Assembly: GCA_003139095.1 (NCBI GenBank)
Contig: PLHW01000008.1
Coordinates: 251,652 to 315,651, forward strand
Origin: Acidobacteriaceae bacterium
GTDB lineage: Bacteria; Acidobacteriota; Terriglobia; Terriglobales; Acidobacteriaceae
Reading direction: 5' to 3'
Length of the DNA stretch: 64,000 bases
Below, piece by piece: positions 1-64,000 of the stretch; within the stretch, counting starts at the first letter, position 1, and every line of letters starts with the position of its first letter. Both the position numbers and the translations under genes were made by a program. Below the pieces are notes generated by a model that saw only the letters and a list, made by a program, of their open reading frames with translations, was not told the origin of the DNA and made no database searches.

Positions 1-116
1 TTGAGCTACTCCCACCGCAGAGATTGATTATAACAATTGCGGGGAGAGTCGGTCGCGTAGGCAATTCGCCAAAATTGCTGCCGCAAATCCTGCCAGGCCT
101 TACGTATTCCTCTGGC

Positions 117-1385
117 TTATGACCGGCCCACGCCCATGTACTGGAAACCCATGGCGCGCAGACGGGAGGAGTCGAGCAGGTTCTTGGTGTCAATGATGAT
201 GGGCCGCCGGACGAGATGGCGGATCTTGGTGAAATCGAGCGTGCGGAACTCGGACCAACCGGTGGCCACGACCAGGGCGTCTACGCCCTCGGCGGCACCG
301 TAGGCGGACTCACAGTACTTCACCGTGCCGTTGAGTTGAAGACGCGCCTCCGGAATGGCAACAGGATCGTAGGCGCGCACACGCGCGCCATTGGCGAGCA
401 GGTTCTGCACCAGTTCCACCGAAGCCGAGCCAGCAACCGAATTGGTGTTGGGCTTGAAGGCGAGGCCGAGGATGCCGACATCTTTGTTCTGCACGGTTTC
501 AAGCGCGCCCGACACCTTCAGGAGCAGGCGCTCGGCCAGACTGCGATTGACTTCGCGGGCGGCATTCAGAATCTTGAGGTCGACGCGGTTGCAGCGCGCG
601 AGTTCGGTGAGCGAGTCCATGTCGGACTGGGCAAAGATGCCGCCCATTCCGGCGCCGGGCTGAAGGCAGCGGGGCGCAATTTTCTTGTCGAGACCGAGAG
701 CCAGCGAAAGGCTGACGGCGTCGGCATTGACGTGCTCGCACAGACTGGAGATTTCGTTGATGAAAGAAATTTTTGTGGCGACGAAGGCAGTGGTCGCTTC
801 GCGCGCGAGTTCGGCGGTTTCGTAATTGGTGACGAGCACGGGAACGCCGCGCATGACGAGCGGATGGAATATCTGCTTGAGCGAAGAAACGGCTTCGCTG
901 GAAGAGGTGCCGAGAATAATGCGATCGGGCCAGTTGAAGTCTTCGACCGCGCATCCGTTGGTGAAAAACATGGGCTGGCAGACAAGCAGGCTGCTGAGCT
1001 TAGCCGCGCGCAGCGCCTGTTCAAGTTGCCGCGTGAAGCCCACGCGCACGGGCGTCACGACGGATAAGACCTGGAAGCGTCCAGCGGCCTGCGCGAGGCG
1101 CGTGACAATCTGTTCGAGGTTTTCGGAGGAATCTTCGGCGAGAAAAATCACCTGGGCTTTGCGAGCCAGGTCTTCCGGATCCGCCGAATAAACAAGCCTG
1201 CCGGAGCGGACGTTGCGGCGAATGACCTCCTGGAGATTTTTCTCAAAGAAAGGGATGTTGCCTTTGGCGACTTCCATGATTTGCGAGCCATCGGCGTGAC
1301 AGCAGCATACAGGAGTGCCGAAATCGGCCAGGCAGGCAGAGATAACAGTCGCGAGATAGCCGGAACCGTAAACCCCAATTTGCAT
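117..1385 (-). CDS. UDP-glucose/GDP-mannose dehydrogenase family protein, catalytic Cys absent
   Basis: The 422 residues cover the full family layout: N-terminal NAD-binding Rossmann domain (GSGYLATV at about 7-14), central helix and C-terminal UDP-binding domain (LAFKPNTNSVAGS). Canonical members oxidise UDP-glucose to UDP-glucuronate through a Cys in a GGSCFPKD motif. Here that stretch reads GGIFAQSD, so the catalytic position is Phe251. Lys205, Asn210 and Asp255 are kept, but the usual PEFLREG motif is PMFFTNG. Known for the family: the Cys carries the thiohemiacetal/thioester intermediate. Inference: a full two-step oxidation is unlikely, so it may be a partial dehydrogenase, an epimerase-like enzyme or a regulatory paralogue. 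The start ATG overlaps no neighbour. It is a single transcription unit here. Confidence 0.8.
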   Translation of the reverse strand: MQIGVYGSGYLATVISACLADFGTPVCCCHADGSQIMEVAKGNIPFFEKNLQEVIRRNVRSGRLVYSADPEDLARKAQVIFLAEDSSENLEQIVTRLAQAAGRFQVLSVVTPVRVGFTRQLEQALRAAKLSSLLVCQPMFFTNGCAVEDFNWPDRIILGTSSSEAVSSLKQIFHPLVMRGVPVLVTNYETAELAREATTAFVATKISFINEISSLCEHVNADAVSLSLALGLDKKIAPRCLQPGAGMGGIFAQSDMDSLTELARCNRVDLKILNAAREVNRSLAERLLLKVSGALETVQNKDVGILGLAFKPNTNSVAGSASVELVQNLLANGARVRAYDPVAIPEARLQLNGTVKYCESAYGAAEGVDALVVATGWSEFRTLDFTKIRHLVRRPIIIDTKNLLDSSRLRAMGFQYMGVGRS

Positions 1386-1403
1386 AAAGCACCGTTCCGA
1401 TCT

Positions 1404-1426
1404 TTTCAGATCACAATTTCAGATCA
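1404..1426. repeat. 13-bp-spaced direct repeat upstream of the dehydrogenase gene
   Basis: The 10-mer TTTCAGATCA occurs twice, at 1404-1413 and 1417-1426, about 20-40 bp upstream of the dehydrogenase start at 1385. The position suits an operator, but no regulator is identified. Function is inferred only from placement. Confidence 0.4.
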
Positions 1427-1595
1427 ATTTCCGATTCGACCGCAGCCTGGGATCCGGCAGTTGGTGCCCGTAAACTCCATAGTAATCTTGCGCAGAAAGA
1501 TAGCAACAGAGGAGAAGTACATGAACTTCCGAGCGGGAAAACGCCGGTCCGGTCAGGGTTTTGGAGGTTTTTTGGGGGGGCGGAAAAGGGGGCGA

Positions 1596-2144
1596 TTAAG
1601 ACTTGGAAGACAATTGGCCGCGTCCTAATGGCACGAGAGCCAAATCGTGCCATTGGCCGTCGGCCTCGCGGACAAACATGAGTTCCTCGACGCGAACCTG
1701 GCGTTTGCCTGGGAATTGCGCCCAACGCTCGCGCGCAATGACGAGGGCGGACTGGGCTTCTTCATCGCGCTCGGTTTTGACGATGGTCAGGTGCGGGATG
1801 TAGGGCCAATTTTCCGCGCAACAAAGGGCTTTTCCGCTGAGCTGGTCGTGCAGTTCGCGCACGCGGTAGGCGGAGCGCTTGACCTGGATGAACACGGTGG
1901 GCGTGGTGGGGAGAAAGGTCTCCACATCGCCCAATTCCAAGTCGAAGGGAATAATCTGGCTGCAAGCCTCTTCGAGAAAGGCGAGGGCGGCGGTTTCGGT
2001 CCCCGCCAGTTCGCGAGGCGGGAGGATGGTGAGGTGAGCGGCCATGTGGGGCAGCGAGGGATGCAACTCCCGGCGGAGGTTTTCGACGAACTCCCCAACT
2101 GGATTGCGAATGTAACTCACCAGGGCGTAGCGTGCATTCGGCAT
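1596..2144 (-). CDS. 2H phosphoesterase family protein (2'-5' RNA ligase-like)
   Basis: Two HxT motifs, HLTILPP and HLTIVK, sit about 80 residues apart, as in the 2H phosphoesterase / LigT-CPDase fold. That fold binds and hydrolyses or ligates 2',5' or cyclic phosphodiester bonds in RNA or nucleotides. The longer reading frame reaches 2192. I chose the Met at 2144 because homologues begin near RYALVSY and the extra 16 residues look like upstream non-coding sequence. The product is then about 182 residues. Substrate cannot be told from sequence. The gene stands alone between the dehydrogenase and tRNA-Pro. Confidence 0.75.
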   Translation of the reverse strand: MPNARYALVSYIRNPVGEFVENLRRELHPSLPHMAAHLTILPPRELAGTETAALAFLEEACSQIIPFDLELGDVETFLPTTPTVFIQVKRSAYRVRELHDQLSGKALCCAENWPYIPHLTIVKTERDEEAQSALVIARERWAQFPGKRQVRVEELMFVREADGQWHDLALVPLGRGQLSSKS

Positions 2145-2232
2145 GCGGTCAAGTGAAATTATAGCTGAGGGCAAGGCGCGAACGCACACCACCGATGGGG
2201 AGGGTCACCGAGGTCACATTGAAAACGTGATT

Positions 2233-2238
2233 TATAAT
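2233..2238 (+). promoter_or_regulatory. Pribnow-like TATAAT ahead of tRNA-Pro
   Basis: A perfect TATAAT lies 10 bases upstream of the tRNA 5' end. No good -35 element is visible at the usual 16-18 bp spacing, so only the -10 is called. Confidence 0.5.
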
Positions 2239-2248
2239 CGGAAGCAGT

Positions 2249-2325
2249 CGGGGCGTAGCGCAGCCTGGTAGCGCACCTGCCTTGGGCGCAGGGGGTCCGC
2301 GGTTCAAATCCGCGCGCCCCGACCA
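2249..2325 (+). tRNA. tRNA-Pro (anticodon TGG)
   Basis: The 77-base cloverleaf is complete. The acceptor stem CGGGGCG pairs with CGCCCCG. The anticodon stem CCTGC/GCAGG closes the loop CTTGGGC with anticodon TGG. The T-arm contains GGTTCAAATCC and the CCA tail is encoded. The anticodon reads CCA/CCG-type proline codons. It is flanked by the 2H gene and pilR, both on the opposite strand. Confidence 0.95.
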
Positions 2326-2401
2326 AATTCCCGGTTTGTTTTAACTACGCTGACGGACCCCGTGAATCGCCCGGGGTTTGGGATGAAATCTGGGTCTAGA
2401 C

Positions 2402-3787
2402 CTACAGGTCGTATTTCTTCATTAAATGGCGGAAGGAGCGGTAGGAGATGCCGAGGACCTCGGCGGCTTTGACCTGCACGCCGTTGGTCTGGTTGAGCGC
2501 GGACTGAAGCAGCGAGCGCTCAATCTGCTCGACGTAGTTTTCCATGTTCACGCCTTTGGGCAGAACCGAGCCTGCGATGGGGAAGGCGGCTTCGGCGCCG
2601 GCGGCGACGGCTCGCGCTTTCGGGCGCTCGATGGGAAGCTCGACATGCAGCTCGGCGGTCGCTTCCAGCGCGACCGCGCGCTCGATGGTGTTCTCGAGTT
2701 GGCGAACGTTGCCCGGCCAGTCGTAGCCGGTAAGGGTTTCGAGCGAGGCCGCATTGACGGCGTGAATGCTCTTGCCGGCTCCGGGCGCATACTTTTTCAG
2801 AAAATGATTGGCGAGCAGGGGGATGTCCTCCGGGCGCTCGCGCAGGCTGGGCGCGCGGATGGGGATGACATTGAGGCGGTAATAGAGGTCTTCGCGGAAC
2901 GTGCCTTCGCTGACCTGCTTATCGAGGTCGCGATTGGTGGCGGCGATGACGCGCACATCGACGGCGATTTCGCTGGTGCCGCCGACGGGGCGAACGGTGC
3001 GCTCCTGCAAGACGCGGAGCAGTTTGACCTGCATGGGCATGGTCATTTCGGCGATCTCGTCGAGGAAGATGGTGCCCTGGTCGGCGACTTCGAACAGTCC
3101 GCGGCGGTTCTGGCTCGCTCCGGTGAAAGCGCCTTTGACGTAGCCGAAGAGCTCACTTTCCAGCAGCGTTTCGGGGAAGGCGCCGCAGTTAACCGAAACG
3201 AACGCTTCGGCGTCGCGTGGCGAGCAGGTGTGCACGGCGCGAGCGACCAGCTCTTTGCCGGTTCCGCTCTCGCCAAAGATAAGGATGGTGCTGCTGGTCG
3301 TGGCGACGGTGCGGATGGTGTGCTTCAGCTTTTCGATGGCGGGACTGATGCCGACAATATTTTCGAGCGAGTTGCGCGCGGCGGCGTCGCGGCGTAAGGC
3401 AAAGTTCTGGCGGCTGAGCGAGACCTTGGTGAGCGAGCGCGCGACGGCGAGTTTGACCTCGTCGACGAGGCCGGGACTTTTGCGGATGTAATCGGTGGCG
3501 CCGCCGGCTTTTACGGCCTCGACCGCGGATTCGTAGTCGTCGACGGCAGTCATCAGAATCACGGCCGAGTCGGGTGACACCTGGTGCGCGTGGCGCAGGA
3601 CCTCGACGCCGTTTACGCCGGGCATTTTGATGTCGGTGACGATGACGTCGAAGAGCGCGCTGTCAATTTTGTGGCGGGCCGCTTCGCCGCCGGTGACGGT
3701 TTCGACCTTGTGTCCCTCCCGGCGCAGAGCGATATCGAGCAACTCGCAGATGGACCGTTCGTCGTCGCAGACCAGGATGCTACCCAC
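2402..3787 (-). CDS. pilR: PilR-type sigma-54 response regulator
   Basis: Domains in order: receiver (CDDE acidic pocket, phospho-acceptor Asp52 in VTDIKMPG), AAA+ sigma-54 interaction domain with Walker A GESGTGKE and an intact GAFTGA loop, and a C-terminal Fis-type helix-turn-helix ending SYRSFRHLMKKYDL. In known systems PilR activates sigma-54 transcription of pilin genes. The frame is open to 3865, but its first residues are a Pro-rich shadow of the pilS 3' end. The GTG at 3787 is the likely start, giving an 8-base overlap with pilS and hence translational coupling. It lies last in a pilB-T-C-S-R run. No pilin gene is in the window, so its target lies elsewhere. Confidence 0.9.
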   Translation of the reverse strand: MGSILVCDDERSICELLDIALRREGHKVETVTGGEAARHKIDSALFDVIVTDIKMPGVNGVEVLRHAHQVSPDSAVILMTAVDDYESAVEAVKAGGATDYIRKSPGLVDEVKLAVARSLTKVSLSRQNFALRRDAAARNSLENIVGISPAIEKLKHTIRTVATTSSTILIFGESGTGKELVARAVHTCSPRDAEAFVSVNCGAFPETLLESELFGYVKGAFTGASQNRRGLFEVADQGTIFLDEIAEMTMPMQVKLLRVLQERTVRPVGGTSEIAVDVRVIAATNRDLDKQVSEGTFREDLYYRLNVIPIRAPSLRERPEDIPLLANHFLKKYAPGAGKSIHAVNAASLETLTGYDWPGNVRQLENTIERAVALEATAELHVELPIERPKARAVAAGAEAAFPIAGSVLPKGVNMENYVEQIERSLLQSALNQTNGVQVKAAEVLGISYRSFRHLMKKYDL

Positions 3788-5504
3788 GCGCACCTCCGGC
3801 GCCGGCGGCGGCAATTTCGGGGGAGTTCGAAAGGGCGGAGTTCGAGCGCGAAGGTCCGGCGGCAATCACAGATTCCTTTTGCGCGATCTGATCGGCTTCT
3901 TCCATCTGCTCCATGCGGCGCAGGCGCAGCACGAAGCTGGAGCCTTTGCCGACCTCGGAACGCGCCCACACTTTTCCTTCGTGCGCCTGGACGATCTGGT
4001 AGACGATGGCGAGGCCGAGGCCGGTGCCGCCTTCGAAGTTCGACTGGAAGGGCTCGAAGATTTTTTCGGTTTGCTGCGGCGGAATTCCGGGGCCGGTGTC
4101 GGAGAAGCCGATCTCCCAGTCAGGGCCGCGCTCGACCAGGGAAACCGAGAGAGTGCCTCCCGCACTTGTCATGGCGCGCACGGCGTTCTCGCAAAAATTC
4201 CAGAAGACCTGTTTGAGTTTGTCACCATCGGCCAGCACCCAGGCTTCGGGCGTGGAGAAGGCGCGCTGCACGCGGATCGCGATGTCCTCGGCGAGGAGAC
4301 GGTGCTCGATGAGCGTGAGCGTGTCCTCGAGCAGGGGGACGACGTTGACGCGCTCGAAGCGATATTGCTTGCCCCGCGAATAGGCCAGGAAATCGGTGAT
4401 GATGTTGTTGAGCCGGTCGGACTCGCGAATCACAATCTGGAGCAGCCGGCGCTCGTCGGGGTTCAAGGCGGGCGCGTCCGACAACATGCTTACCGAGCCG
4501 GCGATCGAGGTCAGGGGATTGCGGATTTCGTGCGCGATGGCAGCAGCCAAGCGGCCGACGGCTGCCAGGCGGTCCTGCATGCGCACTTCACGCTCCAGAC
4601 GGCGGATTTCCGTGAGGTCGTCGAAAGTGTAGACGAAACCGAGATCGCCGCGCGCGTTGAGCGCGGAAACCAGCACACGGAACGTCTTGCGAAAGCCCTT
4701 AGCACTTTTGTAGCGCACCTCGGCCCCGCTGCGGTCGGCGCCAAAGTCGGGCAGGGGATCCTGAAACAGATCGCCCACCGAGCGCCCGAGCAGTTTCTCG
4801 CCGGACATCTCAAGCAGTTGCTGGGCGGCGCGATTCACCAGCGTGACGCGGCCATCGGAACCGGTGGCGATGACGCCGCCACTCATCGACTCGACGATGT
4901 TTTCATGCAGGGCTTGAAGGTTCTCGAGGGCGCCGCTGGCGTTCTGGAGCTGGACATCGACCTGGCGCAGCTTGGTGACGAGCAGGGCCGCGAGGTACGC
5001 GATGGCAAAGTAGGCAAACAGGTTGACGAAGATGACAACCTGCAACGCTTTCAGTTTCGGGTGCGAGGTGGAGAAGGACGGGATGACGCCGTAGTAATCG
5101 AGTTCCAGGATCGTTCCAAAGAGGATGAATGCCAACCCCGCGCTGAGGTAGGCCCACACGCGCGGCAGGAGCATGGCGGCAACGACGATGACGAGCGGAT
5201 AGAGAAAGTTGAGCGAGCTGTCGATGCCGCCGGTCAACTGCACGACCAGCGTAACCATGGCGAGGTCGGCGAGCACCTGGAGGATCGCCTGCAGGCGATG
5301 TTCGCTCCACACGGAAACTAGAAACAGAAAAAAGAGCGAGAGCACGAACCAGAGAAACATTCCGGTCAGGAAGGGAACGACTGGAACGGGGCTCGGTGTA
5401 AGTCGGATGACAGCCAACTCGATAGCGAGCAGGACCATCAGGATGAGCATACGCACCTTGACCAGCCAGGTCAGCCAGTTGCGGTCATCGGTGGTGGAGT
5501 GCAT
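3780..5504 (-). CDS. pilS: PilS-type membrane sensor histidine kinase
   Basis: Six hydrophobic segments fill residues about 15-180, as in PilS. They are followed by a coiled linker, a PAS domain (about 195-300), a HisKA domain with His325 in HEIRNPLTS, and an HATPase domain with the N box (FCENAVRAM), DTGPGIPP and GTGLGLAI. PilS phosphorylates PilR and in Pseudomonas senses membrane-embedded pilin. The gene is 574 residues and overlaps pilR. The gap to pilC (148 bp) is filled by two repeat families rather than promoter-like sequence. The last residues are Gly/Ala-rich and overlap the start of pilR. Confidence 0.88.
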   Translation of the reverse strand: MHSTTDDRNWLTWLVKVRMLILMVLLAIELAVIRLTPSPVPVVPFLTGMFLWFVLSLFFLFLVSVWSEHRLQAILQVLADLAMVTLVVQLTGGIDSSLNFLYPLVIVVAAMLLPRVWAYLSAGLAFILFGTILELDYYGVIPSFSTSHPKLKALQVVIFVNLFAYFAIAYLAALLVTKLRQVDVQLQNASGALENLQALHENIVESMSGGVIATGSDGRVTLVNRAAQQLLEMSGEKLLGRSVGDLFQDPLPDFGADRSGAEVRYKSAKGFRKTFRVLVSALNARGDLGFVYTFDDLTEIRRLEREVRMQDRLAAVGRLAAAIAHEIRNPLTSIAGSVSMLSDAPALNPDERRLLQIVIRESDRLNNIITDFLAYSRGKQYRFERVNVVPLLEDTLTLIEHRLLAEDIAIRVQRAFSTPEAWVLADGDKLKQVFWNFCENAVRAMTSAGGTLSVSLVERGPDWEIGFSDTGPGIPPQQTEKIFEPFQSNFEGGTGLGLAIVYQIVQAHEGKVWARSEVGKGSSFVLRLRRMEQMEEADQIAQKESVIAAGPSRSNSALSNSPEIAAAGAGGARG

Positions 5505-5510
5505 GGAATT

Positions 5511-5526
5511 AGTCGTTAGTCGTTCG
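5511..5526. repeat. GTCGTTAGTCGTT element upstream of pilS start
   Basis: On the coding strand this reads AACGACTAACGACTA, ending 6 bases before the pilS ATG. Related copies precede mtnA (40654-40682) and the acetyltransferase (41382-41414). Confidence 0.7.
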
Positions 5527-5565
5527 CAGTTGCAGTTTTGAAATTCCTCCGCATGCCATGGCTTC

Positions 5566-5652
5566 GAGCTTGGAGCCGCGAGCTTCGAGCGCCCCTGACA
5601 GCGAAGAGCCCTGCCGGCTCATGGCTCGTGACTGACGGGTCACGGCTCGAAG
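5566..5652. repeat. AGCTTCGAGC-type repeat between pilC and pilS
   Basis: The stretch holds GCTTCGAGC and GCCGCGAGCTTCGAGC, then GGCTCGTGAC/GTCACGGCTCG arms that can pair as a hairpin. It ends at the pilC stop codon. Related sequence lies at the trpC/trpF and trpA/chorismate mutase junctions. Confidence 0.6.
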
Positions 5653-6861
5653 CTATCCCGCCAGTTTCGAGATCATGGAGAACAGCGGCATGTAGAGCGA
5701 AATTACGATGCCGCCGATCGACACACCGAGGATGCCGATGATGATCGGCTCAAGCATGGCCAGCATGTCCTTGGTGGCGGCATCGACTTCGTCCTCGTAA
5801 AAGTCGGCGATTTTCTGAAGCATGGCATCCATGGCGCCGGTGGCTTCGCCGACGCCGATCATCTGCGTGACCATGTTGGGGAAGACGCCGCACTCGCGCA
5901 AAGGATCGACGATGGTGCGGCCTTCTTCGATCGCCTTGCGCACCTTCATCAGCGCCTCTTCGAGAACGGCGTTGCCGGAGGTGCGAGCGGTGATGGCCAG
6001 GCCTTCGAGAATGGGAACGCCCGAGGTGATCAGGGTGCCAAGGGTTCGCGTAAAACGAGCCACGGCGATTTTGCGCAGCAGCGCGCCGACGACGGGCAGC
6101 TTGAGCATCATCGCGTCAAAGTAATAGCGCCCGCGGGGGTGCTTCTTAATCTGCTTGACGGCAAAAAACGAGCCGCCCATGCCGGCGATGACGAACCACC
6201 AGAAGTGCCCCACAAAGCTGCTGAGCCCGATGACGATGCGGGTGGACAGCGGCAGGGCGACGCCGAGGCCGACGAAGAGGTTGGCAAAGATGGGGACGAC
6301 CCACTTGAGCAACGCGCCCACGATTAACCCGGCGAGCGAGACGACCGCGACGGGATAGATCAAGGCCGACTTGATGGCCGCGCGCAGTTTGACAGCCTTT
6401 TCGACGTAGATCGCGAGACGCTGGAGGATGAGGTCGAGAATACCGCCGGTTTCGCCGGCTTCGACCATGTTGGTCGTTAGGTCGTCGAATACGACAGGAT
6501 AGAGGCGCATGGCGTTGGCGAGCGTGGAGCCGCCCTCGACCGTGGTCCGGACGCCCAGCAGGGTCTTCTGAAAGTTCGGATTCTCCTGGTTGGCGCCGAG
6601 AATTTCCAAGCACTGCACGAGCGGCAAGCCGGCATCGATCATGACGGAAAACTGCCGGAAGAATACGGCAACCTCCTTGACCTTGATCTTGCTGCTGCCA
6701 AAGGTCGGCAGGGAAAATTCCTTGCCCTTCTCGCGGATGGAACGCGGAGTGATGCGCTCCCTGCGGAGTTGCGACGCCAACCCGTCCTTGCTGGGGGCAA
6801 CGCGCTCTCCCTGAACTTTTTCGCCTGTGGCTGTTTTCCCTGAAAACGTAAAAACCGGCAT
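5653..6861 (-). CDS. pilC: Type IV pilus inner-membrane platform protein PilC
   Basis: About 402 residues with two T2SS-F domains. Each has long helices around a conserved Gly/Pro-rich turn (VEAGETGGILDLIL and VGEATGAMDAML), and three hydrophobic segments follow. PilC anchors the assembly and retraction ATPases at the inner membrane. The frame extends to 6939. I chose the ATG at 6861 (MPVFTFSGKTATG) because it matches family N-termini and has AGGAGA 8-9 bases upstream. It follows pilT after 58 bp. Confidence 0.93.
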   Translation of the reverse strand: MPVFTFSGKTATGEKVQGERVAPSKDGLASQLRRERITPRSIREKGKEFSLPTFGSSKIKVKEVAVFFRQFSVMIDAGLPLVQCLEILGANQENPNFQKTLLGVRTTVEGGSTLANAMRLYPVVFDDLTTNMVEAGETGGILDLILQRLAIYVEKAVKLRAAIKSALIYPVAVVSLAGLIVGALLKWVVPIFANLFVGLGVALPLSTRIVIGLSSFVGHFWWFVIAGMGGSFFAVKQIKKHPRGRYYFDAMMLKLPVVGALLRKIAVARFTRTLGTLITSGVPILEGLAITARTSGNAVLEEALMKVRKAIEEGRTIVDPLRECGVFPNMVTQMIGVGEATGAMDAMLQKIADFYEDEVDAATKDMLAMLEPIIIGILGVSIGGIVISLYMPLFSMISKLAG

Positions 6862-6919
6862 GGCTGCTGTCTCCTGAATATGGTCTGGCGGCCCGGCGTG
6901 CTGACGGGCCGCAATCGAG

Positions 6920-8053
6920 TTACCGTTTGCCGTGCGCAACGCCCTTCGGCATCGTGGTGGCCGATGTCGGCCGGTTGAGCAGGCTGACGCCGCGCGCGAT
7001 CATCTCCTGCAATTCATCCTGATTGCTGGAGCGCGCGATGGCTGTCTCCAGAGTGATCTGCTTTTGGAAATAGCAGGTGGCCAGCGACTGATTGAAGGTC
7101 TGCATGCCGTACTTATCCTGCCCCGACTGCATTGCCGAATAGATCTGGTGAATTTTGTCTTCGCGAATCAGGTTGCGCACGGCCGCATTCGGCACCAGCA
7201 CTTCCATGCACATGGCGCGTCCCCGGTTATCCGATTTGGGCAGCAGGGTTTGACACAAAATGCCTTCAAGCACGAGCGAGAGCTGGGCGCGAATCTGCGA
7301 CTGCTGGTGCGCGGGGAACACGTCAATAATTCGGTTGATGGTGGAAGATGCGGAATTGGTGTGGAGCGTGCCGAAGGTAAGGTGGCCGGTCTCGGCGATG
7401 CGCAAGGCCGATTCGATCGTCTCCAGGTCGCGCATTTCGCCGATCAGCACCACGTCCGGGTCTTCGCGAAGCGCGGCGCGCAGGGCGTCGGTGAAGCTCT
7501 TGGTATCGGAGTGCAACTCGCGCTGGTTCACCACGCAGTTCTTGTTCATGTGCACGAATTCGATCGGGTCCTCGATGGTGAGGATGTGGTCGTGGCGCTC
7601 GGTGTTGATCTTGTCGATCATGGCGGCGAGCGTGGTCGATTTGCCGGAGCCGGTCGGCCCCGTGACGAGGACCAATCCGCGCGGCTTGTCGCAGAGCTTG
7701 CTGACCACCGGAGGCAGGCCGAGCTGGTTGAAGGATTTGATCTCGAAGGGAATGAGACGAAAGACGCAGGCGGTGGCGCCGCGCTGATTGAAAACGTTGG
7801 CGCGGAAGCGGGCCAGACCTTTCAGGCCGAAGGAAAAGTCCATTTCGAGGTTTTCTTCGAAGCGATGCTTTTGCGAATCGGTCATGACGCTGTAGGCGAG
7901 TTGCTTGGTCTCAGCCGGGGTCAGCTGCGGCAGGTCGAGCGGGACCAGGTGACCGTGCACGCGAATTTGCGGTGGCGAGTTGGTGGTGATGTGGAGATCG
8001 CTTCCCGACATCTCAAGCATGCGGCGGAGCAGGTCGCTGAGCGTAAGTGCCAT
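6920..8053 (-). CDS. pilT: Type IV pilus retraction ATPase PilT
   Basis: The 377 residues carry the PilT signature set: N-terminal PAS-like domain, Walker A GPTGSGKST, Asp and His boxes (EDPIEFVH, GTLHTNSA), Walker B (DPDVVLIGEMRD) and the C-terminal AVRNLIRE motif that marks PilT rather than PilB. The hexamer depolymerises pili and powers twitching. It lies 26 bp after pilB and before pilC in the same orientation. Length is somewhat above the usual 345-350 residues because of a C-terminal tail. Confidence 0.95.
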   Translation of the reverse strand: MALTLSDLLRRMLEMSGSDLHITTNSPPQIRVHGHLVPLDLPQLTPAETKQLAYSVMTDSQKHRFEENLEMDFSFGLKGLARFRANVFNQRGATACVFRLIPFEIKSFNQLGLPPVVSKLCDKPRGLVLVTGPTGSGKSTTLAAMIDKINTERHDHILTIEDPIEFVHMNKNCVVNQRELHSDTKSFTDALRAALREDPDVVLIGEMRDLETIESALRIAETGHLTFGTLHTNSASSTINRIIDVFPAHQQSQIRAQLSLVLEGILCQTLLPKSDNRGRAMCMEVLVPNAAVRNLIREDKIHQIYSAMQSGQDKYGMQTFNQSLATCYFQKQITLETAIARSSNQDELQEMIARGVSLLNRPTSATTMPKGVAHGKR

Positions 8054-8079
8054 GTTGTTCGTTCCCTTCTTCCCGTACG

Positions 8080-9798
8080 TTAGTGGATCGTTTCGCGGGC
8101 CACTTCTTCGAGCGTGGTCCAGCCTTGCGCAACCTTAGTCAGTCCGCTGCGGCGCAGCGTGATCATGCCGCGTTCAATTGCCTTCTTTTTCAACTCGAGC
8201 ACGGAAGCGCCCACTAACACCAGTTCGCGCATCTCGTCATCGACTTCCATCACTTCGTACAACCCGGTGCGCCCTTTGTAGCCGGTTTTGTTGCAAGTGG
8301 CGCAGCCTTTGCCCTTCATGATCTGGACGGTCTTGGATTCTTCGGGGGTGTAGCCTTCGTCAATCAGGGCTTGTGGGGGCATTTCGACGGGCTCGGCGCA
8401 ATCCTTGCAAATGCGCCGCACCAGGCGCTGCGCACAAATCAGGTGCACGGAGGTTGCCACCAGGAACGGTTCAATGCCCATGTTCATCAGGCGCGTAATG
8501 GTTTCGGGCGCGCCGTTGGTGTGCAGAGTCGACAACACCAGGTGGCCGGTGAGCGCGGCCTTGATGGCAATCTCCGCAGTTTCAAAATCGCGGATTTCGC
8601 CGACCAGAATGATGTTGGGGTCCTGCCGCAGGAAGGCGCGCAAGGCGGTCGCAAAGTTCAGGCCGATCTGCTCCTTCATCTGGACCTGGTTCACGCCGCC
8701 TAACTGAAATTCGACTGGGTCTTCGGCGGTCATGATGTTGGTATCGGGCTGGTTCAAGCGCGAGATCGCGGAATACAAAGTGTTCGTTTTGCCCGATCCG
8801 GTCGGACCTGTGACCAGCACCATGCCGTAGGGCTTGAGAATCGCTTTCTCAAATTTGACGAGGGACTCGGGCTCGAATCCGAGCTTGGTCATATCGAGCC
8901 GCAGATTTTCCTTGTCGAGCAAGCGGAGCACAATCTTCTCGCCCCACAGGGTTGGGAGCGTGGAGACGCGGAAGTCGAGTTGCTTTTTCTTGCCGCCAAT
9001 CTGCATCTTCAGCATGATGCGGCCATCCTGCGGGAGCCGCTTTTCGCTGATGTCGAGCTTGGACATGATCTTGAGGCGCGAAATGATGGCATCGCGCAGC
9101 TTGAGCGGCGGAGTCATGATCGACTGCAAAATGCCGTCAATACGGAAGCGCACACGGAATTCCTTTTCGTAGGGTTCCATGTGAATGTCGCTGGCGCCGC
9201 GCTTGACCGCGTCGGTAAGCACGAGGTTGACGAGCTTGACGATCGGAGCTTCGTCGGCGGCCTTTTCCAGCTCCTTCAGCTCCATCTCGTGCTCTTCGGC
9301 CTGCACCTCGATATCGCCCGCCTCGCCGTAGTCGTTCATCGATTGCATGACCTGCTCGAGCTCTTCCTCCTTGGAAGCGCCGTAGGCTTTGTCGATGCCC
9401 TCTACGATGGAGCTTTCGGAAGCCACGACCGGCTCGATGTTGAAGCCGGTCATGAACTTGATGTCGTCCATGGCGAAGACGTTGGTGGGATCGACCATGG
9501 CGATGGTGAGCGATGCGCCCACACGGCTGAGCGGCAGAATCTGGTAGCGCTTGGCGGTCTCGAACGGAATCAGCTTAATGACGGCAGGGTCGATCTCGAA
9601 ATAGGAAAGATTGATGGCGGGCACGCCGTACTGGCGCGACAAGAAGTTGGTGACATCCTCATCGGAGAGGAAGCCGAGCTTCACCAAAGCCGAGGCGAGG
9701 CGGCAGCGAGTGTCTTTCTGGAGCTTCGTCGCCTGTTCCAACTGCTCTGCGGTAATGACCTTTTCTTTGACGAGCAGGTCGCCCAGCCGCTGAGACAT
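8080..9798 (-). CDS. pilB: Type IV pilus extension ATPase PilB
   Basis: The 572 residues contain an N-terminal T2SSE_N (MshEN) domain, Walker A GPTGSGKTN, EDPVEFQLGG, Walker B DPNIILVGEIRD and a C-terminal tetra-Cys zinc motif (CKDC...CATC). PilB drives pilus polymerisation, and some MshEN domains bind c-di-GMP. It is the first gene of the pilus run. A dyad TGACA-N5-TGTCA (9878-9892) lies 80-95 bp upstream. SD-like AGGAGA precedes the ATG. Confidence 0.95.
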   Translation of the reverse strand: MSQRLGDLLVKEKVITAEQLEQATKLQKDTRCRLASALVKLGFLSDEDVTNFLSRQYGVPAINLSYFEIDPAVIKLIPFETAKRYQILPLSRVGASLTIAMVDPTNVFAMDDIKFMTGFNIEPVVASESSIVEGIDKAYGASKEEELEQVMQSMNDYGEAGDIEVQAEEHEMELKELEKAADEAPIVKLVNLVLTDAVKRGASDIHMEPYEKEFRVRFRIDGILQSIMTPPLKLRDAIISRLKIMSKLDISEKRLPQDGRIMLKMQIGGKKKQLDFRVSTLPTLWGEKIVLRLLDKENLRLDMTKLGFEPESLVKFEKAILKPYGMVLVTGPTGSGKTNTLYSAISRLNQPDTNIMTAEDPVEFQLGGVNQVQMKEQIGLNFATALRAFLRQDPNIILVGEIRDFETAEIAIKAALTGHLVLSTLHTNGAPETITRLMNMGIEPFLVATSVHLICAQRLVRRICKDCAEPVEMPPQALIDEGYTPEESKTVQIMKGKGCATCNKTGYKGRTGLYEVMEVDDEMRELVLVGASVLELKKKAIERGMITLRRSGLTKVAQGWTTLEEVARETIH

Positions 9799-9877
9799 AT
9801 CTCTCCTGTTTCCCGTTTCGACGGGTTTGTGCGAAACCTCTGATTTCCGGGGGGATCAGGGGGCAGCGAGTTCGCAC

Positions 9878-9892
9878 TGACACAAATTGTCA
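9878..9892. promoter_or_regulatory. Dyad TGACA-CAAAT-TGTCA upstream of pilB
   Basis: A perfect 5+5 inverted repeat lies 80-95 bp upstream of pilB. On the pilB strand one arm forms TTGACA, so the dyad could overlap a -35 box. No convincing -10 is seen at standard spacing. Confidence 0.35.
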
Positions 9893-10047
9893 ACCCTTTG
9901 GGAATTCTGAAAAAGTAACTTCAGTACTTGTACTCAGAAGCGGGGGAGCGCGGGACAGGCTGTGGGCGACCATTGGCTAGCAGAAATCCACAATTTGCGG
10001 CGGGCCGCCGCACGCTGGAACATGATCTTCGGTGTAGAAAGGAAGTG

Positions 10048-10872
10048 ATGCATCGCACTGAATCACAAAAAACCGATGCGCGCGTCTTTCGTGGAGACGT
10101 GGCGCCGACCGGGTCCGAGCGCAGCATTCGCGATTATTTTCAAACGCTGTACGCGGCTTGGGGACAGCAACACTGGTGGCCGGCGCAAACGCGATTCGAA
10201 GTAATTGTGGGCGCCTATCTCACGCAAAATACCTCGTGGACGAATGTTGAAAAGGCGATGAAGAGCTTGCGGAAAGCGCGGATTCTGAGCGTGGACGGGG
10301 TCCGGCGCACGCCCTTACCACAGTTGGAGCAGTTGATTCGATCGGCGGGATATTTTCGTCAAAAAGCGCAGCGGCTTAAAACCTTTATCAATTTTCTGGA
10401 CGGGCGCTACGGCGGGTCGCTCGCGCGCATGTTCGCCGCGCCGACGGCCCGGCTGCGCGAGGAATTGCTCGGCCTCAACGGGATTGGCCCGGAAACCGCC
10501 GATTCGATTCTGTTGTATGCAGGAAATCATCCGGTGTTTGTGGTGGACGCTTACACGCGGCGCATTCTGGAGCGCCATGAGCTGATCTCGCCGCGCGCCA
10601 CCTACGAGGACATTCGCGCCCTTTTCGAGCGATCGCTGGCGCCCTTGGCGGAGGAGACGCTCGAATGCGCCTCCCCGCCAATTGCAGGGGCTCTGCCGCG
10701 CGGCTCGTATCACTTGCCGTCGCGCATGAGCACCGCGAAACGCGCGGCGCTGGTGGGAGTTTTCAACGAAATGCACGGGCTGATCGTGGGCGTCGGCAAG
10801 AATTTTTGCAAATCATCACAACCTGAGTGTGAGCGCTGTCCTTTGCAGAAGTTTCTTCCTGCCGCAAAGTAG
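10048..10872 (+). CDS. Endonuclease III-like HhH-GPD DNA glycosylase
   Basis: About 274 residues. The helix-hairpin-helix LNGIGPETADSILL is followed by the catalytic Asp loop FVVDAYTRR (Asp167). The lyase Lys of endonuclease III is replaced by Glu149, as in mono-functional alkylpurine glycosylases of the MagIII type. At the C-terminus Cys254, Cys261 and Cys264 match the first three iron-sulfur ligands, but the fourth position is Leu270. Inference: a mono-functional base-excision glycosylase with a weakened or absent 4Fe-4S cluster. I chose the ATG at 10048, which follows AAAGGAAG; the open frame begins earlier. It is followed directly by the xylanase gene. Confidence 0.8.
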   Translation: MHRTESQKTDARVFRGDVAPTGSERSIRDYFQTLYAAWGQQHWWPAQTRFEVIVGAYLTQNTSWTNVEKAMKSLRKARILSVDGVRRTPLPQLEQLIRSAGYFRQKAQRLKTFINFLDGRYGGSLARMFAAPTARLREELLGLNGIGPETADSILLYAGNHPVFVVDAYTRRILERHELISPRATYEDIRALFERSLAPLAEETLECASPPIAGALPRGSYHLPSRMSTAKRAALVGVFNEMHGLIVGVGKNFCKSSQPECERCPLQKFLPAAK

Positions 10873-10879
10873 TGCGAGC

Positions 10880-11965
10880 ATGAACCGGACCACTTGCGCC
10901 GCGCTTTGGTGCCTTTCGATCTGTTTCGCGTTGGCCGCATCCTCGCCGCCCTTGCTCTCGCCGCCCACATCGTTGCGCGGCACAGCGCAGGGTTCCGGGA
11001 TTCTGGTCGGCGCGGCCGTCCGCCCGGCGCAGCTTTCGGAGCCGGCTTACGCCGCAACGCTCGCCCGCGAGTTCGACATGCTGGAACCGGAAGACGCCCT
11101 GAAATGGGAGACGCTGCGGCCGGATCCGCAGACCTTCGACTTTTCGCAGGCCGATGCGATCGTCGATTTCGCCACGCGCCACAATATGAAGGTTCGCGGG
11201 CACACGCTGGTGTGGCATCGCCAAAATCCGGCATGGTTGACGAACGGGAGCTTCACGCCGGAGCAACTCGCGAATTTGCTCGAGACTCACATTAAGACAG
11301 TGATCGGGCATTACCGGGGAAAGATATTCGCATGGGACGTGGTAAACGAGGCCTTTGACGAAGGCGTGCGAACGGGCCAGCTTCGCAGCACGATCTGGTC
11401 CGACCAGCCGGGCATCGGCGATGCGGGAATGGGCGCGGCGTACATTGCGCAGTGCTTTCGCTGGGCGCGCCAGGCCGATCCCTATGCCCTTCTTTTTTAT
11501 AACGAGGCGGAGGCGGAAGAGGTTGGCCGGAAATCGGACGCGGTCTATGCCATGGTGCGCGAATTAAAAAAGCAGGGCGTGCCGATTGATGGAGTCGGTT
11601 TGCAAATGCACATTGGCGACCAGGTTCCGGATATTGCATCGATCTCCGCGAACATCGCGCGCTTTACGGCGCTCGGCGTGCAGGTGCACATCACGGAAAT
11701 GGATGTGTCACTGCCGGTGGACGGCGCGGGCAACGCGACCGGCGATGATCTCCGGAAGCAAGCCGACATTTATCGGCGGATTGCCGATGCGTGCCTCGAC
11801 CACTCGGGATGCAGCGCAATCCAGACATGGGGATTCACCGATAAGTATTCGTGGATCGGCTCGCACTCGAAACACACGCGAGGCGCGGCCTTGCCCTTCG
11901 ACGGGAACTACCAGCCAAAACCCGCTTATGACGCGCTGCGCCAGGCGCTTGCCCGAGGGCGCTAG
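10880..11965 (+). CDS. Secreted GH10 endo-1,4-beta-xylanase
   Basis: A signal peptide (CAALWCLSICFALAASS) precedes a single GH10 barrel. GHTLVWH, the acid/base Glu157 in WDVVNEAFDEG, and the nucleophile Glu273 in HITEMDVSL are all present. The enzyme cleaves internal xylan bonds with retention. No carbohydrate-binding module follows; the protein stops after the catalytic domain at about 361 residues. The start at 10880 is chosen for the signal peptide and lies 7 bases after the glycosylase stop codon. It suggests plant-polymer use by the organism. Confidence 0.92.
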   Translation: MNRTTCAALWCLSICFALAASSPPLLSPPTSLRGTAQGSGILVGAAVRPAQLSEPAYAATLAREFDMLEPEDALKWETLRPDPQTFDFSQADAIVDFATRHNMKVRGHTLVWHRQNPAWLTNGSFTPEQLANLLETHIKTVIGHYRGKIFAWDVVNEAFDEGVRTGQLRSTIWSDQPGIGDAGMGAAYIAQCFRWARQADPYALLFYNEAEAEEVGRKSDAVYAMVRELKKQGVPIDGVGLQMHIGDQVPDIASISANIARFTALGVQVHITEMDVSLPVDGAGNATGDDLRKQADIYRRIADACLDHSGCSAIQTWGFTDKYSWIGSHSKHTRGAALPFDGNYQPKPAYDALRQALARGR

Positions 11966-12050
11966 CCGCGTCTCCACTCTCGTTCGCCCGCAGGCCGCAC
12001 TATAATGAGGCGATTACCCGCTCTGGCAAGGGTCGGGGAGACCTCTACTT

Positions 12051-14294
12051 TTGGCGGCCGACAATCTAACTCGCGATCTCGAAAACAAACCATCGACCCG
12101 GCGGAAAGTCGTCATCGTGGTGGCGATCGGCGCGTTTTTACTGCTCGCGCTGCTGGTGGCGCAAGGCTCGTTCAATCTGAAATTCATCAGCCCAGACACG
12201 AACCAGGAGCTCTTCTTTTTTGTCAGCCTGACGGGACTGATCTTTGCGGCTTTCGTCGCGCTCTCGGTAGTGCTGGGCCGCAACCTTTTAAAGCTTTATG
12301 CGGAGCGGCAACTGGGAGTGGCCGGCTCGAAGTTCCGCACGCGCCTGGTGGTGGTAAATCTGCTGCTCTCGTTCTTGCCCGTGATCGCGATGTTCTGGTT
12401 TTCATACGGGCTGATGAACCGCTCCATCGACAAGTGGTTTTCGCAGCCGGTCGAGGAAGTGCGAGCCGATACCGCGGCCATGTCGGCACTGCTTTACGAC
12501 TATGCCGGACAGAACGCAACTTCAGAGGCGCAGTCGATCGCGCAAACGGAGGAATTCCAAAAGGCGTTTGCGCGTGGGAATTTTTCGGCGGTCAACGAAG
12601 AGCTCCAGGAGCATGTACCTACTCTGCAAGGTGGGTTCGTCATCGTGTTGAGCGATGGGAACGCGGCTGCCGCATTGGGCACTCCCGCCGCGTGGACCGA
12701 GATGAAAAGCCGCTTTCCGCTGGCGCAGGCCTTGCGCGGAGAGCATCCTCAATTCCAGTGGGGCGACACCGACTATATTGTCGGCGCGGCGCAGCAAGGT
12801 ACGGGTGTCGTGCTCGTGGCCATGCCGTTGCCGCCAAAATTTGCCCAGACGGCCAAGCAGATTCAGGACAGTCAGAAGCGCTATTTTGAACTCTCGCGCG
12901 ATCGAAAACTTGTTCGCCGCATTTATCTGGGATTTCTGCTTCTTCTGACCGTGCTGGTGCTGTTCGCTTCGACGTGGCTTGCTTTGTTTCTTTCCAAGCT
13001 GGTCAATCGGCCGGTGGCGGCGCTGGCGGCGGGCACGGAGGCGATTTCGAAAGGCCAGTTCGATTACCGCGTTGACATCCGCGCGACCGATGAGTTGGCC
13101 GAACTCGTGCAGTCGTTCAACAGCATGGCCGGGCAACTGGAATCCAGCCGGCGGCAGATTGAAGCCTCCAGCCGCGAACTTGCCAAGGCGAATGAGGCGC
13201 TCGAGAGCCGGCGCCACTACATCGAAATCGTGCTCGAGAGCATTCCCACCGGCGTCGTCTCGATTGACGGCGCGCGCCGCGTGACGCTCGCCAATGCCGC
13301 GTTTGCCCGCATGTTTTATCCTGAGCGGCCGGAGTTCACCAGCCCGGCGGCGCTGGTTGGGCTTCCGGTTCAGGATCTGCTGCCGGGGAGCGTTCTAGAG
13401 GATCTTGAGCCTCTGCTCCGCCGCGCCGATCGCATGGGACTGACGGCGGCGAGCATGGAAATTCCTTTGCCGCACGCGAAACTGAATGTTGCCGTCACGG
13501 TTGCGGCGCTCGAATATCCGGCGCAGAGGTTGGGGTATGTGCTGGTTTTCGAAGACCTGTCGGATCTGCTGCGCGCACAAAAACAGGCCGCGTGGCGCGA
13601 GGTGGCGCGGCGCGTGGCGCACGAGATCAAAAATCCGCTGACCCCAATCGCTCTTTCGGCCGAACGCATCCACCGCCATCTAACGCGCGGAACCGCTCCC
13701 GATGCGGCGTCGCTCGAAGTAATCCGCGCGTGCGCAGACACCATCAATCATGCGGTGGAAACCGTGCGCAAACTGGTAGATGAATTCTCGGTGCTGGCCC
13801 GCTTCCCTGCCTCGCATCCGCGCCCGGCGAGCCTCAACAGCCTGGTGGAAAGCGCGCTGAGTCTGTTCGATGGCAGGCTCGAGGGCATTCGCGTGCGAAC
13901 CGAACTGGCGCACGACTTACCGGCGGTTCTGGCCGATCCGGAGGCGATCAAGCGCGCGATCGCAAATCTGGTCGACAATGCCGCCGAATCGTTGCAGGAT
14001 GCGATGCTCAAAGAAATCACGATCCGCACCGCGCTCGTGGCCAGCCGTGAGACGGTCGAACTGGCGGTCTCCGATACCGGGCACGGCGTTTCGCGCGAGG
14101 TAAAGGAGCGCTTGTTCCTTCCTTACTTCTCCACCAAACAACGCGGCACCGGCCTTGGCCTGGCGATTGTCAGCCGAATTGTGCAAGATCACAATGGCTC
14201 GATCCGCGTGGAAGAGAACAAGCCGATGGGCAGCCGCTTTGTGATGGAATTGCCGGTAGCGGTCGAAACGATCAGCGCGCCGGCGGCAAGCTAA
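12051..14294 (+). CDS. ntrY: NtrY-type membrane sensor histidine kinase
   Basis: The 747 residues show three N-terminal membrane segments, a periplasmic sensor region, a fourth segment near 290-315, HAMP (about 320-370), PAS (about 395-500), HisKA with His524 in HEIKNPLTP, and HATPase with NLVDNAAESL, DTGHGV and GTGLGLAIV. The start is TTG, preceded by GGGGAG 9-10 bases upstream. It shares the TAATG junction with ntrX, so the two are translationally coupled. NtrY senses nitrogen or redox cues in Proteobacteria; the signal here is unknown. Confidence 0.9.
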   Translation: MAADNLTRDLENKPSTRRKVVIVVAIGAFLLLALLVAQGSFNLKFISPDTNQELFFFVSLTGLIFAAFVALSVVLGRNLLKLYAERQLGVAGSKFRTRLVVVNLLLSFLPVIAMFWFSYGLMNRSIDKWFSQPVEEVRADTAAMSALLYDYAGQNATSEAQSIAQTEEFQKAFARGNFSAVNEELQEHVPTLQGGFVIVLSDGNAAAALGTPAAWTEMKSRFPLAQALRGEHPQFQWGDTDYIVGAAQQGTGVVLVAMPLPPKFAQTAKQIQDSQKRYFELSRDRKLVRRIYLGFLLLLTVLVLFASTWLALFLSKLVNRPVAALAAGTEAISKGQFDYRVDIRATDELAELVQSFNSMAGQLESSRRQIEASSRELAKANEALESRRHYIEIVLESIPTGVVSIDGARRVTLANAAFARMFYPERPEFTSPAALVGLPVQDLLPGSVLEDLEPLLRRADRMGLTAASMEIPLPHAKLNVAVTVAALEYPAQRLGYVLVFEDLSDLLRAQKQAAWREVARRVAHEIKNPLTPIALSAERIHRHLTRGTAPDAASLEVIRACADTINHAVETVRKLVDEFSVLARFPASHPRPASLNSLVESALSLFDGRLEGIRVRTELAHDLPAVLADPEAIKRAIANLVDNAAESLQDAMLKEITIRTALVASRETVELAVSDTGHGVSREVKERLFLPYFSTKQRGTGLGLAIVSRIVQDHNGSIRVEENKPMGSRFVMELPVAVETISAPAAS

Positions 14295-15649
14295 TGGCTC
14301 ACATTCTTATTGTCGACGACGAATCCGGCATCCGCGACTCTCTGCGGGGAATCCTCGAGGATGAAGGTCATAAGGTCAGCGTCAGCCCGAGCGGCGAGGA
14401 TTGCCTCGAACAGCTGCGCAAGCTGAGCTTTGACGTCATTCTGCTGGATGTATGGCTGACGGGCATGGACGGGCTTGAGGCGCTGGAAAAAATCCGGGCG
14501 CTCGACGATCCCCCTGAAGTCATCATGATTTCCGGACACGGCACCATTGAAACCGCGGTGCGCGCGACCAAGCTCGGGGCCTACGATTTCGCCGAGAAAC
14601 CGCTTTCTCTGGAGAAGACGCTGATTCTCGTCAAAAACGCGGCCGAGGCGCGCCGCCTGCGCCACGAAAATCTTGACCTGCGCAAACAGCTGCAATCCAA
14701 AAGCGTCATCGTCGGCGACAGCGTTCCCATGAAGGCACTGCGCCAGCAGATCGGGCTGATGGCGCCGACTCACGGGCGCGTGCTGATTTACGGCGAGTCG
14801 GGCACGGGCAAAGAACTGGTGGCCCATGCCATTCACGTGCGGAGTTTGCGCAAAGACGAGCCGTTTGTCGAGATCAACTGCGCCGCGCTCCCCGAAGACC
14901 TGATCGACAGCGAACTGTTTGGGCACCGCAAATCCTCGTTTCCCGGCGCGACCGCCGACAAGGAAGGCAAGTTTCAGAAGGCCGATCACGGAACCCTGTT
15001 TCTCGACGAAGTGGGCGACATGAGCCTGAAGACGCAAGCCAAGGTCTTGCGCACTCTGGAGCAGCAGCGTTTTGTGCCGGTGGGAAGCGACGATGCGGTC
15101 ACGGTCGACGTGCGCGTCATCGCCTCCACCAATAAGGACCTTGAGGAGGAGATTGCCAAGGGCAATTTCCGCGAAGACCTCTTTTACCGGCTCAATGTGA
15201 TTCCGTTTGTGGTGCCGCCGGTGCGCGAGCGCAAAGAAGACATCCCGTTACTGGCGCGGCATTTTCTCAAGGAATTCGCGTCGGCGTATGGGCGCCGTCC
15301 GCGCGAGATCACAGACGATGCCATCGATTCGCTGATGCGCTATTCATGGCCGGGAAATGTTCGCGAACTGCGAAACGTGATCGAACGCATCGTGATCATG
15401 AACCCCACCACCACGCGCTTCGAGCGCAAGCATCTGCCGCCGCTGCTGCACCGCGACGGGAGCAGGCGAGTTGCCGGCGTTGAGGCGTCCACGCTGCACC
15501 AGGCGCGCGCAGCCTACGAGCGCGATTACATTCTTAAGAAGCTCGACGAAAATCACGGCAACGTAAGCCGCACTGCCGAGGTGCTCGGACTCGAACGCAG
15601 CCACCTTTATCGAAAGATGAAAAGCCTGGGGATTGCGGCGAAGGAGTGA
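14294..15649 (+). CDS. ntrX: NtrX-type response regulator with altered GAFTGA loop
   Basis: Receiver domain with Asp52 (LLDVWLTGMDG), AAA+ domain with Walker A GESGTGKE and Walker B GTLFLDEVGDM, and a Fis-type helix-turn-helix at the end (LGLERSHLYRKMKSLGI). The sigma-54 contact loop, normally GAFTGA, reads SSFPGA at residues 214-219. Known: substitutions in this loop usually abolish sigma-54 activation, and some NtrX proteins act on sigma-70 promoters instead. Inference: this regulator may not use sigma-54. The ATG overlaps the ntrY stop by one base. Confidence 0.9.
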   Translation: MAHILIVDDESGIRDSLRGILEDEGHKVSVSPSGEDCLEQLRKLSFDVILLDVWLTGMDGLEALEKIRALDDPPEVIMISGHGTIETAVRATKLGAYDFAEKPLSLEKTLILVKNAAEARRLRHENLDLRKQLQSKSVIVGDSVPMKALRQQIGLMAPTHGRVLIYGESGTGKELVAHAIHVRSLRKDEPFVEINCAALPEDLIDSELFGHRKSSFPGATADKEGKFQKADHGTLFLDEVGDMSLKTQAKVLRTLEQQRFVPVGSDDAVTVDVRVIASTNKDLEEEIAKGNFREDLFYRLNVIPFVVPPVRERKEDIPLLARHFLKEFASAYGRRPREITDDAIDSLMRYSWPGNVRELRNVIERIVIMNPTTTRFERKHLPPLLHRDGSRRVAGVEASTLHQARAAYERDYILKKLDENHGNVSRTAEVLGLERSHLYRKMKSLGIAAKE

Positions 15650-15678
15650 GGCGACGGCGGTCGACCGCCGGCCAACGA

Positions 15679-16128
15679 CTATCTCTTAATCATGTGGATC
15701 TCGGTCCCATTCTTGTGGAACCGGACCTCGTCCATCAATTGGTTAATCAGAAAAATGCCGCGGCCGTGGTGGGAATAGATGTTTGTTCCGTCACAGGGAT
15801 CTGGAATCTTAGAAGGATCGAAGCCGGGCCCGGGATCGCGCACCACGATCAACATTCCCTGCTGCGGATCGCAGGCTACGTCGCATTCCACAATCTTGGA
15901 AGGATCGCTCTTGGCCCCGTGTACGACCGCGTTGGCGAGCGCTTCGGTCAGCGCCAGTTCGATGTCGTCCTCGCGGCCCGAGGCGCACCGGGTCTGGCGC
16001 ACCACCTCCATCACACTGCGCACCACCGGATCCACGGCGTCACGATCCGCGCTCAGCGTGACACTTAGCTTGAGGTCGAAATGGCTCGTCCCCGTTCCGT
16101 CCGGCTTTTCCCGCGAAGAATCGGTCAT
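15679..16128 (-). CDS. RsbW/SpoIIAB-like anti-sigma factor serine kinase
   Basis: The 149 residues form a single GHKL ATPase domain of the HATPase_c_2 type: N box ELALTEALANAVVHG, G1 DPGPGFDP and G2 HGRGIFLI. Such proteins hold a sigma factor inactive or phosphorylate an STAS anti-anti-sigma partner. No sigma factor or STAS gene is adjacent, so the partner lies elsewhere. It faces away from ntrX and is preceded by a TTGCAT/TACAAT promoter-like pair. Other GHKL regulators of phosphatase cascades cannot be excluded. Confidence 0.82.
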   Translation of the reverse strand: MTDSSREKPDGTGTSHFDLKLSVTLSADRDAVDPVVRSVMEVVRQTRCASGREDDIELALTEALANAVVHGAKSDPSKIVECDVACDPQQGMLIVVRDPGPGFDPSKIPDPCDGTNIYSHHGRGIFLINQLMDEVRFHKNGTEIHMIKR

Positions 16129-16201
16129 GGGAGCGTCGTGGCCTTGGCCGTCTGATCTCGAGTGGCCCGTCGGTAAGTGAGATGCTCAGAGGCGTTTGTG
16201 A

Positions 16202-16230
16202 ATTGTAGGCAGTTATGAAGAATGATGCAA
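16202..16230 (-). promoter_or_regulatory. Sigma-70-like promoter for the RsbW-like gene
   Basis: On the minus strand TTGCAT (16230-16225) and TACAAT (16207-16202) are 17 bp apart, with about 70 bp of leader to the start at 16128. Confidence 0.5.
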
Positions 16231-16325
16231 CTTTTTTCGATATCGGCCAATCTTGGTCAAACCTCAGCCGGAGAAGCGGCACAAGCGCTATCCCGCGGAT
16301 CCTGGAACCCTCCCGGGCATACGTT

Positions 16326-17300
16326 TCACTCTGATTTCGGTCCCTGCTCCGCGCCGAATTGTTGGAATTGGCGGCGCCAGTCGAGTTCCTCGACAAATTG
16401 CCGGGAATCGCGCCAGCCCGCATGAACCTTGACGAAAAGCTCGAGAAAGACCTTGGCGCCCACCATTTTTTCAATATCGAGGCGCGCCGCGGTTCCGATC
16501 TTCTTCAGCATCTGACCGCCTTTGCCGAGCAAGATCGCTTTCTGCCCTGCGCGCTCGCAGTAAATGGTGGCGGCGATTCGCACCAGCTTCGGCCCTTCAT
16601 CGAACTGCTCGATCAGCACGCTGACCGCATGGGGAACCTCTTCCTGCGTCTGCATCAGAACCTGCTCGCGGATCATTTCTGACGCCATGAATCGCACGGG
16701 CTGGTCCGTGATCTGCTCCTCGGGAAAGTGGCGCGGGCCCTTCGGCAGATTTTTCACGACGCATTCCAGCAGCTCGTCGAGGCCCTTTTTCTTGAGGGCG
16801 GAAATCGGGATGATCTCCTGAAAAGTTACGCCGCGAACGTTTTCCGGCCGCTGAAAATGCGCCATCAGCGGCAAAAGGTCGCGTTTGTCGGCGAGCAGGT
16901 CAATCTTATTGAGCAGCAGGAGGGCGGGCGTGGCCGTCTTTTTGACCAGATCGAGAACATCCGCATCGCTCGCGTCCCACTTCCGCTTGCCGTCAACAAT
17001 GAGCAGAATCAAATCGCAGCCGTCCAGCGCCTCGCGGATCTCGGCCATCATTTTCCGTCCGAGCGACGAACCGGAGCGATGCACGCCCGGCGTATCGATC
17101 AGCACGATCTGGCCGGACTCGCGCGTTTTGCCGCCCTGCTCCCGCTTTGGCAGATTGATTATCCCCAGAATGCGGTTCCGGGTGGTCTGCGGCTTGGGCG
17201 AAATGATGGCCAGCTTTTCGCCGACCAGCGCGTTCAACAGCGTGCTTTTGCCCGCGTTGGGCCGGCCGAGAATGCAGACGAATCCAGAGTGAAATGCCAT
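16326..17300 (-). CDS. era: GTPase Era
   Basis: The 324 residues have all G motifs: G1 GRPNAGKST, switch Thr region TTRNRILG, G3 DTPG, G4 NKID and G5 ISALK. A C-terminal KH domain follows (GKGGQMLKKIG). Era binds the 3' end of 16S rRNA and assists 30S assembly. It is slightly longer than typical (about 300) because of an extra segment near residue 55 (KREQGGKTRESG) and a C-terminal tail. Confidence 0.95.
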   Translation of the reverse strand: MAFHSGFVCILGRPNAGKSTLLNALVGEKLAIISPKPQTTRNRILGIINLPKREQGGKTRESGQIVLIDTPGVHRSGSSLGRKMMAEIREALDGCDLILLIVDGKRKWDASDADVLDLVKKTATPALLLLNKIDLLADKRDLLPLMAHFQRPENVRGVTFQEIIPISALKKKGLDELLECVVKNLPKGPRHFPEEQITDQPVRFMASEMIREQVLMQTQEEVPHAVSVLIEQFDEGPKLVRIAATIYCERAGQKAILLGKGGQMLKKIGTAARLDIEKMVGAKVFLELFVKVHAGWRDSRQFVEELDWRRQFQQFGAEQGPKSE

Positions 17301-17619
17301 GAGGATAGGGTACTAGGTTTTGCGCGCCGGGACCGGGCTGCTATTTCACCGGGCGACGTGGATGGGCACGCCAATGTTAATCAGCTTCAGGCCTGCCCCA
17401 GCAGCGGATAGTAGGGTTGCCTTCGGCTCAACCGGCTGGGACAGAGTGTCCCAAGCACGCCGGAGCGAGACAAGTTGGCCCAAGCACACCTGGCTTCCCA
17501 TCTCGAGTTCCTTGTTTTTTCAGTGACTTAGGCCTCGCAAAGGGGTGGCAGGCCGGGTGCAAGATCAGTCGTGGACCGGGGCTCGTCTGAAGCGGCTCTG
17601 GGGTAAGGAAAGGTTGTCA
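17301..17619. other. Intergenic region with two hairpins upstream of the S8 protease
   Basis: No gene is seen. It holds GGTTG/CAACC around 17415-17433 and a perfect 7-bp stem TGGGACA-GAG-TGTCCCA at 17437-17453, about 165 bp before the protease start. These could form a structured leader. It also contains CGCAAAGG near 17537, but no complete known riboswitch. Confidence 0.4.
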
Positions 17620-19452
17620 ATGAAGGTCAAGCAAAAAGCAACGAAGCCCGCAAGGCGGGACGAACGGCACAGCGCGGCCTGGGGAAAACCCATGGCAGGC
17701 GCGGTCATGACGTTAGTTCTGGTCACTGGGATGGCGTTCGCGCAGGCATGGGATGGAGCGGAGGAGCAGCATACACCGCTGTCGCCGCGGATATCGGCCG
17801 AACTGAACCACGAGCTCACTCAGGCCCGGCAGGGTCTCGGCGGAAACGAGAGCGTCAGTGTCATCGTGCAGTACAAGCGGTCGCCGAAAAAAGAAACTCT
17901 GGCGCGCTTGCAGAACCAAGGCGGCCTCCTCTCGCGCAAGCTGGACGTGATTCAGGGAGCGGCCTTTAAGCTGCCGGTCAGCGCGCTCGCGGCTCTGGAA
18001 AACGATCCGAAGGTCGCCTACGTCAGCGTGGACCATGCGCTCCAGGCCTTCGACGACATTAACGACACCGCCGTCGGCAATGACACGAACTGGTTCAAAA
18101 CAACGGACGGTTCCGGCATCGGCGTCGCCGTCATTGACAGCGGCATCAATGACAGCAGCCTCGATTTCTGGAACGCCGCCAAGACCAAGTCGCGCGTCGT
18201 GTATCGCCAGGACTTCACTGGCCAAACCAATAAAGACTCGCACGGCAATGTCATCTACGACACCTACGGGCATGGCACGCACGTCGCCGGCATCATCGGC
18301 GGCAACGGCTACCATTCGGGCGGCGTTACGGAACGAGGAATGGCCACCAACGTCAACCTGCTGGACCTGCGCGTCCTCGACGCCAATGGCGGCGCCAGCG
18401 ACAGCATCGTGATCTCCGCCCTTCAGAAGGCGATCGCGTTGAAGAGCACCTACAACATTCGCATCATCAATCTATCTTTGGGGCGTGCGGCATTTGCGCC
18501 CTACGCGAACGACCCCCTCTGCCAGGCGGTGGAATCGGCTTGGAAGAGCGGCATCGTGGTCGTGGTCGCCGCCGGCAATTTTGGACGGGTCAGCCTGAAT
18601 GGCAGCAACGGGTACGGCACTATCGCCGCACCCGGCAACGATCCCTATGTACTCACCGTGGGCGGCATGAAGACTATGCAGACCTACGGCCGCACCGACG
18701 ATCGCATCGCCAGCTACAGTTCCAAGGGTCCGACGACCTACGATCACGTAGTAAAGCCGGACATCGTCGCCCCGGGCAATTACGCGGCCAGCGTCATCGC
18801 TCCCGGCAGCACCTTACTTTACTACTATCCCGGCAATGCGGTGCTGGGCACGGATGGAAAGCCCGACTATTTCACGCTCAGCGGCACCAGCATGGCCACC
18901 CCCATCGTATCGGGCGGCATCGCTCTCCTGCTGCAACGGAATCCGTCCCTGACGCCGGATCAGATGAAAGCGCGATTGATGAAGACCGCCTACAAAACGT
19001 TTCCGGCCTCGAGCGTGGCTTCGGATCCAGTTACCGGGCAGACTTACACGGCCTACTACGACCTTTTCACGGTCGGCGCGGGCTATCTTGACCTTCACGC
19101 CGCTTCCACGAATACCGACTTAGCACCGGCGGGGGCAGGATCGGCGTTGTCGCCCACCGCCGCTTATAACTCCAGCAACGGGACCGTAACTCTCTCCTAT
19201 GGCAACTCGCAGGTCGCGGGCAACTCGGTGGTTTGGGGATCGTCGGTGGTCTGGGGAACCTCGGTGGTCTGGGGCACCAACGTAGCCGGAAGTTCGGTCG
19301 TTTGGGGATCGTCGGTGGTCTGGGGAGCCAGCGCCAACACCGGCTTTAGCGTGGTCTGGAGCACGACAACTTCCGACGCCACTAGCGTGGTTTGGGGCAC
19401 GTCATTTGACAAGGGCGACGCGGCATTCGTCTCGGCAATCGGCGAAAACTAG
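17620..19452 (+). CDS. Secreted S8 subtilisin-like protease with SVVWG-repeat tail
   Basis: About 610 residues. A signal segment (AGAVMTLVLVTGMAFAQA) is followed by an I9-like propeptide and an S8 catalytic domain with Asp173 (VAVIDSGI), His221 (GHGTHVAG) and Ser424 (SGTSMATP). The last 80 residues repeat [S/T]VVWG about seven times with Ser/Thr/Asn linkers. The start at 17620 has AAGGAAAGG upstream; the frame is open to 17545. Likely role: extracellular protein degradation. The repeat tail may be an adhesion or surface-retention module. A strong terminator follows. Confidence 0.9.
   Translation: MKVKQKATKPARRDERHSAAWGKPMAGAVMTLVLVTGMAFAQAWDGAEEQHTPLSPRISAELNHELTQARQGLGGNESVSVIVQYKRSPKKETLARLQNQGGLLSRKLDVIQGAAFKLPVSALAALENDPKVAYVSVDHALQAFDDINDTAVGNDTNWFKTTDGSGIGVAVIDSGINDSSLDFWNAAKTKSRVVYRQDFTGQTNKDSHGNVIYDTYGHGTHVAGIIGGNGYHSGGVTERGMATNVNLLDLRVLDANGGASDSIVISALQKAIALKSTYNIRIINLSLGRAAFAPYANDPLCQAVESAWKSGIVVVVAAGNFGRVSLNGSNGYGTIAAPGNDPYVLTVGGMKTMQTYGRTDDRIASYSSKGPTTYDHVVKPDIVAPGNYAASVIAPGSTLLYYYPGNAVLGTDGKPDYFTLSGTSMATPIVSGGIALLLQRNPSLTPDQMKARLMKTAYKTFPASSVASDPVTGQTYTAYYDLFTVGAGYLDLHAASTNTDLAPAGAGSALSPTAAYNSSNGTVTLSYGNSQVAGNSVVWGSSVVWGTSVVWGTNVAGSSVVWGSSVVWGASANTGFSVVWSTTTSDATSVVWGTSFDKGDAAFVSAIGEN
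19222..19404 (+). repeat. SVVWG-encoding tandem repeat
   Basis: Seven copies of a TCGGTGGTTTGGGG-like unit occur in frame at the 3' end of the protease gene. Silent third-base differences between units suggest selection on the peptide rather than recent slippage. Confidence 0.75.
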
Positions 19453-19480
19453 CCTGCCGAAACGAAATGGCTCTTCCATG

Positions 19481-19525
19481 GCCCCACTCGTTCGACAAAC
19501 AACGAATGAGTGGGGCATCTCTTTT
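19481..19525 (+). terminator. Rho-independent terminator after the S8 protease
   Basis: A 14-bp stem (19481-19494 with 19503-19516, one G-T pair) has an 8-base loop and is followed by ATCTCTTTT. Confidence 0.8.
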
Positions 19526-19539
19526 GCCGCCGGATCCCG

Positions 19540-20802
19540 TCACATCAACTTCAGCTGCTTCGGCTCCGCCGCCGTGATGCGCACCCGCTCCACGCGCCGG
19601 TCGGTCGCATCCAGCACTTCATATCTCAGCCCATCATCTTCGATCACTTCGCCATTCTTCGGAATGCGTCCCGCCAGTTCGCTCACCAGCCCCGCGATGG
19701 TCGACGATTCGCGTCCCTCCGGCCGCTTCCCAAAAAACTCGTCGAGCCGGTCCACATCCATGCTTCCCGGAACCACAAACGAATGCTCGCTTTCCTGCAC
19801 CAGTTGGCCTTTTTCGTGTTCCTCGCCAATTTCGCCAACGATCTCTTCCACCAGGTCTTCGATGGTGACGAGTCCGGCGACGCCCCCATATTCGTCCACC
19901 ACGATCGCCATCCGGACGTTACTCTTCTGCATTTCGCGGAGTAAGTCACTTACTAACTTACTTTCCGGGACAAAATAGACGTCCTTGCGCATCAGGCTCG
20001 CGACCGTGCGGGTGTGCGCCTCGGAGTCGGCCACCTGCAACACATCCTGCGTGTGCAGAATCCCCTTGATATTGTGAATCGACGCTTCATACACGGGCAG
20101 GCGCGAAAAGGGCTTCACCCGCAGCAGTTCGATCACCTGCTCCACGGTCGAATCGGAGGCGACCGCCACCATCTCCGGCCGCGGCTTCATCACTTCGCGC
20201 ACCGTTTTGCCGCTGAACTCCACCACCGATTGAATCAGGTCGCGGTCGCCCTCCTGAATAATTCCCTCTTCCTGTCCCGCTTCAATCAGCGCGTCCACGG
20301 CCTCCGACGGCGTTTCGGGTTGCGCCTCGGCGTGCTCGTGGGTCAATGACGCCACCGACTGGCAAAAACCCAGCACCAGCGTCACCGGCATGATCAGGTA
20401 GATGAGTCCCCGCAAAAGCATCGCCCAGTGCGCCAGCCAGCGGCCATTAGTGCGCGAGAAAAATACAAACGGCAGAAAACGGTTGAAGAGAATAATGACC
20501 AGCACCAGGCTCAGCGTCGCCTCGAGCACTTCGGAGATCGTCCAGGCGCGATCGCGAAACACGCTGAAGCCGACGATCATCGCAATCGCCGCCATTACCA
20601 GTTGCGGCAGAATCGCCATTGAAAGCGCGGCGCGCGCCCGCGTCACGCCGAGTCGCGGCTCGACCACCTGCTCAAACGCATCGATATTGTCCTGGAAGTC
20701 GCGCGAGAGAAATTTTCCAATCTCCTGGTACAGGCGGTCTACGTAGGAGACCAGCGTCAGCAGGCCAAATAACAGCACCATCGCGATGCCGGGGCCGATC
20801 AT
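19540..20802 (-). CDS. CorC/HlyC-type CBS-domain membrane protein
   Basis: About 420 residues. Three to four hydrophobic segments in the first 150 residues form a DUF21/CNNM-like region. Two CBS domains follow (MKPRPEMVAVASDST, VVDEYGGVAGLVTIEDL), then a CorC_HlyC transporter-associated domain (VPGSMDVDRLDEFF). Homologues are linked to Mg2+/Co2+ homeostasis. The upstream frame to 20940 is ybeY sequence in another frame. The ATG at 20802 overlaps the ybeY TGA in an ATGA junction, so translation is probably coupled. Confidence 0.88.
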   Translation of the reverse strand: MIGPGIAMVLLFGLLTLVSYVDRLYQEIGKFLSRDFQDNIDAFEQVVEPRLGVTRARAALSMAILPQLVMAAIAMIVGFSVFRDRAWTISEVLEATLSLVLVIILFNRFLPFVFFSRTNGRWLAHWAMLLRGLIYLIMPVTLVLGFCQSVASLTHEHAEAQPETPSEAVDALIEAGQEEGIIQEGDRDLIQSVVEFSGKTVREVMKPRPEMVAVASDSTVEQVIELLRVKPFSRLPVYEASIHNIKGILHTQDVLQVADSEAHTRTVASLMRKDVYFVPESKLVSDLLREMQKSNVRMAIVVDEYGGVAGLVTIEDLVEEIVGEIGEEHEKGQLVQESEHSFVVPGSMDVDRLDEFFGKRPEGRESSTIAGLVSELAGRIPKNGEVIEDDGLRYEVLDATDRRVERVRITAAEPKQLKLM

Positions 20803-21311
20803 GATCTCGTCTTCCTCGCCGCGCGTCCGCGCAGAGTTTCTCGCCGGCCCGCACCGCCAGAGTTCACGCTCCTCGCATGCGCGGTCCTTCCAATCAGCCC
20901 CGGTGGCAAGCCGAGCCGGGCGCGCAATTCCTCTTCGCACCGCGCCATCTCCCCGCCGTCTCGCTCATGGTCATAGCCCGCCAGATGAAGCACGCCATGC
21001 AGGACCAGCACCTTGATTTCGACCGCCGCTGGATGACCGAAGGCGCGCGCGTTCTCGGCCGCCATCTCCGCTGAAATGGCTAACTCACCGGCAAATCGTT
21101 TGCGCGCATCATCCGCCGCTGCGGAAAACGAAAGCACGTCGGTGGCCCGATCTTTTCCGCGAAAGCGCCGGTTCAACGACTTCATCTCCGTATTCGACGT
21201 CACCAGCACATCGACCAATCCCTTCAATTTCGCGACGCCCCGCGCCCGGGCCACAAATCGGCTGAGCGCCAGTTCATTGAGGTCCTTCACACGCTTTCGC
21301 ATGATGACCAT
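20799..21311 (-). CDS. ybeY: Endoribonuclease / rRNA maturation factor YbeY
   Basis: The zinc motif HGVLHLAGYDHE (H-x3-H-x5-H) defines the family. YbeY acts in 16S 3' maturation and 70S quality control. The start at 21311 (MVIMRKRVKDLNEL) follows GGAG 9-10 bases upstream; the frame is open to 21398 but the extra residues do not fit the family. The C-terminus is about 30 residues longer than usual and Arg-rich. It lies between phoH and the corC-like gene, the common bacterial order. Confidence 0.92.
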   Translation of the reverse strand: MVIMRKRVKDLNELALSRFVARARGVAKLKGLVDVLVTSNTEMKSLNRRFRGKDRATDVLSFSAAADDARKRFAGELAISAEMAAENARAFGHPAAVEIKVLVLHGVLHLAGYDHERDGGEMARCEEELRARLGLPPGLIGRTAHARSVNSGGAGRRETLRGRAARKTRS

Positions 21312-21428
21312 CTTGCCATCTCCGCCAGTTCCCGTCGCCCAAAACCAGGCATAAACGAAAGGAGGGGCCGCGAAGCTCCTCCTTGTCCGGCGCGGCAAAA
21401 AGCTGCCTAAGCCGGCTCTCGCTCAAGT

Positions 21429-22532
21429 TTAATTGCGCACGTGCGGCTCTTCCATGGTAATGGCCGGAGGGGCTTCCCGCGCCGGAATTTCCTCTCCGCT
21501 TCTTTTCGCGCCGCTCGCGGTTCGCACCTGGCCTATCGCATCGGACGTTCCCGTCTTGGGTTCGAGCAGCAATAACTGCTGCTCCGCGATCCGCGTCTTG
21601 TGTTCGTCATAGGCACGAATGATCCGCTGCACCAGGTGGTGCCGCACCACGTCGCTCTCGTCAAAGTGTACGAAGGCCAGCCCGTTCACGCCCTGCAAAA
21701 TGTCAATTGCCTCCAGCAGCCCGCTGCGGCGCGCATTGGGCAGATCGATCTGCGTGATGTCGCCGGTGATGACGGCCTTCGAATTGAAGCCCAATCGAGT
21801 CACGAACATCTTCATCTGCTCGGAGGTTGTGTTCTGCGCTTCATCCAGAATCACGAACGAATCGTTGAGCGTCCGGCCGCGCATGAAGGCAATCGGCGCG
21901 ATCTCGATGATATTTTTCTCCAGGTATCGCTCCACCCGCTCCGGATCGAGCATGTCAAAGAGCGCGTCGTAGAGCGGGCGCAGGTACGGGTCGATTTTTT
22001 CCTGGAGGGTGCCCGGCAAAAATCCCAGCCGCTCGCCGGCCTCGACCGCAGGCCGCGCCAGGATGATGCGGTTCACCTGCTTGTTGAGTAGCGCCGAAAT
22101 GGCCATCGCGACCGCCAGGTACGTCTTGCCCGTTCCCGCCGGCCCCACGCCGAAGACCATGTCGTGCTTTTCGATCGCCTCCAGATAGCGGCGCTGGTTC
22201 GGGCTTTTCGGCTGCACCGTGCGCCGCCCGAACGAGCGCTGCCGGCCCGCTTCCGCCAGACCCTTCAGCGTCACATTGGGATCGCCCACCAGCACGCGCA
22301 ACATGCTGTTCAAATCGCCGTTCTGGAACTGGTAGCCGGTTTTTCGCAATTGTTCGTAGTCGGCAAAAAGCTGTTCGGCGCGCGCTACATCGCGGGGCGC
22401 GCCCTCCAGTTCAATGCAGTTGGCGCGCATGTCGATGTTGATGTTCAGGCCGGCTTCCAGCAAGTGCAGGTTTTCATCGCGCGTGCCAAACAGGGTCTCG
22501 ATATTCTTGGTCAGGTCAATGCTCTTCTTCAT
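21429..22532 (-). CDS. phoH: PhoH family ATPase (YbeZ-like)
   Basis: The 367 residues start with a KH-like segment (LHLLEAGLNINIDMRANC). The PhoH ATPase domain follows, with Walker A GPAGTGKTYLA and Walker B SFVILDEAQN. In E. coli YbeZ interacts with YbeY in ribosome/RNA metabolism. It heads the phoH-ybeY-corC run. The last 50 residues are low-complexity. Confidence 0.92.
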   Translation of the reverse strand: MKKSIDLTKNIETLFGTRDENLHLLEAGLNINIDMRANCIELEGAPRDVARAEQLFADYEQLRKTGYQFQNGDLNSMLRVLVGDPNVTLKGLAEAGRQRSFGRRTVQPKSPNQRRYLEAIEKHDMVFGVGPAGTGKTYLAVAMAISALLNKQVNRIILARPAVEAGERLGFLPGTLQEKIDPYLRPLYDALFDMLDPERVERYLEKNIIEIAPIAFMRGRTLNDSFVILDEAQNTTSEQMKMFVTRLGFNSKAVITGDITQIDLPNARRSGLLEAIDILQGVNGLAFVHFDESDVVRHHLVQRIIRAYDEHKTRIAEQQLLLLEPKTGTSDAIGQVRTASGAKRSGEEIPAREAPPAITMEEPHVRN

Positions 22533-22851
22533 TCGGGGTTCTGGCGCTGCCTCCCGCAGCGTTGGGGGCTCTGCTCGGATGCCAATTCTCTCGTTCCTGG
22601 ATGGAATGACCGGCCCGCGCCCGTCCGCTTTTTACACGCAAAGATTGTCTCTGAGGTAAGAATCTGCGGAAGGTGCGCCCTTTCGGGGCGTATGACAACC
22701 ATTGTCCTAAAGCGTAGCGCGGGCTGCGATGGGAGTCAATGGCATTTGGCTGACCCAGTTAGCTCTCCGGGATTCTCAGGTTTGGCCTTGGCATGCTTCC
22801 GGATCGGAACTTTTTTCCCGTTCCGCCGTATCATTTGTTGAGGAATATCCC
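22533..22851. other. Divergent intergenic region phoH / small membrane protein
   Basis: No gene is seen. It should hold both divergent promoters. A dyad GACAA-CCA-TTGTC lies at 22694-22706, 160 bp upstream of phoH. No clear sigma-70 pair was found. Confidence 0.35.
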
Positions 22852-23052
22852 ATGTTCTCCTTCCTGCTCTGGTGCGTGCTGTTCGTCTTGTGCTGGCCGC
22901 TGGCGTTGCTCGCGCTCATCCTCTATCCCTTCGTGTGGCTCCTGCTGCTTCCATTCCGGCTTGTCGGAATTGCCGTTCACGGAGCTCTCGCTTTGGTTCG
23001 GGAAGTATTTATGCTGCCGGTGCGCCTGCTGCGAGCGCCTTTCCGGGTTTAG
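22852..23052 (+). CDS. Small hydrophobic membrane protein
   Basis: The 66 residues begin MFSFLLWCVLFVLCWP. Two adjacent hydrophobic stretches (2-20 and 22-36) are followed by a basic amphipathic tail. The start at 22852 has TTGAGGAAT 7-9 bases upstream, which favours it over the longer frame from 22729. The family is not recognised. It is convergent with the CoA-transferase genes. Confidence 0.6.
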   Translation: MFSFLLWCVLFVLCWPLALLALILYPFVWLLLLPFRLVGIAVHGALALVREVFMLPVRLLRAPFRV

Positions 23053-23078
23053 CGGGCTGGCTGGAGCGGGTGAAAGTT

Positions 23079-23762
23079 CTACCCCTGCATGGTCATGAGC
23101 CGGGGGCTGATGCGCAGTTTTGGTTCGGTGGCACGCTGGACGTCTTCGACGGTCAGTCCGGGAGCAATCTCTTCGAGCACGAGGCCTTCGAGCGTGACGC
23201 GAATGTAGGCCATCTCGGTCACGATGGTATCGACCACTTTCACTCCGGTCAGCGGGAGCGTGCATTTTTTCAAGATTTTCGGCTGACCATCTTTGGTCGC
23301 GTGTTCCATAGCGACGACGACCCTACGCGCGCCCGCGACCAGGTCCATCGCTCCACCCATGCCTTTGACCATTTTTCCGGGAATCATCCAGTTGGCGAGA
23401 TTGCCCTGCTCGTCGACTTCCATTGCGCCGAGCACGCTGAGGTCGATGTGGCCGCCGCGAATCATGGCGAACGAATCGGCGCTTGAAAAATATGCGGTGC
23501 CGGCGAGTTCGCTGACCGTTTCCTTGCCGGCGTTAATCAGGTCGGCGTCTTCCGTTCCTTCGACTGGGTAGGGCCCGATGCCGAGCATGCCATTTTCGCT
23601 TTGCAGGATCACGTCCATGCCGGGCGGAACATAATTGGCAATCAGCGTCGGCATGCCGATGCCGAGGTTTACGTAGAATCCATCGCGCAATTCGCGCGCA
23701 ATGCGCTTGACGATGCGGTCACGTTTTTCCGTATCTTTTGCGGGCTTGGTTTCGGTTGGCAT
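23079..23762 (-). CDS. scoB: 3-oxoacid CoA-transferase subunit B
   Basis: The 227 residues carry the beta-subunit signature [11 protein letters not shown] and the catalytic Glu in [10 protein letters not shown]. The enzyme moves CoA between succinyl-CoA or acetyl-CoA and acetoacetate in ketone-body use. It lies 96 bp after the A subunit in the same orientation. AtoA-type acetate CoA-transferase is a close alternative. Confidence 0.88.
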
Positions 23763-23858
23763 AAGTTTCTTCGGTTACAAGGTCGGCCGTCGTTGGGCGT
23801 TCATCGTTCTGGAAGTCGCAGCGAACGCAGCTGCTCGGAACTCCCGAACGACCCGCTA

Positions 23859-24563
23859 CTAGCGCGCTGCAACTTTCCTCACGGTGCGTTTCTCGATCCT
23901 CTTCTCAAACACCTTGCCCTGAAAAATTCTCTTCACGTACACGCTCGGCGTGTGCACCAAGTCGGGCTCCAGTTCACCGGGCTGCACCAGATGCTCGACT
24001 TCGGCGATCGTGACCTTGGCCGCGGTCGCCATCATGGGATTAAAATTGCGCGCTGTTTTGCGATAGACGAGATTGCCCCAAGTGTCGCCCTTCCAGGCTT
24101 TGACAAAGGCAAAGTCGGCCTTGAGGGCGCGCTCCATGATGAAGGGACGCCCATCGAACTCGCGCACTTCCTTTCCCTCGGCGACCACCGTGCCAAATCC
24201 AGTGGGAGTGAAGAACGCTGGAATACCCGCGCCGCCCGCGCGAATGCGCTCGGAAAAAGTTCCCTGCGGCACCAGGTCAAGCTGCACGCGGCCGTCGAGC
24301 ACCATCGCTTCCAGCAATTTGTTTTCGCCGACGTAGGTTCCGATGTGGCGCTTGATCTGGCCGTTCGCGAGCAACAGGCCCATGCCCGCGCCATCGACGC
24401 CCGCGTTGTTGCTGATGGTGGTGAGATTCTTGACGCCCTTGGCGGCCAGCGCACGAATCAGATTCTCGGGATTGCCGCAGAGCCCGAACCCGCCCACCAT
24501 GATGGTGGCTCCGTCGAAGACATCCTGAATGGCCTCTTCCGCGCTCGAAACGACCTTGTGCAT
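23859..24563 (-). CDS. scoA: 3-oxoacid CoA-transferase subunit A
   Basis: The 234 residues include VGGFGLCGNPENLI and TISNNAGVDGAGMGLLL, typical of the alpha subunit of SCOT/AtoD. It forms a heterotetramer with the B subunit. It sits downstream of tyrA, with a CCACGGAG-type inverted repeat in the gap. That placement may reflect read-through from the aromatic block or simple adjacency. Confidence 0.88.
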   Translation of the reverse strand: MHKVVSSAEEAIQDVFDGATIMVGGFGLCGNPENLIRALAAKGVKNLTTISNNAGVDGAGMGLLLANGQIKRHIGTYVGENKLLEAMVLDGRVQLDLVPQGTFSERIRAGGAGIPAFFTPTGFGTVVAEGKEVREFDGRPFIMERALKADFAFVKAWKGDTWGNLVYRKTARNFNPMMATAAKVTIAEVEHLVQPGELEPDLVHTPSVYVKRIFQGKVFEKRIEKRTVRKVAAR

Positions 24564-24619
24564 GGCAAGAGAATTCTATAGGAATTTCCTTTTGCAGGAG
24601 AAAAGTCAAACCCAGAATC

Positions 24620-24691
24620 TACCACGGAGGCACAGGGACACTGAGAAGTTCATCTTTTTCTTTTCTCCGCGTCTCCGTGTCTCCGTGGTGG
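24620..24691. repeat. CCACGGAG inverted repeat at the tyrA 3' end
   Basis: Left arm 24620-24644 (ACCACGGAGGCACAGGGACAC) and right arm 24665-24690 (GTCTCCGTGTCTCCGTGGT) are imperfect inverted copies. The right arm is coding: it encodes the last residues of TyrA (KSPPRRHGDAEK). Confidence 0.75.
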
Positions 24692-25540
24692 ACTTTTTCT
24701 CAGCTCGTGCGCACGCTCGAATTCGGCAGCCAGTTCGCGCGAGTCGAGGTTCTCGCGAATGTGGGCGAGCCGCTGCTCAAGCTTATGGAGAGCGTCGGCG
24801 ATGTTGCCGCGATTGGTGATGGCGATGTCGCGCCACATGGAATAAGGCGAACCGGAGATGCGCGTGATTTCGCGCAGAGCGCGGCCGCCGATGTCGAGCA
24901 GCGGCGCTCCGGCGCCGAACTCGTCGACCAGCGTGGCCGCCAGCGCGGTGGAGATCATCTGCGGCAGATGGCTGATCCAGGCGCAGAAGCGATCATGCTC
25001 GGCAGGATCGAGCAGGACGACGCGCGCGCCCATTTTTTCCACGCAGTGCAGAAATTCTCCGCAAAGTCCCGCGTGCGGGTTCTGGCGCGGCAGCGGCGTG
25101 AACAGCCAGACTGCGCCTTCGAACAGGTCGGCGTCGGCGAATTCCACGCCCGAATTCTCTTTGCCCGCCATCGGATGTCCGGCCAGAAATCGTTGCGCCG
25201 CCGAGCGGCCAAACGACTTGGTGGCGCGCTTCACGATTTCGGATTTGGTGCTGCCCACGTCGGTAACCAGCGTGCGCGTCGGAAGCCCGGGCCCGAGGCG
25301 CTCGATCAAATCGATGATCGCGATCACCGGCGTGGCAAGCACGATGAGATCGCTGCCGCGGACAGCTTCGGAGACGTTGGTCACGCCGCGATCAATGGCG
25401 CCGCACTCTTTGGCGCGCTTGAGCACGGGCGCGCGGTCGCATCCCACGATGCGCCCGGCCAGACCCCGCTTGCGCAGCGCGAGGCCAAGCGAGCCTCCGA
25501 TCAATCCCGTGCCGATGATGGTGACCTGCTTGAAGGACAT
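24650..25540 (-). CDS. tyrA: Prephenate dehydrogenase TyrA
   Basis: The 296 residues have an N-terminal NADP-binding motif (IGTGLIGGSLGLAL). The catalytic region shows GHPMAGKENSG, and the C-terminal dimerisation helices follow. It oxidatively decarboxylates prephenate to 4-hydroxyphenylpyruvate in tyrosine synthesis. No ACT domain is present. The last 13 residues are translated from a dispersed inverted repeat that also supplies the stop. The start abuts another repeat (25541-25654) and has no clear Shine-Dalgarno sequence. Confidence 0.92.
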   Translation of the reverse strand: MSFKQVTIIGTGLIGGSLGLALRKRGLAGRIVGCDRAPVLKRAKECGAIDRGVTNVSEAVRGSDLIVLATPVIAIIDLIERLGPGLPTRTLVTDVGSTKSEIVKRATKSFGRSAAQRFLAGHPMAGKENSGVEFADADLFEGAVWLFTPLPRQNPHAGLCGEFLHCVEKMGARVVLLDPAEHDRFCAWISHLPQMISTALAATLVDEFGAGAPLLDIGGRALREITRISGSPYSMWRDIAITNRGNIADALHKLEQRLAHIRENLDSRELAAEFERAHELRKSPPRRHGDAEKRKR

Positions 25541-25654
25541 TTGTAATTAGGAATTGGCAATTTGTAATTTGCGACCTGCAAAGTTCGCGCCCGCATCTTG
25601 TAATTTGGGTTTTGCTTTTCAATTACCAATTACAAATCCGCAAATTACAAATTA
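25541..25654. repeat. AATTGGTAATTTGTAATT inverted repeat filling the tyrA/DAHP synthase gap
   Basis: Left arm 25541-25572 and right arm 25620-25654 are AT-rich imperfect inverted copies built from AATTTGTAATTTGC. The element occupies the whole gap, from the base before the tyrA start to the base before the DAHP synthase stop. Confidence 0.75.
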
Positions 25655-26674
25655 CTAGGCGATCGTCCGCCCCACCGCCGGCGCGATCATGCGAATCTCG
25701 CCCATCAGATCGGCAAATTGCTGCGGGTAGAGCGACTGCGCGCCATCGGACAAAGCCTTGTCGGGCTGGTGATGGACCTCGATCAGCAGCGCATCGGCGC
25801 CCGCGGCCACCGAGGCGCGCGCCATGGGCGCAACTTTATCCCGCCGCCCCGTGCCGTGCGAAGGGTCGGCCGTCATCGGCAGATGCGACAGCTTGTGAAT
25901 GATGGGGATCGCCGAGATGTCCATCGTGTTGCGCGTGTAAGTTTCAAACGTGCGAATGCCGCGCTCGCAAAGAATCACTTCGTAATTCCCGCCGGCCAAT
26001 ACGTATTCGGCCGAGCACAACAGCTCTTCGAAGGTGGCGGAAATTCCCCGCTTCAGCAGAATCGGCTTGCGCACCTTGCCCAGTTCGCGCAGCAGGTTGA
26101 AGTTCTGCATGTTGCGCGCGCCCACCTGGAAGATGTCGATATATGGCAGCATCAGCTCAATCTGCGAGATCTCCATGACCTCGCTGATGACGAGCAGGTT
26201 GAAGCGGTCGCCCGCCTCGCGCAGAAGTTTCAGCCCTTCCAGGCCAAGCCCCTGAAACGAATACGGAGACGAGCGCGGCTTGAACGCGCCGCCGCGGAGC
26301 ACACGCGCCCCTGCCTGCGCAATTTGTTCGGAGACTGTGAAGAGCTGCTCGCGCGATTCGACTGAGCACGGCCCCGCCATGACCACGATATTTTTGCCGC
26401 CGATTTCCAGGCCGTTGGCGAATTTTACGATGGTGCCTTCGGGACGGAAGTTGCGGCCCGCCAGGCGGTATGGCGACGTGATGCGATGGACTTCCTGCAC
26501 GCCTGCCAGCATTTCGATTTCGCGCGTGTCGAAATCGGTTTGCGAGCCGACGCCGCCGAGCACCGTCTTCAACGCGCCCGTGGAGCGGTGCACTTCAAAA
26601 CCCATCCGGACCAGTTGATCGATCACATACTGGATCTGCTCTTCACTAGCGCGGTCTTGCATTGCGACAATCAT
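25655..26674 (-). CDS. aroF: 3-deoxy-7-phosphoheptulonate synthase (DAHP synthase, type I-beta)
   Basis: The 339 residues have an N-terminal ferredoxin-like regulatory domain (1-70), as in the Thermotoga-type enzyme. The barrel follows, with MAGPCSVES, GGAFKPRSSPYSFQG, VGARNMQNF, LLKRG and the metal/substrate motif DPSHGTGRR. It condenses PEP and erythrose 4-phosphate, the first shikimate step. It lies 80 bp after chorismate mutase. Confidence 0.95.
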   Translation of the reverse strand: MIVAMQDRASEEQIQYVIDQLVRMGFEVHRSTGALKTVLGGVGSQTDFDTREIEMLAGVQEVHRITSPYRLAGRNFRPEGTIVKFANGLEIGGKNIVVMAGPCSVESREQLFTVSEQIAQAGARVLRGGAFKPRSSPYSFQGLGLEGLKLLREAGDRFNLLVISEVMEISQIELMLPYIDIFQVGARNMQNFNLLRELGKVRKPILLKRGISATFEELLCSAEYVLAGGNYEVILCERGIRTFETYTRNTMDISAIPIIHKLSHLPMTADPSHGTGRRDKVAPMARASVAAGADALLIEVHHQPDKALSDGAQSLYPQQFADLMGEIRMIAPAVGRTIA

Positions 26675-26754
26675 GTGTGCGCTTTCTTACCTTCCAATTC
26701 GAATTGTCAATCTGAGGAAGCGAAGTATCTCGTTTTCCTCAGCATTGCCCCACT

Positions 26755-27075
26755 TTAATCTTCCATTCGCGAATCAAGTTCGGTTTCGCGGCCGCTGGAC
26801 GCGGAGTCGGCGCCCATTTCGTGCCCCTGAATACTGCGCATCACGTCCAACAGCCGCTCGTAGATCTTGGCCAGATCGAGATCGCGCAAGGGTCCGGCGC
26901 TGTTGCGCTGCACGTTGGCGATGACGTCCTTCTCACGGTCGGGCTCATAAATCGGCATGCACGAATTCCGCTTGAGCCTTCCGATCTCGATCACCGCGCT
27001 GGCCCGTTCGTTGAGTAACGCCGCCATTCTGCGGTCGACATCGTCGATTTTCCGGCGCCAATCGGAAATATCCAT
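26755..27075 (-). CDS. Chorismate mutase (AroQ type)
   Basis: The 106 residues form the AroQ three-helix fold: RRKIDDVDRRMAALLNERA, IGRLKR and YEPDREKDVI. It converts chorismate to prephenate, feeding TyrA. In several bacteria such a free mutase associates with type I-beta DAHP synthase and modulates it, which would fit the adjacency. The last 15 residues are polar and variable. An AGCTCGTAGC-type repeat precedes the start. Confidence 0.9.
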   Translation of the reverse strand: MDISDWRRKIDDVDRRMAALLNERASAVIEIGRLKRNSCMPIYEPDREKDVIANVQRNSAGPLRDLDLAKIYERLLDVMRSIQGHEMGADSASSGRETELDSRMED

Positions 27076-27079
27076 GGAG

Positions 27080-27122
27080 CTTTGGGCTACGATCCGCGAG
27101 CTACGAGCCGCGTGCTACGAGC
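27080..27122. repeat. GCTACGAGC-type repeat at the trpA / chorismate mutase junction
   Basis: GGGCTACGATCCGCGAGCTACGAGCCGCG and GTGCTACGAGC form near-tandem palindromic units. They overlap the trpA stop codon and end 5 bases before the mutase start. It resembles the trpC/trpF junction element with T for A inside the core. Confidence 0.65.
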
Positions 27123-27868
27123 GAACCAATAAAGTGTGCCACAGATGCGGCTTCACGTCCCGCGTTTTGTTCGATGACGTGAACGATGGCGCTGCCGACG
27201 ACCGCGGCATCGGCAAATTTTCCGACGGCGGCAAACTGCTCAGGCGTGGAGATTCCGAAGCCCACTGCGACCGGCAGCTTTGAGAACCGGCGGATGCGCT
27301 TGACGAGGTCCTTGGCGTCTCCGGACATTTGCTGACGCTCGCCGGTGACTCCAGTACGCGAGATGGCATAGATGAATCCGGTGGAGACTTCGGCGATCTG
27401 CTTCAGGCGCTGATCTGTGGATGTGGGCGCCGCGAGGAAGATGGTGGCGAGGTCGTTCCTGCGGGCCTCGCGCAGATATTCGGCCGACTCTTCGATGGGG
27501 AGATCGGTGATCAGAGTGCCGTCAATTCCGGCCGCGCGCGCGACGTGGCAGAACTTGGCGAGTCCCATTCGCAGGATTGGATTGAGATAAGAGAAGACGA
27601 CGAGCCCGACGGATTGGGAATGCTCGCGAATTTCGGCGGCGAGTTTGAGCACGTGCTCAAGGCTCGTGCCGTGCGCAAGGGCGCGCTCGCTGGCGCGCTG
27701 GATGACGGGTCCATCGGCGAGGGGATCGCTGAACGGGACGCCGAGTTCGATGATGCTTGCACCGGATTCAATCGCGGCGAGAATCACATCGCGCGTGGTG
27801 GCGAGATCGGGATCACCGCAAGTTACGTAGGCGACGAGTGCGGGTTTCGATTCGAAGTGGAAGGGCAC
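27101..27868 (-). CDS. trpA: Tryptophan synthase alpha subunit
   Basis: About 256 residues with AYVTCGDPD, the catalytic Glu in ELGVPFSDPLADGP, TDLPIEES and GFGISTPEQ. It cleaves indole-3-glycerol phosphate to indole for TrpB. I place the start at the GTG at 27868 (VPFHFESKPALVAY) because family N-termini begin there. An in-frame ATG at 27970 has a strong GGGGGAG upstream and would add 34 residues unlike the family. It is separated from trpB by a 2.1-kb insert and so probably needs its own promoter. Confidence 0.9.
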   Translation of the reverse strand: MPFHFESKPALVAYVTCGDPDLATTRDVILAAIESGASIIELGVPFSDPLADGPVIQRASERALAHGTSLEHVLKLAAEIREHSQSVGLVVFSYLNPILRMGLAKFCHVARAAGIDGTLITDLPIEESAEYLREARRNDLATIFLAAPTSTDQRLKQIAEVSTGFIYAISRTGVTGERQQMSGDAKDLVKRIRRFSKLPVAVGFGISTPEQFAAVGKFADAAVVGSAIVHVIEQNAGREAASVAHFIGSLVARGS

Positions 27869-28248
27869 GAAAGCATTGTAGATTGCGGAGGGCTGGATGA
27901 GGTCTGAGTCGCCGGAAGTAATGGTTGGAGAGGAGTTCAGACGAGGGTCGCGAAGGCCGAAGTTTACCATTAAGTACATATCTCCCCCTGGAGGGGTCGT
28001 TGAAAACAAAAGACTTAAGTGTGCATTTCGGCCAGGTCTTTGAAGAATAAGGACTTACTATTAAAGTATTTTTAAATCAACAACTTAGGGTTGGTCTGGC
28101 GACTATTTTGAGGCGATTTTTCTGTGTATGTTATTGAGGAATAAATACCTTACGTGGAAAAATGGGATTATGAAAAACAAAAGTGCCAGGGCTAAGAAAC
28201 GATGAGTTTGGGGATTCTCCACGGCACAGGTAGAATTCAAAGAGATTT
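27869..28248. other. AT-rich boundary between trpA and the inserted genes
   Basis: No gene is seen. From about 28005 to 28200 the base composition drops well below the surroundings, with TATTAAAGTATTTTTAAA and ATTGAGGAATAAATAC. It likely holds promoters for trpA (minus) and the antitoxin-like gene (plus), and marks the left edge of foreign-looking sequence. Confidence 0.4.
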
Positions 28249-28455
28249 ATGAGCATAAACGAAGTCAAAGAGATTGAACGAGCGATCGGAACTCTTACGC
28301 CGCAAGAAGTAGAGGAATTGTACGTTTGGCTAGAGCAACATTTTCCGCAGCCCATCGACGCTCGTCTTCAGGCCGATCTGGCGGCAGGGCGGCTTGATAC
28401 GGCGATTCAGCGCGCGTTGGCGGATGAGAAGAATGGCCGCGTCCGGCCGCTGTAG
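28249..28455 (+). CDS. Antitoxin-like small protein, no adjacent toxin on its strand
   Basis: The 68 residues begin with a helical stretch (VKEIERAIGTLTPQEVEELYVWLEQ) and end LAAGRLDTAIQRALADEKNGRVRPL. This layout is common in antitoxins paired with ParE/RelE toxins, whose tails wrap the toxin. The expected co-oriented toxin is missing; the next gene is a convergent RelE-like toxin. AAAGAGA precedes the ATG. Confidence 0.6.
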   Translation: MSINEVKEIERAIGTLTPQEVEELYVWLEQHFPQPIDARLQADLAAGRLDTAIQRALADEKNGRVRPL

Positions 28456-28466
28456 CTCCTGAATGC

Positions 28467-28727
28467 TTATTCGTAGACCTCGCGCCGGTGCGCGACCCGA
28501 GTTATGGTGAGAAGTTTCGCTTCATCATCGATGAGATAAACTACGCGCCAGTCACCCACTCGAACACGCCATTGATCTTTGTAGCCTCTCAGTTTCTTAC
28601 ATCCGGGAGGACGGGGATTGTCGGCAAGCGCCAAGATCTTGCGGTCGATTCGCTTGAATACAGAATCGTCCAGCGAATCTAATTCTCTTCGCGCGGAGTG
28701 CTTGACGTCGAGCGAATACTTAGCCAC
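28467..28727 (-). CDS. RelE/ParE-family toxin
   Basis: The 86 residues include LADNPRPPGCKKLRG and WRVRVGDWRVVYLID, with the tail VAHRREVYE, typical of ribosome-dependent RelE mRNA interferases. The Arg/Tyr/His-rich C-terminus supports activity. It overlaps the upstream antitoxin gene by 8 bases, the usual coupled arrangement. Confidence 0.88.
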   Translation of the reverse strand: MAKYSLDVKHSARRELDSLDDSVFKRIDRKILALADNPRPPGCKKLRGYKDQWRVRVGDWRVVYLIDDEAKLLTITRVAHRREVYE

Positions 28728-28911
28728 GGGGGCGTGCGCGTTTCAAGCGGGCCGCGCGATATTGCTTGTAAGGAACGCCCTTTTCTTTCCGTCGCGATTC
28801 AGAGACAAAACCGTCCCAGAAATCTTCCCAGATGGCACCGTGTTTTTTCAGGTCGATCAGAACCCCGACCTTGCGGCCCTTCTCATCGGTGACAAACTGG
28901 ATTCCGGTCAT
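28720..28911 (-). CDS. Cognate antitoxin of the RelE-like toxin
   Basis: The 63 residues begin MTGIQFVTDEKGRKVGVLID, a Phd/YefM-like N-terminus common in RelE antitoxins, and end in a basic tail. It precedes and overlaps the toxin gene. The N-terminal half would bind DNA and the C-terminal half the toxin, by analogy. Confidence 0.75.
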   Translation of the reverse strand: MTGIQFVTDEKGRKVGVLIDLKKHGAIWEDFWDGFVSESRRKEKGVPYKQYRAARLKRARPRG

Positions 28912-28996
28912 AGCTGCAAAGTCCTTCAGGTGATGACATTAAAACAATAGCATTCTTTTCAATAGCTCGACAGTATGCTTCCATTGAAACTTGGTC

Positions 28997-30108
28997 ATGA
29001 GCAACTTCTTGAAGCAATCGATTTGTTGCATCCTCGGCGCGGGCTACTCGCATGTTGCTGGCGTGCCGCTGACAAGAGATCTGTTCGCCACCCACGGCGT
29101 GGCAGTCCCTTCCGAGGCTGCCGCACGCAGATTCCATACCGTCTGGAGGGATTACGAGATGTGGTCAACTGAAAATCCCTCCCGCAATCCAGAGGAGTAC
29201 TTAGCCGACCTGCCGAAGCACAGGCGCTCGGTAACGTGGACGGCAAACGAAGCATAGTGTTAAGACGCAGTGATTTGGAGGCCACAGCCCCGATTGAAGC
29301 ACAAGGGTCGACTTTCTCATTTCCCGATTTTCCCGTCCCGGCGCGCGTCATTCCACCGTTTGAGTGGGCCGTGGAACTGTTGGCAGCCGTCTTAGCAACC
29401 CCGTTGCCCTCTGACACAACAGTAACGAATTTCCGCTACGGAGCACGCGTTACATTCCCGTTCCGTTGCGAATCGCATTCCGCGTTTTGGCGGGAGGTGA
29501 TAGGGAAGGCGGGCCACGTCGCGGCGATAACTACGAATTACGATATCCTCATCGAGCGAGGGCTAAGGCACAGGAGGATGAAGCGCGTTTTCGGACCCGG
29601 TTGCTATTACGGCGGGATTCCGAAGCCTCAATTATTGCGAGGCACTCAATTGCCGTGGGCCTATCAGGGTAATCACATTGAGCTTGAGGGGGAAGTCCCC
29701 GTATACAAGTTGCATGGTTCGCTAAATTGGTCCCGCGGGAGGGACGGATTGGAATTGTTCCAGGATCTCCGTCCCGCCTTTCGGAGACGCGGAGATGCAG
29801 CGATTATCCCACCGGTTCCCGAGAAGGAAATACCTGCGTGGTTACAGCCGGTCTGGAACAGTGCCGAAGAGGATCTCGCTGGAGCCGCGGATTGGATCGT
29901 TTGTGGATATTCGTTGCCTTCATATGACGTAGCGATCACCGACCTGCTGCGTAGGGCGGCGGTCGCCGGAAATCTGAAGCGTATTTTGATCCTCGATCCG
30001 CACGCCTCTGATATATGCCGCCGCTATTCCCCCATTGCTCAGAATGTTCAAGTCATGGCATTAGAGGGATTGCCCGAAGGCATCGACACATTGCACACGC
30101 TTTTATGA
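28997..30108 (+). pseudogene. SIR2-like NAD-binding protein, frameshifted
   Basis: Two overlapping frames together give a SIR2-type protein of about 370 residues. The first (28997-29257) has the NAD-binding LGAGYSHVAGVPLTRDLF and runs to EEYLADL. The second (open from 29173 to 30108) has ITTNYDILIERG, VYKLHGSLNW and DWIVCGYSLPSYD. Joining them needs a -1 shift near 29210-29215. SIR2-like NADases are effectors in several anti-phage systems. The frameshift could be decay, a sequencing error or programmed slippage, though no slippery heptamer is obvious. It lies next to toxin-antitoxin genes inside the trp block. Confidence 0.75.
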
Positions 30109-30120
30109 CTTATGGCTGGG

Positions 30121-30146
30121 CCACCTTTGCGTTCTTTGAAAGGTGG
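30121..30146. terminator. Hairpin between SIR2-like gene and trpB
   Basis: CCACCTTT (30121-30128) pairs with AAAGGTGG (30139-30146) across a 10-base loop, between the two convergent stop codons. No strong T-run follows on either strand. Confidence 0.35.
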
Positions 30147-30149
30147 GAG

Positions 30150-31385
30150 TTAATCCAGCTTGAGGTTCTCTCGCATAATCCCAATGTCTTTGTCGCCGCG
30201 GCCGGAGATGTTCACGATTACTACTTCTGACTTCTTCATCTTCGGGGCGCGCTTGATTACTTCGGCTACGGCGTGGGCGGATTCCAGGGCGGGGATTATG
30301 CCTTCGGTTCTTGCCAGCAGTGTGGTTGCTTCCAATGCTTCGGCGTCGCTGGCGGGGACGTATTCGGCTCGGCCTGTGTCGTGTAACTCGGCATGTTCGG
30401 GTCCTATTGATGGATAATCTAGCCCCGCCGACACCGAGTGCGTCAGCGCGATCTGGCCGGCTTTGTCTTGTAACACATAGGAGTAAGTGCCTTGTAAGAC
30501 TCCAGGCGAGCCGCCTCGGAAGCGGGCGGCGTGGTCGCCTAGAGATTCGCCGCGGCCTCCGGCTTCTACACCGATTAGCTCGACTTTTTTATCTTTAATG
30601 AAGTCGTAGAAAATTCCTATCGAGTTCGACCCGCCGCCGACGCATGCGATGATCGTGCGCGGCAGCTTGCCTTCGCCTTTGAGAATCTGGGCGCGGGCTT
30701 CGCGTCCGATGACGCGGTGAAAATCGCGGACCATCGTTGGATAGGGATGCGCGCCCAGCACGCTGCCGAGCAGGTAATGCGTGGTGCGGACGTTGGTGAC
30801 CCAGTCGCGCATGGCTTCGTTGATGGCATCTTTTAAGGTGCGCGAGCCGGAATCGACGCCGCGAACTTCGGCTCCCAGCAGCCGCATGCGGAAGACGTTG
30901 AGTTCCTGGCGGCGCATGTCTTCGGTGCCCATGTAGACGACGCATTCGAAGCCGAGCAGCGCGCAGACGGTGGCGGTGGCGACTCCGTGCTGGCCGGCGC
31001 CGGTTTCGGCGATGACGCGGCGCTTGCCCATGCGCTCGACGAGCAGACCCTGGCCGAGGCAGTTGTTGATTTTGTGCGCGCCGGTGTGGAGCAGGTCCTC
31101 GCGCTTGAGATAAATTTTCGCGCCGCCGAGTTTTTCGGTGAGGCGGCGGGCGAAAAAAAGCGGCGTGGGGCGGCCGGCGTAGGTTTTGAGCAGGAGGTCG
31201 AGACGCTTTTGAAATTTTGGGTCGCGCTTGGCCTTTTCATATTCGCGCTCGAGTTCCTGAAGCGCGGCCATCAGCGTCTCGGGCACGTAGCGGCCGCCGT
31301 AGGGGCCGAAGCGGCCGGGGGCGGGCGCGGATTGCGGCGTTGCAGCCTTAGCTCGAGTTTTCAGGTTCGCACTTGCGGTTGCCAT
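30150..31385 (-). CDS. trpB: Tryptophan synthase beta subunit
   Basis: About 411 residues. The PLP Lys lies in the family motif HTGAHKINN, with [21 protein letters not shown] and the C-terminal [12 protein letters not shown]. It condenses indole and serine. The frame is open to 31616, but the ATG at 31385 fits the family and lies 4 bases after the trpF stop. Genes trpC-trpF-trpB are contiguous, while trpA is displaced. Confidence 0.95.
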
Positions 31386-31389
31386 TGGA

Positions 31390-32241
31390 TTAGTTTTTCG
31401 ATTTTTCCATCGCGCGCACGGCCTGAATAAATGCGCGGACTTTTCTTGCATCTTTTTTGCCGGGCTCGCTTTCCACGCCGCTGGAAACGTCGACGCCCCA
31501 GGGATGCAGCACGTGAATCGCATCCTGCACGTTGCCGGGATAAAGGCCGCCGGCGACGATGAGCTTGCTGATGCTGTTGATGACGCCGGCCCAGGGCTGC
31601 ACGCGCTCCCAGTCAAAGGGCTCGCCGGTGCCGCCGGGCTTGCAGGCGGTGGAGGAGTCGAGCAGCACGCCGGAGATAACGCCGGGGCGGAAGCCGTGGG
31701 TTTCCAGAAAAAGATCCCCGTCTTTGGCGACGTGAATTTTGTGCACGCGTTTGCCGCGGAAGGCCTCGTCGGGCTCGATCAGGCCGACAGCCACGGGGTC
31801 CCAACCGACGGGCTCTTCGGCGGGCTTGTCGAAAATCTGGGCGGCGAAGGAGCGGTAGATAGTGGGACGAGTTGTGCCGTTGGCGGAAGCGGCGACGCTT
31901 GCCAGCACCCCGTTTGTCCGCGCCCCATTGGCCTGCGCGCCGTTGGCGAGCGCGCGGAAGAGCGAGACCGCAAACTGCCGATCCTCGTGACCGTGGAGTT
32001 GCACCGCGTTGAGGCCGATCAATTTCGCGGCGTCGCGCACCTCTTCGATCGAGTGATTGACGAACACGCCGACTTTTTGAACGTGCGCCGGCAATCGCTG
32101 CGCAATGAACTGCGCGGCTTCCGGTGTGATGTAGCGCAAGCTCTTCGGATAAAAGACGAAACCAATCGCGTTCGCACCCGCATCGGTGGCGGCGAGCGCG
32201 TCGTCGAGGTTCGTAATCCCGCAGATCTTGATCCAGGTCAT
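31390..32241 (-). CDS. trpF: Phosphoribosylanthranilate isomerase with internal insertion
   Basis: The catalytic Cys7 (KICGIT) and Asp195 (GVLLD) and the motifs QLHG and GGTGEPFDW are present. The protein is 283 residues against about 205 for the family. The excess lies between QLHG (81-84) and LLD (193-195). This stretch includes the low-complexity [12 protein letters not shown], and the spacing is roughly 65 residues longer than normal. The ATG overlaps the trpC stop in ATGA. Activity is probable because catalytic residues are kept. Confidence 0.9.
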
Positions 32242-33101
32242 AGGGCCAGCTTCGAGCCGCGAGCTTCGAGCCGCGAGCTAAAATCTTGTTGCTTGGCGAT
32301 GGCTTCGTGCTGGGCTGAATCTTCGAGTAGTTTGGCCAACGATTGGCCGGGGCGTAAGTGTTTCATCAGCGATTCGCCGATGAGGAATGCCTGGTAGCCG
32401 GCGGCGCGGAGCTGCGCTAGATCGGCGCCACGGTGAATTCCGCTTTCGGCGACGCGCAAACATCCGGCGGGAATCTTCGCGGCAAGTTTGAGCGCCGTAT
32501 CGAGCGTGACCTCGAAGGTGCGCAGGTTGCGGCTGTTGATGCCGATCAGGTCGCAGCCTGCATCGACGGCGCGCGCGAGTTCCTCTTCGTCGTGCGCCTC
32601 GCAGAGAACGTCGAGTCCGTGCGAGCGCGCACTCGCGGCCAGGGCAACAAGTTTTTTTTGATCGAGCGCCGCGACGATGAGCAGGACGGCATCTGCCGCG
32701 TATGCGCGAGCTTCGACGATCTGAAATTCGTCGAGGATGAAATCTTTGCGCAGGCACGGAAGTGACGTCGCCGCAGATGCCGCGCGCAGGTAGTCGAGAG
32801 AGCCTTGGAAAAATTGCTCGTCGGTGAGGACGGAGAGCGCGGCGGCGCCAGCCTGCTCGAGTTCGATGGCGAGGGCGGCGGGGTGAAAGTCGGCGCGGAT
32901 CAAGCCTTTTGACGGCGAAGCTTTTTTCAGTTCGGCGATGATGGCGATACCGTCGTGTGAGGCGCGCAGAAGGCGATCGCGAAACCCACGCGGGGCATGC
33001 TGCGCGGCAGCCCGCTCCAGCGCGCGCAGGTCAATGCCCTGGCGCCGCTCAGAGAGGCGCGTGCGCGTGGCGGCGAGAATGGAATCCAATGAGGCAGGCA
33101 T
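32238..33101 (-). CDS. trpC: Indole-3-glycerol phosphate synthase
   Basis: The 287 residues show the IGPS barrel motifs IIAELKKASPSKG, LRKDFI, LIGINSRNLRTFEV and AESGIH. It closes the indole ring in tryptophan synthesis. The last 10-12 residues ([13 protein letters not shown]) are encoded by an AGCTTCGAGC-type repeat. It leads the trpC-F-B run; two ATTGCAGTTGC copies overlap its presumed promoter. Confidence 0.93.
   Translation of the reverse strand: MPASLDSILAATRTRLSERRQGIDLRALERAAAQHAPRGFRDRLLRASHDGIAIIAELKKASPSKGLIRADFHPAALAIELEQAGAAALSVLTDEQFFQGSLDYLRAASAATSLPCLRKDFILDEFQIVEARAYAADAVLLIVAALDQKKLVALAASARSHGLDVLCEAHDEEELARAVDAGCDLIGINSRNLRTFEVTLDTALKLAAKIPAGCLRVAESGIHRGADLAQLRAAGYQAFLIGESLMKHLRPGQSLAKLLEDSAQHEAIAKQQDFSSRLEARGSKLAL
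32250..32280. repeat. AGCTTCGAGCCGCG tandem element at the trpC/trpF junction
   Basis: Two units of AGCTTCGAGCCGCG lie in tandem. They encode the trpC C-terminus and end 8-9 bases before the trpF start. Confidence 0.7.
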
Positions 33102-33105
33102 GGGC

Positions 33106-33134
33106 GCAACTGCAATCGTGCAACTGCAATTATA
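33106..33134 (-). promoter_or_regulatory. trpC promoter -10 with overlapping direct repeats
   Basis: On the minus strand TATAAT (33134-33129) lies about 28 bp before the trpC start. Two exact copies of ATTGCAGTTGC (33130-33120 and 33116-33106), 14 bp apart, cover the -10 and start region. No clear -35 is seen. Confidence 0.5.
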
Positions 33135-33297
33135 AAGAACGCGGTGCGAATCATGCCGGTCGGCAAGCGCGAATGCCGAGAAACGAAGGTTAAGGAATGG
33201 TAGTGAGGCTTATGGTTCAAACTCGACACGGCCACAACAGCGCGGGAAAATCAGCGCGGCAACTCGTCGAATCTTCAGCAGGCGAATAACCTCGCCG

Positions 33298-33567
33298 CTA
33301 GCCTTTCGTCTCCCGCGCCCAGAACTGGGCCGACGGCAGCACGGAAACAATTTCGAAGTCGACCAGGTCGCTCCATCGCTCCGTCCATTCATTCAGCGCC
33401 TCGCGGCTGGGCGCCTCCATGATCTGAAAACACTTCGCTCCCGCGATCTCCATCCAACTCGATTCGTAGGTCACGCCGGCGGGCAACATGCGGCCGCTGG
33501 TTTTGAAGCGTTCGCCAACCGCGTTCGCATCGCCGCTCTTGAAGCGCTCAATCACCATGAAGAGCAT
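33298..33567 (-). CDS. DUF3303-like small protein
   Basis: The 89 residues begin MLFMVIERFKSGDANAVGERF and include LPAGVTYESSW and the ending DFEIVSVLPSAQFW. This is a ferredoxin-like alpha-beta fold seen in DUF3303 proteins of unknown function. The open frame reaches 33771, but the extra N-terminus is not family-like. It is a single gene between trpC and hppA. Confidence 0.7.
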   Translation of the reverse strand: MLFMVIERFKSGDANAVGERFKTSGRMLPAGVTYESSWMEIAGAKCFQIMEAPSREALNEWTERWSDLVDFEIVSVLPSAQFWARETKG

Positions 33568-33683
33568 GCGGAGAGTGTAGCGGAAAGAGACCAGTCGCTG
33601 GGACAATTCACGCCGGGTCCGCACAAACCCGGCGCCAATCGCATGCCCGGCAAAACAACGCACCGGCCGGGTGATGGCCGTCA

Positions 33684-33712
33684 TTGACCCCCACTTGTGC
33701 AAGATGTTATAA
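33684..33712 (+). promoter_or_regulatory. Sigma-70-like promoter for hppA
   Basis: TTGACC (33684-33689) and TTATAA (33707-33712) are spaced by 17 bp. Confidence 0.5.
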
Positions 33713-33725
33713 ACATTTGCTTTGT

Positions 33726-33741
33726 GCTGCATGCATGCAGC
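33726..33741. promoter_or_regulatory. 16-bp perfect palindrome just after the hppA promoter
   Basis: GCTGCATGCATGCAGC begins about 14 bp after the -10 box, a position where a bound repressor would block transcription. Confidence 0.5.
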
Positions 33742-33941
33742 GCTCCCAGGGGCGTGCCGGCGGCGCAACAATTTTCCGACGCGGCCAAATCAGCACTCCT
33801 TCTTTATATGCCTTGCGGTGGAAGCGTGGTCGGAACTCTGGTGGCGGCATTTCCGCGATGCCGTTGTGCCGCGCGGGGCTGTCAAGCGCCGGAGCAGAAC
33901 ACACTTTGTGACCCCTGAATAGAAATTTGAGGAGGATTTGA

Positions 33942-36425
33942 ATGCCCACCTGGACCGCCCGATTTGCGTCCGCGAGCCGCTCGATTGCGAAAGCGTCGGC
34001 TGCTCTGGCGACTTTTTTGTTTGTCACCGCTGCCTGCTCCCTCGCCCAGCCTGCCGAAGAAGCCGGCGGCGGCGAGGCTTCGCTCAAACTACCCGATCTG
34101 TCGTCGGTCAGTTTTCTTAACAACTCGATTGACGGCCACAAGCTCCTACTGATTGGACTGGTGTTCTGCGTATTCGGACTCGGCTTTGGCCTGGCCATTT
34201 ACATGCGCCTGAAGAATCTGCCTGTGCATCGCGCCATGCGCGAGATTTCCGAGCTGATTTACGAGACCTGCAAGACCTATCTCGTGACGCAGGGCAAGTT
34301 CCTGATGCTGCTGTGGGTCTTCATCGCGATCATCATTGGCGTGTACTTCGGTTTGCTCAAGCCGGTTCCCGGAAAATCGGTTGGCGTCACGCTGCCCATC
34401 ATTCTTTTGTTCAGCATCGTGGGAATTGCGGGCAGTTACGGCGTGGCGTGGTTTGGCATTCGCGTAAACACGTTCGCCAACTCGCGCACCGCGTTCGCCT
34501 CGCTTCCCGGCAAGCCGTATCCGGTCTACCAGATTCCGCTTGAAGCCGGCATGTCCATCGGCATGATGCTGATCTCGGTCGAACTGCTCATCATGCTTTT
34601 CATTCTGCTGTTCATTCCCGCTGACTATGCCGGACCATGCTTCATCGGCTTCGCCATCGGCGAGTCGCTCGGCGCAGCCGCACTGCGTATCGCGGGCGGC
34701 ATCTTCACTAAGATCGCCGACATTGGCAGCGACCTGATGAAGATCGTCTTCAAAATTAAAGAAGACGACGCGCGCAACCCCGGCGTCATCGCCGACTGCA
34801 CCGGCGACAATGCCGGCGACTCGGTTGGACCTTCGGCCGACGGATTCGAAACCTACGGCGTGACCGGCGTCGCGCTCATTACTTTCATTTTGCTAGCCGT
34901 AAAGAGCCCGACTGTCCAGGTTCAACTGCTGGTCTGGATTTTCGTCATGCGCATCATGATGCTCGTCTCCAGTGCGCTGGCATACTTCGTCAACGGCGCC
35001 GTCGCCAAGGCGAAGTACGGCAACGCCGATAAAATGGACTTCGAGCACCCGCTGACTTCGCTGGTCTGGCTCACTTCCATTGTTTCAATCATTGCCACTT
35101 ACTTCATTTCGTATCTCATCATCCCGAGCCTCGGCACCGACATGACGCAGTGGTGGAAGCTGGCCACGATCATCTCCTGCGGAACGCTGGCGGGCGCGCT
35201 GATTCCCGAGCTCGTCAAAGTGTTCACATCAGTCAACTCACGCCACGTGAACGAAGTGGTGACCTCAGCGAAAGAAGGCGGCGCATCGCTCGGCATTCTT
35301 TCCGGTTTTGTCGCCGGCAATTTCTCCGCCTACTATCTGGGCTTGTCGATGATGTCCCTGATGGCCGTCGCTTACTACATGAGCACGATGGGCTTGGAAC
35401 TGGCGGCCGGAATGCTCGCGCCGGCGGTCTTTGCCTTCGGCCTTGTGGCTTTCGGCTTCCTCGGCATGGGGCCGGTGACCATCGCCGTCGACTCCTATGG
35501 TCCAGTTACCGACAACGCGCAGTCCGTCTATGAACTGTCGCTGATCGAGCAGATCCCCAACGTCAAAGCGGAAATAAAGAAGGACTTCAACGTTGACGTG
35601 AATTTCGACCGCTCCAAGGATTTGCTGGAAGAAAACGACGGAGCCGGCAACACCTTCAAAGCTACGGCGAAGCCTGTGCTGATTGGAACGGCTGTTGTGG
35701 GAGCGACGACGATGATCTTTTCCATCATCATGGCGCTCACCCACGGGCTGACCGTGAACAAGGAAGGTCTCTCGCTGCTGCACGCCCCGTTCTTCCTGGG
35801 ACTGATTACCGGCGGCGCGATGATCTACTGGTTCACGGGCGCGTCCACGCAGGCTGTAACCACCGGCGCTTATCGTGCGGTTGAGTTCATCAAAGCCAAC
35901 ATCCATCTCGAAGGATCGGAGAAAGCGTCGGTTGCCGACAGCAAGAAGGTGGTGGAGATCTGCACCAAGTACGCGCAGAAAGGTATGTTCAACATCTTTC
36001 TTGCCGTCTTCTTCGGGACGCTGACTTTCGCCTTCGTCGAGCCGTTCTTCTTCATCGGCTACCTGATCTCGATTGCGATCTCCGGCTTGTACCAGGCCAT
36101 CTTCATGGCCAACGCCGGCGCCGCATGGGACAACGCCAAGAAGATTGTGGAAACCAAACTCAAGCAGAAAGGCACGCCGCTGCATGACGCCACGGTCATC
36201 GGCGACACGGTCGGCGATCCTTTCAAGGACACGTCTTCCGTGGCCATGAACCCAGTCATCAAATTCACCACGCTGTTTGGACTACTGGCCGTTGAACTGG
36301 CGGAAACTCTGAAGCCCGAAGGCCATGCCACCGGCCTGACAATGGCGCTGGCGCTGGCCTTCTTTGCCATTTCCTATTTCTTCGTCTACCGGTCGTTCTA
36401 CGGGATGAGGATCAGCTCGGAGTAG
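33942..36425 (+). CDS. hppA: Membrane-bound ion-translocating pyrophosphatase, divergent type
   Basis: The 827 residues have about 16 hydrophobic segments after a leader-like N-terminus. Family motifs are partly altered. The usual DVGADLVGKVE is DIGSDLMKIVF (Asp260), and DNVGDNVGD is DCTGDNAGD (Asp285, 289, 293 kept). The C-terminal DTVGDPFKDTS is intact. At the K+-dependence site the sequence is GNTFKAT with Lys573, which predicts a K+-independent enzyme. The protein couples PPi hydrolysis to H+ and/or Na+ pumping. GAGGA precedes the ATG, and a strong terminator follows. Confidence 0.9.
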   Translation: MPTWTARFASASRSIAKASAALATFLFVTAACSLAQPAEEAGGGEASLKLPDLSSVSFLNNSIDGHKLLLIGLVFCVFGLGFGLAIYMRLKNLPVHRAMREISELIYETCKTYLVTQGKFLMLLWVFIAIIIGVYFGLLKPVPGKSVGVTLPIILLFSIVGIAGSYGVAWFGIRVNTFANSRTAFASLPGKPYPVYQIPLEAGMSIGMMLISVELLIMLFILLFIPADYAGPCFIGFAIGESLGAAALRIAGGIFTKIADIGSDLMKIVFKIKEDDARNPGVIADCTGDNAGDSVGPSADGFETYGVTGVALITFILLAVKSPTVQVQLLVWIFVMRIMMLVSSALAYFVNGAVAKAKYGNADKMDFEHPLTSLVWLTSIVSIIATYFISYLIIPSLGTDMTQWWKLATIISCGTLAGALIPELVKVFTSVNSRHVNEVVTSAKEGGASLGILSGFVAGNFSAYYLGLSMMSLMAVAYYMSTMGLELAAGMLAPAVFAFGLVAFGFLGMGPVTIAVDSYGPVTDNAQSVYELSLIEQIPNVKAEIKKDFNVDVNFDRSKDLLEENDGAGNTFKATAKPVLIGTAVVGATTMIFSIIMALTHGLTVNKEGLSLLHAPFFLGLITGGAMIYWFTGASTQAVTTGAYRAVEFIKANIHLEGSEKASVADSKKVVEICTKYAQKGMFNIFLAVFFGTLTFAFVEPFFFIGYLISIAISGLYQAIFMANAGAAWDNAKKIVETKLKQKGTPLHDATVIGDTVGDPFKDTSSVAMNPVIKFTTLFGLLAVELAETLKPEGHATGLTMALALAFFAISYFFVYRSFYGMRISSE

Positions 36426-36442
36426 GCAGTTCTGCGCAAACA

Positions 36443-36479
36443 AAACGCCATCCGGCATTCCGGATGGCGTTTATTTTGT
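36443..36479 (+). terminator. Rho-independent terminator after hppA
   Basis: A 13-bp perfect stem (36443-36455 with 36460-36472) with loop CATT is followed by ATTTTGT. The A-rich left flank may let it also serve rho on the other strand. Confidence 0.88.
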
Positions 36480-36543
36480 CTAATCTCAAATCAGGCTGAG
36501 GCAAGATTTCTTTGCAGGCGGACCGCCAATCGCTCCACGCCCC

Positions 36544-37794
36544 TTACAGCGAACTCATATTTGACAGGAACTCGCTGTTCGCCCGGGTCTTACTCAGTTT
36601 ATCAATCAGCAACTCCATCGCTTCCACCGGCGACAGTGGGTTCAGCACCTTGCGCAGCACCCAGATGCGTTGCAGGTCTTCCTTCGGAATCAGCAACTCT
36701 TCCTTACGCGTGCCCGAGCGCTGAATGTCGATGGCCGGGAAGGTGCGCTTATCGACCAACTTGCGCTCCAGAATAATTTCGCTGTTGCCCGTGCCTTTGA
36801 ATTCTTCAAAGATCACGTCGTCCATGCGCGAACCGGTGTCGATGAGGGCCGTCGCAATAATCGTCAGCGAGCCGCCTTCTTCAATGTTTCGCGCCGAGCC
36901 AAAAAACCGCTTCGGCCTCTGCAATGCATTCGAATCGACGCCGCCCGAGAGCACCTTGCCCGATGGCGGAACGATGGTGTTATAGGCGCGCGCCAGGCGC
37001 GTGATCGAATCCAGAAGAATCACCACATCGCGTTTGTGCTCAACTAATCTCTTAGCCTTTTCAATCACCATCTCGGCGACTTGCACGTGGCGGGCGGCGG
37101 GCTCGTCGAACGTCGACGAGATGACCTCGCCCTTCACTGAGCGCTGCATATCCGTAACTTCTTCCGGGCGCTCGTCGATCAGGAGCACCATCAGCACCAC
37201 TTCGGGATGATTCGTCGTAATCGAGTTCGCCACATTCTGCAGCAGCATGGTCTTGCCGGCGCGAGGCGGAGAAACGATCAGGCCGCGCTGCCCTTTGCCG
37301 AGCGGCGTCAGCAGGTCCATCACGCGCGCGCTGATGTTTTCGCGCACCGTTTCCAGCTTCAACCGCTCATTCGGATAAAGCGGCGTCAGGTTGTCGAACA
37401 GAATTTTGTTGCGCGCCTCGTCGGGCGACTCGAAGTTCACCGCCTCAATCTTGACCAGCGCAAAATACTTCTCGCCCTCGTGCGGAGGCCGCACCTGGCC
37501 GCTGATGGTGTCGCCGGTCTTCAGGTCAAACTTGCGGATTTGCGACGGCGAAACATAAATGTCGTCGGGTCCGGGCAGGTAGTTGTAGTCGGGCGAGCGC
37601 AAAAAGCCGTAGCCGTCGGGCAAAATTTCCAGCACGCCCTCGGCAAAAATGTGTCCTTCTTTTTCGCTTTGCGCCTGCAGGATCTTGAAGATCAAGTCTT
37701 GTTTGCGCAGGCCGCTGGCGCCGGGGAGCTCCAAGGATCGGGCGATCTTGGTTAGCTCGGTAATGTTCTTTTCTTTCAGTTCTGCGATGGTCAT
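36544..37794 (-). CDS. rho: Transcription termination factor Rho
   Basis: About 416 residues. An N-terminal Rho_N helix bundle ([16 protein letters not shown]) precedes the cold-shock RNA-binding domain ([22 protein letters not shown]). The RecA-type core has Walker [17 protein letters not shown], the Q loop and the R loop ([19 protein letters not shown]). The long acidic insertions of some phyla are absent. A GTG six bases upstream (37800) is an alternative start. Confidence 0.96.
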
Positions 37795-37872
37795 ATTCAC
37801 CTACGGTTGGTTATGTTCAGGAGGGAATCTCGGGGAAATCTTGCCGCCGTGTGGGCACACGGCGGGGCTGTT

Positions 37873-38088
37873 TCAGGCAGCCCGCCGTTGTGCTTCGGCA
37901 AAGTTTTCTGGTTCACTCAGGACGTCGTGACGTTCGGCCACGGCGATTTTGTCGAACACCTCATTCATGGTTTCCTGGATTCGCGTGTTCGGTCGATGGA
38001 ATTTCCGCGTTGCCTTCGAGGCAAGCTGGCATAACATATAGCGGTTACGCAAAGTATGAAGCGCGTCAAAAACGCGATCGGAGCGCAT
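37873..38088 (-). CDS. Small protein resembling RNA polymerase omega subunit
   Basis: The 71 residues contain NRYMLCQLASKATRKFHRPN, whose NRY-x-L and K-x-x-R spacing resembles the RpoZ core. The rest is not diagnostic. AAGGAG lies about 11 bases before the ATG. A TTGACC/TATACT promoter lies 270 bp upstream. It is co-oriented with and 72-78 bp before rho, so the two may be cotranscribed. Call is tentative. Confidence 0.5.
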   Translation of the reverse strand: MRSDRVFDALHTLRNRYMLCQLASKATRKFHRPNTRIQETMNEVFDKIAVAERHDVLSEPENFAEAQRRAA

Positions 38089-38438
38089 TCTCGATCTTTC
38101 TCCTTCTTTGGAAAGTTACAGGCTACAAATCCCGTCGATCGTCTGCCGTGCGATTGGTCGCGGCACAGAACCCTGGCCAACTGCAAGCGGCTGGATTAGA
38201 CGGATTTGCCAGGACTACCCAAATAGATGCCCCGCCCACTTCGAAAGTTGCTCTTTTCTTTGGACTTGCAACCCCGGACTGCAACCTCGGAAATTGCAAC
38301 CAGCAACCACGCGGGCGAGATGCCGGACGTTCGGATTCCAGCTCTTGTCCGGGGACGGTTTTCAGTATAGCAAACCGTTGGGGCAGGTCAAGAACAATTT
38401 GCCCCACAAATGACGCAGTTCGTACCAGCCCCGGCAAC
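38089..38438. other. Long leader between rpsT and the omega-like gene
   Basis: No gene is supported. It carries GGTTGCA-type repeats (38265-38325) and one promoter-like pair. Confidence 0.4.
38365..38392 (-). promoter_or_regulatory. Sigma-70-like promoter for the omega-like gene and rho
   Basis: TTGACC (38392-38387) and TATACT (38370-38365) with a 16-bp spacer. It implies a leader of about 270 bases. Confidence 0.55.
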
Positions 38439-38702
38439 CTACTTCAGGGCGTTCAGGCGGGCAGACAGCCGCGACTTGTATCGTGAACCGGTATTTTCGT
38501 GCAAAACGCCTTTTTTGATGGCCTTGTCGAGGGCCGACACGGTTTCGCGGTAGACTTGGCCGGCCGCCGCCTTGTCGCCCTTTTCAAGACTTTCCCGCAT
38601 ACTGCGCAGCGAGGTGCGCAACTGCGAAGTGCTTTGCCGGTTTTGCGCGGTTCGTTTCTCTGTCTGGCGCGCGCGCTTCAGCGCCGAAAAATGATTAGCC
38701 AT
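38439..38702 (-). CDS. rpsT: Ribosomal protein S20
   Basis: The 87 residues are a basic helical bundle with typical S20 sequence: [17 protein letters not shown], and [21 protein letters not shown] near the end. It binds 16S rRNA in the 30S body. AGGGAAT precedes the ATG and a good promoter lies 65-95 bp upstream. Confidence 0.95.
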
Positions 38703-38767
38703 GCTACGGATTCCCTTTGTTTGTCCTAAATTCGCTAGGAGGATATTCGGGTAGGACCGAAACTATT

Positions 38768-38797
38768 ATTCTACGGGAGCAGCTTGCGGCTGGTCAA
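38768..38797 (-). promoter_or_regulatory. Sigma-70-like promoter for rpsT
   Basis: TTGACC (38797-38792) and TAGAAT (38773-38768) with an 18-bp spacer. Confidence 0.5.
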
Positions 38798-38843
38798 ATA
38801 GAGATGCAGTCTCTTGCCGAAAAATGCCGTTCCGCCGCTCACT

Positions 38844-39521
38844 CTACCCGCCTCTCCCGTCCAAATGCTTCCGCAGAAACGCTACCGCGCTGAGGCCCGC
38901 ATCCCGCCACGTATCATTCTCAAATCCGTGCCCTACGCCCGGATAGATCTTCATCTCATACGGGACGCTTTTCTCTTCCAGCAACTGCTGGAGCTTATAT
39001 GCCTCTGCCACCGGCACCGTTGCATCGTTCTCTCCGTGCAGAATCAGCGTCGGACAAAGCCGCCGCATAAACAGTTTCATCTCACGGGGCAGACCACCGA
39101 AAAACTCCACCACCACCTTGATGCGCCCGTCGATCGCCGAATCCGCGAGCGCCAGATATGCGCCCAGCGAAAAGCCGAGCAGCGCGATTCGCTCGCCATC
39201 CACCGCCGCCTGCTTCTCCACAAAGCTGACCGTATCCCAGAGCGTCTTCATCCAGATGGGAAAGTGGCGCATAATCGTCGGCCGGTCCGCATACTCCGTA
39301 CCCGTGCGATCGAAATAATGCAGCACATAAACGGCGAATCCCTGCTCGGCCAGCAGGCCGGCAAACCGCTCCATTCCTTCCACACCGCCGCCCGCGCCAT
39401 GCAGCGCGATCACCGCCGGAAACGTGGCGCTGGCGCTGCCATTCGCCGGCACATACGCCTCCATGCGAATGCTCTTGCCGCCGCTTTCAAATGTAAGTTG
39501 CGATTGAGTGACCGTTGGCAT
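38844..39521 (-). CDS. Dienelactone hydrolase family protein
   Basis: The 225 residues form an alpha/beta hydrolase with nucleophile elbow GFSLGA (Ser), Asp in HGENDATVP and His in GVGHGF. Classical dienelactone hydrolases have Cys at the nucleophile; Ser here points to an esterase-like activity of unknown substrate. No signal peptide is seen. It lies downstream of mtnA in the same orientation. Confidence 0.85.
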   Translation of the reverse strand: MPTVTQSQLTFESGGKSIRMEAYVPANGSASATFPAVIALHGAGGGVEGMERFAGLLAEQGFAVYVLHYFDRTGTEYADRPTIMRHFPIWMKTLWDTVSFVEKQAAVDGERIALLGFSLGAYLALADSAIDGRIKVVVEFFGGLPREMKLFMRRLCPTLILHGENDATVPVAEAYKLQQLLEEKSVPYEMKIYPGVGHGFENDTWRDAGLSAVAFLRKHLDGRGG

Positions 39522-39589
39522 TCCTTATTGGATGCGCGGTTTCGGCGTTGGCACTACTGCGCGCCGCGCTTGAGTCAACAATATTCAGC

Positions 39590-40651
39590 CTACCGCGCTT
39601 TCTCCGCCAGTCGTGCGCTCTCCGCCAGTTCGCGCAACGTCTTCTGGTACGGCGCGCGCGCAATGCCACGCTCGGTGATGATCGCCGCCACATACTTCGC
39701 CGGCGTCACATCGAAGGCCGGATTCTCAATCTCCACTCCGTCCGGTACCATTTGCTTCCCGGCAATGTGCGTCACCTCGCGCGCGTTGCGCTGCTCAATC
39801 GGAATCCCGCTCCCATCGGGCGTTTCCAGGTCCACCGTCGAAATCGGCGCCGCCACATAAAACGGAATCCCGTGCTCCTTCGCCAGCACCGCGACCGAAT
39901 AAGTTCCAATTTTGTTTGCCACATCGCCGTTGGCGGCAATGCGGTCGGCGCCGACCACGATCGCGCCAATTTTTCCCTGGCTCATCATCGCGCCCGCCAT
40001 GTTGTCGGAGATCACCGTCGTCGGAATGCCGTCTTTCATCAGCTCCCACGCGGTCAAACGCGAGCCTTGCAGAAACGGGCGCGTCTCGTCGGCATACACG
40101 TGAATTTTTTTTCCCTGCTCCACCGCGGCGCGAATCACTCCGAGTGCCGTGCCGTAGCCTGCGGTCGCCAGCGCTCCGGCGTTGCAGTGCGTCAGCACGC
40201 CTCCGCTCGCGGGCATCAGCGTCGCGCCGTGGCGCCCCATCGCCCGGTTCGCGGCGATATCTTCCGCGTGCATGCGCTGCGCCTCTTCAATCAGCGACTG
40301 CTTGATCTGCGCGATCGGTTGCGTCCGCAGCGATTCGAATTTTTCCCGCATCCGCCGGATCGCCCAAAACAGGTTCACGGCCGTCGGCCGCGTCTGCCGG
40401 ATACTCTCGCAAATCCGATCAAACTCGTGGGCAAAATCGTCGCCCGCTTTGGCCGCCGAATTCTTCGCGCCCAGCGCAATGCCCATCGCCGCCGCCACGC
40501 CAATCGCGGGCGCGCCGCGCACCACCATATTGCGAATCACGTCGGCGACCTGCTGGTGCGTGGTGCAGGTTACATAAACTTCTTCGGTCGGGAGTTTCGT
40601 CTGGTCGATGAAAACTACGCCGTGGTCGGTCCATTCCAAGGTTTGAATCAT
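39590..40651 (-). CDS. mtnA: S-methyl-5-thioribose-1-phosphate isomerase
   Basis: The 353 residues include [13 protein letters not shown], the catalytic Cys in [15 protein letters not shown] and the catalytic Asp in [17 protein letters not shown]. It converts methylthioribose 1-phosphate to methylthioribulose 1-phosphate in methionine salvage. No other salvage gene lies in the window. An AACGAC repeat lies right before the start. Confidence 0.94.
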
Positions 40652-40653
40652 AA

Positions 40654-40682
40654 GTTCGTCGTTGGTCGTTCGTTGTTAGTCA
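40654..40682. repeat. GTCGTTGGTCGTT element upstream of mtnA start
   Basis: On the coding strand it reads as AACGAC units ending 3 bases before the mtnA ATG, leaving no room for a normal Shine-Dalgarno. Confidence 0.7.
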
Positions 40683-40770
40683 GCGCCACGCCATAGCTGG
40701 CTACCAAGCCTTGCCGTCAACGTGACAGTTAGGGCTCAGTCAGGCCTTTGCAAGGTTTGGAGCTTTTAGA

Positions 40771-41376
40771 TTAACGGATAATCGGCACGTGCGGCGCCAG
40801 GTTCTCCGGCAGAATACCCCGAATGCGCGGATCGTCCGCCACTTCGATCGCCCGCTTGTAGGGCCGGAAGCCGCACTTCATATAAAAAGTCAGCGCCGCC
40901 GGAGCGTCCAGGTTACAAGTGTGCAGCCACACCCGCGCCGCCGCCTTGTCCCACGCGCGATCGAGCAGCGCGCTCATTAACGATCGTCCCAGGCCCCTGC
41001 CGATCGCCTCGGGAAATAACCCGAAGAAAGTAATCTCCACATCCGGCGGCTGCGAGCGGTCCAGTTCCGCCATGCCAACCTCGCTGCCCTCGCGCTCGGC
41101 CACAAACAGCTCGCTGGTCGGCCGGTTCAGCAGCGAGCGCAGTTCATCGTCCGTTATCTCGAGTCGGCTGAACCAGAACCACTGCGCACCCGCCCGCCGG
41201 TACAGCGCCCGGTACCAATTGAGATCAGGATTCAGCACGCGCCGCAAACGCAGCCCGGTCGACGACGCATGCGTCGTCGAAGCCTCCGCCAGCGCGGGCC
41301 GTTCGCGCATCTCAAGAAAAGTCACAATCGACGCGATCTTTCCCGGAGCAATGTCGGTGAATCCGTCAGGGATCAT
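40771..41376 (-). CDS. GNAT family N-acetyltransferase
   Basis: The 201 residues end with a GNAT core: VEITFFGLFPEAIGRGLGRSL is the acetyl-CoA pyrophosphate loop (motif A, with RGLGRS), and ALTFYMKCGFRPYKR is the C-terminal motif B. Substrate is unknown. It lies between pyrE and mtnA, all on the minus strand, with AACGAC-type repeats on its upstream side. Confidence 0.88.
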   Translation of the reverse strand: MIPDGFTDIAPGKIASIVTFLEMRERPALAEASTTHASSTGLRLRRVLNPDLNWYRALYRRAGAQWFWFSRLEITDDELRSLLNRPTSELFVAEREGSEVGMAELDRSQPPDVEITFFGLFPEAIGRGLGRSLMSALLDRAWDKAAARVWLHTCNLDAPAALTFYMKCGFRPYKRAIEVADDPRIRGILPENLAPHVPIIR

Positions 41377-41381
41377 GGGAT

Positions 41382-41414
41382 GGGTCGTTGGTCGTTAGTT
41401 CTTAGTCGTTGGCG
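41382..41414. repeat. GTCGTTGGTCGTTAGT element upstream of the acetyltransferase
   Basis: Tandem GTCGTT units with TGG/TAG linkers start 5 bases before the ATG of the acetyltransferase. Confidence 0.7.
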
Positions 41415-41439
41415 AAAGCTCGCGCATTCCCGGTGACGC

Positions 41440-42006
41440 CTATGCGTTCTGCGAGAGATGCTCTCTCCGTACGTCGACAGCCGTAAAAATCGAAATAAAC
41501 GGCGCGGGAGCGGCAGCCTTCTCTACATTCGGACGCCCGTGCGCGTCCTGCCGCTCCACCAGGCACATCACGCCGACAATTTCAAATCCAAACGCGCGCG
41601 CCGCCTCGATTGCATCCACCGTCGACGCGCCCGTCGTGCAAACGTCGTCAACAATCACCACCGCAGAGCCCGGCTCGCTGAAGCCTTCAATGCGCCGCCC
41701 CGTCCCGTGCTGCTTCTCGGCTTTGCGCACCAGGAATCCGTGCACCGTGCCACTTGTCACCGCAATCGCCACCACAATCGGATCGGCGCCCATCGTTAGC
41801 CCGCCCACCGCCGCCGGCTCCCAGCCCTGCTCGTGAATCTCGTCGAGAAAAACCTGCCCCGTAAGCTGCGATCCGCGGGCATCCAGCGTGGTCGTGCGGC
41901 AGTCGACGTAATAGTCGCTGGTCGATCCCGACGACAGCTTGAATTCGCCCAGCCGGAACGACTTCGCAGCCAGCATTTCCAGCAGCTCTCGCTTGGCAGT
42001 GCACAT
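41440..42006 (-). CDS. pyrE: Orotate phosphoribosyltransferase
   Basis: The 188 residues include FKLSSGSTSDYYVDCR (OPRT N-terminal motif) and the PRPP-binding VVIVDDVCTTGAST. It makes orotidine 5'-phosphate in pyrimidine synthesis. A related transferase of the same type cannot be fully excluded, but the N-terminal Ser-Gly-x3-YY motif is typical of PyrE. A CTCTCAGC-type palindromic element lies 25 bp upstream. Confidence 0.9.
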   Translation of the reverse strand: MCTAKRELLEMLAAKSFRLGEFKLSSGSTSDYYVDCRTTTLDARGSQLTGQVFLDEIHEQGWEPAAVGGLTMGADPIVVAIAVTSGTVHGFLVRKAEKQHGTGRRIEGFSEPGSAVVIVDDVCTTGASTVDAIEAARAFGFEIVGVMCLVERQDAHGRPNVEKAAAPAPFISIFTAVDVRREHLSQNA

Positions 42007-42030
42007 GAGTTTCTACGATAGCACGGGAAA

Positions 42031-42148
42031 AGCTCTCAGCTATCGGCTCTCAGCTGTCAGTAAAATCTCCTTGTCGCTGCCGGTGAGTATTCGCGGATCA
42101 TTGGCGGATCGCGGATCGCTTTTACTGAGAGCTGACGACTGAGAGCTG
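42031..42148. repeat. CTCTCAGC palindromic element between pyrE and the CPBP gene
   Basis: Left arm 42031-42065 (AGCTCTCAGC, CTCTCAGCTGTCAGTAAAA) and right arm 42120-42148 (TTTTACTGAGAGCTGAC, GACTGAGAGCT) are inverted copies. Between them are GCGGATC repeats. It fills the gap and ends at the CPBP stop codon. Confidence 0.8.
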
Positions 42149-43057
42149 CTACTGCAGTTTCTCCAAATGCCGGAACCCATCCGTCGCCGCGAACATGAGC
42201 GCCGAGATCGTTCCGTTATATGCGATGTGAATGATCAAGCCCGCCGCCACCGAATCTTTGTACGCGCGCACCGCGGTGATCGTAATACCCACCAGAAAAA
42301 TCACCAGCACCGGCCCCCAGGAATTCGCCAGCTGCGAACTATGCAGCAGCGCAAAACAAAATCCCGTGACAACAATCCCGCCCATCACGCCAATGCTACG
42401 CGCCACCACCGGATAAAGAAACGCGCGAAACAACATCTCTTCCATCAGCGGCGCCAGCGTGACGCCAAAAATCGTTAACGCCCACGCCTCCGCCGGCGTC
42501 CGGAAAAAAGAGTCGATGGGAAGATGCTTCGGAATCGGCAGCCGGCTCGCCAGCACTTGCAGCGCAATCGAAAGCGTCCCGCCTATCGCCACATAAAGAG
42601 CGGGCGACGACGGCCAGTTCCAGTGCACCGCCGCCAGAAAATCTTGCCGTCCATATTCGCGCGTCACCATCACGTACATGTAGGCGAGCACCAGCACATA
42701 GGCGAGCGCCTGTCCCGCAACAACCACCAGCGGAACGCCCAGCAGGTGGCCAAACGAAGCGTGCGGGTAAATCCAATAATGCGCGGCTGCAATGGCTGAG
42801 ACGATTCCAACAATCAGCGCCACTACAAAAAGGATCGCCAGCCGCAGAAGATCAAAAGCGTTCCACGGCGGATCGCGGGGTATTTCGAGCTGCGAGACCT
42901 CATGTGAGATATCGGTGCCGAGAGAGATCCCAGTCCCGGCCGAGATCTCAGGGGGAATTTCAGGATGCGAGATCTCGGACGAGATCTCTGCTCCGGGCTT
43001 CGGGTCCGCGCCGTCGGGCGGCTCGTCCTGAGACTCGTTCTGAGGAAATGCGTTCAA
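42149..43057 (-). CDS. CPBP family intramembrane metalloprotease
   Basis: The 302 residues have about 7 hydrophobic segments and the three CPBP motifs: [12 protein letters not shown] (EExxR type), FCFALLHSS and [11 protein letters not shown]. Family members process prenylated or other membrane proteins. The first 60 residues are soluble and low-complexity, built from EIS/PEIP units and encoded by GAGATCTC-rich DNA. The TTG start overlaps the uvrA stop in TTGA. Confidence 0.85.
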
Positions 43058-45903
43058 GCGGATTCCTGTGAGCCGGAGCTCCGCGCGCCCGTCGCGCGCG
43101 CCTCGCCCTTGCGCGCCCCGTGCGCCAACGAGCCGTTAAAGTACGCGGCCAGCTCTTGCCCAGTGTACGATTTTTTAACTCGCGCCACCTGCTCCGGCGT
43201 GCCCTGCGCCACCACGCGCCCGCCTTCTTCGCCGCCCTCCGGACCCAGATCGATGATCCAGTCCGCGTTCCGGATCACGTCCATATTGTGCTCAATAATA
43301 ATCACCGTGTTGCCCAAGTCCGTCAGCCGGTGCAGCACGTCGAGCAGTTTGCGCACATCGTCAAAGTGCAGACCTGTGGTCGGCTCATCCAGCAGATACA
43401 GCGTCTTCCCCGTCTGGCGCTTGCTCAGTTCGCGCGCCAGCTTGATGCGCTGCGCCTCGCCGCCCGACAGCGTCACGGCCGACTGCCCCAGATGAATGTA
43501 CCCCAGCCCCACGTCCACCAGCGTTTGCAGCTTCTGCCGCACCTGCGGAATGTTCTCCAGAATCTGCAGCACATCCGACACCGGCATTTCCAGCAGGTCC
43601 GCGATGGAATAGCCGCTAAAGCGCACCGCCAGTGTCTCGTGATTATAGCGGTGCCCGCCGCACACCTCGCACTGTACGTACACGTCGGGCAAAAAATTCA
43701 TCTCGATGCGCCGCTGCCCCTCGCCCTGGCACGCCTCGCAGCGCCCGCCCGGCACGTTAAACGAAAACCGGCCCGGCTTGTAGCCGCGCTCGCGCGCTTC
43801 CGGCAGCATGGCAAAAAAATCGCGCACCAGCGAAAAAATTCCCGTGTACGTCGCCGGATTCGAGCGCGGCGTCCGCCCAATCGGCGACTGGTCGATGCGT
43901 ATCACCTTATCGATCAGCTCCGCGCCCACAATCGCCTTGTGCGTGCCCGGTTCCTCGCGCGAGTGGTAGAGCTGACGCGCCAGCGCGCGATACAGAATGT
44001 CGTTCACCAGCGTCGACTTCCCCGACCCCGATACGCCCGTCACCACGGTCATCACGCCCAGCGGAAACACCACATCCAGATTCTTCAGATTATTTTGTCG
44101 CGCGCCCAGAATCGTGATCGCCTTGCCATTTGCGCCGCGCCGCTCCGCCAGCATCGCAATCTGCTGCCGCCCCGCAATGTACGCGCCCGTCAGCGAATCC
44201 GGGGAATCCATGATCTGCTGCGGCGTTCCGCTCGCCACCAGCGCGCCGCCATGCCGTCCTGCGCCCGGTCCCAGGTCAATCACATAATCTGCGCGGCGGA
44301 TCGTCTCCTCGTCGTGCTCCACCACCAGCACCGTGTTGCCGAGGTCGCGCAGATTCTCCAGCGCCGCCAGCAGCCGCCCGTTGTCGCGCGAGTGCAATCC
44401 AATCGACGGCTCATCCAGCACATAAAGCACGCCGCGCAATTTCGATCCAATTTGTGTCGCCAGCCGAATCCGCTGCCCCTCGCCGCCGGAGAGCGTCGCC
44501 GCCGACCGTCCCAGCGAAAGATAGCCGAGCCCTACATTCGCCAGAAATTCCAGCCGCTCCACGATCTCGTGCAGAATGCGCCCGGCAATCGTCTCTTCCC
44601 TTCCCTTCAGCTTAATCTTGCGCGCCGTCTCCAGCGAGCGCGCGACCGGCAGCGCGGTGAAATCCGCAATCGACATCCCGTTCACCTTCACCGCCAAACT
44701 TTCCGGCCGTAGCCGCTGCCCGTGGCACGTCGGGCATTCGCTCGCAGACATAAAGTCCATCAGATAATCCCGGTAGCCCTCCGACGTCGACGACTCGAGA
44801 TTCTGCCGCAGAAACCCAACCACCCCTAAGAATCCCGTCTTCCCGCCGCGCGCCGGCTCGCCATACAACAGCAGATTCTGAATCTTCTCGGGAAATTTCT
44901 CGAACGCCATGCCGAGATCGAGACCATACGCCTCGGCCACCAGCTTCAATCCATGAATCAGATTTTGCGACGCCGAGCCCGGCCCAAGTCCCCCGTCCAG
45001 CAAGGGTTTTGACCAGTCCACAATCACCTTGCCCGGATCGAAATCATACCGGCTGCCCAGGCCATGGCATTCCGGGCACGCCCCGTACGTGCTGTTGAAC
45101 GAGAACGACCGCGGCTCCAGTTGCGGCACGCTGATCCCGCAGTCCGGGCACGCCAGCATCGATGAGTACAGAATCTCTTCGCCATTCACCACCGCGACCA
45201 GCACCAATCCGCCGCCCAGCTTCATCGCCAGCGACACCGACAAGTCCAACCGGTGCTCGATGCCCGGCTTCACCAGCAGCCGGTCCACCACCACTTCAAT
45301 CGTGTGATTTTTGCGCTTGTCCAGTTGCAGATCGTCTTCCAGGCTGACCAGTTCCCCATCCACGCGCGCGCGCGTAAAGCCGTGCTGGACGAGCTTTTCC
45401 ATCTCTTTTTTGAATTCGCCTTTGCGCCCGCGCACGATGGGCGCCATGATCATCACGCGGTCCTCGGGCGTCAGCGCCATCACGCGCTGCACAATCTGGT
45501 CCGCCGACTGCCGCGTAATCGCCTTGCCACACTTCGGGCAATGCGGCACGCCAATCGACGAATACAACAATCGCAGGTAATCGTAAATTTCGGTGATTGT
45601 CCCGACCGTCGATCGCGGGCTGCGGCTGGTCGTTTTCTGCTCAATCGAAATCGCCGGGCTCAGCCCGTCGATCGAATCCACATCCGGCCGCTCCATCTGA
45701 TCGAGAAACTGGCGCGCATACGCCGACAGCGTTTCCACGTATCGCCGCTGCCCTTCGGCATAAATTGTGTCGAAGGCGAGCGACGACTTGCCCGATCCGC
45801 TCAGCCCCGTAATCACCGTCAGGGTGTTGCGCGGGATCTCGACGTCAATGTTCTTCAGGTTGTGCTGGCGCGCACCGCGCACCGAAATCTTCGTAATGGC
45901 CAT
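43054..45903 (-). CDS. uvrA: Excinuclease ABC subunit A
   Basis: The 949 residues carry two ABC ATPase units: Walker [10 protein letters not shown] and GVSGSGKST, and signatures [11 protein letters not shown] and [11 protein letters not shown]. Zinc-finger Cys pairs (CPDCGI...CPECHG and CEACQGEG...CEVCGG) are present. UvrA finds bulky DNA lesions and loads UvrB. It lies first in a two-gene unit with the CPBP protease, joined by a 4-base overlap. The Arg/Gly-rich C-terminal 20 residues are variable. Confidence 0.97.
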
Positions 45904-45987
45904 TCAGCGACTACTGTATGGACTTCCGTAACGTGGACGGGGTCCCCAGAAATGTTGGAGAGTGAAAGTACGCGGCTTGACTCCCGT

Positions 45988-46017
45988 ATCATAGGTGTTA
46001 ACAGTTCTCGGGGTCAA
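45988..46017 (-). promoter_or_regulatory. Sigma-70-like promoter for uvrA
   Basis: TTGACC (46017-46012) and TATGAT (45993-45988) with an 18-bp spacer. No recognisable LexA box was found in the same region. Confidence 0.5.
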
Positions 46018-46085
46018 ATGCCGCTACAGTTAAATGACTTGCCGGTTGCGGCGCTAAGATTTGCGCCAACGCTGCGATGGGCGAA

Positions 46086-46152
46086 TTAAAAGATTTGCAA
46101 AATTAAGATTTGCGGACGTTTTGCAAATTTAATGTTTTGCAAATTTAAGATG
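46086..46152. repeat. TTTGCAAATTTAA repeat cluster
   Basis: Four AT-rich units (AAAAGATTTGCAAAATTAAG, AGATTTGCGG, TTTTGCAAATTTAATG, TTTTGCAAATTTAAG) occur in tandem with palindromic GCAAATTT cores. They lie between uvrA and the small membrane protein gene. Confidence 0.7.
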
Positions 46153-46199
46153 GGCCAGGTAGGACTGGCCCACTATTACGGCCTCATGAGGATTTAGAC

Positions 46200-46376
46200 G
46201 TGGAAGCGATTTTGGCAATTTTCCTGATCGGCAGCACCGCCATCGTATCGGTTGTTCTCGGCGTACTCGGCGCGTATTACGCAGTCTGCGGTGTGTTAGC
46301 CGCCTTCAATCCCGAGCGCAAGTCGCACCTGCTCCCGCAACTCATCCCCAATCCCACTCAAGCCAGCGGCGATTAA
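46200..46376 (+). CDS. Small single-span membrane protein (58 aa)
   Basis: A GTG start at 46200 follows GAGGA 8 bases upstream and opens a 58-residue frame. Residues 4-35 are hydrophobic (ILAIFLIGSTAIVSVVLG, YYAVCGVLAAF). A short polar tail (NPERKSHLLPQLIPNP) follows. Too short for usual gene callers. No family recognised. Support: good SD, a clear hydrophobic-then-polar layout, and isolation between uvrA and the STN-domain gene. Confidence 0.5.
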   Translation: MEAILAIFLIGSTAIVSVVLGVLGAYYAVCGVLAAFNPERKSHLLPQLIPNPTQASGD

Positions 46377-46455
46377 TCGATCTCGCCGCGGTCGCTGCGC
46401 CGCAATGCGCGACATTCTCGTCGCGTGCTTGCCGGTTTCATAGCCGCGACGCGGC

Positions 46456-46487
46456 GCAAAAATAAAACCCACGGCGCCAACCGTGGG
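46456..46487 (-). terminator. Rho-independent terminator after the STN-domain gene
   Basis: On the minus strand CCCACGG-TTGGCG-CCGTGGG (46487-46468) is followed by TTTTATTTTT. Confidence 0.8.
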
Positions 46488-46544
46488 CTGAAGCGATAGG
46501 GACGGGACGTAGTCGCGGCGTAAGAACCCCTGCCGCTCCCTCAT

Positions 46545-47453
46545 TTATTCGTTCGGCGGTTGGTTCGGCACACCCGGAGGCACTCCCGGCCCTCCCGGTT
46601 GCTGACCCTGCCGCATCATCTGCAACAGTTGCTCCGGCGTCTTTGGCCCCGCGTTTGGATTCGGCTGCTCCTCCTGGTTCGGGTCCGGTTGAGGCTGAAG
46701 AATCTGACCCTGTCCCGGCGCCGGCGCCGGCTGCGCATCGGAATCGTCATCTTTATCGTCGTCGGCATCCGAATCGTCGCTGTCGTCCGCCGCGGCTGCG
46801 GCCTGCGCCGGTGGCGGCGGAAAAGCTTGCGCCGGCACACCTTGCTGCTGCTGCTGCATCATCATCATCCGATCCCGGAAGGCCTGCGGCGGCATACGCC
46901 CTGGCATCATCGGCTGCGGCGGCTGGTTCTGGTCGAACGCGTTGCCCGGAACGTTGGCCGCCGTCTGCACCCCGCCCGCCGAGGGCTTCGGCGTCAACAA
47001 CACCGTCGCCACAGAATTTGGGTCGGCCATCGACCCCAGCATCACGTAATTGAAGGAGCTTCCGTTCAGTAAAATCGCCAGCACGTCCCGCGGCGCTCCC
47101 GGGCCCAATTGCGTCACCACCCGCTCGTTCCCGCCGCCCGGCGGAATATCGATGGAGGCGCCCGTCACGCTTCTCACCTGGCGCAAAATCTCGCCCAGCG
47201 TCGAATTCTGCGCGTTGATCGTCAGCAATCCATTTTGATAGGTAATCTTCGGCGCCGCCGCCGGCATCTGATCCAGCGGCACTTGCGACAGCGGTCCGCT
47301 CGGCAGCGGCGGCAGAACCAATGGCGCCGTCTTCTTGTGAGCTTTGTGGTGGGCCACCGGGGTCGGCGTCGCCTGATCGACGGCATGACCGAGCAACGCC
47401 GCCCCCAGCAGGAGCACGAATAATCGCGCGATCAGTTGCGTTTTACGCAGCAT
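46545..47453 (-). CDS. Secreted protein with STN-like (secretin/TonB short N-terminal) domain
   Basis: The 302 residues begin with a signal peptide (LFVLLLGAALLGHA). A domain at about 70-135 (LTINAQNSTLGEILRQVRSV, DVLAILLNGSSFNYVM) matches the STN pattern of secretins and TonB receptors. The remaining half is disordered and repetitive: Met/Gln-rich, an Asp-rich stretch near 225-240 and Pro/Gln/Asn-rich to the end. No outer-membrane barrel follows, so it may act as a free periplasmic binding or scaffold protein. Confidence 0.7.
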   Translation of the reverse strand: MLRKTQLIARLFVLLLGAALLGHAVDQATPTPVAHHKAHKKTAPLVLPPLPSGPLSQVPLDQMPAAAPKITYQNGLLTINAQNSTLGEILRQVRSVTGASIDIPPGGGNERVVTQLGPGAPRDVLAILLNGSSFNYVMLGSMADPNSVATVLLTPKPSAGGVQTAANVPGNAFDQNQPPQPMMPGRMPPQAFRDRMMMMQQQQQGVPAQAFPPPPAQAAAAADDSDDSDADDDKDDDSDAQPAPAPGQGQILQPQPDPNQEEQPNPNAGPKTPEQLLQMMRQGQQPGGPGVPPGVPNQPPNE

Positions 47454-47712
47454 CTGCGTCCCCGTTTCCGCGAGCGGCAGCCAACCCGCCCTCTCGCCCG
47501 CACCCCAAGCGATTTTATCACTGGTTTAAGAACGCGAACCGTGAGTTTTCTTGCGGTCTTTATTACCACCGGAACGTTACCAGGTTTCGACCGACGCCCG
47601 GCAATATCCCGAGCGCCAAAAGATCGCCGCCCCAAAATCGCCACTCGCCCCGATCGTCCGGATTTCCTATCACATCCCCGCCTCGGCGGTAGAATGCGAA
47701 AGGAGGTTCGTC

Positions 47713-48729
47713 GTGAATCTTGCTTCCCTGAAGCTTTGGAAACGACGAGGCGCACTGGCGTTTGTGGCACTCCTGCTTGGCGCCGGTGCGGCTTACTCTC
47801 AAACCTGCCTGAGCGCCCCCGACATGGGCGCGCCCGTCCGCACCGCGCTCGAATCCGCCGCCCAGCGCTACTTTGAAATGTCCGCCCGCGGAGATGCGGC
47901 CGCCCTCAAGCAAAATTCCATCCCTGCGCTCGCCGCCAGCTTTGGCGGCGTCGAAGCCGCCCTCAGGGACAACCAGTCCATCTTTTCGGCCGCCCACGCC
48001 AGCGCCCGCCCGCCTTTTCTTCTTACCGCCGATGGTCCCGACCCACTGCCCCACGCCGAGTTCCTCTGCGGCGTGTTCGGTCCCTCCGGCCAAACCAGCC
48101 AGAGCGCGGTCTTCGTTCTCAATAATCTTCCGCCCGGAAAATACGCCGTCGTCATTCTCGACGTCAGCGGAGAAAAAGAGCTGCGCACCCTGACGCTCAT
48201 TCTCCAGCAGCTCGGCGCCGATTGGAAATTAGCCGGATACTACGCGCGCGCCTCCGAAGCCGCCGGTCACGATGGCAACTGGTACCTCGACAAGGCTCGC
48301 GACTTCAAGAAAAAATCCCAGAATCACAACGCCTGGCTCTTCTACCGCGACGCCATCGCGCTCAACTCGCCCGTCGACTTCATGAGCACGCTCGCGAGCG
48401 ACAAGCTCTACGACGAAGCCCAGTCCGTCCACCCTGCCGACATGCCCGCCGACGGCAACCCTGTCGAGCTAACCGCGGCCGGCAAGACTTATCGTTGGAC
48501 CGAAATCTTCCCCCTCGCCGTCGGCAACGATCTCGACGTAGTCGTCCGCTATTCTTCGCCCGACATTTCGAGTACTCAAAAAACTTTTGAAGAAAATATG
48601 CAGGTCATCAGAACTCTGGTCGCAAAATTCCCCGAGTTGCGCGAAGCCTTCGCCGGCGTGGTTGCCCGCGCCGTGGCCCCTAACGGCCAGGACTACGGCT
48701 CCATGCTGCCGATGAAGGAAATCAAATAG
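47713..48729 (+). CDS. Secreted protein of unknown function
   Basis: About 338 residues. The GTG start at 47713 has a perfect AGGAGG six bases upstream and gives a signal peptide (ALAFVALLLGAGAAYSQ). The mature part starts with a helical region (VRTALESAAQRYFEMSARGD) and has a central sandwich-like stretch. A TPR-like helical pair follows (NAWLFYRDAIALNSPVD). I do not recognise the family. It is divergent from the STN-domain gene across 260 bp. Confidence 0.65.
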   Translation: MNLASLKLWKRRGALAFVALLLGAGAAYSQTCLSAPDMGAPVRTALESAAQRYFEMSARGDAAALKQNSIPALAASFGGVEAALRDNQSIFSAAHASARPPFLLTADGPDPLPHAEFLCGVFGPSGQTSQSAVFVLNNLPPGKYAVVILDVSGEKELRTLTLILQQLGADWKLAGYYARASEAAGHDGNWYLDKARDFKKKSQNHNAWLFYRDAIALNSPVDFMSTLASDKLYDEAQSVHPADMPADGNPVELTAAGKTYRWTEIFPLAVGNDLDVVVRYSSPDISSTQKTFEENMQVIRTLVAKFPELREAFAGVVARAVAPNGQDYGSMLPMKEIK

Positions 48730-48751
48730 TGGCGCAAACCGGCGTCTTCGA

Positions 48752-50752
48752 CTAACTCGCTGGCACGCGCTTCGGAATCGCGTCCTCCAACGTGCACTCC
48801 TCCGGAGACTTATCCATCCGCAGGCCCATAAAAACCGGCGCGCGCAGCTTCATGCCGCCTTCGCTCGTCTCGTGCGTCCACTCGGAAAATTTGATCTCGG
48901 CCACCAGCTTCGGCTGCACGAAATGAACTTTCCGCAACCCGCCAATCTCGCCGTAAAACGGATTCTTCGCCGTCTCCAGCGGCGTCAACGTCGCGAACAT
49001 TTCTTTCAACGCTTTGTGATCGAAACCGGTCCCGGCCTGCCCCACATGAATCAGCCTGCGCTGCCCGTCATACAGCCCCAGCACGAGCGCGCCAAAATAA
49101 TCCCGGCTGCCTTCGGGGTCGGTATAGCCGCCAATCACGCACTCCTGCCGTCTGGTAATTTTGATTTTGAGCCACTCTCGCGACCGCGTCTCCTCGTAAA
49201 AACTGTTGCGCTTTTTGGCGACAATGCCTTCCAGTCCCTTTTGCGCCGCCGCCTCAAACAGCGCGAGGCCCTTCTCCGCATAGTGGTCGGAAAAATGAAC
49301 CACGTCGCCTTTCGTAATCAGCTCTTGCAGCAATCGCTTGCGTTCTTCCAGTTTCACGCGCCGCAAATCAAGATGGTTGAGATAGAGGAGATCGAAAGCG
49401 TAATAAGTGATCGGCACGCCCTCGCGCCCCGGCAGACGCGGCTTCCCCGGCCGAAACCCGGTGCGCTGCTGCATCAGGCTGAACGAGGGGCGCCCTTCGT
49501 CATCGAGCGCAACAATTTCTCCATCGAGAATCGCGCGGCCCGCTTTGACGAATTTTGGCAGCGTCGCGAGTTCCGAAAATTGCGCCGTCAGATCGTTCTG
49601 ATTGCGCGACACGAATCGCACCCGCCCATCGTCGATGAACGCGATCGCGCGGTAGCCGTCCCACTTGATTTCGAACAGCCAGTCCGGATTGTCGAACGGC
49701 TTCTCGATCGCCGTAGCCAGCATGGGGTTGATAGCGGTCGGCATAGCCCGCCGCACCGCACCCTCGATTTCACTCGTCGCCGCCGCTGTTTTACTGCGGG
49801 CAGCCGATTTAACCGCAGAGGATGCAGAGTTCGCAGAGGAGCTCTTTTTTTTCTTCTCGGGGAATGAGGTTGCGGCGACAACACCAGATCCGCCATTCCT
49901 CCCGCCCGTGGATTTTCCGTTCGCACCGCCGTCGCGATGATTTTGAAAGGAAGGAAGCTTCTGCGTGCTAGGGGTTTTTTCATTAGCTTTCTCTGCGCTC
50001 TCAGCGGCCTCTGCGTTTAAGCCTGCGGCCGGGACTTTTTTTTTACCCGCGGCTTTCTTGCGATCCGCGCGAGCCACCGCCTCCGCCAGCCACGCGGCCT
50101 TGAGCTTGCCCCGGCTCGCCGGACGGCTGCTCGTCCACTCCGCCGAATCCGCATCGCCCGCGATCCCGGCCATCGTGCGCTTGGTCAGAATCGAAGTGTC
50201 GTACTTCTCGATGTCGAATCCCTCAACTACATGCTCGTCTTTCTTCTTGATAAGCAGCCATTCCGTTCCTTTACTGTCGCTGCGCCGCGCTTTGATGTGG
50301 ATCAGCGCGAAATCGCCCTTCAGCCGTTGGCCATTCAGCCGGAACTTCAAATCGCCCTTCGCGAGCATCGCGGCCGCTTCTTTGTCCGTCCCCGGAACAT
50401 ACTTCCCATCCACCGGAACCGGCGACAGCGGCTCCCACGTTCCTACGTCCCAAACCATCACGGTTCCCGCGCCGTAATTGCCTTCCGGAATCGTGCCCTC
50501 AAAGTCGAAATACGAGACGGGATGATCTTCCACCTGCATCGCGAGCCGCTTGTCGGCGGCATCGAGTGACGGCCCTTTTGGAACCGCCCACGATTTCAGC
50601 ACGCCTTCCATCTCCAGGCGAAAGTCATAATGCAGCCGCGTGGCGCGATGCCTCTGCACGACAAAGCGGTGCTTCGACTTCTTCTCGACCTTCGGAGGAG
50701 GTTCGGGCGTTTCCTCGAAACGCCGTTTGCGCTTGTATTCGTCGAGAGCCAT
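48752..50752 (-). CDS. ligD: LigD-type ATP-dependent DNA ligase (phosphoesterase + ligase, no polymerase)
   Basis: The 666 residues start with a 3'-phosphoesterase domain (about 25-175; HRFVVQRHRATRLHYDFRL, GTIPEGNYGAG). A linker (about 230-335) leads to the ligase domain with adenylation Lys363 in EIKWDGYRA, DGEIVAL and EGIVAKKRNS, and a C-terminal OB fold. The usual LigD primase-polymerase domain is absent. Such ligases act in Ku-dependent end joining, but no ku gene is in the window. The linker is Ala/Lys/Ser-rich and is encoded largely by an inverted repeat (49808-50020). Confidence 0.92.
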   Translation of the reverse strand: MALDEYKRKRRFEETPEPPPKVEKKSKHRFVVQRHRATRLHYDFRLEMEGVLKSWAVPKGPSLDAADKRLAMQVEDHPVSYFDFEGTIPEGNYGAGTVMVWDVGTWEPLSPVPVDGKYVPGTDKEAAAMLAKGDLKFRLNGQRLKGDFALIHIKARRSDSKGTEWLLIKKKDEHVVEGFDIEKYDTSILTKRTMAGIAGDADSAEWTSSRPASRGKLKAAWLAEAVARADRKKAAGKKKVPAAGLNAEAAESAEKANEKTPSTQKLPSFQNHRDGGANGKSTGGRNGGSGVVAATSFPEKKKKSSSANSASSAVKSAARSKTAAATSEIEGAVRRAMPTAINPMLATAIEKPFDNPDWLFEIKWDGYRAIAFIDDGRVRFVSRNQNDLTAQFSELATLPKFVKAGRAILDGEIVALDDEGRPSFSLMQQRTGFRPGKPRLPGREGVPITYYAFDLLYLNHLDLRRVKLEERKRLLQELITKGDVVHFSDHYAEKGLALFEAAAQKGLEGIVAKKRNSFYEETRSREWLKIKITRRQECVIGGYTDPEGSRDYFGALVLGLYDGQRRLIHVGQAGTGFDHKALKEMFATLTPLETAKNPFYGEIGGLRKVHFVQPKLVAEIKFSEWTHETSEGGMKLRAPVFMGLRMDKSPEECTLEDAIPKRVPAS
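49808..50020. repeat. CCGCAGAGG inverted repeat inside ligD
   Basis: Left arm 49808-49842 (TTTAACCGCAGAGGATGCAG...) and right arm 49987-50020 (CTTTCTCTGCG...GCCTCTGCGTTTAA) are imperfect inverted copies. Both arms are read in frame within the LigD linker. Confidence 0.8.
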
Positions 50753-50837
50753 CGCGGTATTGTACTCGTGAGACGCTTCTGCTTTTCGGGAGGTTGGCGG
50801 GACCGATAGCTCTCGCCGTTGATTGGAATGCGGGAGA

Positions 50838-52751
50838 CTAGCTTTCCTGAATTGGAGCCGATTTCATCATCAAGCGGTTCAGGCGGGTCTTCATGTCGAT
50901 CGTTGCCGTGTGATTCTCTCCCAGCGTCTTGGCCGTAATATTGTAGGCGCGACCGGCTAGTAGCCGGGCCCCGGCTAAATCGCCGGTGGCCTCCAGCACT
51001 TGTGCCAGCGAGCCCATGACATTTGCCGTTTGGGGGTGCTCCGGACCTCGAACTTTTTCCATGATCCCCAGCGCGCGCCGGTAAAGAGCTTCCGCCTCCG
51101 CGAACTGCGCTCTTTTGTGGACAAGCGTCGCGAGAATAAACAGGGCAGTACCCAGGCTGGGATCCTCCGAGGCGCGCGCACCCTCATAAATCAACACCGC
51201 ACGCCGCAACAGAGCCTCGGTCTCATTGCGTTCGCCAGTTTCATTGAGTACGAGCGCCAGGTTCAGGAGGGCTTTCGCAATGGCAGGGTCGTTTGGCTTG
51301 AACCGTTTCTCCTGCACGCTCAGCGATTGCCGCAGAAGCGGTACGCTCCCCTTGGCATCGCCCTGGGCGCGGCGGACGAATGCGATCGCTTCCAGCACCG
51401 ATGCATAGTTCAGGTGATCTGTGCCTTGTGATTTTTCCGCCAGGGCCATCGCTCGCCATAGCAGCAGTTCGGCGCGTGCCAGGTCGCCCTTGTCACGTAG
51501 TACCAGCCCCAGGTTGTAGAGCACGTCGGCCACAAACTTGTTCGCCTCCTCTCCGCCACGCTCGCCAAGCCGCAGCGCGGCGCGCAAGTTCCTTTCGCCT
51601 CCGGCTAAGTCACCCTGTTGCCAGAGCAGCCACCCCAGATTTCTCAGCGGGACGGCCATAGCGGGATGATCCGCGCTTAATTCTTTCTCCTTGATCTCCA
51701 GCGACCGCCGGTAGAGCGCTGTTGCCTCTGCGAACTCTCCTCTATCGCGAAGCAGGCCCGCGAGGTTGTCCTTCGCCTCTGCGATCGCAAGCGGCCGATT
51801 CGCTTCCTGCTCTTCGGCTGCGACTATCCGCCGCAACAAAGTCTCCGCCGACGCTGTATCCCCCTTCCCCGTGAGCGATTGGCCAAGTTGGTTGAGCGCC
51901 AGGAGAGTGAGCGGATGATTCGGCCCGTAAGCCTTCTCCCTGATTTCGACGGCCCGCCGCAACAGCGGTTCCGCAGCGGCAAAATCTTTTTTTCCCAAAA
52001 GCACTCCCCCAAGTCCGGCGACACTAGTACCGAATTCAGCGCTCTCTGCTTCGGTGACTTTCTCGCGAATGGCGAGCGCGCGCCGGAACAGGGAGTCCGC
52101 CCCGTCAAAATCGCGTTCCTTAAGTTGCATCGTGGCGAGATTTTCCAAATTCATCGCCAACTCCTTTTCGCGTGGAGTTGACCTCTCGGCGACTTTCTCG
52201 TTGACTTCCACTGCCCGCCGAAATGCCGACTTCGCTCCTGCGGCATCGCCTTTCTCGTACTCCGCGAGTCCAAGCGCGTTATAAACCTCGGCCATCCTTC
52301 CATCGTTGTGCCCGTACGCCGCCGTCATGATGGCCAGCATCCTTCTCATCAAAGCCACAAGCGAATCGAGATCACCCCTCGCGCGCGCGAACTGCGTCAG
52401 ATATCCGAGGGTCGAGAGCAGATCGGGGGAATCGGGGCCAATGCTTTTTTCCTGAATGGCGACCACTCGCTGAAACAGCCGTTCTGCGCCTGCCTTGTCT
52501 CCTTGATTCATCTTGAGATAGGCGATCCGGCGCAGGTACGAAGCGATTTCCAGGGAGTCTTTTCCTTGTTTTCGCTCAATATCTTTCACCAGTCGCAGGA
52601 GGATCTGCTCAGCTTCGGCGTACTTTTGATTAGCGGCAAGTTGCTCGGCGCGGTTACTCGCCCGAGTGACGTCGTTGGGGTTCGAATTCCTGAAATAGTA
52701 GATCAGAAAGTAGGAGGCCATCATGGCGAAGAAAACTGGGAAGGATTCCAT
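50838..52751 (-). CDS. Membrane-anchored TPR protein
   Basis: About 637 residues. One N-terminal hydrophobic segment (FPVFFAMMASYFLIYYF) is followed by 12 or more tetratricopeptide repeats of the kinesin-light-chain type. Each has AEALYRRALGIMEKVRGPEHP-like spacing. The start at 52751 (MESFPVFF) has AAGGAAG upstream; a Met seven codons earlier is possible. Such proteins are protein-interaction scaffolds. No kinase or protease domain is attached. Its partner is unknown. Confidence 0.85.
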   Translation of the reverse strand: MESFPVFFAMMASYFLIYYFRNSNPNDVTRASNRAEQLAANQKYAEAEQILLRLVKDIERKQGKDSLEIASYLRRIAYLKMNQGDKAGAERLFQRVVAIQEKSIGPDSPDLLSTLGYLTQFARARGDLDSLVALMRRMLAIMTAAYGHNDGRMAEVYNALGLAEYEKGDAAGAKSAFRRAVEVNEKVAERSTPREKELAMNLENLATMQLKERDFDGADSLFRRALAIREKVTEAESAEFGTSVAGLGGVLLGKKDFAAAEPLLRRAVEIREKAYGPNHPLTLLALNQLGQSLTGKGDTASAETLLRRIVAAEEQEANRPLAIAEAKDNLAGLLRDRGEFAEATALYRRSLEIKEKELSADHPAMAVPLRNLGWLLWQQGDLAGGERNLRAALRLGERGGEEANKFVADVLYNLGLVLRDKGDLARAELLLWRAMALAEKSQGTDHLNYASVLEAIAFVRRAQGDAKGSVPLLRQSLSVQEKRFKPNDPAIAKALLNLALVLNETGERNETEALLRRAVLIYEGARASEDPSLGTALFILATLVHKRAQFAEAEALYRRALGIMEKVRGPEHPQTANVMGSLAQVLEATGDLAGARLLAGRAYNITAKTLGENHTATIDMKTRLNRLMMKSAPIQES

Positions 52752-52952
52752 AGCCTTGCTCTTCCTTTCCATGCGCCGTGTCGGCGACGCTTAACACCGG
52801 ACTTCTCTTGACCAGATTCTACTAGCGCGAGTCAGAGTGCGGACTACTCTAATTGTTGCCTTCTCTTTGCGATTACACAGCCCAGGGCTCACGCGCGCAG
52901 CAAACTGCCTTCACTCCGAAGACGTATACTGGTGCGTTTTCTAGGAGCGAGC

Positions 52953-54344
52953 ATGAAGCTGATCTGCAAACTGGTGGTTTTTCTTATTTCTCTCTGCGCT
53001 ATCGATCTCCTTGCTCAACCCGCCGCACTTCCTGCGGACATGCGCGCGAAGGTTGACTCCCTCGCCCAGCGCACTCTCGCCGAAACCGGCCTTCCCAGCG
53101 CCTCCATTGCCATCGTTCAGAATGGCGCCATCACATATCTCCAGGCTTACGGTAATGCGCGCGTCGATCCCGCAACCCCCGCGCGCCCCGAGATGCGCTA
53201 CAGCATCGGCTCCATCAGCAAGCAATTTACGGCCGCCGCAATTCTGCTTCTCGCCGAGGATGGAAAGTTGTCGCTCGACGATCCCGTGTCGCGCTTCGTC
53301 CCCAATCTCACGCGCGGCAACGAAGTCACGATTCGCCAACTGCTCTCGCACACCTCCGGCTATCAGGATTACTGGCCGCAGGATTACGTGATGCCGAGCA
53401 TGCTGAAACCGGTGACCGCCGAGAAGATTCTCGACCTCTGGGCGCGCAAGCCGCTCGACTTCGATCCCGGCACCGAATGGCAATACAGCAACACCAACTT
53501 CGTCATTGCCGGACTGATCGTGGAAAAAGCCAGCGGGAAGCCGCTTCTGCAATTCCTTAGCGAGCGCATTTTTGGCCCGCTCGGTATGAAGAGCGTCATC
53601 AACATCGATCAGGATCGCCTGACCGACACCGACGCAACCGGCTATCTGCGCTATGCCATTGGCCCGCTGCGTCCCGCTCCGAAAGAGGGCAAAGGCTGGC
53701 TGTTCGCGGCGGGTGAACTCGCCATGCCGGCCGCGGACCTCGCCAAATGGGACATCGCCATGATCCACCAGACGCTGCTTAAACCCGCATCTTATGCGGC
53801 AATGGAGCGCGAGACCGTGCTCAAGGACGGACTCGGTACTCACTATGGTTTAGGCGTCGGCGTTCGCCAGCAAATGGGCAAACGCGCCATTGAACACGGC
53901 GGCGAGGTGTCCGGCTTCACCGCCCACAACATGGTTTTGCCCGACGCAAAAGTTGCCGTAGTAGTTCTCACCAATGAAGATTCGGTCGGCGTTTCGAGCG
54001 ATGTGGCGCACAAGATCGCCGCGCTGCTGTTCCGCGAGAGCGACGCCTCCCAGGAGGAGCAACAGTCGCGCGCCATCTTCGCCGGCTTGCAGCAAGGGAA
54101 GATCGACCGCGCGCTGCTAACCGACAATTGCAACAGTTATTTTACCGAGCAGGCGCTCAAGGATTTTGGCGAGAGCCTCGGCCCGCTCGGCGCGCCCACC
54201 GAATTTACGCAGACCGCCAGGCAGGACCGCGGAGGAATGACCTTCCGCCTATTTGAAGTGCATTTCCCGCAGAAGACGCTCGAAGTCTGGGAGCGCATCA
54301 TGCCCGACGGCAAGATCGAGCAATATCAGGTGGCCGCAAAATAA
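52953..54344 (+). CDS. Secreted beta-lactamase-fold serine hydrolase
   Basis: About 463 residues with a signal peptide (LICKLVVFLISLCAIDLLAQ). The catalytic domain has Ser87-x-x-Lys90 (GSISKQF), the YSN-type QYSNTN and the HGG motif (EHGGEVSG) of class C / esterase / peptidase relatives. A 100-residue C-terminal domain follows. The start at 52953 has TAGGAG upstream. It may be an esterase or peptidase; nothing indicates antibiotic resistance. Confidence 0.88.
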   Translation: MKLICKLVVFLISLCAIDLLAQPAALPADMRAKVDSLAQRTLAETGLPSASIAIVQNGAITYLQAYGNARVDPATPARPEMRYSIGSISKQFTAAAILLLAEDGKLSLDDPVSRFVPNLTRGNEVTIRQLLSHTSGYQDYWPQDYVMPSMLKPVTAEKILDLWARKPLDFDPGTEWQYSNTNFVIAGLIVEKASGKPLLQFLSERIFGPLGMKSVINIDQDRLTDTDATGYLRYAIGPLRPAPKEGKGWLFAAGELAMPAADLAKWDIAMIHQTLLKPASYAAMERETVLKDGLGTHYGLGVGVRQQMGKRAIEHGGEVSGFTAHNMVLPDAKVAVVVLTNEDSVGVSSDVAHKIAALLFRESDASQEEQQSRAIFAGLQQGKIDRALLTDNCNSYFTEQALKDFGESLGPLGAPTEFTQTARQDRGGMTFRLFEVHFPQKTLEVWERIMPDGKIEQYQVAAK

Positions 54345-54369
54345 GTACGCGAGTTTGCAAGATCGCCGT

Positions 54370-54825
54370 ATGAGCCGTGAATATCCAGCAACGCCCTTTG
54401 TCGGCGTCGGCGCCGTGATCGTCCATGACAATCGTGTGCTGCTGATTCGCCGCGGCCAGCCTCCACTGCTCGGCGAGTGGTCCTTGCCCGGTGGCGTCCT
54501 CGAATGCGGCGAAACTCTCCGCCAGGCCACCATTCGCGAAGCCCGCGAGGAAACCGGCCTCGCCGTCGAAGTAGGAGAGATGCTCGGCGTCTATGAGCGC
54601 ATTATCCTGAGCGACAACGGCCGCGTGCGCTACCACTATGTTCTGATCGACTATCTCTGTCGTCCAGCGGGCGGCGAACTTATGGCCGGCACCGACGCAG
54701 CCGAAGTGGAATGGTTCACGCGCGAGCAATTGCCGGCACTCAATCTCGCCTACGATGCGGATGACGTGGTGCGAAAAGGACTTGATCGCGCTGCCGCGGC
54801 TATAACCCGCAACGCAGCAAAATAA
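54370..54825 (+). CDS. Nudix hydrolase
   Basis: About 151 residues with a perfect Nudix box, Gx5Ex7REAREETGL, at GGVLECGETLRQATIREARE (about 41-60) and onward. It hydrolyses nucleoside diphosphate-linked substrates; ADP-ribose or dinucleotide types are plausible. The start at 54370 (MSREYPATPFVGVGAVI) is 25 bases after the hydrolase stop. The earlier part of the open frame lies inside the upstream gene. Confidence 0.9.
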   Translation: MSREYPATPFVGVGAVIVHDNRVLLIRRGQPPLLGEWSLPGGVLECGETLRQATIREAREETGLAVEVGEMLGVYERIILSDNGRVRYHYVLIDYLCRPAGGELMAGTDAAEVEWFTREQLPALNLAYDADDVVRKGLDRAAAAITRNAAK

Positions 54826-54829
54826 CACC

Positions 54830-55525
54830 ATGCCCGCGAGCCCCACTTTTGCGGCAGTTATTGCAAAGCTAAAGAAATTCTACGGCCCTCCGCCTCCGCC
54901 GCCCGTCACCGATCCCTTCGAGCAGGTGCTCTGGGAAAACGTCGCTTATCTCGCCGATGACGACAAGCGCGCGCGGGCCTTTGCCGAGTTGCAAAAAACA
55001 GTCGGCACCAGCCCAAACGCAATCCTCAAAGCTCCTCCGGAGAAGTTACTGGCAGTAACACGCCTGGGCGGGATGGTTCCCGAGCTGCGCGCCGAACGGC
55101 TGCGGCAGAGTGCCGAGATCGCGCAAATTCTCCTCAAGGGCGCTCTGGATGCCGCGCTCGCCGAGTCGCTCGCCAAGGCCAAGAAAACCCTGCGCCAGTT
55201 TCCCACCATCGGCGAGCCGGGCGCGGAAAAGATCCTTATGTTCGCCGGCAAGTACCCCGTGTTTGGCCTCGAGTCGAATGGGCTGCGCGTTTTGCAGCGC
55301 CTCGGTTTCGCGCGCGAGCAGAAAAGTTACTCGGCCAGCTACCGCGCCGTACAGCAGGCGTTGTGCGGCCAGCTTCCGAAAGATTGCCCCTCCCTGACCG
55401 GAGCGCACCAACTCTTGCGAAGGCACGGCCAGGCGCTTTGCCGCCGCGCCCGCCCGCTCTGCGAAAAATGCCCTCTGCGCGAGTCGTGCGCCTTTGCAGC
55501 TAGTATGGAGCGTCAATACTTATGA
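54830..55525 (+). CDS. Endonuclease III-like protein lacking catalytic residues
   Basis: The 231 residues have an HhH-GPD-like core and a complete iron-sulfur motif, C-x6-C-x2-C-x5-C at Cys204, 211, 214 and 220. The hairpin reads FPTIGEPGAEK, so the lyase Lys is Pro130. The catalytic Asp position is Glu148 (GLESNGLRV). Inference: an iron-sulfur DNA-binding protein with no or altered glycosylase activity. A Pro run (PPPPPP, 20-25) is unusual. It begins 4 bases after the Nudix stop. Confidence 0.8.
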   Translation: MPASPTFAAVIAKLKKFYGPPPPPPVTDPFEQVLWENVAYLADDDKRARAFAELQKTVGTSPNAILKAPPEKLLAVTRLGGMVPELRAERLRQSAEIAQILLKGALDAALAESLAKAKKTLRQFPTIGEPGAEKILMFAGKYPVFGLESNGLRVLQRLGFAREQKSYSASYRAVQQALCGQLPKDCPSLTGAHQLLRRHGQALCRRARPLCEKCPLRESCAFAASMERQYL

Positions 55526-55585
55526 GATAGCTGCTGAAACAATGCCGGCGCGCATCTGAACATGCGAGCCGGTCTCTCCCTCCCT

Positions 55586-56065
55586 TCACGCCAATTGAAC
55601 CCGCATCTTCTGCGCCGCCATGTAGAGTGCGTCGAGCCGTTCCGTCACTTGCGCCGGCGCATCCGCAACTTGCATGGCCAGTTCGCAATTCAGAAGCACC
55701 GTCGTCAGGGTGCCATTCAATTCGCCGTGGAGCGCTCGCACGGCCGCTTGCCGCGCCGCCGCCATCTCTTGTTTCCGCCGCCGCAGCGCTGCCTTCACTT
55801 GCCGCACCAGGCGGGCCATTCCGCTGATCGCCAGATTGACCTCCAACGGAATGACTGTCCCCAGATGCTCAATCACCGTCTCCATCTCGTTCGGCTCGCT
55901 CTCCATCAACTGCCCGTCAAAAATGGCGACCGTGTATAGACCGGTGCGCAGCAGCGTTGTTGCCCGCAGCAGGTTCTCCGCGGTCACGACCGGTTGCCCA
56001 ATCGCTTCCTGGAGCGCCGCTGCGCACTCATCTCGCCCTTCCAGTGGAGTTGCCAGCAAGATCAT
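55586..56065 (-). CDS. Degenerate receiver plus histidine-kinase-like H-box, no ATPase
   Basis: About 159 residues from the Met at 56065 (MILLATPLEGRDE). The first 90 look like a worn receiver domain (YTVAIFDGQLMES, where the acceptor Asp may remain). A basic helix (RQVKAALRRRKQEMAAARQ) and a HisKA-like helix (RALHGELNGTLTTVLLNCEL) follow, resembling the HDFNNLLTGVLLYCDL box of the kinase encoded two genes upstream. No HATPase follows. It lies 3 bases after the sigma-54 regulator. Possible role: phosphotransfer or kinase-binding modulator. Family not otherwise recognised. Confidence 0.6.
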   Translation of the reverse strand: MILLATPLEGRDECAAALQEAIGQPVVTAENLLRATTLLRTGLYTVAIFDGQLMESEPNEMETVIEHLGTVIPLEVNLAISGMARLVRQVKAALRRRKQEMAAARQAAVRALHGELNGTLTTVLLNCELAMQVADAPAQVTERLDALYMAAQKMRVQLA

Positions 56066-56176
56066 GCTGCCTACTCGTGCAACTCTCCGGCCAAACGCCG
56101 CCGCTGAGTTCAAACCACTTATCGGTCGACTGCACCCTGCCTTTCCCGTTCCAGTCCTGACGAACCGTTCCACCGT

Positions 56177-57601
56177 TCAATCCTGGGACTCGTACTCCTT
56201 CAGCTTCCGATACAAAGTCGTCTTCCCGATCCCGAGCAGCCGTGCCGCCATCATCTTGTCTCCGTTCACGTGCGCGAGCGCGTCAATGATCGTCCGCCTT
56301 TCCAGTTCCGCGATCGGGACAATTCCATTCGACGGCCTCTCCCGCGCGCTCGCCGGCGCACTCGAAAGATGGGTGGGAAGGTCGCGCAGTTGAATCTCGC
56401 TCGCGCTCGAAAGCGCGCACGCCCGCTCCAGCGAGTTCTCCAGTTCGCGCACATTTCCCGGCCAGTCATAACTCAGCAGCGCCTTCAGGCCCTCATCGGA
56501 AATGGTTTTTTCCACGCCCGCGTCGCGCCCGATTCTTTCCAGAATGTGTGCCACCAGCAGCGGAATATCCTGCCGCCGCTCTCGCAGCGGAGGAATCCTC
56601 AGGGTGAGTACATTCAGCCGGAAATACAGGTCGCGGCGAAACGTGCCTTCGTTCACTGACTGCTCCAGATCCCGATTGGTCGCGCCCAGAATGCGCACAT
56701 TGATCGGCACCTGCCTCACGCTTCCCACCGGCCTAATTTCCTTCTCCTGGATCGCCCGCAACAGCTTGGCTTGCAGGTCCACCGGCAACTCGCCGATCTC
56801 ATCCAAAAACACGGTTCCACCCTCGGCGATGGCTAGCAGTCCATCCTTGGGATTGGTCGCGCCGGTGAAGGCTCCGCGCACGTGCCCAAACAGCTCGCTC
56901 TCGATCAGCGTCGGCACCAGCGACCCGCAATCCACCGGGATGAACGGCTTGTTGCGCAGTGGCCCGCACGAATGAATCGCCTTGGCCACCATCTCCTTGC
57001 CCGTGCCGCTCTCTCCCAAAATCAGCACGGGATGCGTGCTCTGCCCGGCCTTCGCGATGATCCGGTACAGCTTTTCCATCTCCGGCGCGTGCCCCACGAT
57101 GTTGGCGAATCCGTGCCGCGACTTGACCGTCTCGCGCCGCAAACGATTCTCCGTCTTCACCCGTAACTGCGCGGCCACCTCCACCAGCAATCGCCGCAGT
57201 TCTTCCATGCTGAAGGGTTTGGCCACGAAGTCGTAGGCCCCATCCTTCATCGCCTGCACCGCCGACTGCACGGTTCCGTAGCCGGTGGCGACGATCACCA
57301 CCGTGTCCGGCCGGTGCCGTTTGATGGCGCGCAGAAGTTCCAGTCCATTCCCTCCGCCCGACATGTGCAAGTCGAGTAACACGGCGTCGATCCCGTGGCT
57401 GTCCAGCATGCGTTGGACTTGCTCGGCCGACTCCGCCACATGCGCGCTGAATCCCAGCGAATGCGCTACCTCGCGCGACGCTTCGCGCACCGCATGATCC
57501 TCATCCAGAATCAGCAGATTCAGGAAGTTCGCTCCCTGGAGTTGTGGAGAATGAACTTGCGCAGCATGATTGAAAATGGGAACGGCAGATGAACCTAACA
57601 T
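56177..57601 (-). CDS. NtrC-family sigma-54 response regulator
   Basis: The 474 residues include a receiver (ILDEDHAVREASR, DAVLLDLHMSGGG), an AAA+ domain with Walker A GESGTGKE and intact GAFTGA (GHVRGAFTGATN), and a Fis helix-turn-helix (LLGIGKTTLYRKLKEY). It should activate sigma-54 promoters when phosphorylated by the upstream kinase, whose stop it overlaps by 7 bases. Target genes are unknown. It resembles the AtoC/ZraR group. Confidence 0.92.
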   Translation of the reverse strand: MLGSSAVPIFNHAAQVHSPQLQGANFLNLLILDEDHAVREASREVAHSLGFSAHVAESAEQVQRMLDSHGIDAVLLDLHMSGGGNGLELLRAIKRHRPDTVVIVATGYGTVQSAVQAMKDGAYDFVAKPFSMEELRRLLVEVAAQLRVKTENRLRRETVKSRHGFANIVGHAPEMEKLYRIIAKAGQSTHPVLILGESGTGKEMVAKAIHSCGPLRNKPFIPVDCGSLVPTLIESELFGHVRGAFTGATNPKDGLLAIAEGGTVFLDEIGELPVDLQAKLLRAIQEKEIRPVGSVRQVPINVRILGATNRDLEQSVNEGTFRRDLYFRLNVLTLRIPPLRERRQDIPLLVAHILERIGRDAGVEKTISDEGLKALLSYDWPGNVRELENSLERACALSSASEIQLRDLPTHLSSAPASARERPSNGIVPIAELERRTIIDALAHVNGDKMMAARLLGIGKTTLYRKLKEYESQD

Positions 57602-58710
57602 GTTAAGTCTCCCTTAGTAAGTGGACCTTCGAGTAATGGAGAACTCGAAGGCGATGAGTTACAAAACCGTTCGTTAATCGGATAAGCGACCGGATCGCCG
57701 CCCGGATAAGCGACAGGATCGGCGCCCGGATCGACAATGGGATCGCCGCCCGCGCGTTTCGCCAGAGCATAATTGCCCGGCTCAAGATTGCCTGGCTCAC
57801 GATTCGCAGAGGTCCGAATGTCCATGACCTCGCCGCCCCGCTCCGCCGCGGGCAGAAACACCTCGATCCGCGTGCCGCTTCCCGGCGCACTTTCGACCGC
57901 AACCACTCCATCCAGTTCGCCCACGATTCTCTGCACCGTCGCCAGCCCAAAGCCGGTGCCTTCCCCGGCTTGCTTGGTGGTAAAGAAAAGTTCAAATACG
58001 TGCGAGCGCGTTTCCGGGTCCATACCGCAACCGTTGTCCTCCACGGAAAGTACGACGGCCCGCTGCGAGCGGCTCATGGCTTCCGCCGCGCGCTCCAGGG
58101 CAATCGGCGCCGGCGCCGTCTCTAGTTCTTCATGCAATTTCCCGGCCTCGGCGGCGTCGCCTGCCGCCGCGCTTTTCGGCCGTTCCGCACGCGCCGTGCT
58201 GATCCGGATCCTTCCTCCCCCCGACTGTCCCTGCGCCACCGCATCCCGCGCATTCAGCGCCAGGTTCAGCAGAACTTGCCGCAACTGCCCCGCATCGGCA
58301 AAAACCGTTCCCGCCTCGGCATCCAACTCCAGAATCACTTCCACTTGCTCGCCGATCAGCCGCCGCAGCAGATCATCCATCGACAAGACCACCTCGTTCA
58401 CGTCGAGCGCATGTGGGTTTGGCGTTTCCTTCCGCGTGATCGCCAGCAGTTGCCGGGTCAGCGCCGCGCCTTGTTCCACCGCCTTCCGCACCTCGTCTAC
58501 ATAACGGCACAGGCGCTCGTTCCCCTCCAGTTCGGGAAGCAGCAGGTCGCAGTACAGCAGGACCCCGGTCAGCAGATTGTTGAAGTCGTGCGCCACGCCT
58601 CCCACCAGTCGCCCAATCGCCTCCATCTTCTCGGATTGCCGCAGCCGGTCTTCTTCTTGCGCGCGTTCTCCCGCGTCTGAATTCTGCGGATTTTGGGGCG
58701 TGACATTCAT
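57595..58710 (-). CDS. NtrB-type soluble histidine kinase
   Basis: The 371 residues have no membrane segment or clear sensor domain. The HisKA box begins at about residue 40 (VAHDFNNLLTGVLLYCDLLL), with HATPase N box NLALNARDAV, DNGCGMDP and GTGFGLATV. A Glu/Ala-rich insertion (about 175-215) interrupts the ATPase domain. The C-terminal tail contains three 24-bp repeats encoding DP-rich units (PGGDPVAYP). It is coupled to the downstream regulator. Input may come from protein contacts, perhaps the accessory H-box protein. Confidence 0.9.
   Translation of the reverse strand: MNVTPQNPQNSDAGERAQEEDRLRQSEKMEAIGRLVGGVAHDFNNLLTGVLLYCDLLLPELEGNERLCRYVDEVRKAVEQGAALTRQLLAITRKETPNPHALDVNEVVLSMDDLLRRLIGEQVEVILELDAEAGTVFADAGQLRQVLLNLALNARDAVAQGQSGGGRIRISTARAERPKSAAAGDAAEAGKLHEELETAPAPIALERAAEAMSRSQRAVVLSVEDNGCGMDPETRSHVFELFFTTKQAGEGTGFGLATVQRIVGELDGVVAVESAPGSGTRIEVFLPAAERGGEVMDIRTSANREPGNLEPGNYALAKRAGGDPIVDPGADPVAYPGGDPVAYPINERFCNSSPSSSPLLEGPLTKGDLTC
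57679..57750. repeat. Three 24-bp tandem repeats in the kinase tail
   Basis: Units at 57679-57702, 57703-57726 and 57727-57750 share CGGATAAGCGAC and GGATCGCCGCC halves. They encode a DPVAYPGG-like octapeptide. The third unit is diverged. Confidence 0.8.
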
Positions 58711-59305
58711 GCTGAGACCTATTCCTTTGCCTCAGTTCGTCGCCCGACTGATCGTTTTGCAACCAGAGCGCTGCAACTGAGCGCCGCAAAATGAGCGCTG
58801 CAAAAAGACCGCTACCACGCGTTGCGGCTGGGAGTGCCGCAAACTGGTTAGCGGGACCATTTGCCTTCAACCATTCGCCTTCCAAACCGGGAACCCGTTC
58901 CGCGAATGGTCCCTACTAACCTCAATTGGGAAAAATTCTAACTCCGAAGCACTGCCCGACTAAGTGCCAGCCATCACATCATTTTAGTGATGATTCTCTT
59001 GGGGCGGACTGTCCCCCCCACCCACCCAAATAAGAAACCTCACGAATCCATTCCAGCACCACCCATGCCGAATCGGTTCGCTCTGCTGAGGATTAAAGGC
59101 TTCAAGGTGTGAATGTTTTCAAGATTCTAAGGTTTCAAGGTTGCAAGGTTTCAACGTTTCAAGGTCTCAGAGTTTCCACGGCGAATCGAATTGCTTTGAA
59201 ACTTTGAAACCCTCAACCCCGAAACCTTCACAACTTAAACCTGCCCCCCGCGCAACTCCCCCTCCCCGCAGTGTTAACCTTCTTGTAGCATCCGTGGGGA
59301 TTGCC
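58711..59305. other. Intergenic region with dyad and repeats
   Basis: No gene is supported. It contains a dyad CATCA-TTTTAG-TGATG at 58977-58992 and a GGTTTCAAGG repeat cluster from about 59098 to 59240. A C-rich stretch (CCCCCCACCCACCC) lies near 59014. It should hold the kinase promoter (minus) and that of the next gene (plus). Confidence 0.4.
59098..59240. repeat. GGTTTCAAGG repeat cluster, left copy
   Basis: Direct GGTTTCAAGG-like units are followed by GAATTGCTTTGAAACTTTGAAACC on the same strand, so the cluster can fold into a long hairpin. A second copy with the shared GAATTGCTTTGAAAC lies at 60130-60285. Confidence 0.75.
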
Positions 59306-60106
59306 ATGAAAAGGATTGCCATGAACGCTCTCTTCGCCGTGCTCTGTCTCGCCTCAGCGCTCGCTTTTGCCCAGCAAGGCGCGCCCCAGGCCCCATCCGC
59401 CGGCCCGCACGACATGAAAACCATGCCTCACGACATGTCCAACACGTCCGCCCAAACCGACCCCGGCGCGGCCCCCGCCGAATCCGGCGTCATGCACTCC
59501 ATGGAAGGCCGGCACATGGATATGGGCCCGCACATGAAGATGACCGCCCTCCGCCCCATCGAGCCCGGAGACGCCGAGCGCGCTCAAAAAGTTGTCATCG
59601 CCGCCCGCGCCGTCATGGAAAAATACAAGGACTACCATACCGCCCTCAACGACGGCTTCCAGATCTTCCACCCCGAAATCCCGCAAAAGCAGTATCACTT
59701 CACCAACTACAGCAACGCCTTCGCCGCCTTCTCGCATTTCGATCCCGACAATCCCACCTCTCTCCTCTACGAAAAAGATGGCGACACCTACCGCCTTGTC
59801 GGCGTCATGTACACCGCTCCCAAGCGTTACACCGAGGACGATCTCAACCAGCGCATCCCGCTCAGCATTGCGCAGTGGCATGAACACGTAAATTACTGCG
59901 CGCCTCCCGCCGGCCACAAGGCGGAAGTCCTGGTGCCGAATCCGAAGTTTGGTCTCCACGGCTCCATCACCACCCAGGCCGAATGCGACGCCGCCGGCGG
60001 CGAGTTCCATCCCGTAATCTTCAACTGGATGGTCCACGTCTACCCGCTGGAAAAAGACGACTCCCAAATCTGGTCCGTGGATCGCCAGCACCAGCACCAA
60101 GACTAA
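59306..60106 (+). CDS. Secreted Met/His-rich protein of unknown function
   Basis: About 266 residues. A signal peptide (MNALFAVLCLASALAFAQ) is followed by a Met/His-rich segment (HDMKTMPHDMSN and MHSMEGRHMDMGPHMKM at about 35-75). This is a composition typical of copper- or metal-handling proteins. A conserved-looking domain follows (MEKYKDYHTALNDGFQIFHP, QWHEHVNYCAPP). The next ATG at 59321 has a better SD (AAAAGG) and is an equally likely start. I do not recognise the family. Repeat clusters flank the gene. Confidence 0.7.
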   Translation: MKRIAMNALFAVLCLASALAFAQQGAPQAPSAGPHDMKTMPHDMSNTSAQTDPGAAPAESGVMHSMEGRHMDMGPHMKMTALRPIEPGDAERAQKVVIAARAVMEKYKDYHTALNDGFQIFHPEIPQKQYHFTNYSNAFAAFSHFDPDNPTSLLYEKDGDTYRLVGVMYTAPKRYTEDDLNQRIPLSIAQWHEHVNYCAPPAGHKAEVLVPNPKFGLHGSITTQAECDAAGGEFHPVIFNWMVHVYPLEKDDSQIWSVDRQHQHQD

Positions 60107-60129
60107 TCAACTCCAACCAGCGAACGCAC

Positions 60130-60285
60130 ACAGTTTTCAAAGTTTCAACGATGAACTGAATTGCTTTGAAACCTTCCAACCCTGAAACTTTGAAACCTCT
60201 CCACCTTGAAACTTTGAAACCTCCCCACCTTGCAACATCCACTCCTTGAAACCTTGAAAGCCTGCAACCTTGAAACCTGTCCCCC
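60130..60285. repeat. TTGAAACC repeat cluster, right copy
   Basis: Many TTTGAAACCT/CCTTGAAAC units in tandem, sharing GAATTGCTTTGAAAC with the left copy. It occupies the gap before the EamA gene. Confidence 0.75.
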
Positions 60286-60326
60286 TCTGTTATCCTGACC
60301 CTTTCCGCGCGCCAGTTCCACTGTCT

Positions 60327-61304
60327 ATGACCGCTTCCTCGCCGAGCCACAGCCACAGCCAGCCCCCCAGCCAGTGGAAGATCGTCCTAGCCTTCGGCCT
60401 CGTCTATCTCTTCTGGGGTTCCACCTATCTCGGCATCGGCATCGCCGTCGAGCAGATTCCTCCCGCCTTCATGTGCGCCGCCCGCTTCACCGTCGCCGGC
60501 CTCGTCATGCTCACCTACTGCGCCGCCACCGGACGCCCCGTCCTACTCGCCCCGCGCCATCTCGCCCATCTCGCCGTCGTCGGTATTCTTCTCCTCATGG
60601 GAGGCAATCTCACCCTCTCCTACGCCGAGCGCGTCGTCCCTACCGGCCTCGCCGCTCTGCTCGTCGCCGTCAGCCCGCTCTGGTTCCTGGTCCTCGACAG
60701 CCTTCTCCTCGGTGATCACCACATCTCCCGCCGCGGCAAAATCGGCCTCCTAATCGGCATCACCGGCGCCGCCGTCCTGGTCTGGCCCGCCCTCATCCAT
60801 CCCACCGCCCTCGGCCGCCGCGAACTCGCCTGGTGCCTCGCCCTTCAAGGAGGCTCCTTCTCCTGGGCTCTCGGTTCCGTGCTCTCCAAAAAATGGCAAA
60901 CTGCCGCCGTCGACCCCTTCAGCACCACCGCCTGGCAAGTCGTCTTCGCCGGATTCGCCAACCTCGCCTTCGCCCTCGTCGTCGAGCGCAACTCCCATCC
61001 CATCTGGACCGCCCGCGGCGGCGGCGCCATCCTCTACTTAGTAGTCTGCGGCTCCTGGATCGGCTACACCGCCTACATCTGGCTCCTCCAGCACGTCCCC
61101 ACCTCCAAAGTCTCCACCTATGCCTATGTCAATCCAGTAGTAGCAGTCTTTCTAGGCTGGCTAGTCCTCCACGAAAAAATCGACCGCTACATATTGATGG
61201 GCAGCGCCATAATCATAGCCAGCGTAATAATGGTAACGAGCGCCAAAATCCACAAACGCCCCACCCATGAAACGATCCCAACCGTAGAACCCGCCATCGA
61301 CTAA
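60327..61304 (+). CDS. EamA/DMT-family transporter
   Basis: About 325 residues with ten hydrophobic segments and two EamA repeats. The first begins LAFGLVYLFWGSTYLGIGIA; the second holds WALGSVLSKKW and ends TYAYVNPVVAVFLGWL. Such proteins export small metabolites or amino acids; the substrate is unknown. The start at 60327 (MTASSPSHSHSQ) is chosen because the upstream extension runs into the repeat cluster. A His/Ser-rich N-terminus is present. Confidence 0.88.
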   Translation: MTASSPSHSHSQPPSQWKIVLAFGLVYLFWGSTYLGIGIAVEQIPPAFMCAARFTVAGLVMLTYCAATGRPVLLAPRHLAHLAVVGILLLMGGNLTLSYAERVVPTGLAALLVAVSPLWFLVLDSLLLGDHHISRRGKIGLLIGITGAAVLVWPALIHPTALGRRELAWCLALQGGSFSWALGSVLSKKWQTAAVDPFSTTAWQVVFAGFANLAFALVVERNSHPIWTARGGGAILYLVVCGSWIGYTAYIWLLQHVPTSKVSTYAYVNPVVAVFLGWLVLHEKIDRYILMGSAIIIASVIMVTSAKIHKRPTHETIPTVEPAID

Positions 61305-61721
61305 GAAACGGCAGCGTAAGACGCGCAGCTAATTAGTAAACAATTTGAAAATATTCACAAAGATTTTTCTTGACATTTTGCTCAAAAAAAGCAAAATGGC
61401 TCCACTTCCTCGCGTGACCTTGCGGTTCTCCGGCGCGTAGGCTCGGAGTTAGGCCACAGAGTAGGCGAGCCAGACCACGCTTCAACCGGTAACTTCCCTG
61501 GGAATTCAGGTTCGTAACCTCGGACGAAGAAGTACGCGTGTCCCTGTCCGGCGTTATGCGCAGCCAACTGCAAGGGAGTTTCATGGGCGCTCTGGGTTTG
61601 GTGAATTCCGACCCATTTTATGGAACGCTATCAGCGCGTAAGAGTGATCAGACTCGCATGGATCAGCCTTCGTCGGTCGGCAGCCCAAACCGGGAGATTA
61701 TGTTGAGTCGGAGAGTGACGT
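61305..61721. other. Leader/intergenic region of the beta-propeller gene
   Basis: No gene is supported. It contains TTGACA (61370-61375) overlapped by the inverted repeat CATTTTGCT-CAAAAAA-AGCAAAATG (61374-61398), and a GGCTCG/CGAGCC pair near 61440-61470. The minus strand has a short open stretch (AYFFVRGYEPEFP) that I could not assign. Confidence 0.45.
61374..61398. promoter_or_regulatory. 9-bp inverted repeat overlapping a TTGACA box
   Basis: CATTTTGCT (61374-61382) and AGCAAAATG (61390-61398) are perfect inverted arms around CAAAAAA. Position suits an operator, or an RNA hairpin. Confidence 0.45.
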
Positions 61722-64000
61722 ATGGAATATATCGCCGCTGTGCCTCCAATGGTTGTGTTGGGCCTCCCAAGAACCCACGCTAGTACTCGGAATCCGCAAT
61801 ACGATCCGAACGCAGGGCGCAATTCATGGGCTGCGCGCTCGGTGCGCGTTTCTTTACGGCTCCTGCTGGCGATTTTCATCGCAGGCGCGTCACTACTGGC
61901 CCCATCGCGAAGCTACGCTCAGGTGTGCGAGATCAAGTCAGCGACCCAGGCTACCTGCCTGAGCCCGGGAGCGCCGTGTAACGCAGGGGGCGGCGCAAAA
62001 GGGACATGCAGACAACTGTCTGACGAGTGCGAATGTTATGTACCGCAAAGCACGCCGGGTGAGTGTGGACCGCAGCCCCTCATACCTTGCACCAACTACC
62101 AGTGTGTGAATAGCGAGTGGAAGACATCTTTCAAAGCAGGGGCGTGCACGGTCGGAGGCCAGAATGGGGAGTGCGCGGCTTGTGGGCTGGCTCCGAGCCA
62201 GGCGTTTTATTGCGCCGGACCCTACACGATTCACGCTGAGGTGTCTGGTCTTAACAGCGGCAACACGCTGGTGTTAGGAGAAGCGAGCGACGCCGGCTGT
62301 CGGGTTACAGTTTCCGTTACAACCAACGGAACTTTTGTTTTCCCGGTTCGCCCGTTGAATGGTGAGCCCTACGGTGTGAGCGTGCTAACGCAGCCGGCTG
62401 GACAGAGTTGCGCGGTAGGGAGCAACGGCAGCGGCACCATGAATGGGGCAAGCGTGACCGTTCCGGTGATGTGTTTATCGACTTCCAGTTGGGTGCCAAT
62501 TGGGCCCGCGCCCGTGGCGAACCCAGGCCCGGGTGAAGGCGGCAATGCCGGGCGTGTGAATGTAGCGGTTGCCGATCCCAGCAACACAGCGGTGATTTAT
62601 GTGGGAACCGCCGGAGGCGGTATTTGGAAAACTTCGAATGCCAGTTCCGGGGCAACGCCCACGTGGCAACCGCTAACCGATAACATTTCCGCGCCCTCCG
62701 CCCCGCCGACGAATCAGGCAAGTCTACAGGTTGGCCCCAGCCCGCACGCCATGTTGCTGAATCCTGCAAACGCGAATCCGATTGAGGCGGGGCTGTACGG
62801 CTCGGGCGCGGGCATATTGGTCTTCAGTGCAGCGGGGGCTTCGGGAAGCTGGAGCCTGCAGGCCAATACGCAATCTGCGAACGGTTGTGGGCCGTTCGAT
62901 GATCATTCGATCTACTCGATTGCCGTTGATCCGACCAATCAGCAGGTTGAATACGCAGCGACCGATATGGGTCTGTGCGAAACAACCAACGGCGGCCAAT
63001 CGTGGACGCTGGTGACGGCTCTTCCGACCTCGAACGTTTATGACGTGATGTTCGCGCGCTTCGATTCGACGGGTAAGACTATCTATGTTTCGGTGGCCGG
63101 TAACGGCGGAACGGGCGCGAGTCAAAACGGTGTATATCGAACCAAAGACGGAGGCGCAAGATGGAAACAGTTGAAAACTCTGCCGAATTCGGCGCAGGCC
63201 TGCGGGATCCAGATGGATACGGGGTCGAGCGGAGCCCTGTACGTTTCGCTGCTTACGGCGGCGACGCCGTGCCAGCAGGTGACCGCCGTCCAGCGCTACG
63301 AATCCCTGGATAAGGGCGAGACGTGGACTGCACTTGCGGCGACCCCTGGCGGGCTGGAAAACCGCGCGATGTGGCACCAGATCATGGCGGTCGATCCGAG
63401 CAACGATAAACACGTGTACGTGAACGACTCGTACGCCCTCTTTGAAAGCTGGAACAGCGGCCAAGCGTGGGCTCAACCTCAGGGAAATCTCGGCTTCGAC
63501 TGGGGAACCATCAGTTTCGATGCCAGCGGAAAAGTCCTGGCTACAGCGGACCAAGGACTATTTCGATACGATCCGCTAGCAAAGACGTGGGAGTCCCTGA
63601 TCGGCAATCTGGAGTTGACGAGCTTCTACACGGTTACGCTCGACGGCCTGACGGTCGCGGGCACAGCGCAAGACCAGTATGCGGCGATGGTCGTTAATAG
63701 CGTTCAGCCCAATGCCGTGTGGCAGTACGCCGGCAAGGGAAACGAGACGGGTAAGGTTCTGCTGCCTCCGGCGGGCAGTAACTACGCGTACCTCTACAGC
63801 ACGCTTTATGACAGCAACAACGACCTGGTTTGGCGCGCCCAGATAACGCCGCAGTCAGGGTTGCAGCCGAGCACTCAGTGGACGTCGATCCTGATACAGA
63901 ATGTTTACGGGCTGGGTAACTACGGCAATTACGGCCTAGCTTATAACTCGCAAAAGGCGTTCGTGATGGATCCATACAATGCAAGGCGGTTGTTGATTGG
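61722..64000 (+). CDS. Large secreted beta-propeller (BNR/sortilin-like) protein, truncated by window end
   Basis: An ATG at 61722, preceded by GGAGAG, opens a frame that stays open to the end (759 complete codons). A delayed signal segment (LLLAIFIAGASLLAPSRSYAQ, about 46-66) is followed by a Cys-rich region of about 120 residues with around 18 Cys. Then come beta-propeller blades with Asp-box-like TNGGQSW, TKDGGARW, SLDKGETW and NSGQAW. GTAGGGIWKTSN marks the first blade. Similar proteins are exported glycoside-hydrolase-like or adhesion proteins. The 3' end lies outside the window. Confidence 0.85.
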   Translation, partial: MEYIAAVPPMVVLGLPRTHASTRNPQYDPNAGRNSWAARSVRVSLRLLLAIFIAGASLLAPSRSYAQVCEIKSATQATCLSPGAPCNAGGGAKGTCRQLSDECECYVPQSTPGECGPQPLIPCTNYQCVNSEWKTSFKAGACTVGGQNGECAACGLAPSQAFYCAGPYTIHAEVSGLNSGNTLVLGEASDAGCRVTVSVTTNGTFVFPVRPLNGEPYGVSVLTQPAGQSCAVGSNGSGTMNGASVTVPVMCLSTSSWVPIGPAPVANPGPGEGGNAGRVNVAVADPSNTAVIYVGTAGGGIWKTSNASSGATPTWQPLTDNISAPSAPPTNQASLQVGPSPHAMLLNPANANPIEAGLYGSGAGILVFSAAGASGSWSLQANTQSANGCGPFDDHSIYSIAVDPTNQQVEYAATDMGLCETTNGGQSWTLVTALPTSNVYDVMFARFDSTGKTIYVSVAGNGGTGASQNGVYRTKDGGARWKQLKTLPNSAQACGIQMDTGSSGALYVSLLTAATPCQQVTAVQRYESLDKGETWTALAATPGGLENRAMWHQIMAVDPSNDKHVYVNDSYALFESWNSGQAWAQPQGNLGFDWGTISFDASGKVLATADQGLFRYDPLAKTWESLIGNLELTSFYTVTLDGLTVAGTAQDQYAAMVVNSVQPNAVWQYAGKGNETGKVLLPPAGSNYAYLYSTLYDSNNDLVWRAQITPQSGLQPSTQWTSILIQNVYGLGNYGNYGLAYNSQKAFVMDPYNARRLLI

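Follow-up and report, generated by a model that had tools for sequence, protein, structure and literature searches.

A dispersed inverted repeat in the LigD linker of an Acidobacteriaceae genome, next to a candidate site of transcriptional slippage

Palindromic elements that sit in frame inside protein genes are already known from Rickettsia (as described in the available part of PMC10969869), and so are genes that depend on slippage at a homopolymeric run. The slippage run of the T. thermophilus dnaX gene, for instance, is nine long in the accessible sections of PMC1088944 and PMC5009743. Insertions made during transcription at A/T runs are mostly of a single base, according to part of PMC5574713, and the same portion of that paper reports no transcription error that restored a reading frame in the two species its authors studied. 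The accessible text of the surveys PMC3711429, PMC1088944 and PMC5009743 does not include LigD, and neither "split" nor "frameshift" occurs in the corresponding part of PMC7719229. A literature search that left supplements and preprints aside found no paper joining transcriptional slippage to LigD.

Here, we describe, in a Terriglobales-type soil acidobacterium, a LigD gene whose inter-domain linker contains a dispersed inverted repeat and, next to it, a run of nine adenines. It lies in what we call the window, the whole stretch of 64,000 nucleotides that was analysed. The explanation we favour, with a probability of roughly 0.66, is that the linker derives from an inserted element and that RNA polymerase slippage beside it makes two LigD products. 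Neither this combination in an NHEJ ligase nor a tie between the repeat and GxxExxY genes was found in the literature searched.

An inverted repeat between the two domains of LigD

The window gene joins a phosphoesterase and a ligase domain, as in the bacterial LigD proteins of NHEJ (Table 1), while Ku and a LigD-type polymerase are separate single genes elsewhere in the same genome. Its closest named relatives belong to metagenome-assembled genomes of Acidobacteriales/Terriglobales, several of them Candidatus Sulfotelmatobacter. The linker contains two arms of 40 nt (49799-49838 and 49991-50030) that are 75% complementary at a spacing of 152 nt, and their 30-nt core, delimited by the best local alignment, outscores all 60 codon-shuffled versions of the linker. 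Both arms lie in the LigD reading frame between the two domains and encode LNAEAAESAEKANEK and SSSANSASSAVKSAARS. The first-pass annotation had placed an inverted repeat here, with both arms encoding Ala/Ser/Lys/Glu-rich peptides, and was right on each point; the flexibility that it ascribed to the linker would be expected from the composition. It did not mention the A9 tract beside the left arm, the relatives with split frames or the GxxExxY link.

Table 1. Features of the LigD gene and its linker, in window coordinates
Feature	Position	Strand	Basis
LigD, two-domain (3'-phosphoesterase and ATP-dependent ligase), 666 aa	48752..50752	minus	ORF and domain search
3'-phosphoesterase domain, residues 3-173, TIGR02777	50234..50746	minus	domain match
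Ligase domain, residues 343-654, TIGR02779	48791..49726	minus	domain match
A9 tract, coding strand GGT AAA AAA AAA GTC; candidate slippage site	50036..50044	minus	sequence
TAA inside left arm, stop if one A is lost (A8)	50017..50019	minus	frame reading
TGA inside left arm, stop if one A is added (A10)	50001..50003	minus	frame reading
Left repeat arm, coding-strand TTAAACGCAGAGGCCGCTGAGAGCGCAGAG, encodes LNAEAAESAE	49991..50020	minus	local alignment
Interior between arms, Lys/Gly/Ser-rich linker, varies among relatives	49839..49990	minus	comparison of relatives
Second A-run, A8 on coding strand, beside right arm	49845..49852	minus	sequence
Right repeat arm, plus-strand TTAACCGCAGAGGATGCAGAGTTCGCAGAG; minus-strand reading within SSANSASSAVK	49809..49838	plus	local alignment

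The repeat is not confined to this gene. Allowing up to three mismatches, CGCAGAGGNCGCAGAG matches the window 14 times (5.08 expected; none of 100 shuffles reached 14), and the only matches with one or two mismatches are the two LigD arms. The shorter TTNAACCGCAGAGG was not significant in the window alone, with 3 matches against 1.59 expected and as many in 27 of 100 shuffles. Across the 5.53 Mb of the genome, TTNAACCGCAGAGNNCGCAGAG has 61 matches with at most three mismatches and the reversed control has 2. The repeat unit, CGCAGAGNN, recurs every 9 nt and is headed by TTTAACC; some dispersed copies face each other as inverted pairs. A search of the literature with CCGCAGAG returned only unrelated papers.

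We then have the relatives of LigD to compare, all from draft genomes, many of them metagenome-assembled. From 165 relatives found, 80 were kept (81 loci with the window's own); leaving out 10 distant or fragmentary loci, 3 without an anchor, and L165, whose frame difference was produced by a 2-base N gap, took the set through 68 to 67 usable linkers. Excluding L165 shifts the counts by one and leaves the odds the same. By a codon-shuffle test (p<=0.05 per arm), the right arm is present in 49 of the 67 linkers, the left in 32 and both in 28. Because this test is lenient for periodic linkers (on the opposite strand, 6 of 13 Der linkers gave p<=0.05 at a score of just 13-14 of 24), a wrong-orientation control and a score cut were added. 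The control detects one right and one left arm among the 67 linkers; when a raw score of at least 18 of 24 is also required, 40 right arms, 26 left arms and 22 pairs are retained and the control falls to 0 and 0.

The peptides tell a similar story at the same position, with many linkers of the same genus reading LTAEnAEk ... SSANSASSAV, while arms of the CACAGAG type encode TTEDTEDTE and SSVPSVV instead. Linkers are short in the eight outgroup LigDs, 28-34 residues and 59 in one, compared with a median of 105 in 49 in-frame relatives. No pair of repeat units was seen in ten loci of the order's other family (L018, L020-L028). The two arms of one gene are more alike than random cross-pairs (18.8 versus 17.4 of 28; 6 of 20,000 permutations). 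Concerted evolution of the arms was considered and rejected, as the excess over pairings with the nearest relative's arms is not significant (+1.20 of 28, p=0.19; 28 genes).

Two other proteins of the window's genome carry the repeat in frame, so that it is found in several unrelated ORFs. In Der, a copy between the GTPase domains is read LNAENAEVAE; in an RNase R-like protein, one between the OB and cold-shock domains is read SSAISANSAV. Der/EngA linkers (L078:259-1803, minus strand; relatives L245-L257) have the forward arm in 12 of the 13 that were parsed (p<=0.018, score at least 18), with 11 of 24 not parsed. The RNase R-like linkers (L059:1-2175, minus strand; relatives L270-L286) differ between species in which of two opposite ways the repeat faces: at p<=0.05, 3 of the 12 parsed have the forward arm only, 4 the reverse only, 2 both (the forward score of one being weak, at 14) and 3 neither, while 11 of 23 were not parsed. 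The repeat has thus been turned into linker in at least three proteins.

One could object that the LigD linker is ordinary low-complexity Ala/Glu/Ser/Lys sequence that resembles the repeat by chance, and by the codon-shuffle test the right arm is indeed missing in 18 of the 67 linkers and the left in 35. We regard this as very improbable: the arms that do pass far outnumber those in the wrong orientation, near-perfect arm pairs exist (27 of 28 positions identical in L097), and the same repeat is found in the Der and RNase R-like linkers. Taken together, the genome copies, the arms of the relatives and the short outgroup linkers uphold the suggestion of the first-pass annotation that a dispersed element was domesticated as the LigD linker. 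Two findings could have spoken against it, a repeat unique to this site or the same peptide encoded by unrelated DNA in relatives, and we see neither of them. An ancient in-frame element in the LigD linker is, in our judgement, very probable.

The repeat at the borders of GxxExxY genes

The same repeat ends border a gene that codes for a protein. The genome has two GxxExxY genes (TIGR04256, PDDEXK_3). The first, L001 (L001:1456-1933), is bordered on both sides by LigD-type arms in inverted orientation; the second, L002 (L002:1501-1990), has arms downstream only, as a compact inverted pair of about 90 nt, and was not part of the flank test. Of 30 GxxExxY loci of the phylum, all of them usable in that test, 11 have inverted repeats between their own flanks above the 99th percentile of mismatched flanks, even though mismatched flanks score high too, since the unit is common to them. 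The inverted flanks of these 11 loci mostly consist of CRCAGAG-like units. The LigD repeat, which has the same ends as a GxxExxY gene, may therefore be read as a MITE-like relative of a GxxExxY element, and it is tempting to speculate that the GxxExxY protein mobilises it. No transposase was shown for the repeat, and the literature that we found mentions GxxExxY only incidentally (for example, in part of PMC8934634), with nothing on its role.

A related arrangement was observed at S23, or four-helix-bundle, genes (TIGR02436; L172-L178, L208-L236), which are bordered by inverted arrays of units of about 7 nt that differ from gene to gene, such as AGTTATC, AAGCTCC and GTCGTTA. Of 36 loci typed, 35 were usable, and in 30 of these 35 the own flanks lie above the 99th percentile of mismatched flanks. 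No paper was found that links mobile inverted repeats and a reverse transcriptase to a four helix bundle protein.

The adenine tract and the split reading frames

On the coding strand, the A9 tract lies just upstream of the left arm. An adenine run of about this length is kept among the relatives: the longest run in the linker is 9 in 38 and 10 in 12 of the 67, so that 50 have it, and at most 6 in the other 17, with the lengths 7 and 8, and any beyond 10, absent. The tract is missing even in close relatives, L097-L102. Elsewhere in the same genes, 103,887 bp outside the linkers contain four A7, one A8 and nothing longer. Among in-frame genes, 32 of 49 have a run of at least 9, compared with a mean of 9.15 of 49 when codons are redrawn with the usage of the linker (15 in the largest of 300 draws) and 4.05 with that of the rest of the gene (largest 13), a null that takes related genes as independent. 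Like the window's gene, with its A8 beside the right arm, L092 and L103 contain an A8 in the linker's second half.

The tract and the repeat are separable. Runs of at least four A precede 13 of 57 dispersed copies of the repeat, compared with 112 of 2000 random windows, and we considered whether the tract belongs to the element; this was rejected, and A9 taken as a feature of LigD, because the Der and RNase R-like linkers that were parsed contain no A9. There is no association of A9 with the arms on the tree, and in L132, L133 and L153 the left arm stands before A9 instead of after it. The exact order of A9 followed within 5-30 nt by AACCRCAGAG was found in 4 of 298 genomes, all four times in LigD and three times with shifted frames; the window's own LigD does not fit this exact pattern. 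LigDs of a different phylum, Eremiobacterota (L166, L167), also have A9 in a short linker with an other-frame stop a few codons on and no repeat.

In 22 of the 80 LigD relatives, the phosphoesterase and the ligase are in two ORFs of different frames. Without L165, all 21 are shifted by -1, with A9 or A10 where the ORFs overlap or meet. We also drew a second, overlapping sample, in which 298 genomes of the order gave 221 matches and, among the matches listed, 59 genomes with both domains as separate matches on one contig; genes covered by a single match and domains on different contigs fall outside this 59. Here 37 genes are in frame, 22 are shifted by -1 and none by +1 (one-way direction, 4.8e-7). 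All 22 shifted genes have A9 or A10 (16 and 6), compared with a run of at least 9 in 19 of the 37 in-frame genes (17 A9, one A10, one A11; Fisher 2.9e-5 for tract versus shift). The remaining 18 of the 37 have a shorter run; since three A7 and one A11 occur, a rule of 9 or 10 only is not absolute. The two samples have 12 of these 22 shifted genes in common, which makes 31 sampled split-frame genomes in all. All members of a clade of 10 species, whose domain identity falls as low as 75%, have the split frame, and at least 6 frame changes are needed on the tree.

Every LigD shift that we saw needs one added base. With L165 dropped, 18 of 18 shifted genes meet a stop in their own frame at most 58 nt (median 9) from the tract, and in all 18 the addition of one A gives access to the ligase frame, which is open from the tract through the linker, while the remaining two frames are closed by a stop after no more than 113 nt. 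Conversely, of 32 in-frame genes with A9 or A10, 31 would have their product truncated within 150 nt by one more A and 29 by the loss of one. At the level of sequence, the stops and the open frames provide for a second product in an alternative frame. By eye, the stop adjoins arm-like sequence in 12 of the 18 shifted genes (L136, L139, L140, L142, L144-L147, L149, L150, L158 and L160), as in TTAACCACAGAGG of L144. The repeat is scant or absent in other split-frame genes (L152, L156, G462, G321, G295, G286, G277 and G449), and the frame switch therefore does not need it.

The ribosome, rather than the polymerase, could slip on this tract if the arms formed a hairpin in the mRNA that stimulated -1 frameshifting. 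The direction fits, the left arm of many genes begins no more than about 20 nt past the tract, and the window's mRNA folds with its arms paired (z -2.10; 3 of 200 shuffles were as good). However, arm complementarity exceeds that of all 60 shuffles in just 3 of the 18 split-frame genes, compared with 18 of 49 in-frame genes; since it is weakest in the very genes that would need it, we do not favour a hairpin stimulator. For the ribosome to slip, a heptamer would be enough, yet the runs cluster at 9-10. We consider ribosomal slippage unlikely, even as the strongest of the alternatives.

Next in plausibility, and less likely again, is that the tract is a contingency tract at which replication slippage toggles full-length LigD between cells. 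A9 and A10 do alternate between close relatives of opposite frame, such as L162 (A10, in frame) and L140 (A9, split), in a sample that has one genome per species. Such phase variation should produce shifts in both directions, but those of the second sample all go one way, and the split frame persists through the 10-species clade with the ligase frame open.

It is also improbable that the split-frame relatives simply have two genes, with the ligase translated from an internal start of its own. Read in the ligase frame, the linker or the sequence after it does contain GTG, ATG or TTG codons. Against this stand the ligase frame, which is the one frame open from the tract onwards in 18 of 18 genes, the linker peptide, often similar in kind to that of fused relatives, and the overlap of the two ORFs, at most 18 nt in 11 of 21 split loci and mostly made up of the A-tract itself.

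Least credible of all is that the frame differences are assembly errors or pseudogenes. The assemblies are mostly metagenomic and homopolymers are prone to error, and one of the 22 two-ORF loci, L165, proved to be an N-gap artefact. Apart from it, only L148 (= G440) is shifted and has an N gap, of 27 bases, and there the peptide after the gap stays in the phosphoesterase frame up to the tract. Errors would hardly give the same direction and a tract of A9 or A10 in 22 of 22 genes; accession prefixes point to many sequencing projects, four shifted genes are on contigs of 218-834 kb, and the ligase sequence is conserved in the wholly shifted clade.

A proposed route to two LigD products and its relation to known systems

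Slippage by RNA polymerase, which we hold to be the probable source of two LigD products on the basis of these frames and tracts, could have come about as follows. Early in a Terriglobales-type history, an element bearing palindromic ends of the type found around GxxExxY genes would have entered a short LigD linker and, as the comparison of relatives suggests, stayed as coding sequence, with one end read as LTAEDAEDAE and the opposite end as SASSAVK. At A9 or A10, the polymerase would slip in a fraction of transcripts and thus obtain two products from one gene. The short product would be the phosphoesterase with a short tail, ending at a stop usually within 150 nt and often at the edge of a repeat arm or inside it; the long product would be the full phosphoesterase-ligase. 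Where the templated frames are fused, as in the window, slippage would make the short product, while in the 31 sampled relatives with split frames one added A would make the full enzyme. The two products would form in some ratio, and the short one may have a job of its own.

We would give even odds to the broadest form of the proposal, in which the domain content of an NHEJ ligase is set by programmed RNA polymerase slippage, a GxxExxY-type element serves as linker and stop signal in many species, and GxxExxY (and S23) genes are the coding members of an element class that has inverted arrays of 7-9 nt units at its borders. If slippage does occur, it would provide a testable recoding switch in double-strand-break repair, by which a cell with a single gene could adjust how much end-trimming phosphoesterase it makes relative to complete ligase. 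An apparent split or frameshift in a LigD gene of these genomes may then hide an intact gene. Moreover, the repeat offers a case, traceable on a phylogeny, of a dispersed palindromic element that entered the linkers of several housekeeping proteins outside Rickettsia, and the link between the CRCAGAG repeat and GxxExxY is a handle on a widespread repeat and a protein family.

Among the known systems, the Rickettsia palindromic elements (RPE) of PMC10969869, in the part of it that is available, are similar in architecture, being dispersed palindromes in frame inside protein genes. The LigD repeat shares with them its dispersal (61 matches versus 2), an inverted repeat at the insertion and a presence in several unrelated ORFs. 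It is unlike them in its GxxExxY ends, its position in inter-domain linkers of Acidobacteriota housekeeping proteins and the slippery tract that it adjoins in LigD. Prokaryotic MITEs with a coding partner also have many short copies and inverted ends, but the ends of the LigD repeat are arrays of 9-nt units. A small ORF within a selfish insertion is likewise found in the 23S rRNA intervening sequences that encode S23 protein (described in part of PMC4990558), a family whose genes in this phylum have inverted flanks; the protein family and the location differ from those of the GxxExxY repeat, and the parallel is one of architecture only. Finally, dnaX of T. thermophilus resembles LigD in its run of nine A, its two product lengths and its nearby stops in other frames, as far as the accessible sections of PMC1088944 and PMC5009743 describe them. 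In contrast to dnaX, LigD is a repair ligase and a predicted case of slippage, the templated frame of some relatives gives the short product, and the stops are often at a repeat arm.
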